33,269 nucleotides of DNA from Acidobacteriota bacterium (GTDB taxonomy: Bacteria > Acidobacteriota > CAIWXX01). This document shows, piece after piece, positions 1-33,269 of this stretch (positions are counted from its first letter, which is position 1; the number at the start of each line of letters is the position of its first letter). Below the pieces are notes generated by a model. That model was given only the letters and a program-made list of their open reading frames with translations, was not told where the DNA came from and ran no database searches. The stretch spans positions 1 through 33,269 of the forward strand of contig JACPPM010000187.1 of the NCBI GenBank assembly GCA_016191015.1. The letters run 5' to 3'. A program made the position numbers and the translations under genes.

Positions 1-40
1 CCTCCAAATCAAGCGCGTCATCGCCAACTGAAACAGATCC

Positions 41-85
41 CTTCCTGCCTTCCTAACTTCCTGCTTTCCTGAGAGGAGTCCGGAG
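41..85 (-). repeat. 45-bp repeat, inverted copy of 33190-33234
   Basis: The reverse complement of this segment aligns without gaps to 33190-33234, with 39 of 45 bases identical by eye. The core GGAAAGCAGGAAG is conserved. The two copies lie within about 40 bases of the two ends of the window and face each other. A dispersed repeat at which an assembly breaks would give this pattern, and so would the ends of a larger unit. Confidence 0.7.
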
Positions 86-172
86 CGGCCAGACCGCGGG
101 GCACCGCCGCCCTGTTTGGTTGCGGCTGGTCCGCGTTATGGCCATCGCAATGTGGTTTAAGATAACACAGTG

Positions 173-186
173 GTCAAGATCTTGAC
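173..186. promoter_or_regulatory. Perfect 14-bp palindrome, operator-like
   Basis: GTCAAGATCTTGAC is a perfect inverted repeat, and its right half runs into TTGACA (182-187), which could be a -35 box. No convincing -10 box is seen at the right distance. No intact gene follows, so its target is unknown. Confidence 0.25.
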
Positions 187-404
187 AGATCCGACCCGTG
201 AGAACACACGCTGCGAGCTGTCACTGACGGAGGCGAGTTCCGCGCATCATGATCGGTTGCGTCACTGTGGGCGGGTTTGCAGGCACCCTTGAGGTCGAAA
301 TGCAGATCCGATCAGTATGAAGGGAAAAAGATCAGGCGTAGCGCTTCAGGTGCCAGGCTGGTCGAGCAGACCGTGTATTTAGTTCTATAAACCACTGCCA
401 TGAT

Positions 405-815
405 TCACATCCCCCGCCGATTCGCGACTGGAGTCGATTGCGCGTGGGATACGGTCGGTGGTCTAAGGGCATCGGCAAGCAACCGGAGAAGGGCAGCGAG
501 ATGTGCGTCGCGGGGCGCTGAAGTCTTCAGGTCTCTGACGGCAAGCGTTAGCGCAGCGGGTGAACGCCCGCACCTCTCGGCAATAGCACTTACCGGCAGT
601 GCGAAATAGAGCCGAAAGTGCGTACAAGAGCAATCTCCGCCGCCGGCGAGGCAACTCGTTGCGGGCGATTTCGGCGACGACAGCCTCGACCTCTGCCGCG
701 GAACGCATCTCCTGGACCTTGAGCTTGCGGAGGGAAGGCGATCGGCGGTAGGTTCCTCGCTCCTGAACATCGCGCGGATCTTCTCGATATATTTCTCTCC
801 GCCGTGCACCAGCCC
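405..815 (-). pseudogene. Decayed RAYT/TnpA_REP-type transposase, C-terminal part
   Basis: Read on the minus strand across two frames, this stretch gives the typical C-terminal half of a REP-associated tyrosine transposase. First comes GGEKYIEKIRAMF, then in a shifted frame SLRKLKVQEM and EVEAVVAEIARNELPRRRR, then back in the first frame SAIAERCGRSPAALTLAVRDL, a DnaA-like helix-turn-helix. At least two compensating frameshifts separate these blocks, and the HUH catalytic N-terminus (HxH and the tyrosine) is absent. The remnant lies just downstream of the sensor gene. The assignment rests on remembered family motifs in the C-terminal region and should be confirmed by a frameshift-tolerant profile search. 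Confidence 0.55.
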
Positions 816-880
816 GGCTACGGGGCGCCTGCACCCGCTCCTCCATCGCGCGTGCGACGGCGCCCCCGCGAGAGGTGCAC

Positions 881-3556
881 CTACTCGGATCCGCCCGCGT
901 CCTGATTGGTTCGTATGAGGCTGGGATAGAGCCTGTGGAGGCAGTCCGGACAGATTCCGTGAGTGAACTCCGCTTCAGAATGATCTCGAACGTAGACTTC
1001 CATCTGGTTCCAGTAGCCGGCGTCGTCGCGGATCTTTTTGCACGCCGAGCAGATCGGGAGCAACCCCCGTAGGATCTTAATGTGGCTAAGGGCTTCCATC
1101 ACCTGAGCAGACAATGCGCGCTGTTGTGCCTGCAGGTGCCGGATTCGATAACGATGCAACTCGCGAAGGCTCAGCATCGCACCCAGTCCACAGAGGGCGT
1201 AGAACCAAAACGTCTGATAGAACTGCGGCTGCATTCGAACTTTCAGTGCGGCTCCAGTCGTATTCCATACTCCGCTACTGTTGCAGGCGATCGCTCGAAA
1301 CGTGTAGTTGCCGGGGGGCACGTGCGTGTAGCTTGCAATTCTCATCGTCCCCGCAATCACCCAGTCAGCGTCGTATCCGTCGAGCTTGAACTTGAACTGC
1401 ATCCTTCTCGATGCGACGAAACTGAGAGCTGTGTATTGAAACTCGATCCTCTCTGCACCGGCTGGTATCACGAGCGGATCTGCTGCCCGGTAATCCGGGA
1501 TCGTTGCCCGCCCATCGATCATGACTTGCTCGATGTGCACAGGAGGCGGTAGGGGGTTCTTCCTGACTTCTCGGGGGTCGACGACAGCCACGCCCTGAAG
1601 CGAGGGGAACCAGAGCTTTCCATCACGACCCCTCCACGCCGCCGGCTGTGAATAAGATTCGTGCTCATCTCTTTTGATTCCATCTGCTCGGCCGTAGATC
1701 GCGCAGGAGATGGTCTGGCTCCTGCCATCGGCCAGATCTTCGAGCGCCTTCTTGTCGATGCTGAAGACGCACTGAGCCCCACGTACCCACAGATTCCCCA
1801 AGCCGTCCTCCATGATGCCAAATGCGAGGTCATCGGCGAGGCCGTTCTTGGTGGTGCAAGAGGCGAACCGGCCATTCTTGAATCGGTTTAATCCGCCGCC
1901 CCACGTGGCGATCCAGAGGCACCCATCTGCATCCTGGTAAATCGTGGAGACGAAGTTGCTGGTGAGGCCATCCTTCTCGGTGTACGTGACGAATGCTCCA
2001 TCTTTGTACCGACTCAGCCCGCCGCCGTGCGCGGCGACCCAGATCTGACCGTCGCGGTCCTCGTACGTGTCCAGCACCATGCCGCCAGGCAACCCGTCTT
2101 TGCTGGAAAAGGTCTTGAGCTTCCCGTTTTGCAGGACAGCCAACCCGCTGGAGGTGCCTATCCAGACTCGGCCACGGCGGTCACGACAGAGCGACCATAT
2201 GGTGTTGCTCGGCAGCCCGCTCTGTGTCGTGTATCCAACGAACTGGCCCCCTCTGAGCTCGTTCAGCCCGCCGCCGGCAGTGCCGATCCACATCGACCCG
2301 TCTTCCCCTGCCCAAACGGAGGTCACCTTGTTGCTCGAGAGACCCTCCCTGGTGGTGTAAGTCGAAATGACGCCGTCTCTCAAACGGGAGAGCCCGGCTT
2401 GAGTTCCAAGCCAAACCACGCCTTCCTCATCGTCGCAGACGGTTGTGACCGTATCCGCAGGCAGCCCCTCGACCGTGGTGTAGCAGGTGAAAGACCCACC
2501 GCTCCACCGTTCCAGCCCTCCCCGTGTGCCAATCCACAGGTTCCCTTCCCGGTCTTCCTGGAGAGCGAGAACGAGGTTGTCCGAGAGACCTTCCTTCGTT
2601 GAGTAGAATACGAGTTTCCCATCCTTCACCCTGCACAGGCCATCCTCAAATGTCCCGATCCAGACATTTCCCTGACGATCCTCGAAGACCTTCCGCGCTG
2701 CGATACTCCCCCGACCGGCGTCCCGGTCGGGCCGCGTGACAACGTCTTTGCTGAGCAGATTGATCCCCTCTTTCGTTCCAACCCAGAGGTTACCCAGGTG
2801 ATCTTCGCAGACCGAACTGACATAGTTGCTGGACAGGCCCTCCCGTGGCCCATACGCGGTCAGTTCTCCCTCGCTGAGCCGGATCAGCCCGCCGCTGGCG
2901 GTGCCGATCCAAACGCTGCCGTCCGCTCCGTTGCAAAGAGAGAGAACGATTTTCTTGCTGAGACCTTTGACTGTCGTGGCCTTACCTTCCTTCAACAGTG
3001 ACAGCCCGCCCCCGAGTGTACCGATCCAGAGGCCACCTCCCGTTTCCGGGAGCAACGCAGTGACGGGCAGGCCGGGCAACCCATCCCGCGTGCCGAATGT
3101 GGTGAGCTTCCCATCCTTCAGCCTGTAAACCAGACCGTTCTCAGCCCCAACCCAGAGAACGCCAGCCTGGTCCAGAGCGAGGCGCATGACCGAATCGCTT
3201 TCCATTTCCTTCGTGTTCGTGCTGTTCAAGACCCGGAATTGCACTCCATCGAAGCGTACCAGACCCTTGCTGGTCGCGAGCCACAGGTACCCGTCAGGAG
3301 TCTGGACAATGTCTTCGACGACGCTCGCCGGGATACCTTCCTCTTTCGACCAGACTTGCCGTACATACTGCGTCAATGCCTTGTCGGGATCCAGGCTGAA
3401 CGCATGCGGGGTCTCAAACAACCATCCGCAGCAGACCACCCCCGCGGATACCGCGATTCTCCGTAGTGCCCGCAACGTTGTGCGCACGTTTGTGCCTACG
3501 CGATCACACATGATGGAAGAAACGAGGGGCGGCCGGACGATTGGGGCCGTGACCAT
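881..3556 (-). CDS. Reg_prop/Y_Y_Y propeller sensor with zinc-ribbon-like tail, no kinase domain
   Basis: This 891-residue protein is the sensor half of a hybrid two-component regulator. A hydrophobic segment near residues 33-50 probably acts as signal or anchor. It is followed by about 14 Reg_prop repeats (pattern GxLWIGTxxGGLxRxxDG...GLPS), as expected for two seven-bladed propellers, then a Y_Y_Y domain (around KFKLDGYDADW and PPGNYTFRAIACN) and one membrane helix (FYALCGLGAMLSL). The cytoplasmic tail has a short coiled-coil-like linker and the motif LPICSACKKIRDD with C836/C839 and C869/C872, a likely metal-binding knuckle often seen at the end of such proteins. No HisKA, HATPase, GGDEF or HTH domain is present. 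A TTGACA promoter ends 7 bases before the ATG, which supports this start and suggests a leaderless mRNA. The ligand is unknown; related propellers sense extracellular glycans. Confidence 0.9.
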   Translation of the reverse strand: MVTAPIVRPPLVSSIMCDRVGTNVRTTLRALRRIAVSAGVVCCGWLFETPHAFSLDPDKALTQYVRQVWSKEEGIPASVVEDIVQTPDGYLWLATSKGLVRFDGVQFRVLNSTNTKEMESDSVMRLALDQAGVLWVGAENGLVYRLKDGKLTTFGTRDGLPGLPVTALLPETGGGLWIGTLGGGLSLLKEGKATTVKGLSKKIVLSLCNGADGSVWIGTASGGLIRLSEGELTAYGPREGLSSNYVSSVCEDHLGNLWVGTKEGINLLSKDVVTRPDRDAGRGSIAARKVFEDRQGNVWIGTFEDGLCRVKDGKLVFYSTKEGLSDNLVLALQEDREGNLWIGTRGGLERWSGGSFTCYTTVEGLPADTVTTVCDDEEGVVWLGTQAGLSRLRDGVISTYTTREGLSSNKVTSVWAGEDGSMWIGTAGGGLNELRGGQFVGYTTQSGLPSNTIWSLCRDRRGRVWIGTSSGLAVLQNGKLKTFSSKDGLPGGMVLDTYEDRDGQIWVAAHGGGLSRYKDGAFVTYTEKDGLTSNFVSTIYQDADGCLWIATWGGGLNRFKNGRFASCTTKNGLADDLAFGIMEDGLGNLWVRGAQCVFSIDKKALEDLADGRSQTISCAIYGRADGIKRDEHESYSQPAAWRGRDGKLWFPSLQGVAVVDPREVRKNPLPPPVHIEQVMIDGRATIPDYRAADPLVIPAGAERIEFQYTALSFVASRRMQFKFKLDGYDADWVIAGTMRIASYTHVPPGNYTFRAIACNSSGVWNTTGAALKVRMQPQFYQTFWFYALCGLGAMLSLRELHRYRIRHLQAQQRALSAQVMEALSHIKILRGLLPICSACKKIRDDAGYWNQMEVYVRDHSEAEFTHGICPDCLHRLYPSLIRTNQDAGGSE

Positions 3557-3562
3557 ACCGAA

Positions 3563-3591
3563 AAGGTAAGAGGATGGAGACGAGCTGTCAA
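3563..3591 (-). promoter_or_regulatory. Promoter of the propeller sensor gene
   Basis: On the minus strand a perfect -35 box TTGACA (3586-3591) is followed after 17 bases by TACCTT (3563-3568). The expected transcription start falls on the A of the ATG at 3556, so the message would have no leader and no ribosome binding site. Confidence 0.55.
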
Positions 3592-4164
3592 GTCTTATTC
3601 ACGGTCCTGAATCCGTCTATGACGGTTGCCTGTCAAGTTGATGTGGGTGATCATCCTCCTCCTTTCTCTCGTGGAGATCGGTGGGTAGGTGGGGTTGAGT
3701 CTGGCGGCCGAGTCCCCGGACACATCCTTCCCATCCATCTCTGCGAGGTCTTTTCGCCCCATGTTATGAATTTGGCGGCTCCGATCCCCAGCGGATTCAT
3801 CGGGGTATCTGGAGTCATAGGGCCAAGCCGAGGACATTGACCCAGGAACCGCCTCGCTTCCAGTTCTTGAAGCCAGCCAGGCGCCCGAGGTGGATGCGGG
3901 GTCGGCACCCGTCCTGGCCGCGAGCCATTTATGAGCCTCCGCCCGCTCGTGTTCATCGAGGCAGCGGCGAACACGGAGCCGGAGGTGGCGACCTCCCTCC
4001 AGCGAAGTGCGGATGGCCACAGCCGCATCGTGGCGGATCACGCGTGATCCCGGCACCGAGCCACCACGAAAGCATTTGCACGGTCTGCTCAGATGCTCTC
4101 ATCATCCACTTTCCTTTCTCTACCCCAGGGGGCAGTGGGTTTCCGGATGCGACCGTATCCAGCA
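3592..4164. other. Non-coding flank of the IS110 remnant
   Basis: No protein of a recognised family was found here. Open frames exist on both strands but have no family resemblance. The stretch lies downstream of the IS110 transposase remnant and may include its 3' non-coding end. The end of the element could not be located. Confidence 0.4.
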
Positions 4165-5119
4165 TCACGGCCACTGTCGCGATGTTCTTCCCTCGCTTCG
4201 CCGCGAGTGCGCTGTAGTAAGGGTGCAATGGATGTGTCGAACGGCGGGCCTGCTCTGCCGCTTCAGCCAGCATCGCTCCAAGCTCACGCGGTCCCCGCTT
4301 CGTTATGCGCCCGAGCTGCTCCCGCTCCCCCGAATCATAGGTCGACGGAACCAGTCCCGCATGGCTCGCGGCATGCTTGACCGTCGGAAATCAGCTCGCT
4401 CTCGACATGAACGCAATGACAGTTAGTGCCGTGATGATTCCGACTCCAGGGACTGCGTCCAACCGGGCAATGACTTCTTTGAAAGGCTTACTCAGCTCCT
4501 CCAACTCTCCTTCGATCTCCTCAGCCTGCAATCGAGCCATCTCCCACGCAGCATGGTGCATCCCCACGTATCCCCTCAGTTTCGGGCTCACCTCCTCATG
4601 GCCCATGAGCTTCTGCCAAGCGTCCTTCGTCGCGAGGCTCCGGTAGATCTTTCTCAGTCCCTGCGGTCGCAGCAGAAACTTCACCGCGTTCGTCTCGCGC
4701 GTCATCGCCCGCACGAAGTACCTTCGCTGCGAAAGCACTTCCCTCAGCATCTGGTTCTCTTCCGGTGGGATGTGCACGATGCTCACATAGATCCCGCGCC
4801 TCAGTCCGTCGCAAATCTCAATTGCGTCCCGGCTGTCGCTCTTCCGGTTCGGCCGCCGCGCCTTGGCCCGAACCTCGGCCGCGTTGATCACCACCGGATC
4901 AAGTCCAAGCCGGTTGAGGATCTTCGCGACAAACGCGGCCATCCCCCCCGCCCTCAAGCCCAACCTTCGTCCCTCTCGATGCGCCCAACACCCTGCCTAT
5001 CCCGGCGAGCCCTTCCTCGGTGGTCTCAATCGTCCCCCGCCCATAGTCCAGCCCGTCTCGTCCTGCGCGACATAGCTCGTCCCCCTGCTGTGAACGTCTC
5101 ATACGATGTACATTTCCAT
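4165..5119 (-). pseudogene. IS110-family (DEDD) transposase, multiply disrupted
   Basis: The pieces of an IS110 transposase can be read in order on the minus strand. The ATG at 5119 opens MEMYIV, stop, DVHSRGTSYVAQDETG; then after a one-base deletion near 5052 GRGTIETTEEGLAG and GASRGTKVGLE; then after an extra G in a G7 run (4943-4949) GGMAAFVAKILNRLG, KSDSRDAIEICDGLRRG and LDAVPGVGIITALTVIAF. An in-frame TGA (4391-4393) follows, and the same frame continues with FPTVKHAASHAGLVPS, the catalytic-serine domain, and HPLHPYYSALAAKRGKNIATVAV. Similarity stops near 4165. The element cannot make an intact transposase as read. Some lesions lie in G-runs and could be sequencing errors, but the early stop and the truncated end argue for real decay. 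Confidence 0.85.
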
Positions 5120-5149
5120 GTCGGGTTGGCCTTCTCTTGAATGTCTATT

Positions 5150-5278
5150 GGGGCGTCACCATGACGACCCCGTTTCGGCGCCGATGACAACTCGGCTGCC
5201 TACGCGAGGCAGCCCGCCTTCATGACTACACGGCGCAGCGACGGATTGCGGGTACATTGACGCGGGTTGTGACGCCCC
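5150..5278 (-). ncRNA. Candidate structured RNA (bridge-RNA-like) upstream of the IS110 gene
   Basis: A 10-bp perfect inverted repeat, GGGGCGTCAC (5150-5159) and GTGACGCCCC (5269-5278), encloses about 110 bases that contain an internal perfect 8-bp hairpin (5194-5201 with 5207-5214, loop ACGCG). It lies immediately upstream of the transposase start. In IS110-group elements the bridge RNA that guides recombination is encoded in that non-coding end. The position and the closed structure are what is seen; the role is inference, and target and donor loops were not identified. Confidence 0.4.
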
Positions 5279-5365
5279 CTATTATCTGGAAGGAAGGGCA
5301 GGAAACGGGGTTTATCCGTGAACCATTTGAACATTAGCCAGACGGCCACAGGTGAGGAGTCTGCC

Positions 5366-5890
5366 ATGAAGATATCTGTCTTTGTCGGCACCAGTGTCGA
5401 TGGCTTCATTGCGCGGATGAACGGCGATCTCGATTTCTTGCCGCCGGGCGGCGGCGAACCCCACGGTTATGACGCGTTCATCGCAAGCGTCGATGCCATC
5501 GTCATTGGTCGCAACACCTTCGAAAAGGTCCTGACCCTTGGGGCATGGCCATATGGCAAAAGGCGCGTCGTGGTCCTGAGTAGTCGCCCCGTCGATTTGT
5601 CCGCGACCGGCGGAGGCGTTGTCGAACAAATGGCCGGGCCTCCGGCTGAGATCGTTTCGCGACTCGCTGCGAGCGGGGCCCGCCACCTCTATGTGGACGG
5701 CGGGATCACGATTCAGAGGTTCCTGGCCGCTGGGCTCGTTCAACGTCTCATCGTCACTCGCGTGCCTGTCCTCATCGGAGACGGGATTCCGCTCTTCGGT
5801 ACGCTACCGCACGACGTCCGACTCCGTCACGTGGCGACTCGACACTACCCGAGCGGCTTGGTTCAGAGCGAGTACCATGTGGCGGGCTGA
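5366..5890 (+). CDS. Dihydrofolate reductase-like (RibD C-terminal domain) protein
   Basis: This 174-residue protein belongs to the DHFR/RibD C-terminal superfamily of NAD(P)H-dependent reductases. It opens with MKISVFVGTSVDGFIA, the first strand and cofactor loop. DAIVIGRNTFEKVLT and RRVVVLSSRP follow, then the conserved LYVDGGITIQRFLAAGLV and VPVLIGDGIPLF. Length and motif order match the stand-alone family whose members are annotated as dihydrofolate reductase family proteins; the substrate is usually unknown. The ATG at 5366 is preferred over one 48 bases upstream because GAGGAG lies just before it and the protein fold starts there. It is an isolated gene between the IS110 remnant and the unknown gene at 6021. 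The frame is intact. Confidence 0.88.
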   Translation: MKISVFVGTSVDGFIARMNGDLDFLPPGGGEPHGYDAFIASVDAIVIGRNTFEKVLTLGAWPYGKRRVVVLSSRPVDLSATGGGVVEQMAGPPAEIVSRLAASGARHLYVDGGITIQRFLAAGLVQRLIVTRVPVLIGDGIPLFGTLPHDVRLRHVATRHYPSGLVQSEYHVAG

Positions 5891-6020
5891 CCGTCTCGTG
5901 GGGCCGTCGCAGTGTGTGATCGCAGGGGGTCATGTGGTTTCACCGCTGCCTTTCTCGCGCTCCCCCGAATGAGAACATCGGGCGGCTGAATAGTCACAGA
6001 ATAGACGAATAGGAGGCGCC

Positions 6021-6761
6021 TTGAAGATCGACTTCAGTAAATTCAGTGGATCTTTACCATATTCCAGCGAACTGTACGGCGTATACCAGCCCCTGCTTGG
6101 ATGGAGATCGAGGTTGATGACACGACGTTTTGAGGCCGGCATCAAAGGCCTGCGGCGTCGCTACAGCACGATCAGCTGGGGAGGTGGAAAGGGCAAGCGA
6201 AACGATAATTACTACATCACGGAAGACTCCGAACGCGCGAAGTTGGGCAGCTCCCTCGGGTGGACGATTCAGCTTGATGGCGACAACATGCGAAATGCTT
6301 TCCTCAATGCGCCGTGGGTGAAGGCCGTCATTCCGATCCGCGAATGGAAAGAGAAACAGGCGATCGAGTGGCTGTCGGCTTCAGAAGTTGAGGGTAGTGA
6401 CGGGCTGGATGCGGAGTACCAATCGGGCTCCGCCGATGAGCTGGTGCGCATCCGACAGACGCTTGGTTTTGCCCCTACGCGTGTTGTCACCATCAAGGAT
6501 GCGATGCTTTACCTCATTGCCCGAGTGCAACAAGCTCATGCCGCTGCGCGCGAGAAGGCTCGTGACGACGAAGGTAAAGAGTTGAGTTATCTGCCAACGG
6601 ACAAAGTTTACGAACACGGATTCTATCCGCTCCAGGGCGGTTTCAAAGCTCAGGGAAAAGAACCATTCGAGGTATTTGATCAGTGGATTGAGATCGTTCC
6701 GACAGATCAGATCGCGCCCGTAGAAGTGGAATACGACCCGAAGACTGGGATGCAGAAGTAG
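6021..6761 (+). CDS. Unrecognised 246-residue protein upstream of the nuclease-toxin-like gene
   Basis: I cannot assign a family. The start is TTG with AGGAGG four bases before it. The protein is soluble, without signal peptide or membrane segment. It has a basic stretch (residues 28-60, LMTRRFEAGIKGLRRRYS), a central block GWTIQLDGDNMRNAFLNAPW followed by VKAVIPIREWKEKQ, and a helical segment around AYLIARVQQAHAAAREKA-like sequence near residues 165-190. It ends with EIVPTDQIAPVEVEYDPKTG. The next gene, 236 bases downstream on the same strand, ends in a nuclease toxin domain. An immunity or accessory role is possible from position only; immunity genes normally lie downstream of their toxin, so this is weak. 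Confidence 0.7.
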   Translation: MKIDFSKFSGSLPYSSELYGVYQPLLGWRSRLMTRRFEAGIKGLRRRYSTISWGGGKGKRNDNYYITEDSERAKLGSSLGWTIQLDGDNMRNAFLNAPWVKAVIPIREWKEKQAIEWLSASEVEGSDGLDAEYQSGSADELVRIRQTLGFAPTRVVTIKDAMLYLIARVQQAHAAAREKARDDEGKELSYLPTDKVYEHGFYPLQGGFKAQGKEPFEVFDQWIEIVPTDQIAPVEVEYDPKTGMQK

Positions 6762-6997
6762 TTCAGCTGCGATGGGAGTAAGCTCATAGCCAACTCAGAG
6801 CCGAACAACCGAGGTCGACCAAGCGTTGCCGCGCGCCCCCACCTCACTGATTGGAATGAAGACATCGCGCTTGCCGGCGGAGAGGAGCACATGTCGCATC
6901 TCACATCGCGCCACACGGGCCGCGCCCACGCTCTGGCACCGGGCAGTCCCAACTCGATTCATGGAAGACCTGCCGATAGAGTGAGGAGAGGCGACAG

Positions 6998-8545
6998 ATG
7001 GGCCTAGATCCGCCGGTGGCGCCGCAGCCATCCGCAAAGCCGCAAATCACGCCCATACGACATCCGGAGGCGCCGAAGCGAACACAGGGACCAGCGCAAT
7101 TGGTCGCACCCTCGCCTCCTCAACAGATCACGTCACGTCCCCAGCGGAATTACGAACCGCCGGGCAGTACCCGCCGATCCTCCCAGGCGGGGCAAAAACG
7201 CGTTGGCACGTTGATCACGCTGATGAGCATTGATCTTGACGCCCGCCGGATCGCTCTGTCGTCGCCGGAGGGACCGCCCGTGCGCGGCGATGTCAGCACC
7301 GACCTCACCCCCGGCTTCTACACGCTCCGCGTGGACCGTGATCGTGAGGAATGGGTTTTCGCGGCGGGAGAGGTGAAAGTAGGATTGCGCTTTCACGTGG
7401 CGCTGGAGGGCGCTGGGCCTTTCGAGCTCGACTACCCACCGAGTCTTCCGCTGGTGGCGCAACACGGCTTCCAGCGCGCCGGCGTGGACTCCTTCACTTC
7501 GGCAAAGGGGCGGGTGGTGCGAGCCGTTTCGGACCGCCAATACGCCGATGCATTTGCAATTCTCGATCTCTTGGGCGAGGTCGATCTTTATGATCTGCTC
7601 GATGAGCTTTGGCTCGATGAGCCCGGCGTCGTTAACGAGCTGCTGCTCACCTTCGAGAAAGTCCTGGCGACGAAACAGTTCGAGATGTTTCGCCTGTTGC
7701 GAGCGTTGGAGAATTTCGCAGTCGATAAGAAGAAGCTCTATGTCGATGCCTTCGACAGATGTTTCGTCCACCCCACCTCATTCTCACGGGACAAGGAACG
7801 TGAGAAGCTCGGCAAGACGAACACCAAGCTGGTGTTCACATATGCGCTGACGCCTGCTCGGGCCGTGATTATTTACGCTGACGATATTTACGACAGCCAG
7901 GAGAAATCCGATGATCGCCCGCAATACGGCGAGGGTGGGCTCCTCTATCCCCGCTTTTGCACCGCTGCTACGACGCCACGCATTCATGCGGAGAAGAAGC
8001 GGAAGCTCGTGGAGATTGAATCTCAGAACCTCGAGTTCATCAAAACTGCCTTTTCGGCGGTCGACAAGGTGGTCAGTATGGTTGTCGTCGCGAGCGGGCT
8101 GATGCTGCGCACCTTGCCGGAAATCGCGGCGGCGGGGCGCTCGCCCCGACCAATCAGCGACGCGGTCGAGCAGCAGCCCGGACAGTGGCTGCGCGACTTG
8201 GAAGGCGGGCTGAATATGCCGGATGAGGCTGCGGCCTACCAGAGCCGGGTCTGCCACGCCGACCAGGGCTGGGGCTACTATCGCAACGGCGTCCAGTTTG
8301 ACGGCTACGAGCGCGGAACCTTGCTCGACGCAAAATTCTATCCCGACGGAAGTGGCATGAGCCGATCACTCGCCAGCAACAGCTATCGGGCTGGGAATCG
8401 CGCGCTCGAGCAGGCAGCCAGACAGCTCAAAGCAGCGGGTAACATTCCGATCCAGTGGCGCGTCGCGGGCGAGATCGCAGCACGGCAACTGCAGACGCTG
8501 TTCCGCGTGAACAAGGTGCCGATCACCGTAGTCTTCGTTCCCTAG
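6998..8545 (+). CDS. Polymorphic-toxin-like protein with C-terminal Tox-REase-5 nuclease domain
   Basis: This 515-residue protein has a Pro/Gln-rich disordered N-terminus (about 1-65), an unassigned beta-rich segment (about 70-150), a helical middle, and a C-terminal domain from about residue 413. That domain carries NGVQFDGYERGTLLDAK and ARQLKAAGNIPIQWRVA, which match the restriction-endonuclease-fold toxin 5 family: D435 and then D444-A-K446 fit the PD-(D/E)xK pattern, with the later IQW block. Such domains are delivered by contact-dependent or type VI-like systems and cut nucleic acid. No secretion signal, PAAR or Rhs repeat is seen. GAGGAG lies nine bases before the ATG. No immunity gene follows; only a dead glycine dehydrogenase fragment does. 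Function is inferred from the C-terminal motifs. Confidence 0.75.
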   Translation: MGLDPPVAPQPSAKPQITPIRHPEAPKRTQGPAQLVAPSPPQQITSRPQRNYEPPGSTRRSSQAGQKRVGTLITLMSIDLDARRIALSSPEGPPVRGDVSTDLTPGFYTLRVDRDREEWVFAAGEVKVGLRFHVALEGAGPFELDYPPSLPLVAQHGFQRAGVDSFTSAKGRVVRAVSDRQYADAFAILDLLGEVDLYDLLDELWLDEPGVVNELLLTFEKVLATKQFEMFRLLRALENFAVDKKKLYVDAFDRCFVHPTSFSRDKEREKLGKTNTKLVFTYALTPARAVIIYADDIYDSQEKSDDRPQYGEGGLLYPRFCTAATTPRIHAEKKRKLVEIESQNLEFIKTAFSAVDKVVSMVVVASGLMLRTLPEIAAAGRSPRPISDAVEQQPGQWLRDLEGGLNMPDEAAAYQSRVCHADQGWGYYRNGVQFDGYERGTLLDAKFYPDGSGMSRSLASNSYRAGNRALEQAARQLKAAGNIPIQWRVAGEIAARQLQTLFRVNKVPITVVFVP

Positions 8546-8677
8546 ACTCGTCGTTGGCCGCGCACTACTGACGCTCAGCCGCGACACCGTGACCGTCGTG
8601 GGATCATCTGACGGCGAGTTCGGCGGAAGAAACGGCGGCGGCAGCGCATCGCAGATGCCCGGGGGTCTGCGCGTGCC

Positions 8678-9107
8678 TCATTCGTCTGGCGTCTGTTGGT
8701 CCTCCACCTGGGTGAGGATGGCCGCGGGGTCGCGCGGTTTCTCCTCGATGATTGGGACGGGGCGGAAGCTTTCCAGATGAGCGGCTACCCCGACCGGCCC
8801 GGACCCCGGACCGCCTCCGCCGTGCGGTGTGGAAAAAGTCTTGTGCAGGTTGATGTGCAGCACGTCCACGCCGAAGTCGCCGGGGCGGGCTTTGCCGAGC
8901 AGCGCGTTCATGGTGGCTCCGTCCATGTAGAGCTGCGCGCTGACCCCGTGGAGCGAACCGGCGATGCGGTCGATCTCGTCCTCGAAGAGTCCGAGCGTAT
9001 TCGGGTTCGTGATCATCACAGCGTCGACTTTGGGCGACAGGCGCTTGCACAGCTCTTCTCCGTTCAGCCTCCCGCGCGCGTCGCTGGCGATCTGCTGAAC
9101 ACGGGGG
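8678..9107 (-). pseudogene. gcvPB: Fragment of glycine dehydrogenase subunit 2 (gcvPB)
   Basis: On the minus strand about 130 codons encode a clear internal piece of the glycine cleavage P protein, subunit 2: IASDARGRLN, then VMITNPNTLGLFEDEI, YMDGATMNALLGKARPGD, and the pyridoxal-phosphate lysine site HINLHKTFSTPHGGGGPGSG (K in NLHK). The preceding N-terminal two hundred-odd residues and the C-terminal half are missing, and the frame ends after VPIIEEKPRDPAAIL with unrelated sequence. It is a non-functional remnant, between the nuclease-toxin-like gene and the vapBC pair. It shows that this interval was once housekeeping DNA. Confidence 0.85.
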
Positions 9108-9173
9108 TCGCCGATGTGCGCGCTGCCGGTCTCGATCCGGTAGCGGGAGAAGTTCCGCGTGCCTGCTGCACCG

Positions 9174-9206
9174 TTGACCCTTCACACAGTCACACATATA
9201 CTGTGT
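9174..9206 (+). promoter_or_regulatory. vapBC promoter with overlapping operator dyad
   Basis: TTGACC (9174-9179), a 17-base spacer and TATACT (9197-9202) form a strong promoter. ACACAGT (9184-9190) and ACTGTGT (9200-9206) are a perfect inverted repeat that covers the -10 box, as expected for autorepression by a ribbon-helix-helix antitoxin. The start of transcription should fall on or next to the ATG at 9209, so the message is probably leaderless. Confidence 0.7.
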
Positions 9207-9208
9207 AC

Positions 9209-9439
9209 ATGAAGAACATCACTCTGAGCATCGACGACAGAGTTCTGACGGAGGTGCGCCGCTATGCGGCGGCGCACGATTCCACGCTCAACGGCCTGGT
9301 TCGCGATTTCTTAACCCGTCTCGCCGAGAGCCAGAACCGGGCGCGCACCGCCCGTCGGCGCATCCGCGCACTCAGCAACCGCTCGGAGGCTCGCTGCGGC
9401 AGGATCACATGGAACCGGGACGCGCTCCATGAGCGTTGA
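9209..9439 (+). CDS. vapB: Ribbon-helix-helix antitoxin (VapB-like)
   Basis: This 76-residue protein begins MKNITLSIDDRVLTEVRRYA, the beta strand and first helix of a ribbon-helix-helix DNA-binding domain, followed by STLNGLVRDFLTRLAE as second helix. The C-terminal tail is strongly basic and should wrap the toxin. The open frame extends far upstream, but the promoter at 9174-9202 and the fold fix the start at 9209. It overlaps the PIN-domain toxin gene by 11 bases, the classic antitoxin-first arrangement. It is expected to neutralise the toxin and to repress the operon through the dyad at 9184-9206. Confidence 0.9.
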   Translation: MKNITLSIDDRVLTEVRRYAAAHDSTLNGLVRDFLTRLAESQNRARTARRRIRALSNRSEARCGRITWNRDALHER

Positions 9440-9848
9440 ATCTTTCCTCGACACGAACGTCCTCGTCTACGCCGCGACGGGACGGGATGCCCGGGAGTCG
9501 AAGCGAAAGCGGGCGCTGGAGCTGATCGAAGGCGAGAATTTCGGCCTTTCCGCTCAGGTGCTCCAGGAGTTCTATGTGACGGTCGTGCATAAGGCCGCCA
9601 TCACACTGACGCCCGCCCAGGCGCTCGAATGGATCGAGCAACTGGAAGCCTTCCCCTGCCTCCCGGTTGATGCTGCGCTGGTGAAGATCGCCGCCGAGTC
9701 GAGCGAGCGGCATCGGCTGGCCTACTGGGACGCGGCCATTCTCGCGGCAGCCGAGATCCTGGGTGCCCGCACTGTATACAGTGAAGACCTGAATCACGGG
9801 CAGCTCTACGGGGCCGTGCGGGTCTGCAATCCCTTCCGGCCGGGCTAA
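9429..9848 (+). CDS. vapC: PIN-domain ribonuclease toxin (VapC-like)
   Basis: This 139-residue protein is a PIN-domain endoribonuclease of the VapC type. The acidic metal-binding residues are present in order: D8 in FLDTNVLVYA, E47 in VLQEFYV, D101 in YWDAAILAAA and D120 in YSEDLNHGQ. Length is typical. The reading frame starts inside the antitoxin gene (11-base overlap), so the two are translationally coupled. The likely targets are tRNA or rRNA, as for other VapC enzymes; the exact one cannot be told from sequence. All catalytic residues are intact, so the pair is probably active. Confidence 0.92.
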   Translation: MSVESFLDTNVLVYAATGRDARESKRKRALELIEGENFGLSAQVLQEFYVTVVHKAAITLTPAQALEWIEQLEAFPCLPVDAALVKIAAESSERHRLAYWDAAILAAAEILGARTVYSEDLNHGQLYGAVRVCNPFRPG

Positions 9849-10178
9849 GCCCCTCTGTGCTGCGCCCCGATCTCGTAGCGGGACTGTTGGTAGGCCTTCG
9901 CCCTGAGCATGCCGGTGAACTCGTCGTGTGCGCTGGCGGCTCCGCAGTCAGCGCGATGGACATCGCACCCCGCTCGTGGGCGCGATTGTTGACTCAAGAC
10001 ACGAAAGGTCCTAGTCTGATCCCGTACTCCAGAGGCACTCCACGGAGCACGCTGCTCCATGGCAGACATCTGGCATCCCCGAGGCCGGCACATGGTGGCA
10101 CACAATGCGCCAATATTACTACAGTAGTAGTGTTTCGCAGTTCGATCGAAAGGGGGACCTCTTCCAGCCAGTGCGGAT
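9849..10178. other. Intergenic stretch before the kinase gene
   Basis: About 330 bases without a convincing gene. It contains a 13-base palindrome TACTACAGTAGTA at 10117-10129, about 50 bases upstream of the kinase frame. This resembles a shortened BlaI/CopY-type box, but the half-site spacing is not the usual one. No clear -35/-10 pair was found. Confidence 0.35.
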
Positions 10179-12839
10179 ATGGGAAGTCTCGAAGAGACGT
10201 CCGTCCCAGATACGCCATCATCCATGATTGAGAACTGCCCTCAATGCGGCCGAGCTGTGCCACACGGCGAGGATCTCTGTTCGCACTGCTCCACACGAGT
10301 TGGAGAGCGGCCCGAGACACACCTTCCGCCGCCAGATCGTGCGGCTCGATCCAGGAAGCAGGGGACTCTCCTTGGTGAGCGCTATCGGATCATGAGCCGT
10401 CTTGGCGCTGGGGCGATGGGCGAGGTTTACCGGGCCGAGGATTTGAGATTGGGGCAGGAGGTGGCGCTGAAGTTCCTCCCTCCCGGCCTCGCCGGCGATT
10501 CCAGGTGGATGGCTCGACTCCAGCAGGAAGTGAAGCTCGCTCGCCGAGTGTCCCACCCCAACGTCTGTCGCGTGCATGACGTAGGGGAAAGCTCGGCCGG
10601 GCTCTTCATCTCCATGGAGCATATCGACGGCGAGGATCTGGCCTCGTTGCTTCGCAGAGTGGGTCGATTGCCGTCCGAGAAAGTCACCGAGCTGGCCCGG
10701 CAGATGTGCGCAGGTCTCGCCGCGGCCCACGCAGCGGGGGTTCTGCACAGGGACCTCAAGCCTGCCAATGTGATGTTGGATTCCAAAGGGCGCGCTCACA
10801 TCACCGATTTCGGTTTGGCCATCGGTCGCGCCGAGGGCGCTCGGAGGGGCGAGGTCGCCGGCACTCCCACTTACATGGCCCCGGAGCAGATCGCCGGCGG
10901 GGAGCTCTCAGAGCAGACGGATCTCTATGCTCTCGGTGTCCTTCTCTATGAGCTGCTGACGGGCAAGCGTCCCTTCGCGGCGAGCTCCTGGAGCGAGCTT
11001 CGGAGAGTGCAGGAAGAGGGGCCCGTGCCGCTGCCATCGGCTTTGGTCTCAGGCGTCGATCCGGAGCTAGACGTGGTGATCGGTCGTTGCCTGGCACCCG
11101 ACCCCAGGGATCGCCCCGCTTCGGCTTTGGCAATCCTCACTGTTCTGAGTGGCGGCGATGAGCTTCAGGCGGCGCTTTCGGCGGGCCAGACTCCTACACC
11201 GGAGGCCGTGGCAAACGCAGCCGCTCCCGGTGCATTGCGACCGGCAGCAGCGTGGGCCTGCTTCGCTGCGACCGTGATCTCTTTCGCAGCGATGATCGTG
11301 CTTGGCAGAAGGGTGAGCGTTGTCGAGCGGTCTGCTCTGGAGCTTCCGCCCGACGTACTCGTCGCCCGGGCGCGCGACATGTTCCGCCAGCTGGGGTATG
11401 ACCAATGGGGCGATGTCGCCCGATGGGGATTCGAATACGATCAATCGGCACTGAGGCTTCTGACCAGGCGTGATGCGCCGCAAAGCCAGATCATGCCGAT
11501 TCTCTTCTGGTACCGGCAGGGTATCCCGGTGAGAGGCCGTCTCCGGTGGAACCGCATCACTGGCGAAGAGCCGCCGATTGCGCCCGGAGAGCTGGCCGCG
11601 ATCTTCGATCCGCGTGGCCGCCTTCTCAGCTTCGCTGCCCGGCCTGAGACGGTCGAGTCGGCCGGCTCTCCGTCACAGGAGGATAGTTGGGCGATGCTCT
11701 TCCGCTTCGCCGGCCTGGAGCCATCGGCATTCGAACGGCTTAAGTCTGCGATACTTCCGCCGGTCTACGCCGATTCTGTTCAGACATGGCAAGGCGTCGA
11801 TCGGGGCGAGGCTTCTGGATACACGGTCAAGGCTGCGGCATTGAACCACCGTCCTGTGTACTTCGAAGTGTGGGACCGTGCCGATTCGCAAAAGCGGGGG
11901 GCATCGATTGGCTCAGCGCGCTCTTCGGGCGCTTCCTCCGTATTCATCATGTGCATGCTTGGCGCGGCGGCCTTTCTTGCCAGGCACAACCTCCGATCCG
12001 GCCGCGGTGATCGACGAGGTGCCGCCAGGACCGCGGCCTTCGTCTTCACGACGGAGCTCATGGCGTGGATTGCGGGAGCGAATCACACGGCGGCCCTCGG
12101 ACTGGAAATGAGTCTCCTCACACAGGCTCTGGCCTGGGCTCTGTTCAGCGGTTCATGGGTGTGGCTGTTCTATGTCGCGCTCGAGCCTCATGTGCGCCGT
12201 CTCTGGCCCGAAAGCCTTGTTGCATGGAGTCGATTGCTGATGGGGCGGGTCACCGATGCAATGGTCGCTCGGGACATTCTCTTCGGTCTGCTGGCCACGT
12301 GTGTCACCGGATTGCTGGTCACGATCCTGGTCGCTGGATTTGTATCGGGCGGCGTGCTGCCGCTGCAGCGCGAGCTGGAGCCCCTCCTCGGGGCTCGGTT
12401 CGTCCTCCCTGGTTTCCTGGAGTCGCTCGTCGATGCCGTCACCCTCGGGCAGATGATGCTCTTGCTGCTTCTGCTGTCGCGGGTCGTGGCTAGGCGACGC
12501 CGTCTCGGGAGCTGGGTTTTCCTCGCGGTGGCCTTGGGTCTGCTGTCCCTTTCGACAAGCGCATTGGCGGGCACCTCCTTCCTGGCGGGTGTGGCTCCCC
12601 TGCTGCTCGCCGCGGTCCTCTGGCTGCTCCTGCTCACACGTCTGGGCCTGTTGGGGATGGTTACGTGCACGTTGGTCTTCATGCTCGGCATGTATCTTCC
12701 CGACGCCCTCAGTCTCTCGGCTTGGTATTCCTCGATACCGTGGTCCATCATCGCGTTCCTCATGGCACTGGCCGTTTTCGGGCTCTATTTCTCGGTAGGG
12801 AAGAGGCGACTCATTCCTGTGCCAGCTCTCGACACATGA
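10179..12839 (+). CDS. Zinc-ribbon Ser/Thr protein kinase with polytopic membrane C-terminus
   Basis: This 886-residue protein has a zinc ribbon (C20/C23 and C34/C37) and then a Hanks-type kinase domain: glycine loop GAGAMGEV (about 76), catalytic lysine K98 in VALK, HRDLKPAN with D192, DFG at 210-212, APE in TYMAPEQ, and DLYALGVLLYELLTG. A membrane helix (AAWACFAATVISFAAMIVLG, about 347-366) leads to a domain of about 200 residues, and then to some eight further hydrophobic helices to the end. This is the architecture of many acidobacterial kinases that sense envelope conditions. A second ATG at 10224, directly before the zinc ribbon, is an equally likely start; neither has a strong ribosome binding site. 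All key kinase residues are present. The gene stands alone, with a hairpin at its stop codon. Confidence 0.9.
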   Translation: MGSLEETSVPDTPSSMIENCPQCGRAVPHGEDLCSHCSTRVGERPETHLPPPDRAARSRKQGTLLGERYRIMSRLGAGAMGEVYRAEDLRLGQEVALKFLPPGLAGDSRWMARLQQEVKLARRVSHPNVCRVHDVGESSAGLFISMEHIDGEDLASLLRRVGRLPSEKVTELARQMCAGLAAAHAAGVLHRDLKPANVMLDSKGRAHITDFGLAIGRAEGARRGEVAGTPTYMAPEQIAGGELSEQTDLYALGVLLYELLTGKRPFAASSWSELRRVQEEGPVPLPSALVSGVDPELDVVIGRCLAPDPRDRPASALAILTVLSGGDELQAALSAGQTPTPEAVANAAAPGALRPAAAWACFAATVISFAAMIVLGRRVSVVERSALELPPDVLVARARDMFRQLGYDQWGDVARWGFEYDQSALRLLTRRDAPQSQIMPILFWYRQGIPVRGRLRWNRITGEEPPIAPGELAAIFDPRGRLLSFAARPETVESAGSPSQEDSWAMLFRFAGLEPSAFERLKSAILPPVYADSVQTWQGVDRGEASGYTVKAAALNHRPVYFEVWDRADSQKRGASIGSARSSGASSVFIMCMLGAAAFLARHNLRSGRGDRRGAARTAAFVFTTELMAWIAGANHTAALGLEMSLLTQALAWALFSGSWVWLFYVALEPHVRRLWPESLVAWSRLLMGRVTDAMVARDILFGLLATCVTGLLVTILVAGFVSGGVLPLQRELEPLLGARFVLPGFLESLVDAVTLGQMMLLLLLLSRVVARRRRLGSWVFLAVALGLLSLSTSALAGTSFLAGVAPLLLAAVLWLLLLTRLGLLGMVTCTLVFMLGMYLPDALSLSAWYSSIPWSIIAFLMALAVFGLYFSVGKRRLIPVPALDT

Positions 12840-12860
12840 CCCGGCCGCTGCGGGCCGGGT
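12839..12860 (+). terminator. Hairpin at the end of the kinase gene
   Basis: ACCCGGCC (12839-12846) and GGCCGGGT (12853-12860) form a perfect 8-bp GC-rich stem with a six-base loop, starting at the last base of the stop codon. No T-tract follows, so termination may be inefficient or need a factor. Confidence 0.45.
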
Positions 12861-13127
12861 ATGGCTGCTTGACAAGGTCCAGATCCGCTGAGTCGGCGCC
12901 ACTCGAGCCTGCCGAGTAGCTCAGGCTTGCGTTGTTCGCATGGGACTGGGATTCTCCACGTCTCGCCGACCGACGGTTGCCCAGATTTCCGTTCAGGCCT
13001 TTGTCTTCCAATCGCGCACGGAGGCCGTTGTTGAACTGGTCGAATCTCTTCAGGCCTTCTGCCGGGGTTTGGAGGAGATGCGCCCGGGGCGGCGCTGGCC
13101 CCGAAATCGCCTCCACCTCCGAATCGT

Positions 13128-14155
13128 GGCCACTTCGCGACCGGAAACCCGCAAGCCCTCGGTCTACAAACCGCGGCATCCCGAAAAGACGCCGTTCTTC
13201 GCCGTCCTCTATCATCACTTCGATGAGTTCAAAGCCGCCTACGAAGAACGCTTCCAGAAAGAGTACGGCCGGTGCCGCGCCGTCATCGACAAGGTCGTCG
13301 GGAAGTATTTTCAATGCGGCGTTTTCCTGGGGGGCTTCGGGCGCCTCAAGTGCCCGAAGTGCGGCGCCGAGAAGCTCCTCGCACTGAGCTGCAAGACACG
13401 AGCCTTCTGTCCCTCCTGCAGCACCAAACGCGCGCTCCTCTGGGCCGAATTCGTTCAAGAGAGGGTGCTAAAACCCGTGCCCCACCGCCACGTTGTTTTC
13501 ACCTTGCCGAAAATGCTGAGACCCTATTTCAAGTTTCACCGTGACCTCCTCCCGGTGCTCTGCCATGGTGCCTGGGACTCATTGCGCGAGTTCTTCGAAG
13601 CCTCGCTCTCCAAATGCGCGCTGCCTGGAGCGATCCACACGATCAACACCGTTTGAGATTTCCTTGGGTGGCAACCACGTATTCATGGAATCGTAACCTG
13701 CGGAGGCTTCTTGCCCAATGGTGAATTCAAGCCGGCCCCGGCGATTGACGCGAAGACCGTGCGGGAGCTCTTCGATGCCAAGGTCTTCTCGATGCTTCGC
13801 GATAAAGGTCTCATCTGCCACGAGAACGTGGACAAGATCAGGTCATGGAAGCACACGGGTTTCGACGCTTGGATTGGCCCTCCGATCACAGACACGAAGG
13901 AGATCGTGCAGCTCGGTATGTGCACCGTGCGAGCGCCGGCGGCTTCCGGTCGATTGATCGTAGATGACGGGCCCCGTGTGAAGTACTTCGCCTAAGGTAC
14001 ACGACCCGACCGAGACATTGGAGGCCTCTTCGAACCTCCTTCCCAGTCCCTCGACTACCTCGATTGGATCGCTCGCCTCACCCTGCACATCCCAGATCGA
14101 GGTTGCCGGCTGACACACTACATGGGATTATAGACAACTCCTGGCGAGGCTGCGA
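13128..14155 (+). pseudogene. IS91-family transposase, front and middle part, with in-frame stops
   Basis: From about 13128 the frame reads an IS91/IS801-type transposase: RHPEKTPFFAVLYHHFDEF, then a zinc-binding region (CPKCGAEKLLALSCKTRAFC, CPSC) and VPHRHVVFTLPKMLRPYF. At 13654-13656 a TGA interrupts TINTV and the same frame continues DFLGWQPRIHGIVTCGGF and NGEFKPAPAIDAKTVRELF, through RSWKHTGFDAWIGPP and PRVKYFA. A TAA follows, then in another frame SLDYLDWIARLTLHIPD and RLTHYMGL. Similarity ends around 14150. The missing C-terminal block of this family occurs at 25109-25293, eleven kilobases away on the same strand. The remnant is dead but still easily aligned. Confidence 0.85.
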
Positions 14156-14226
14156 CTCAGAGTGTGCTGGAACGATGCTGCGGGTTCCGGGCTGCGCTGG
14201 TCCTCGCCATAGCCTGGCTGAGCATC

Positions 14227-14256
14227 TTGACCTTTGCCTACGATCGCCGCATAGTA
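14227..14256 (+). promoter_or_regulatory. Possible promoter of the glycan cluster
   Basis: TTGACC (14227-14232) is followed after 17-18 bases by CATAGT/ATAGTA (14250-14256). The expected start of transcription is close to a GTG at 14262, which is in frame with the glycosyltransferase domain. It is the only promoter-like site seen ahead of the cluster and lies just past the IS91 remnant. Confidence 0.4.
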
Positions 14257-14261
14257 ACGGC

Positions 14262-16619
14262 GTGGTCCAGGCGCGCGAGTGCATCGAGCGGGGGCGGGTC
14301 TCTGTCGTCATTCCGACCTTCAACCGCCCTGTTCTTCTCGCGGAGGCGGTCCGGTCCGTTCTCGCCCAAACTGTGCCGGTCTACGAGATCGTGGTCGTCG
14401 ATGACGATTCAGAACGCTCCCACTACGCGGCCATCGACCGCCTCCGCCGGCTGGACCCGCGCGTGAAGATCCACCGTCTGCCCCGGCAGCGCGGCGCGGG
14501 CGCCGCGCGCAATCATGGCATCGAGGCATCGGGAGGAGACTTTGTCATCTTCCTGGACGACGACGACCTGTTGGACCCACGGATGGTCGAGAGTAGTCTT
14601 CGTTCCTTCGGACGATATCCTGAGTGCGACGTCGTTACTTGCGGAAGCAACATTTTCACATCCAACGGAACCGTTTTGCATCCCGTCGTTCCTGCGACCT
14701 TCGTGGACCCGAGGACGCTCGAACGGCATCCGTTCTCGCAGATCCTGCTTTACGGCATCGTCATTCACTCTTGCATGGTTCGCCGCAGAGCCATTGCGAA
14801 TGTGCGCTTCCCGGAGGACCTGTGCGTGGGCGAAGACTCCTACTTCTGGCTGCAGGTGGCTCGAGACGGTAGCCGGTTCAAGACGACTCCGGGGGCCTAC
14901 GCTCTGGTGCGCCGGCACGACGGGAATGCGACTGCCAGCGCGTCGCGGGACGTGAGAGTCAAGGAGTTCTACCGGAAGCTGATACGGGAAGGAATGGTTC
15001 AAGACCGCGCCGACGAGTTCTTCGCGCGTGCGCAGCTGTCGGCGCGGCTGGCGCGAAGGAACGACGTTAATTCTCTCACGCACTGGATCGTCCTCGCGAG
15101 GTGGGCGGATCTCCTTCCCAGGTTCCTCTGGATATATGTCGATGCGAAGCTCAAGCGCGCGCGGAACGCTCTTCGGCTCAGGTGCCGCGAGATGGCTGTA
15201 TTCCCGCAGGAAGCGCCTGCAGAGAGCCCCAGGCTCCTGTTCATTTCGCCGGTTGTCCCTTCACCGACCGGAAGCGGGATCGCCATGCGCGCGTTCAACA
15301 ATCTCTCCATTCTCAGCCAGCGGAATTCGGTCGATCTGCTTGTGGTGCGAACATCCTTTGGAGGGTGCGAGCTGCCGTCGGCCACGCGAAGCCTGTGCCG
15401 TGCCATCATCTGCCTGCCCCTGAAACGGGGCCGGGACTGGGACGCCAGCGCTCGGTGGTACGCCCGTGCTTTGCTCGAGCGGCTGGGCTGCGCGTGGGGA
15501 GCGCGGCCGATCGAATGGATCTGCGGGTGTCGACGTCGCGCTCGTCGTTTGTGCCTGCGACTTCGCGCGGACAGATACGACGTCATTCACGTGTTTCGCC
15601 TCTACATGAACCCGGTCGCACGTCTCCTCTGCCGGGACGGGTTTCGCGGCGTGCGCCAGCTCGACTTGGACGATGTTGAATCACGCACGCGGGCGAGAAT
15701 CGGGGACCTGCCGGTAGCGGAAGCGCGTAGTGGGTCGGCGCTCCGTGCGAAGCGAGACGCGGAGTGGTACGCAGAGACCGAACGAAACGACCTGGCCGGC
15801 CATGACCGGGTCTTCGTCTGTTCGGAAGCGGATAGAGCATGGGTGGCGGCGAGGGATCCTCGCGTTCGAATAGAAGTGCTTCCCAACGTCTATGAAGAAC
15901 GGCTTCCGAAGCATGCTCGCCGCGCACATCGTCCCTTCACTTTCCTCTTTGTCGGATCGCTAGGGTACGCCCCCAACATCGATGGCGTCTCGTTCTTCGT
16001 GGAACGAATCGCTCCGCTGATTGCGATGAAGGCTGGTACCGCATGGCGCTTCAGGGTCGCAGGCAGGGGGGTAACACCGGGACTGCGTTCGGGGCTCGCG
16101 CGGTATCCGTTTGTGGAGTTGGTCGGAGAGGTGTCCTCCGTTGAGCCGCTTTACCGCTCCGCCGATGCCGCCATCGTGCCGATCCGGGCGGGGGGAGGAA
16201 CGCGGATCAAGGTCATCGAAGCATTCGCCTACGGCGTCCCCGTGGTGACGACGACCTTGGGAGTCGAGGGTCTGGGCGCTGCGAGCGACAACCATGTGCT
16301 GATCGGCGACAATGAGGACGAGCTCGCCGCTCACTGTGCCCGGCTCATGTATGATCCTGACTCGAGGGCGCGTCTCGCGTGCAACGCCCGGAGGCTCCTG
16401 AGGGCATACTACAGCCCGGCTCTGCTCGCTCGCGTCCTGCACACTGCCTGCTGGGAAGCTGCCTCTCACGAAGACTCTCCGGACGCCGATGACGTGGCGC
16501 GGGCCGGCCGTCGAGGGACGGGCTCGTCGTTTGAGGCACCCATGAATGGCCCGAGAACCTCTTCGGTCGATCCCGAGGAGCCATCGGCCGTGCGCACCGT
16601 GCAGGGACTGTTTCAGTGA
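14262..16619 (+). CDS. Bifunctional GT2-GT4 glycosyltransferase fusion
   Basis: Two glycosyltransferases are fused. The first is GT2, GT-A fold: RVSVVIPTFNRPVLLAEAVR, VVDDDS, AARNHGIEASGGDFVIFLDDDD with the DxD motif, and a downstream GEDSYFWLQVA acidic block. The second, beginning around LLFISPVVPSPTGSGIAMR, is GT4, GT-B fold, with FTFLFVGSLGYAPNIDGV, AAIVPIRAGGGTRIKVIEAF and AYGVPVVTTTLGVEGL. The open frame extends back to 14064, but its first 66 codons overlap the IS91 remnant and resemble no glycosyltransferase. I prefer the GTG at 14262; ATG 14175 is another option. It is the first of seven co-directional genes. The fusion suggests two consecutive sugar additions. Sugars and acceptor cannot be told. 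Confidence 0.85.
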   Translation: MVQARECIERGRVSVVIPTFNRPVLLAEAVRSVLAQTVPVYEIVVVDDDSERSHYAAIDRLRRLDPRVKIHRLPRQRGAGAARNHGIEASGGDFVIFLDDDDLLDPRMVESSLRSFGRYPECDVVTCGSNIFTSNGTVLHPVVPATFVDPRTLERHPFSQILLYGIVIHSCMVRRRAIANVRFPEDLCVGEDSYFWLQVARDGSRFKTTPGAYALVRRHDGNATASASRDVRVKEFYRKLIREGMVQDRADEFFARAQLSARLARRNDVNSLTHWIVLARWADLLPRFLWIYVDAKLKRARNALRLRCREMAVFPQEAPAESPRLLFISPVVPSPTGSGIAMRAFNNLSILSQRNSVDLLVVRTSFGGCELPSATRSLCRAIICLPLKRGRDWDASARWYARALLERLGCAWGARPIEWICGCRRRARRLCLRLRADRYDVIHVFRLYMNPVARLLCRDGFRGVRQLDLDDVESRTRARIGDLPVAEARSGSALRAKRDAEWYAETERNDLAGHDRVFVCSEADRAWVAARDPRVRIEVLPNVYEERLPKHARRAHRPFTFLFVGSLGYAPNIDGVSFFVERIAPLIAMKAGTAWRFRVAGRGVTPGLRSGLARYPFVELVGEVSSVEPLYRSADAAIVPIRAGGGTRIKVIEAFAYGVPVVTTTLGVEGLGAASDNHVLIGDNEDELAAHCARLMYDPDSRARLACNARRLLRAYYSPALLARVLHTACWEAASHEDSPDADDVARAGRRGTGSSFEAPMNGPRTSSVDPEEPSAVRTVQGLFQ

Positions 16620-16665
16620 TTCGCGGTAGCTTCTCCGGAAGGCAGTGCATCGCGCGGATTCTGGC

Positions 16666-17805
16666 ATGCTTTCCGGTCTGAAATACGTCTCCCTCCAGGA
16701 GCGGGGGTCGGGGTACGCCGACGCCGCGCGAGCCTGGTTGAAGGCCCTCATGGAGGCGGGCGTTCCACTCACGTGGACGCCGATGATAGGGGGGACCGGG
16801 CAAGGACTCTACTACCGCCGCTTCCATGGCACCGTCGTCGGTGACCCCCAGCTCGACTCCGTCTGCAACCGGTCTCTGGACTACCGAACCGTGCTCGTGC
16901 ACACGGTGCCGGAGTACTTCCCTCTATGGCGCGAGTGGGAACCCGGAAAGCGACTCATCGGCCATACGGTGTGGGAGACAGACCGGTTGCCTCGACACTG
17001 GCCCGCCCTCCTCAACGGCCTCGACCACCTGCTGGTGCCGTCTCAATGGAACATGGATGTATGCCGGCACAATGGGGTTACCGTGCCGATCGATGTTCTC
17101 CCGTATCTTCCTCGAGCTGGTCCCCCGGCCGGCGACTCTTCCTTCGCGGAGACTACGTCCCGTGATTTCATCTTTTACACGATCGGCAACTGGACCAATC
17201 GAAAGGCGGTCTGGAACACTCTGCTGTCCTACTTGCAGGCCTTCACGGCCCAGGACCGCGTGATCCTTGTGGTCAAGACGTCGCCGCAGGACTTCACGGG
17301 TGGTCGCCTGGCCGCCCTGCGCGGTGGAACCGAGGGCGTCGTTCGGAGGATCGTCAAGCGCTTCCGCGCTCCAGCTCACGTTCATCTCGTGACGGACCAC
17401 CTTCCCGATTCCTCGATTGCTGCATTGCACGCACGTGGCGATTGTTTCGTGTCGCTCTGCCACTCCGAGGGATGGGGGCTTCCGGCATATGACGCCGCCG
17501 CGGCCGGGAAGCCGATCATCATGACGGGCTTCGGCGGTCAACTCGATTACTTGCGCGACGACCTGGCCTACCTCGTCGACTACCGCCTGGTGCCAGTGGA
17601 CGACCCGCCCGGCCGGCCTTCCTATGCGAAGGATCAGCGCTGGGCCGAACCCGATCTTAGTCATGCCGCATTCCTGATGCGCGAGGTATTCTCGAACCGC
17701 TCCGCTGCTGAAGGGCGTGGTCGGCGACTTGCAGAACACGTCCGGCGTGCGTTCGATCCTGATGCGCTCATGAGCCGCCTGGCGAGAGTCTTGGAACCAG
17801 GCTGA
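16666..17805 (+). CDS. GT4-like glycosyltransferase, paralogue A
   Basis: This 379-residue GT-B type glycosyltransferase has a Rossmann-like N-terminal half (KYVSLQERGSGYADAARAW, VWETDRLPRHWPALL, LLVPSQWNMDVC) and a C-terminal nucleotide-sugar half (FIFYTIGNWTNRKAVWNTLL, GDCFVSLCHSEGWGLPAYDA, AAAGKPIIMTGFGGQLDYL). The E in SEGWGLP fits the EX7E-type donor site of GT4 enzymes. The gene at 20479-21675 encodes a paralogue along its whole length. Aligning the two (MLSGLKYVSL with MIRGIKYVSL) places the start at ATG 16666 rather than 16645. It lies 46 bases after the GT2-GT4 fusion. Substrate unknown. Confidence 0.88.
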   Translation: MLSGLKYVSLQERGSGYADAARAWLKALMEAGVPLTWTPMIGGTGQGLYYRRFHGTVVGDPQLDSVCNRSLDYRTVLVHTVPEYFPLWREWEPGKRLIGHTVWETDRLPRHWPALLNGLDHLLVPSQWNMDVCRHNGVTVPIDVLPYLPRAGPPAGDSSFAETTSRDFIFYTIGNWTNRKAVWNTLLSYLQAFTAQDRVILVVKTSPQDFTGGRLAALRGGTEGVVRRIVKRFRAPAHVHLVTDHLPDSSIAALHARGDCFVSLCHSEGWGLPAYDAAAAGKPIIMTGFGGQLDYLRDDLAYLVDYRLVPVDDPPGRPSYAKDQRWAEPDLSHAAFLMREVFSNRSAAEGRGRRLAEHVRRAFDPDALMSRLARVLEPG

Positions 17806-17949
17806 CGGAATGGATTGCAGAAGGTATTCGCCGCTTGCTCAGGGCGAGGCGGAAGAGTGGGCATCGAGGTCCACCCACTACAGTGTCACGCGAACGGGCA
17901 GGCAAGGTGCCAGGTCCGGTCGTTCAGAAGACCGGTGAGGTACGAAGGC

Positions 17950-18645
17950 ATGTCCCTGGCCGTTCGAGTGCTCCGTCGGATCCTTTGGTCTCTTGGCTAC
18001 GCCGCGCGGCCGAGGACGGGCTCATGGGATCCCATGCAATTGGAGCGGATAGGAAGTCGCCCGCGGACAATCGTAGACGTGGGTGTGGCCCAGGGGACGC
18101 CTGAGCTCTATGGAGCCTTCCCGGATGCCCACCTCGTCCTCATCGAGCCCCTGGTCGAATTCCAACCCTGCATCTCCCAGTTTCTCGATCATCACCGGGG
18201 CACGTTCTTCCCGGTAGGCCTGGGTGCGCATCCCGGCATGCGCACGATGTACATCGAGCCGAAGTACATGGAACGGAGCTCCCTGTTCAAGCGCGCTCCT
18301 GCCGAAGCATCCGGTGAAAGGCATTCGACGCGAGGAATCGCGGTGACGACTCTCGACGCCCTTCTTGCGGAACACCACTTCGCACCGCCGTTCGGCCTGA
18401 AGATTGATGCCGAGGGTTGCGAGTACGAAATCATCCAGGGCGCGGCCGAGTTCCTTCGGCTGACCGATTTCGTGATTGCGGAGGTCGCTGTGCCGCGGCG
18501 CTTCGATGGAGGCTATGAGTTCCTCGGGTTCATCGAGCTCATGAGCTCCCGCGGTTTCGTCGTCTCCGAAGTCCTGGACATCGGCAGGGCGCCGGACGGG
18601 AGTCTGGCGTTTCTAGACATGGTCTTCACGCGAAAGCAGCGCTGA
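17950..18645 (+). CDS. FkbM-family SAM-dependent methyltransferase
   Basis: This 231-residue protein has the FkbM methyltransferase signature. IVDVGVAQGTPELY is the SAM-binding glycine loop, AHLVLIEPLVEF the acidic end of strand 2, and LKIDAEGCEYEIIQGA the typical family block, followed by FVIAEVAVP. FkbM enzymes O-methylate sugars or small molecules; in a glycan cluster it probably caps or decorates a sugar. The open frame begins at 17815, but the domain starts at ATG 17950 and the upstream codons resemble nothing. It lies between paralogue A and the ABC exporter. Confidence 0.88.
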   Translation: MSLAVRVLRRILWSLGYAARPRTGSWDPMQLERIGSRPRTIVDVGVAQGTPELYGAFPDAHLVLIEPLVEFQPCISQFLDHHRGTFFPVGLGAHPGMRTMYIEPKYMERSSLFKRAPAEASGERHSTRGIAVTTLDALLAEHHFAPPFGLKIDAEGCEYEIIQGAAEFLRLTDFVIAEVAVPRRFDGGYEFLGFIELMSSRGFVVSEVLDIGRAPDGSLAFLDMVFTRKQR

Positions 18646-18661
18646 ACCGGAGGTCGTGGTC

Positions 18662-20482
18662 TTGAGAATCACAGCCGCATTGAGCTCGCTGCGTACCCTC
18701 GGAACGGTGGTTGGATCGAGAGGGCATGCTGTCATGGCCGTCTGTCTGGGTGCCTCGTTCCTGCTGGCCGGCGTCGAATACCTCATCGCGATCCTGATCG
18801 CACTTCTCCTCTGCAGCATGCAAGTTTCCGTGCCGCCGCAAATGCCGCACTGGTTGGCCGCCGCTCTGGACGCCTCCTCGCCGCTCTTGATCTGGCTGGC
18901 GCTGATGGCTGTGGGAGCGGGGCGCGCGGCATGCCTCCTTGTTTCCAAACAGGCCGGGCTCGTTCTCTTCGAATACGTTCGCGCGCGTCTCTGCCTCGTT
19001 CATGGCTACGAAGCTGTGACGGCGGACCGCACGGACGCGCCTTCCGTGAGCCAGATGAACGTCCGCGTCTGGGAGTACCTTCCGAGGACGGCCGAATTCA
19101 TCGCCCACCTGACCTACTTCGCGGGAGCCTTGATTCTCGCCGCGACCGTCTTTGCGTGCATGACCTTGATGGCGTGGAAAGAGTCGCTGCTGGCGGCGGC
19201 CTGCCTCGCTCTTGCGGGAGCGGCCATCGTCCGCCTCACGAAGCTCCTCGGGCCGGGCGCGCGCCGACTGCTCGCGCAGCGATTGAAGACTGAGGGCGTA
19301 TTGATTCGCTTTTACAGAAACTGGGTGCTCATACGCGTGATGCGCCTCAAGGAGAGAGAGTACCTCTCGTATGCGCGCTCGGTCGTGGCGACCTTCAACC
19401 AGGCGTTCCGACAGGCCCTGTATCAAAACGCAGTCGCCGCGATCCCATTCCTGCTCGGCCTCTTCGTCATGGCAGTGATCCTCTGGGGGAGCCTGGAATG
19501 GTTCGGGACGCCGCCAACCGTGCTGCTCGGCTTCATCTACCTGCTTGTGCGGCTCACGCAGACGCTGAACCTCGCATCCGAGGAGCTGGCGCTCGTCCGG
19601 CAGCTACAACCGCACGCGGACGAAACAGTCGAATTCCTGGGGGCGATCTCGACTGGCGATCTGGCCATGGCCCTGCGCCCCGCCTCCGCTATTCGCTTCC
19701 ATGGCATGGCTCTGGCCCTGGGAGACTGCCGGGCCCGCCCGAGTGCCCCTGCCGGTGGATCGACCGGCACAGGCGATCGATGCGACGGCCCACCTGACAT
19801 CGTGGTTTCCGGTCTTTCCTATGCATGGCCTCGGTCCGAGAGAACCGCCTTTGCAGGGCTTTCCTTTCGCGTCCGAGCCGGAACGGTTTTCGCCATTGTC
19901 GGCCCCAACGGAAGTGGGAAGAGCACACTCCTTGGGCTGATCCTCGGGATCCTCAAGCCCGCTTCCGGGATCGTGCAGGTCGCGGGGCTGCCTGCGCGCG
20001 AGTATCTACAGACCAACGCGCCAGTGGGATTTGTCGGAGACGATCCTTGCCTCATCGGCGGCACTGTCAGGGACAATCTCCGATACGGTCTGTGCTCGAC
20101 CGTCGACGACGCAGACTTGACGGGGGTACTCGAGACGGTCGGGCTCGGCGACAGAACCGGCACCGCCGGCCGATTCCTGGATTGCACGCTCGATGAGAAT
20201 GGCGGCGGACTCTCGCTCGGCCAGCGCCAGCGCCTAGCCCTGGCTCGTGCGTTCATTCGCAAGCCGGTTCTTCTCGTGCTCGATGAAGCCACATCCTCTG
20301 TGGACGCCGAGACCGAAGCAGATCTGGCCACGATCATTGCGGGGCTCAAGACCCGCTGCACCGTTCTCATCGCATCGCACCGCCCGGGAATTCTCTCAGC
20401 CGCGGACGAGTTCCTGAACATGAACGGTCTCGTGGCCTCAGACCCGCCTCTGCCAGCCGCCGCCAGCCGTGAGGTCCAATGA
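18662..20482 (+). CDS. ABC exporter, fused permease and ATPase (lipid-linked glycan flippase-like)
   Basis: This protein of about 606 residues joins six membrane helices (for example AVCLGASFLLAGVEYLIAIL, FIAHLTYFAGALILAATVF, IPFLLGLFVMAVILWGSL) to a complete ATPase: Walker A GPNGSGKST (about 416), signature LSLGQRQRLALARA (about 518), Walker B VLLVLDEATS, then D-loop and switch histidine in IASHRPG. The layout is that of MsbA/PglK-type half-transporters that flip lipid-linked oligosaccharides. GGAGG at 18649-18653 is best spaced for TTG 18662; GTG 18656 is the other choice. The last codons overlap the next gene by ATGA (20479-20482). It is the only transporter in the cluster, hence the likely exporter of its product. 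Confidence 0.9.
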   Translation: MRITAALSSLRTLGTVVGSRGHAVMAVCLGASFLLAGVEYLIAILIALLLCSMQVSVPPQMPHWLAAALDASSPLLIWLALMAVGAGRAACLLVSKQAGLVLFEYVRARLCLVHGYEAVTADRTDAPSVSQMNVRVWEYLPRTAEFIAHLTYFAGALILAATVFACMTLMAWKESLLAAACLALAGAAIVRLTKLLGPGARRLLAQRLKTEGVLIRFYRNWVLIRVMRLKEREYLSYARSVVATFNQAFRQALYQNAVAAIPFLLGLFVMAVILWGSLEWFGTPPTVLLGFIYLLVRLTQTLNLASEELALVRQLQPHADETVEFLGAISTGDLAMALRPASAIRFHGMALALGDCRARPSAPAGGSTGTGDRCDGPPDIVVSGLSYAWPRSERTAFAGLSFRVRAGTVFAIVGPNGSGKSTLLGLILGILKPASGIVQVAGLPAREYLQTNAPVGFVGDDPCLIGGTVRDNLRYGLCSTVDDADLTGVLETVGLGDRTGTAGRFLDCTLDENGGGLSLGQRQRLALARAFIRKPVLLVLDEATSSVDAETEADLATIIAGLKTRCTVLIASHRPGILSAADEFLNMNGLVASDPPLPAAASREVQ

Positions 20483-21675
20483 TCAGGGGGATCAAGTACG
20501 TGTCGCTTTTCGGGGCGATAGGACAATTCACAGCCGCAAAACGCTATGTTCTCGGACTGGAGAACTGCGGGATACCGGTGACGTGGACCCCTATGATATG
20601 GCACACTTCGCCGACATCGCCTCTACGGCCATACGAGGGGACCGCCGTCGGAGACCCTGATCTCGACAGATTCTGCAACCGCTCGATCGACTACGACACT
20701 GTGATCGTCCACACGTCACCGGCGCTTTTCCCCTACTGGGCCGAGCACGAAACCGGCAGGCGGATCATCGGCTATGTGGTGTGGGAGACCGACCGTCTGC
20801 CGCGACAGTGGCCGGGACTTCTGAGTTGCCTCAAGCGGATCCTGGTTCCAAGTCGATGGAACAGGGATGTGTGCAAGACGGCGGGGGTCACGACACCCAT
20901 CTCGGTAGTCCCGCATATCTGCGATTCCTCGCTCCGCGACGGAAGCGTTCGAGAGAACCAGTCGCAAGAGGGGCCGTGTTCGTTCTACGCGATCGAAACC
21001 TGGAGCGCCCGGAAGGCCCTCGACAAGTGCGTCCAGTGCTATTTGGAAGCTTTCACGAGCGACGAGTCGACCGTGCTTGTCGTCAAGACCGGCCGGCATG
21101 TGTACCGGCAACTGGTCCCGGCCCGCCTCGCGCCCTTCCGCCGCGCCTATGGACACGTGCGCACCTTCCTCGGCCTGCCGAGCTGGATGAGCTTCCAGAC
21201 AACACCCGCGGCTCGTGTGAACGCAATCTGCCGCCGGGCCGCGCGCCCGCCGCTGGTGCGGGTGATCACCGCCGATCTCGACGAGGAAGGAATCCGGGGT
21301 CTTCATCGGGAGGGGGACTGCTACCTGAGCCTGACTCGCGCCGAGGCGTGGGGGCTTGGGGCGTTCGACGCCGCGGCGGCGGGCAAGCCGGTCATCATGA
21401 CGGGCTTTGGTGGCCAGCTCGACTTCCTGCCGCCCGACCTTGCATACCTCGTGAACTACCGGCTGGTCTCAGTAAGGGACGATCACGATCTGCAGAACTT
21501 CAGGGCCGATCAACGCTGGGCCGATGCGGATCCTACCCATGCTTCGAAGCTCCTGCGCTACGTCTTCGAACACCGCGAGGAAGCTCGAGCGAGAGGCGAG
21601 GAGCTCGGCAGATACGTGCGACAAACCTTCAGCGAGAGCCGCGTCATTGCGGAGATGTTGGACGCCATCGATTGA
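20479..21675 (+). CDS. GT4-like glycosyltransferase, paralogue B
   Basis: This 398-residue GT-B enzyme is a full-length paralogue of 16666-17805. Shared blocks include KYVSL, TWTPM, VGDPDLDRFCNRSIDY, VWETDRLPRQWPGLL, ILVPSRWNRDVC, SLTRAEAWGLGAFDA and AAAGKPVIMTGFGGQLDFL. It carries an insertion around FLGLPSWMSFQTTP that paralogue A lacks. The ATG overlaps the stop codon of the ABC exporter, so the two are translationally coupled. The two paralogues probably add related sugars at different steps; which sugars cannot be read from the sequence. Confidence 0.9.
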   Translation: MIRGIKYVSLFGAIGQFTAAKRYVLGLENCGIPVTWTPMIWHTSPTSPLRPYEGTAVGDPDLDRFCNRSIDYDTVIVHTSPALFPYWAEHETGRRIIGYVVWETDRLPRQWPGLLSCLKRILVPSRWNRDVCKTAGVTTPISVVPHICDSSLRDGSVRENQSQEGPCSFYAIETWSARKALDKCVQCYLEAFTSDESTVLVVKTGRHVYRQLVPARLAPFRRAYGHVRTFLGLPSWMSFQTTPAARVNAICRRAARPPLVRVITADLDEEGIRGLHREGDCYLSLTRAEAWGLGAFDAAAAGKPVIMTGFGGQLDFLPPDLAYLVNYRLVSVRDDHDLQNFRADQRWADADPTHASKLLRYVFEHREEARARGEELGRYVRQTFSESRVIAEMLDAID

Positions 21676-21694
21676 AGCCGATTTGAGCGGAGAG

Positions 21695-22582
21695 ATGATC
21701 CCCAATCAGTTCCATTTCGTCTTCGGCCTCCGCCGGCAGACTGAACCGTTCCATCTCTGCCACTATCTCTGCATCGAGTCCTGCTACCAGGTGAATCGCC
21801 CCGATCGGATCTTCCTCTACTATCGACATGAGCCCTACGGCCCGTATTGGGAACTGGCGAAACGGAGGTTGACACTCGTCCGCGTCGCACTGCCGCGGTT
21901 CATCTGGAAGTTCCGCTACACCGGGCCGAATCGGGCGTGCCGGCCCTATCGCTACGCGCACCACTCGGATTACATACGCCTGGAGCGGCTCTTCGAGTCG
22001 GGAGGCGTGTATGCGGACATTGACACCATCTTCGTGCAGAAGCTCCCTGCGGCACTTTTCGGGGAATCGTTCGTGCTGGGGCGGGAGGGAGACATCGTGT
22101 GCCAGGCGACGGGACGCCGGCAGCCGTCGCTCTGCAACGCTCTGATAATGAGCACGCCGAAGGCCGCCTTCGGCCGCCTGTGGCTGGACGCATTCCGCGA
22201 CGCCTTCGATGGTTCGTGGTCCCGTCACTCCACGCTCCTGCCTCAGGATCTCAGCGAGAGATCCCCGCATCTCCTCCACATCGAACCTTCGCACAGCTTC
22301 TACAAGCACATGTGGACGCGGGAAGGTATCCGGACGCTGCTCCAAGGCTACGACCCGGATTTCGAAGGTGTCTACAGCATGCACCTGTGGAGCCATCTGT
22401 GGTGGTCCAAAGCACGGCGGGATTTCTCGGATTTCCACGCGGGTCTGCTGACCAAGGACTACATCGCGAAGGTCGACACCACCTACAACGTAGTCGCTCG
22501 CGCATTTCTTCCCGCCGATGGCCCGGAACGGCTCGGAAGCGCATGGTTGCGAAGATTGATCGGGTGGTCCGGCCTTCGATGA
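21695..22582 (+). CDS. GT32-like (Gly_transf_sug, DXD) glycosyltransferase
   Basis: This 295-residue protein starts MIPNQFHFVFGLRRQTEPFH, as is typical of GT32-type enzymes that begin with 'IPK-IH-W'-like strands. It carries SDYIRLERLFESGGVYADID with the DxD motif that binds the metal and nucleotide sugar, and later a helical C-terminus. GGAGAG lies just before ATG 21695; the open frame extends back to 21524 but that part overlaps the previous gene. The stop codon overlaps the ATG of the fucosyltransferase-like gene. GT32 members transfer mannose or galactose-type residues to oligosaccharides; the specificity here is open. Confidence 0.85.
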   Translation: MIPNQFHFVFGLRRQTEPFHLCHYLCIESCYQVNRPDRIFLYYRHEPYGPYWELAKRRLTLVRVALPRFIWKFRYTGPNRACRPYRYAHHSDYIRLERLFESGGVYADIDTIFVQKLPAALFGESFVLGREGDIVCQATGRRQPSLCNALIMSTPKAAFGRLWLDAFRDAFDGSWSRHSTLLPQDLSERSPHLLHIEPSHSFYKHMWTREGIRTLLQGYDPDFEGVYSMHLWSHLWWSKARRDFSDFHAGLLTKDYIAKVDTTYNVVARAFLPADGPERLGSAWLRRLIGWSGLR

Positions 22583-23517
22583 GGATTCTCAGCAGGCTCG
22601 GGCGTACGGCCGCGGCTCGCGGCGACGGGACGCTGATTCTCTTTCACAACACCATGTGGGGTTCGTCCCCCCTTGGGCGGTCCTTGGCGGGCCCAGCCAC
22701 CCGCATCGTCACATCCGACCGGCGACACCAGCTGGCAGCCGATGCCGTTGTGTTCCACATCCCCACGTTGCGGCGCCTTCCGCGTCACAAGCCTGCGGGT
22801 CAGATCTGGGTGGCCTGGTCCCTGGAGTCCGAGGTTAACTACCCGCAATTGCGGGACCCGTCCTTCACGCGGCATTTCGATCTGACGGCGACGTACCGTC
22901 GCGATTCGGATGTACCTCTGTCGTACGTTTCGTACTACAGCGATTCCCGCAGCCTCGCGCGCGCTCTTGTCCAGCCACCGGCCCGAAAGTCGCCGGATCG
23001 CACCGCCGTGAGTCTCATCTCCAGCCGTATTGATAGGAGTGGACGGCTGGAGTACGCGGACGAACTGATGCGGTTTTTGGATGTGCATTCCTTCGGTCGC
23101 TTCCGGCGAAACCGGCGGCTGATCGATGATCGTGGGCGTCCCAGCAAGCTCGATCTGATCGCCGGCTACAAGTTCACCCTCGCCTTCGAGAATGCGATTG
23201 ATCGCGATTACGTCACGGAGAAATTCTTCGATCCTCTGGTCGCCGGCTCCGTTCCCGTATACATGGGTGCACCGAACGTGGAGGACTTCGCTCCGGGGGA
23301 TTGCTGCTACATATCCACAAGGAACTTCGGCGAGCCCAGAGACCTCGCCACTTTCTTGCGCGACCTGGGCCGTGACGACATCGCATACCGTTCCTACATG
23401 GACTGGAAACGGCTTCCCCTCCGTCCTGCCTTCGAAGCTTTCCTGGAATCTCAGAGCCTCCCCTTCCTGGACCGCCTGTTTGACAAGGTGGAGGCACTCC
23501 GCCGCGCCGCAGGCTGA
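22579..23517 (+). CDS. GT10-family alpha-1,3/4-fucosyltransferase-like enzyme
   Basis: This 312-residue protein shows the GT10 donor-binding block AFENAIDRDYVTEKFFDPL followed by AGSVPVYMGAPNVEDFAP, which in fucosyltransferases binds GDP-fucose. Earlier, WVAWSLESEVNYPQL matches the N-terminal acceptor half with the conserved glutamate stretch. The start at ATG 22579 overlaps the previous stop (ATGA). An upstream in-frame ATG (MVAKIDRV) within the previous gene is less likely. It is the last intact gene of the glycan cluster and suggests that the product carries fucose or a similar 6-deoxysugar. Confidence 0.88.
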   Translation: MRILSRLGRTAAARGDGTLILFHNTMWGSSPLGRSLAGPATRIVTSDRRHQLAADAVVFHIPTLRRLPRHKPAGQIWVAWSLESEVNYPQLRDPSFTRHFDLTATYRRDSDVPLSYVSYYSDSRSLARALVQPPARKSPDRTAVSLISSRIDRSGRLEYADELMRFLDVHSFGRFRRNRRLIDDRGRPSKLDLIAGYKFTLAFENAIDRDYVTEKFFDPLVAGSVPVYMGAPNVEDFAPGDCCYISTRNFGEPRDLATFLRDLGRDDIAYRSYMDWKRLPLRPAFEAFLESQSLPFLDRLFDKVEALRRAAG

Positions 23518-23649
23518 AACCTCGTTCGGGCTCGGCAGGCACCGCTCAGACGCCGCGGCAAAGTGTTGTGCCGGAGGGGACTCCGTCCAGGCCTCTCCAC
23601 CAGGCCTCCCCTTGACATCGCCGGGAGCTCCGAAAGGAATGACGCCCTC

Positions 23650-25108
23650 ATGCGTTACAGTACGGTCAACTGGGCCATTCTGATACTGCTCTCGGCGACG
23701 GTGGCGTGCCGGAGCAATCGGACCGTCGCGCTGGACCTGACCCGCCTCCAGGACCAGTCAGAGCTTCTGGCGGACACGCGTCGTATCGACTTCGGTTTCG
23801 AACGCGACCGCGCGTTCTGGGGGGGATTCCTGGTCTGGCGATGAGAAGGACCCATCGGGACGGACGTTTGTGCGGGCGGTCTCGACCACCGCCTCGCTGA
23901 GATTCGAGGCGCTGCGATCCCGGGACCTGCTCGCCAATCTGAACCGCAGGCCCTTCGTTAGAAACGACGTGACGCAGACCTTAGCCGCGTCGCTGAACGG
24001 CCAGTCCGTTGGCAAGCCGATCTCGTTGATCCCCGAATTCTCGAGCTACCAGGTTTTCCTCCCATCGCGCCTCGTCGTCCCCGGCGTGAACACGATCGGA
24101 TTCACATTCGCCTATGCAGGGGAGAAAGAGATGGTGTCGCGGCGGAGGTCTAGAAGGGCCGAGGCCGCCGGGGAGACGGCGCTGGATTCCCGGCCGCTCG
24201 CCGTCTGCTTCGACTATGTCGGGCTCAACCCGTACGACGAGGGCGAAAGGGGCGGTCCCAGCGGAGCGCTCAGGCGCAGCCCTCCTTGTCTGCTCTGAAG
24301 CTCGCCGCCTCCGACGTAGTCGCGCAGCCGGTGGGAACGATCAGAACGTACTTCCTTCGCTTGCCGGCGCTGGAGCGCGAGCCGAGGCTGGAACTGGAGT
24401 GCGCCGTGCCGCGCGAGTTCACAGGCAAGTCGGTCGAGTTCAAGATCGAGGTCGAGCCGGACAGCGGCTCGCGCCGCACGATTCTGGATCGGTGGTTACC
24501 GCCCGGGCGGGTCCAGATCGATCCGGTGGATCTCTCAGCCGATGCCGGCCAGTTCGTGAGGCTGAGCTTCGGCGGGGGCGGCACGGCTCCATCGGGGCTC
24601 CAGGTGAAGCCGCGGATCACGGTGGCAGGCGAGAAACCGAAGCCGGAGGACCCACGCATCGAAGCCGGCCGGCAGGCCCTGGCGCGCAGCAACCTTCTAA
24701 TTATCCTGCTGGACGCGGCGCCCGTCGACCACTTCGGATCGTACGGCTATCCCCTGGACACCACTCCCACGATCGATCGCATCGCGCGGGACGGCGTCCG
24801 CTTCACCAACGCATACTGCAACGCTGTGTACACGATGGCATCGACAGGCTCGCTCATGACCGGCCAGTTCCCCGACGCGCACCGGGTGCTCTACAGCAAG
24901 AACCGGCTGCCCAGAGAGGCGCATACCCTGGCGGAGATGCTGGCGGCCAAGGGCATGAAGACCGCAGCCTTCTTGGCTAATTCCAACGCAGGTGCCCTTC
25001 GCGGATAACAAGAACAGGCGCCAGCCTCTTTTTCTGTATTTGCACTTCCGCGAACCGCACTTCGGCGGCTATCCTCCAAAGGAGTTTCTCGACAAGTTCG
25101 ACCCCCTT
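23650..25108 (+). pseudogene. Lipoprotein sulfatase/alkaline-phosphatase-superfamily gene, frameshifted and truncated
   Basis: The pieces run in order. First is a lipoprotein signal (ATG 23650, ILILLSATVAC with lipobox cysteine) and the segment to ERDRAFWG. A G7 run (23819-23825) then carries one extra base, after which the frame continues SWSGDEKDPSGRTFVRAV to FDYVGLNPYDEGE. Near 24250 one base is missing, and then comes ALKLAASDVVAQPVGTIRTY to the sulfatase core SNLLIILLDAAPVDHFGSYG, TPTIDRIARDGVRFTNAY and SLMTGQFPDAHRVLYS. Position 25008 ends the frame after SNAGALRG. A later piece, LFLYLHFREPHFGGYPP, follows after a deletion, and the gene stops at the IS91 tail. The usual CxPxR sulfatase nucleophile motif is absent (TMASTGSLMTG instead), as in non-sulfatase relatives. 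Confidence 0.75.
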
Positions 25109-25293
25109 CTCTGCGAATGTGGAGGCACCCTCAAATTGATCGACGTCATCGAAGCTCGCACACAATCTGACGTCGTCGGCGAAATCTTGAAACACATCAA
25201 CTTCGTTTTCGAAGCGCTCCCGCCTCCGCCGCCCCATCCCGATCCGGGCGGAGCTCAAGACGACGGCTCCCTACCCGACGCCTACTGCTTCTG
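25109..25293 (+). pseudogene. IS91-family transposase, C-terminal fragment
   Basis: The stretch reads DPLLCECGGTLKLIDVIEA, SDVVGEILKHINFVFEALPP, then a proline-rich tail, and ends with a stop at 25293. This is the typical C-terminal block of IS91-family transposases (CxCGG, then an 'I..IL.HL' helix and proline-rich tail). It is fused directly to the broken sulfatase fragment in the same frame. It is the part missing from the remnant at 13128-14155 and has the same orientation. Confidence 0.65.
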
Positions 25294-25345
25294 ATCGGCC
25301 TCCGCCGGCCGTCAGCGCAAGACCTCTCTTTTCCCGCGGCCAGTC

Positions 25346-25374
25346 TTGACAACTCCCGCCTAGAATCCTATCTT
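25346..25374 (+). promoter_or_regulatory. Strong sigma-70-type promoter
   Basis: A perfect TTGACA (25346-25351), a 17-base spacer and TATCTT (25369-25374) lie on the plus strand. The transcript would start near 25382 and run through the hairpin at 25416-25459 towards the membrane-protein gene at 25662. Confidence 0.6.
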
Positions 25375-25415
25375 CAACACGTGTTCCAGGCTCAGTTCGC
25401 CGAGAACTTCGGCTT

Positions 25416-25459
25416 CGGGCCCCGCTCCGCCATCCCCGGAGATGGCGGAGCGGGGCCCG
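25416..25459. repeat. Perfect 19-bp inverted repeat, six-base loop
   Basis: Bases 25417-25434 and 25441-25458 are perfect reverse complements (arm GGGCCCCGCTCCGCCATC), with one more C-G pair outside and the loop CCCGGA. There is no T-tract, so it is not a standard terminator. GAAC lies ten bases to its left (25404-25407), and the IS91 fragment ends about 120 bases upstream, so it might be the oriIS-like end of that element. It could also be the core of a small RNA. Confidence 0.85.
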
Positions 25460-25661
25460 GAGGGGCGGGGACGGCTCATTCTTACTACGCGGGTGGTATT
25501 TCGGGTATTGGATCGGAAAAGCAAATCCCTATAGCCAGTGCGGGAGCTCCGGACGCCCATACTGCTCGGCAACGCCGAGGGGACCGTGTCGCCAGCTTTC
25601 GTTTTGCTACCGCCGGCAGTTCGGCGCGGAGCGGCTCCTGCTTAGGACTCTCGTCGAGCGG

Positions 25662-26042
25662 ATGCAGATGGACTCCCGCCCAGGCAGCTCACCTAGTTAC
25701 GAATGGACGCGGTTTTGGTATCTTGCGGCCCTCGCAGTATTCGGAGGAGGATGGCTGATTCTCGTGGGACTGTCCGTTGATCGAGACAGCAGACAGTCCA
25801 TCGGAGCCATTTTTGCGATCCTCGGAATCTGGAATATCTTGCTCCACAGGAAGTTTGGCCGCGATATCTATCGTAGGGGAATTCGATCAAAGGTCGACTT
25901 CATTTCCACATTTTGGCAGGGCGTTGGCGAACAAGGGTCACAAGAGTTCGATCTGATGTTGGGAATAATGCTCTCACTGACCGGCGTACTGCTGCTTCTT
26001 GCTACACAGGCACCTTGGATTCAACGTTTCGCAGGGTTCTAG
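25662..26042 (+). CDS. Small membrane protein, unrecognised
   Basis: This 126-residue protein has three hydrophobic segments: WYLAALAVFGGGWLILVGLS, SIGAIFAILGIWNILL, and LMLGIMLSLTGVLLLLATQA near the C-terminus. Between them is a basic stretch (HRKFGRDIYRRGIRSK) that should face the cytoplasm. No family is recognised. The start is ATG 25662; a second ATG six bases later is possible. The promoter at 25346-25374 may drive it, giving a leader of nearly 280 bases that contains the hairpin. It is followed by two more unrecognised small genes on the same strand. Confidence 0.65.
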   Translation: MQMDSRPGSSPSYEWTRFWYLAALAVFGGGWLILVGLSVDRDSRQSIGAIFAILGIWNILLHRKFGRDIYRRGIRSKVDFISTFWQGVGEQGSQEFDLMLGIMLSLTGVLLLLATQAPWIQRFAGF

Positions 26043-26177
26043 AGGTAATTGGAGGTCGATGATACCTCACCGGTCGTGCCGAGAATCCTGCGTCGCTCGT
26101 CAAACGTTGCACCAACACGTCGGACAGGATGGAGCCCGAAGGGAGAATAGGCGCAGGTTTCTAAGGGGCACGACACC

Positions 26178-26702
26178 ATGACAATCTTCCACGTGCTAGT
26201 CATGTGCGGATTGGTGTTCGGGGCTCTCCTAGGGTATCGAGTTGGAGTGCACGCCGGTGTTGTGATCGGAGGGATTACTGGAGTCTTCGGAGCGCTATTG
26301 GGCGTGATTCTCGCGAGGATACCACTCCTGCTCACACTCCGTTGGATCAAGCGAGCGTTTCAGTCCAAGAGCTCCAAGGAGTTGAGAGCCATGTTGGGCA
26401 ACCCGCTGGCTCTGGGTCCCAACGCAATACTTCTCGAGCTCAGGTCCCGGGGAGAAGACATCTCGCAAGACCTACCAACCGTGATGCAAATGCTCGTCAG
26501 TCCGTCTCAGCTACGTCGCCGTCAGGGGTGGTACGCACTAGCCTCGGCGTTTCCGGAACTTGCTCGTCAATCGAAGGATTATCGGGACGGAGATACCCCT
26601 CAGGAGTGCGCGGAGAAGATCAAGAGGGTAAGCGGACAAGTGTCGGCTCCGGGAAACGGAAGATCGACCAGCGCCGAGGGCCTCTCAACTTCCGATCAAT
26701 AG
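26178..26702 (+). CDS. Membrane-anchored protein with helical cytoplasmic domain, unrecognised
   Basis: This 174-residue protein has two N-terminal membrane helices separated by a short loop (FHVLVMCGLVFGALLGYRVG and VVIGGITGVFGALLGVILAR). The second half is helical and charged, with MQMLVSPSQLRRRQGWYALA and SAFPELARQS, which look like HEAT-type helices. The last 30 residues are Ser/Gly-rich. No family is recognised. It is 135 bases downstream of the previous membrane protein and 19 bases upstream of the next gene, so the three may form an operon. Confidence 0.65.
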   Translation: MTIFHVLVMCGLVFGALLGYRVGVHAGVVIGGITGVFGALLGVILARIPLLLTLRWIKRAFQSKSSKELRAMLGNPLALGPNAILLELRSRGEDISQDLPTVMQMLVSPSQLRRRQGWYALASAFPELARQSKDYRDGDTPQECAEKIKRVSGQVSAPGNGRSTSAEGLSTSDQ

Positions 26703-26721
26703 GACAACCACTGAGGACGAG

Positions 26722-27012
26722 ATGAAGGTATGGGACATCCGCGATAAGCAGGGGCGTCTCATCGGTCGACATCGGTTGGCGAAGTTCATAGCCAAGATAC
26801 CTGGCGTCGGGATCATCAGGAAGCAACAACCTTTTCAGTTCCTGTCGGAGGACGAGTTCTGCGAATTCGAGATCGATCGTCAACGATTTATCGTCTGGGA
26901 GCCATGGGGAGACAGCAATCGGTACTGGGTGGGTCCCAAGCCTCCTGAATGGTGTCCTCAAACTGAGTTCCTACGACAACGCTTTGCTCAACAGAGCGCA
27001 TGGTGGTTGTAG
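26722..27012 (+). CDS. Small unrecognised protein of 96 residues
   Basis: This 96-residue soluble protein is rich in aromatic residues and starts MKVWDIRDKQGRLIGRHRLA. Its central part, FQFLSEDEFCEFEIDRQRF, and the end FIVWEPWGDSNRYWVGP with several tryptophans suggest a small beta fold. No family is recognised. GAGGACGAG lies immediately before ATG 26722. It is separated from the preceding membrane protein by only 19 bases and probably belongs with it. Downstream is the flank of the IS21-type element on the other strand. Confidence 0.6.
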   Translation: MKVWDIRDKQGRLIGRHRLAKFIAKIPGVGIIRKQQPFQFLSEDEFCEFEIDRQRFIVWEPWGDSNRYWVGPKPPEWCPQTEFLRQRFAQQSAWWL

Positions 27013-27147
27013 GGCTCAACCGAGGACAGGAGGGACGTGGATTGTCACAGGGCTGATCATGATTGAGGGGCCTTCGCCGCTCCCGAAGACATGGCCACGT
27101 TCGCTCTCGTGAACAGAGCCGGATTGGAAACAGCGTGTTGTGGTGTG

Positions 27148-27160
27148 AACTGAAACAGAT
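27148..27160. repeat. 13-base string shared with the left window end
   Basis: AACTGAAACAGAT occurs here and at 26-38. It lies about 100 bases outside the istB stop codon, where the end of the IS21-type element is expected. It may be part of the terminal repeats of this element and of another copy cut by the window edge. Confidence 0.3.
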
Positions 27161-27258
27161 ATGACGGTGGGTTGGGTGTTGGGCGCTGGCAGCCTACCGG
27201 TGAGCAAGACCGGGCACGCGGTGCCGAGCGGTGTGACGGGCCTGTCGGTGTGGCGGTG

Positions 27259-27988
27259 TTATCCGGTTGGTTTTCGAAGGGACGGCCCTTTGATGTGGAT
27301 TGTGTGGCACTGGTGGCGGAGTCGGCTGAGAAGGGCATCGACCATGGAGCGATTACCGAGGAAGTTGGGCCATTCCTCATATTCGAGATTCGAGGTGACG
27401 ATCGTAGAGAACCGCCGGTAACGCTCTTCCATCAGCTTGAAGAAGATATTGGATTGTTCGGGCTTAGGATTGAGGTAGCCCAGCTCATCGATGTGCAGGA
27501 TCGGGAGACGAGCAAGCCGGTTGAGGAGCCGACGTGTGGAGCGATCGGCAAGCGAGGCGTACATTTCGTCGAAGAGATCCTGCGCTCGAATGAAGAGGCC
27601 GCGGTAGCCGTTTTGCAGAGCCTTCAACAGGAGCCCTGAGGCGAGTCCGGTCTTTCCGACGCCCGTGGGCCCGATGAAGACGATGTTCTCGGCCCGCGGG
27701 ATGAACTCGAGCTCCGCCAAGCTCATGATCTCTCGTCGGTTGACGCCGGGCTGGGAGCTTGAAGGGGAAGGACTCGATGGTCCACTGCTCCGGCAAACGT
27801 GCCTGTTTGATCCGCCAGGCGAGAGCCGTCTCCTGACGATTGTGCCACTGAGCGCGCAGGAGTCGCAGAAGGAACTCGGCGTATGAGGAGTCCTCTTTCT
27901 GCGCCTTCGCGATCTCCTGGGGCAACATCTCGGCCATGCGTTTGAGGCGAAGGTTCTTTGCGAGTTGTTCGAGCTCTTCATTCATCAT
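27259..27988 (-). pseudogene. istB: IstB transposition helper ATPase, frameshifted
   Basis: IstB is the AAA+ ATPase that delivers the IS21 transposase to DNA. The ATG at 27988 opens NEELEQLAKNLRLKRMAEML and SSYAEFLLRLLRAQWHNRQE up to TIESFPFKL; here one extra C (CTCCCAGCC, near 27755) shifts the frame. The other frame continues QPGVNRREIMSLAELEFI, Walker A FIGPTGVGKTGLA, Walker B ILHIDELGYL, and a normal end SRLRHQCHTIHIKGPSLR. Without the extra base the protein would be complete, at about 240 residues. The start overlaps the istA stop by ATGA. Either a recent frameshift or a sequencing error in the C-run explains it. Confidence 0.85.
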
Positions 27989-29397
27989 CGTGGTATGTCC
28001 TCTGATACCGGGTCGTCTCCAAGAAGGAAGTAGTCGCGGCGGATGTTGCGGAGGATCACCGTCTCCAGCCGATCCATGTCATAGAGTCCGGATCGGGAGG
28101 CCGCAGCGATGGCCTCAAGAAGCGGTGCTCTCGGGTACTCACGCACCATACGCAGGAGTTGCCGCAGGGAGAGAGTTTGTTGAAGGGATCCACCTCTTCT
28201 CATTGCCGCCAAGTAGTCAGAGAGCTCCGGAGCACGGCGAAGGATCTCCTCTTCCTCGGCGATTGCGTGACGGTGATCTTTGGATTGGCCCCGAGGTGGC
28301 CGGTGTGATGCCTCCACGACCTGCGCCCGCTTCGGATCGATTTCGCGTTGGTGGGAGGCCACTTCCCGCGGGCCCTCGTAGACGGTGACCCGATCCTTGC
28401 TCACGCGTACTTCGACTCGGCGGCCGATCAGTCGAGCCGGAACCGAGTATCGATTTGTCTGGCTTGAGATGAAGCCGTCGACATCGACGATGCGTGAATG
28501 AATCTCATAGGGATCGGGTATCCACGCGGGGAGCGGTATCAACCGTGCCTGTTCCACTGCGAAGAGCTCCCGCGGGCGTGCTCGCAAGTGTCGCTTGAAG
28601 GATCCGTTGACCCTGTCACACCACTCGCGGGCATGGCGATTGGCATCCGTCCAGTCGGCGAAGCTGCGTCCGGCAAGAAAGTTGTTTTCGATGTAGCCGA
28701 AGGGCCTTTCCACGCGTGCCGACCGATTGGCATCACCCTTCTCATGCGCGCGGAACTCGAAGCTGAATCGGTGGGCGAAGGCTTCCATCTCGGGGACTGG
28801 CACCATGTCGGCCCCGGTGCCTTTGAGAACCACGACATGAGTGTTGTCGATCATACAGCGGCGGCAACTTCCTCCGAAGTACCTCAAGGCGTCAGTCAGG
28901 AAGAGCTTGCAATCGAACCGTCGGAAGGTCGGGTAGAACTGGAAGAAGAGCATTCGCGAGTAACAGAGGACGAGGCTTGCTGTCTGCACGCGCCGCAGAC
29001 AGTCGCCAATTCTCGCCTCGTGCGGCGAGGTGTCATGCTGCATTTCTTCTCCCGGCGCGAAGTCGTAAGAGCCTGCCGGTGTCTTCTCGTGCGAAGAGAG
29101 ACCGTGACGGCGACAGAAGCCGGTGAGAGCCTGGTAAGAGAAATCCGCGCCCGCCTTCTGCAGCTCCTCGTGCACACGCACCAAGTTTCCTTTGCAGACG
29201 GCGATCAGCTCCAGAATGTGATCACGATGCTCTTCGGCTCTCTCGGGCCGCACGAGTCTGGGCACCTCCGATGAACCACTCCCGATCACTTCACCAACCG
29301 CTCCTCTGGAGACTCCGAGCAGCTTCGCGATTCGTCGACGGCTCTGCCCGCGCTCAGAGAGCTGCAGGATCGTGAGCCGCAACTCCTGATCCAACAC
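27985..29397 (-). CDS. istA: IstA transposase (DDE) of an IS21-type element
   Basis: This 470-residue DDE transposase has an N-terminal HTH (LTILQLSERGQSRRRIAKLL, GVSRGAVGEVI) and the catalytic acidic residues in GEEMQHDTSPHEARIG, CMIDNTHVVVLKG and ARVERPFGYIENNFL. These are followed by the C-terminal DNA-binding region (FISSQTNRYSVPARLIGRRV). The open frame extends to 29526, but AAGGAG stands seven bases before a GTG at 29397 and the protein then begins at LDQELRL, right before the HTH, so I choose that start. It overlaps the end of the ParB-like gene by 44 bases and the start of istB by four, which implies translational coupling. It seems intact. Confidence 0.9.
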   Translation of the reverse strand: MLDQELRLTILQLSERGQSRRRIAKLLGVSRGAVGEVIGSGSSEVPRLVRPERAEEHRDHILELIAVCKGNLVRVHEELQKAGADFSYQALTGFCRRHGLSSHEKTPAGSYDFAPGEEMQHDTSPHEARIGDCLRRVQTASLVLCYSRMLFFQFYPTFRRFDCKLFLTDALRYFGGSCRRCMIDNTHVVVLKGTGADMVPVPEMEAFAHRFSFEFRAHEKGDANRSARVERPFGYIENNFLAGRSFADWTDANRHAREWCDRVNGSFKRHLRARPRELFAVEQARLIPLPAWIPDPYEIHSRIVDVDGFISSQTNRYSVPARLIGRRVEVRVSKDRVTVYEGPREVASHQREIDPKRAQVVEASHRPPRGQSKDHRHAIAEEEEILRRAPELSDYLAAMRRGGSLQQTLSLRQLLRMVREYPRAPLLEAIAAASRSGLYDMDRLETVILRNIRRDYFLLGDDPVSEDIPR

Positions 29398-30274
29398 TGA
29401 GGATCTCCTTCGGAATTCTTCGAGAGAGTCGATCCATTTCCACTCGGACTCGTTGGAAGGTCTGGCGAATCTCGTCCTGATCACACGCTGGCAGTGGCGG
29501 TCCTTCCTGCAACTTGCCTTCGGCACGTCGAGCGACCAGGACCAGGATGTCCAGGTCGCGAAGCAGAGAAACGATCAACGCCTCAGAATGTTTCAGGTCC
29601 AGATCGCCCTGGCTCCGGAGAAAGAGGAGCGGTTCAGAGACGATGCGCGCGCGCCCTTCTGATGTGCTTCCTCGCCACGCTGCATAGAGAGCCTCCACTT
29701 GGCGGCTGCTTACCCCCTTCCCGGCGATCCGTTGGGCCAGGAGCCGGCTCTGCATCCGGTTGGCGCGCGCCAAAGGGACGAAGTATTTCATCGCGGCGTA
29801 GGCAACGATCTCGCCGTTGCGCACTCGCTCCTGGATCTCTTCGGGAAGCTCCTTGACCAGTGCCAGTCGACGGCTCACCCAACTCACGCTCCGATCAAAG
29901 CGCCGCGCCAGCTCCTCAAGCGAGAGCGCGAAGCGTCCAACCATCTCGCGCAGCAGCCATCCCTGTTCAAGGGCTGTCTCCGAGGTCCGAGTGCGCATGA
30001 ATCGATCCAGAAGAAGCGCATCGGACTCACTCAGGTCCCAGTGTATCGCGGCCACCGTGTCGTGACGAAGCTGCCGGAGACCTCGAACCCTCTTGTAACC
30101 GTCGACGACCGTGAAGCGCGCTGGGTCGGAAGCGGCGACGACCACGATCGGCATCAGTTGACCCGATTGGGCGAGCGATGCCAAAAGGCGCTTCTCAACT
30201 CCCGGCCGCCTCACCCGCAACCCCTCGTATCGAAGATCCAGTTGTTGGAACTCGAGATCCATAGCACCCTTCAT
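29354..30274 (-). CDS. ParB-like protein within the IS21-type element
   Basis: This 306-residue protein has the ParB/RepB/Spo0J layout. An N-terminal ParB/sulfiredoxin-like domain (EKRLLASLAQSGQLMPIVVV, then ARFTVVDGYKRVRGLRQL) is followed by a KorB-type HTH (FALSLEELARRFDRSVSWVS, RRLALVKELPEEI) and a helical C-terminus. True chromosomal ParB has GERRxRA in the second box; here it reads GYKRVRGL, as in divergent mobile-element ParB-like proteins. It lies between the Cys-rich gene and istA, with its end overlapping istA, so it belongs to the element's operon. A second ATG 12 bases downstream is a possible start. A role in target choice or DNA bridging for transposition is inference. Confidence 0.85.
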   Translation of the reverse strand: MKGAMDLEFQQLDLRYEGLRVRRPGVEKRLLASLAQSGQLMPIVVVAASDPARFTVVDGYKRVRGLRQLRHDTVAAIHWDLSESDALLLDRFMRTRTSETALEQGWLLREMVGRFALSLEELARRFDRSVSWVSRRLALVKELPEEIQERVRNGEIVAYAAMKYFVPLARANRMQSRLLAQRIAGKGVSSRQVEALYAAWRGSTSEGRARIVSEPLLFLRSQGDLDLKHSEALIVSLLRDLDILVLVARRAEGKLQEGPPLPACDQDEIRQTFQRVRVEMDRLSRRIPKEILSVGSGVAAHDPAAL

Positions 30275-30311
30275 TTACGGACGCAGAGGAAGGGCGATTA
30301 GGTTGGGCTTA

Positions 30312-30752
30312 TCAACGCCTGAGAGGTCTGGCTCCACGTCTCCCCCGTGTCGCTGGCACCCGAGTGAGCCGCCCGTCGCGAACTTCACCCCGGCACGCAC
30401 GCCCACAGAAGTCGCAGCTAACCATTCCATCAGACCCTTGGCCTTCCCCAGTCCCCCTTTCCCCCGCGCCCTCGCTCTCATGTGAAATCGAGTTTGCGCC
30501 TGTGCCGGCGCTAAGAGAAGACTGGTGCGTCACTTTCTTTCGATCGCGATATCGCTGCTGGCGCGCTGCATGGTTGAACCGCCCGCCTCTGGTAGCCTGA
30601 TAACGCTTCCCAGCTTCGCGCCGATGCTCGCGTCGGCTCCTCACGGCACAGAATCGGCCACAGTACTTGTTGCCGTGATCGCAGTACGTGCAGATGTGCA
30701 CGACCCTCTTACATCGTCGGCACTCGTACCGGCGGTAACTGTTCTCGGGCAC
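30312..30752 (-). CDS. Cys-rich zinc-finger-like protein of the IS21-type element
   Basis: This 146-residue protein begins at GTG 30752 (MPENSYRRYECRRC). It has paired cysteines in YECRRCKRVVHICTYCDHGN and KYCGRFCAVRSRREH, enough for two zinc sites. A strongly basic stretch follows (GRFNHAARQQRYRDRKKVTH), as in DNA- or RNA-binding proteins, and a last Cys pair in CDFCGRACRGE. I recall short proteins of this type next to IS21-like genes in other bacteria but cannot name a family. It is the first gene of the four-gene operon. Its ribosome binding site lies in the 3' arm of a perfect hairpin (30755-30774), so translation is probably held down. Confidence 0.75.
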   Translation of the reverse strand: MPENSYRRYECRRCKRVVHICTYCDHGNKYCGRFCAVRSRREHRREAGKRYQATRGGRFNHAARQQRYRDRKKVTHQSSLSAGTGANSISHESEGAGERGTGEGQGSDGMVSCDFCGRACRGEVRDGRLTRVPATRGRRGARPLRR

Positions 30753-30754
30753 TC

Positions 30755-30774
30755 CCCCTCGCCGCTGCGAGGGG
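30755..30774 (-). promoter_or_regulatory. Hairpin hiding the ribosome binding site of the IS21-type operon
   Basis: On the minus strand CCCCTCGC, loop AGCG, GCGAGGGG forms a perfect 8-bp stem that ends two bases before the GTG start codon. The GAGGGG of the 3' arm is the ribosome binding site. Similar hairpins protect transposase genes of IS10 and IS50 from read-through transcription. Confidence 0.6.
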
Positions 30775-30845
30775 CTTTACAAAGCCGCCGAGAAACGCCA
30801 TGCTCCCTGTCGGCGACCGTCGCGTGCCAACACGACGGGACACCA

Positions 30846-30883
30846 GGAGGTCCGGTGGCTGTGGTGCCTTTGGCCGGACCTCC
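30846..30883. repeat. 10-bp inverted repeat near the right end of the IS21-type element
   Basis: GGAGGTCCGG (30846-30855) and CCGGACCTCC (30874-30883) are perfect reverse complements, 18 bases apart. They lie between the IS21-type operon and the merR fragment. They may be an old terminator, an operator or part of the element's end. Confidence 0.5.
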
Positions 30884-31036
30884 GCCCCTCTTCGCGGTGG
30901 GTCTGCTATCTCACACTCTCAAGGCTCAGCACAACCACACGCACCGCTGGCCCCCACAACTTCCTCGAGACGAGCTCTATCCCTGCTCGACCTTCAGAGT
31001 GGCCCCATTCCGCAGAGCACACCCCGGCTATTCCTC

Positions 31037-31393
31037 GTGAGCGGCGAAGCTGGGAACTATCGCCTCTACAATGAACGCGCGCTTGATCGCCTGCGCTTCA
31101 TCCGAGCTGCACAGATCAACGGATTCACGCTTGAGGACGTCGTCACACTGCCCGATTTCCGCGACGGCCGGACATCGCCTTGTCGTGAAGTTCAGACTCT
31201 CATCGAGGCGCGTCTAGCCGATCTGGAGCAGCCGGTCGAACAGATGCGGCACGTCCAGGCCGTACTGAAATCGGCGTTGGCGGTCTGCCGCAAGGCCGAG
31301 CACAACGGCAGGTGCGCGGTGATGGATGACTTGAACCAGGCGTCTTCCGAGCGATCTCCCGGGGTCAGACGGCGGGCCCCGAAGAAAAGGTAG
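31037..31393 (+). pseudogene. merR: merR mercury-responsive regulator without its DNA-binding domain
   Basis: The frame reads GEAGNYRLYNERALDRLRFI and GFTLEDVVTLPDF, the second half of a MerR HTH and the dimerisation helix. It has cysteines in SPCREV, LAVCRK and NGRCAV; counted from the first, they are 35 and 44 residues apart, the same spacing as C82, C117 and C126 of the mercury sensor MerR. The first HTH helices are missing; upstream sequence shows no clear match and leads to the IS21-type element. GTG 31037 could start a truncated protein, which would not bind DNA but might still bind Hg(II). The gene ends 9 bases before a MerR-type promoter on the same strand. Confidence 0.8.
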
Positions 31394-31402
31394 CGGCCCC
31401 CC

Positions 31403-31434
31403 TTGACCTTGCACCTGGGTTCAAGGTCTACATT
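31403..31434 (+). promoter_or_regulatory. MerR-type promoter and operator
   Basis: TTGACC (31403-31408) and CTACAT/TACATT (31428-31434) are 19-20 bases apart, the long spacer that MerR activators need. GACCTTG (31405-31411) and CAAGGTC (31422-31428) form a perfect 7-bp inverted repeat, separated by 10 bases, between the two boxes. It should drive the three genes that follow in response to metal. Confidence 0.8.
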
Positions 31435-31482
31435 CTAAGGAGACGGACGGATAGGCTGCCCGTCGCAACAGAGCAGGCGATT

Positions 31483-31701
31483 ATGAGAAGGCTTGGCCAT
31501 TGGGTAGTTCTTGCGGGAGTGCTCCTGGCTGGAGGCGTTTCCGCTGTCGAGTATTCAAAGTCACGTGCGGCCCGGCTGGATTGTCCCGGAAAGATCGTAT
31601 GCCCGCTCACCGGAAATCTCGTGTGTCGCGATCGCTGCCCGATCAAGGTGGAACAGAAGAAAGGACAAGGGGCGCCAGCCTGCTGCCAGAAGGCGAACTG
31701 A
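31483..31701 (+). CDS. Small exported Cys-rich protein, metal-response cluster
   Basis: This 72-residue protein has a signal peptide (MRRLGHWVVLAGVLLAGGVSAV) and a short mature part with six cysteines: LDCPGKIVCPLTGNLVC, then RDRCPIK and a final ACCQK. The dense cysteine pattern suggests metal capture in the periplasm, probably Hg(II) given the operator and the merR remnant upstream. It is the first gene behind the MerR-type promoter. I cannot assign a named family. The frame is intact and AGCAGG lies upstream of ATG 31483. Confidence 0.75.
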   Translation: MRRLGHWVVLAGVLLAGGVSAVEYSKSRAARLDCPGKIVCPLTGNLVCRDRCPIKVEQKKGQGAPACCQKAN

Positions 31702-31713
31702 GGGAGGAATATC

Positions 31714-32043
31714 TTGCAAGCTCTCTGTCCGGTCGCCAAAGTCGCAGGGAGACACGTGCCTCTGACAACGGTTCGCCACCTGGTCCGATCGGACCGCGGG
31801 GTCGTGATAGATGGGAGCCAATCGCTCTTCTGCGATCAACCCGACTGCGACGTGAAGAGGGGCGAGTGGAGTGGACGACTTGGATATTGGGAGGAACTGA
31901 TGTTTGAGTCCGCGACGCCACGAACTGCGGTCAAGAACAACCACCTTTCTTGTGAGTGGAAAATTAGGGCTGGAAGTCTTTGTTCCAGGCCGAAGATGCC
32001 CCTCCGGGGGCTAACGGAACCTGCGAGGAGTAAGGAATTATGA
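31714..32043 (+). CDS. CopZ-like (N-terminal metal-binding domain) protein, perhaps frameshifted
   Basis: The frame starts at TTG 31714 with GGAGG six bases before it, 12 bases after the previous stop. CPVAKVAGRHVPLTTVRHLV followed by FCDQPDCDV resembles the N-terminal cysteine-rich domain of CopZ-type iron-sulfur metallochaperones found in copper and mercury clusters. After DCDV the resemblance ends; in another frame REEGRVEW looks like the expected continuation, so a small deletion or frameshift near 31855 is likely. As read it makes a 109-residue protein that overlaps the next ATG by four bases. Function in cytoplasmic metal handling is inferred. Confidence 0.55.
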   Translation: MQALCPVAKVAGRHVPLTTVRHLVRSDRGVVIDGSQSLFCDQPDCDVKRGEWSGRLGYWEELMFESATPRTAVKNNHLSCEWKIRAGSLCSRPKMPLRGLTEPARSKEL

Positions 32044-32720
32044 AACGCGTGACTTTGCTCGTCAGCGCCCTCCTGGTATCAAGCATCATTGCAAGCGACG
32101 CGAAAGGAGCTGCCAGCGTTGTGCGCTTGTCCGAAGCAGCGGGAAAGCGCACCAGTGTGTTCGCGGTGCTCCTCCAGTGCCAAGCAGCTCCCGACATCGC
32201 TTGTGGCGGAGGTCTCAAGCCGGTTCTGCTCGATCTCGAGCGCGACCCGGCCATCGAGCAGGCCTGGGTGAACAAGAGCGGGACGGCATTGCTCATCATC
32301 GGCTCGGGAAGTTCCACGAGTGCTTCACGCGCGTTGGCCGTTCGGTCGGAAATCGGCAAAGCGAGAGAAGTCAAGGAGCTGACCGGCGATGCCCTCGGCA
32401 AAGTGATTGATGAATTCCGATCCGGCTCTGGCTGGTATCGTGGCCAAGATCTCGATGAACTGAGCCGGCAAGCGGCTAGCGAGGTCGCAACCAGGTTGGT
32501 CAGGCGCACAACGGAGAAAGTTTCATTGAGCGCGGCGAAAGCCGAGCAACTCGAAGCCGCTCTCTCGAATGCGCTGCAGACATCTTTCGTGAACGACCCT
32601 CGCGCTGATCCAACTGCAGATCTGCTGACGACCGGCAGCGCTCGTCTGGACGGAGCGGCCCTCGCAGCGTTCAAGCAAGCGGTGGCCCGTGGCATCTATC
32701 CGGAGACAGGCGAGGAATGA
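32040..32720 (+). CDS. Exported HMA-like metal-cluster protein
   Basis: This 226-residue protein has a signal peptide (MKRVTLLVSALLVSSIIASD). It is followed by LLQCQAAPDIACGGGLKP and VLLDLERDPAIEQAWVN, which looks like a heavy-metal-associated fold, the two cysteines seven residues apart taking the place of the usual CxxC. The rest is helical, with KVIDEFRSGSGWYRGQDL, and has no family I recognise. It is the third gene of the operon behind the MerR-type promoter. A periplasmic mercury- or copper-binding role fits. The frame is intact and begins in the stop codon of the gene before. Confidence 0.7.
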   Translation: MKRVTLLVSALLVSSIIASDAKGAASVVRLSEAAGKRTSVFAVLLQCQAAPDIACGGGLKPVLLDLERDPAIEQAWVNKSGTALLIIGSGSSTSASRALAVRSEIGKAREVKELTGDALGKVIDEFRSGSGWYRGQDLDELSRQAASEVATRLVRRTTEKVSLSAAKAEQLEAALSNALQTSFVNDPRADPTADLLTTGSARLDGAALAAFKQAVARGIYPETGEE

Positions 32721-32738
32721 CCGAAGATCACATCTTCT

Positions 32739-33086
32739 TCATGACGACGTAAGGACCGCTGCAAGCGCCTTCGTCACGCCATCGAGGCGCTCGTCCGGCG
32801 ATCCCTCCATGCAGGTATTCACGCACGATCAAATTTCGCTGTCGATGAGAGCCGCAGCGGTCTGATTCAGCTCCGCCTTCACAGCCGCAATCTGAATCAG
32901 GATCTCGTCCGCGCAGCGATGATCCACGACCATCCGCCGGATACTGCGCACGTGACCCTCGATGCGCGCGAGGCGATCGGCGAGCCGTCTCTGCGCTTCC
33001 AGCGTCAGGTACTCGCGCGCTTTTCGAGGATCGGGCAACCATCCAATCAGCAACGCGCCACGAATTTCATATTCGTTACCTGTCAC
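32739..33086 (-). pseudogene. CsoR/FrmR-family metal-sensing repressor with in-frame TGA
   Basis: The minus-strand frame reads RLADRLARIEGHVRSIRRMV, then CADEILIQIAAVKAELNQTA and AALIDSEI, the first two helices of a DUF156 (CsoR/FrmR) repressor. A TGA stop (32829-32831) follows. The same frame then continues SCVNTCMEGS and DERLDGVTKALAAVL to a second stop at 32739, just as a normal CsoR third helix would, so the family length is reached only by reading through. CsoR metal ligands are C, H, C; here the first cysteine (HRCAD) lies before the stop and the last (SCV) behind it, with Glu at the His position. CGA to TGA is the simplest cause. The start at 33086 is uncertain, since about 25 residues precede the usual family start. 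Confidence 0.75.
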
Positions 33087-33189
33087 AAGGAGCTCGCCGC
33101 CTGAGTACTGCGGCTGTCATGATCCTCTTTTAGTGTCTAAGAAGTTGAGTGTTGACACGAAATGGCAAAACGTTCGAGTGGGTGAGATC

Positions 33190-33234
33190 CTCCGAACCCC
33201 TCTCAGGAAAGCAGGAAGGGAGGAATGCAGGAAC
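33190..33234 (+). repeat. 45-bp repeat, inverted copy of 41-85
   Basis: This is the second copy of the repeat described at 41-85, with 39 of 45 bases the same after reverse complementing. It lies 35 bases from the right end of the window, within a purine-rich stretch of GGAA-type units. Confidence 0.7.
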
Positions 33235-33269
33235 GGAGCAGTCATCTCCGGAGCTCAGGGTGGCATCGA

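Follow-up and report, generated by a model that had tools for sequence, protein, structure and literature searches.

A widespread IS21-type clade encoding a zinc-finger-type protein and a ParB-like protein together with IstA and IstB

The four-gene element in the window

The window, that is, the whole 33,269-nucleotide stretch of Acidobacteriota DNA analysed here, carries on its minus strand four genes in the transcription order Cys-rich/zinc-finger ORF, parB-like, istA and istB, which are read from right to left in window coordinates. Gene calls and profile matches confirmed this arrangement as proposed in the original prediction, including the leading position of the Cys-rich ORF. That ORF (30312..30752, minus strand) encodes a basic, predicted zinc-finger protein of 146 aa (CRRC...CTYC...YCGRFC plus CDFC) that had no match in Pfam or NCBIfam; its AF2 model is weak (mean pLDDT 68) and, used as a Foldseek query, this weak model retrieved no PDB fold. 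The second gene (29354..30274, minus strand) encodes a ParB-like protein of 306 aa with a ParB N-domain that keeps Box I and Box II, an HTH_ParB domain (1.2e-07) and a long C-terminal helical hairpin; its match to the parB_part profile (1.6e-15) lies slightly below the cut-off of that profile. The istA gene (27985..29397, minus strand) starts with GTG and overlaps parB by 44 nt, an overlap that had also been predicted. It encodes a DDE transposase of 470 aa, which keeps the catalytic residues D122 (in HDT), D184 (in IDN) and E230 (in VER), matches Mu-transpos_C_2 (2.6e-18) and narrowly passes the NCBIfam IS21 transposase model NF033546 (161.6 bits; cut-off 160). Directly downstream lies istB (27259..27988, minus strand), coding for the AAA+ helper ATPase (PF01695, 2.3e-45); it is broken by a frameshift near 27750, which leaves N-part and C-part ORFs in different frames. 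In the relatives described below, istB is one open frame.

The extent first assigned to the element (27259-30774) was too short. The whole element occupies 27072..31049 (minus strand; 3978 bp; termini 5'-CTTCGCCGCTC...), as defined by a terminal inverted repeat at both positions and by the match to a consensus of 32 relatives. Its left end consists of a terminal repeat, L1 (31026..31049, CTTCGCCGCTCACGAGGAATAGCC), recovered by the terminal-repeat search and in the consensus of relatives, and an inner repeat, L2 (31000..31019, TGCTCTGCGGAATGGGGCCA), identified from the sequence and the same consensus. At the right end, the terminal repeat R1 (27072..27096; CTTCGCCGCTCCCGAAGACATGGCC read inwards) was likewise found by both the terminal-repeat search and the consensus, and the inner repeat R2 (27102..27122) by the consensus; a sub-terminal block (27121..27135, GGATTGGAAACAGCG) is the counterpart of a block that is conserved in the right ends of relatives only. 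All five features are given for the minus strand.

No target duplication was found at the ends of the window copy (27072, 31049), and this copy is the only one in the 6.4-Mb draft genome from which the window comes. Since its istB is frameshifted, a target duplication is absent and the genome holds no other copy, the window copy is probably inactive. The MerR-type gene at its right flank lacks the first 31 profile positions; to reconstruct the empty site, we looked for the missing 5' portion at the opposite flank of the element and did not find it, indicating that the insertion site has been rearranged. The MerR-type regulator without its N-terminal part (window 30800-31393) abuts the element end, and a gene for a metal-sensitive repressor (PF02583; window 32829-33086) lies near it; because of this neighborhood, a metal-response locus seems to have been disrupted. 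Elsewhere in the window, a sulfatase gene (PF00884; 24286-25294) stops after about one third of the domain and runs into an unrelated 100-aa frame, and thus looks like a truncated gene.

Gene order and ends in related elements

We searched for relatives with two IstA queries, the IstA of the window and that of the Desulforapulum plasmid pHRM2a, disregarding ParB in the search. In a sample of the phylum, IstA matches were present in 8 of 297 genomes, and parB overlapped istA in all 8. When about 85,000 species genomes were scanned by IstA, 208 relatives were returned, and the best 80 of these 208 were fetched. Among the fetched relatives, parB stands in front of istA in 79; the sequence of the remaining one (L110) starts merely 309 nt upstream of istA. 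The parB frames of three relatives (L094, L100 and L111) are disrupted or unusual. For the zinc-finger gene, we required the pattern C-x(2-4)-C ... C-x(2-4)-C in an ORF just upstream of parB, with the opposite strand as control: such a four-cysteine ORF precedes parB in 72 of the 74 elements with enough sequence, compared to 1/74 in the control. Both extra genes lie inside the terminal repeats, and element length in the clade is 3.7-4.6 kb. The source labels of the relatives are mostly Acidobacteria, with delta/Myxococcota, Verrucomicrobia, Planctomycetota, Gemmatimonadota, Chloroflexi and others also represented, although most relatives are metagenome bins, which makes individual phylum labels uncertain.

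The predicted four-gene order therefore recurs in other genomes, and the check named as able to overturn the prediction, namely whether copies lack the two genes or carry them outside the ends, did not refute it. A widespread IS21-type clade encodes a zinc-finger-type protein, a ParB-like protein, IstA and IstB between terminal inverted repeats, an anatomy of which we are all but certain. The single damaged copy in the source genome might by itself suggest that these are host genes or that their arrangement is due to chance, but this is refuted by the same order in dozens of genomes and several phyla, inside terminal repeats, and we give it practically no chance.

Overlap between parB and istA is near-universal among the relatives, the commonest sizes being 230 nt (42 elements), 44, 8, 146 and 11 nt. 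These common sizes are all 2 modulo 3, that is, the istA frame is constant relative to parB.

The ends were established in the relatives, where the suggested comparison with empty sites could be made. Terminal inverted repeats beginning with CTTC were found in 43 elements, several of them with target duplications of 5-8 bp. Two identical copies in one complete chromosome (G096) have exactly 3894 bp in common, and one of them is flanked by a 7-bp duplication (TCGCGGC). Homologous uninterrupted sites from the same genus aligned without gaps across the joined flanks once one copy of the duplication was removed. The duplications and the identical copies set the termini as CTTC...GAAG, and the four-gene element is an autonomous, mobile element. 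In the consensus of 32 elements, each end has two repeat units spaced 24 nt apart, an arrangement resembling L1/L2 and R1/R2 in IS21. Many contigs of relatives are about 4 kb long, and some begin and stop exactly at the element ends, which is what collapsed multi-copy elements should look like; chimaeric flanks are possible in these contigs and would account for absent duplications. We also observed a conserved block, GGAACA-n-GATT-n-GGAAC, at approximately positions 55-75 inward from the right ends of relatives (e.g., L065, L101). Our scan for this block matched the right end only, and it was rejected as a site common to both ends.

The published description of IS21 gives it just two open reading frames (PMC10122671), and a study of Paracoccus considers multi-ORF structures typical of IS21 and IS66 (PMC3281130). 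The present clade resembles the IS21 family (IS21, IS5376) in the tandem of an IstA DDE transposase and an IstB AAA+ protein, in the two repeat units per end and in the short target duplications. It differs in the added zinc-finger and parB genes and in being about twice as long. A terminal CA has been described for IS5376, whereas the termini here are CTTC...GAAG; we did not take this as excluding membership in the IS21 family. Among the open-licence literature we found no relevant paper that treats ParB together with IS21, and we class the four-gene element as a new variant within the IS21 family rather than a standard member.

Evolution of the two additional genes

An IstA tree with 45 rows places the ParB-bearing elements on one side of a 100/100 branch, which sets the IstA of this clade apart from the other IS21 elements sampled. 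Those other elements, from the same phylum and from plasmids, lack ParB, with the exception of one deep second lineage. In that lineage (G281; L164/L165), a weaker match, we found a zinc finger, ParB (31%), IstA (27%) and IstB with a 4-nt parB-istA overlap; the IstA of L165 (G281:C322) looks canonical and was placed outside the main clade with weak support. ParB may thus have become associated with IS21 before the main clade arose, or on two separate occasions. Within the draw of 297 genomes from the phylum, members of the ParB subfamily were confined to this element, except for a degenerate remnant (G225) and the deeper G281 relative, and a score gap separates them from chromosomal ParBs. No close ParB relatives were found on viral contigs, and a ParB match from Cupriavidus (L022) was rejected as a member, the stretch being without IstA, IstB or zinc-finger relatives.

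Estimates of dN/dS between relatives were 0.11-0.32 for parB (overlap excluded) and 0.06-0.17 for istA; parB is under purifying selection. Quantification of pairwise distances over 70 elements revealed co-divergence of ParB with IstA (r = 0.91) that exceeded that of ParB with IstB (0.77) and of IstA with IstB (0.78). Co-divergence is not proof of contact, because adjacent genes share their history and linkage alone would raise all three values; greater conservation, or lower variation, of IstB may in addition lower its correlations.

The zinc-finger gene (dN/dS 0.07-0.35) presents a different picture. Its slot holds at least three sequence types, and even within the main type the correlation with IstA is r = 0.57. 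The window protein is 32-35% identical to same-slot proteins of five relatives (L106, L107, L108, L119 and L111) and, in the better matches, 43-44% identical to those of a different IS21 clade without ParB. Two elements, L120 and L107, agree at 82-87% identity across parB, istA, istB and the two ends, while their zinc-finger regions align at 46% and are of different types, a difference that, judged from these alignments, is a cassette replacement. In contrast to the IstA-tracking ParB, the zinc-finger gene thus appears from sequence comparison to be modular and swapped between elements. The co-evolution with IstA that had been anticipated for both proteins was borne out for ParB and not for the zinc-finger protein, which is swapped and also occurs in the ParB-less clade. 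The proposed coupling of both genes to the transposition unit holds insofar as both belong to the element and are conserved across the IstA clade, but the two genes are not equivalent. The roles first suggested for them, in bridging ends or choosing targets, are so far a proposal.

The ParB-less elements, IS21 of Caballeronia, Paraburkholderia and Methylotuvimicrobium plasmids, share with the window a zinc-finger ORF of the same type directly upstream of istA; they differ in having no parB, a separate 100/100 IstA clade and different ends. In such proteobacterial plasmid elements (L024-L034), the Cys-rich ORF before istA is often unannotated, and mostly an ORF of 60-70 aa follows istB.

Possible roles of the ParB-like and zinc-finger proteins

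The AlphaFold2 model of the ParB-like protein (mean pLDDT 92.3) ends in a C-terminus of two long helices. Foldseek matched it to Noc, ParB and KorB at E values of about 1e-11 to 1e-9 over the N-domain and HTH, with low global TM-scores. The likeness to ParB/Noc/KorB thus comprises a ParB N-domain with conserved Box I (GQQxP) and Box II (G-x-K-R; G-x-x-R motif) and an HTH_ParB. The differences are that no parA is present, Box III is not conserved, the C-terminus is a helical hairpin and the gene overlaps a transposase gene. Box III, the P motif (ENxxR), had no E-N in the alignment to Spo0J and Noc; this box is often absent in orphan ParBs (PMC12704722). Mobile elements commonly carry orphan ParB proteins (PMC12704722), and this, together with the homology to ParB, would fit parB and the Cys-rich gene being passengers, for instance a module for the stability or partition of a circular intermediate. 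We consider this very improbable: the position of the genes is fixed, parB overlaps istA and its presence is essentially universal. A partition module was rejected, with no parA in the four-gene elements surveyed and no ParA-binding motif (LG-R/K-GL) seen among the conserved positions of the ParB-like protein.

KorB, a ParB-fold protein on mobile elements, regulates genes (PMC12704722). The ParB-like protein could likewise be chiefly a KorB-like transcriptional regulator, possibly a nucleotide-switched DNA clamp, that would repress the operon and limit copy number, with the zinc-finger protein as a second regulator. The rank of KorB and Noc among the closest folds, the conservation of Box I and Box II and the operon-like order with overlapping genes all agree with such a function. 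However, we saw no conserved palindrome near the operon start, where only the left-end repeats are present, and it is not evident why a protein that only binds an operator should follow IstA more closely than IstB follows it. We regard a chiefly regulatory function as possible but unlikely.

The ParB-like protein, the zinc-finger protein or both might instead be a target selector or a target-immunity factor, as TniQ/TnsD is in Tn7. The four-gene element shares with Tn7-like elements (TnsB, TnsC, TniQ/TnsD) a DDE transposase, an AAA+ ATPase and a swappable specificity gene; IstA/IstB are related to TnsB/TnsC, Tn7-like elements swap their target selectors (PMC10293859) and cassette replacement occurs in the zinc-finger slot. 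According to the same survey, no target selector has been reported for IS21 (PMC10293859). Against this proposal, no TnsA or TniQ homologue, no cargo and no fixed target was seen here, and TniQ/TnsD has a core of about 300 aa of helical domains with a zinc finger, whereas the zinc-finger proteins are short (146 aa in the window) and do not match TniQ. Moreover, 27 target flanks of elements yielded no consensus; a site-specific target was therefore rejected, and sequence-specific target choice is not supported at present. One sited insertion interrupts gene-like sequence and the window copy cuts merR, with safe-site targeting visible in neither. A selector or immunity factor is accordingly an improbable reading.

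We tentatively prefer, at a little less than even chances, that IstA has a core DNA-binding partner in the ParB-like protein and that the zinc-finger protein serves as a module for specificity or regulation that can be exchanged. The ParB-like protein, predicted to be probably a nucleotide-binding dimer, would bind to the element (the repeats or the right-end block, for example) and would help to assemble or license the paired-end complex, while its levels would be matched to those of IstA by overlapping translation. From the zinc-finger protein might come added specificity for DNA or protein, be it in target choice, immunity or regulation, in a manner similar to the selector swaps of Tn7-like elements, and IstA would carry out strand transfer while IstB is on the target, the way classical IS21 does. 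Against this reading, no ParB binding site was found at the ends: the sole end-specific block beyond the IstA-type repeats lies at the right end and, unlike a parS site, is not palindromic. It is doubtful, though conceivable, that the ParB fold has been recruited as a core, possibly nucleotide-switched, transposition component which together with the zinc-finger slot forms a modular targeting or control system not described before.

Among transposition systems regulated by an AAA+ protein, IS21 is the structural model, and descriptions of it speak of two genes (PMC10122671, PMC10293859). By keeping a ParB-like partner along with a zinc-finger gene that can be swapped, the present clade would illustrate how target choice or control can be added to the IstA/IstB core. 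If so, the ParB fold would gain a role in transposition that a 2025 survey of the fold, in which the words 'transpos' and 'IS21' are absent, does not mention (PMC12704722). Complete elements whose ends are defined are now available.

In the element of the Desulforapulum plasmid pHRM2a, a CHC2 zinc-finger gene lies directly after istB (L023:7113-7649) and is possibly a fifth gene.
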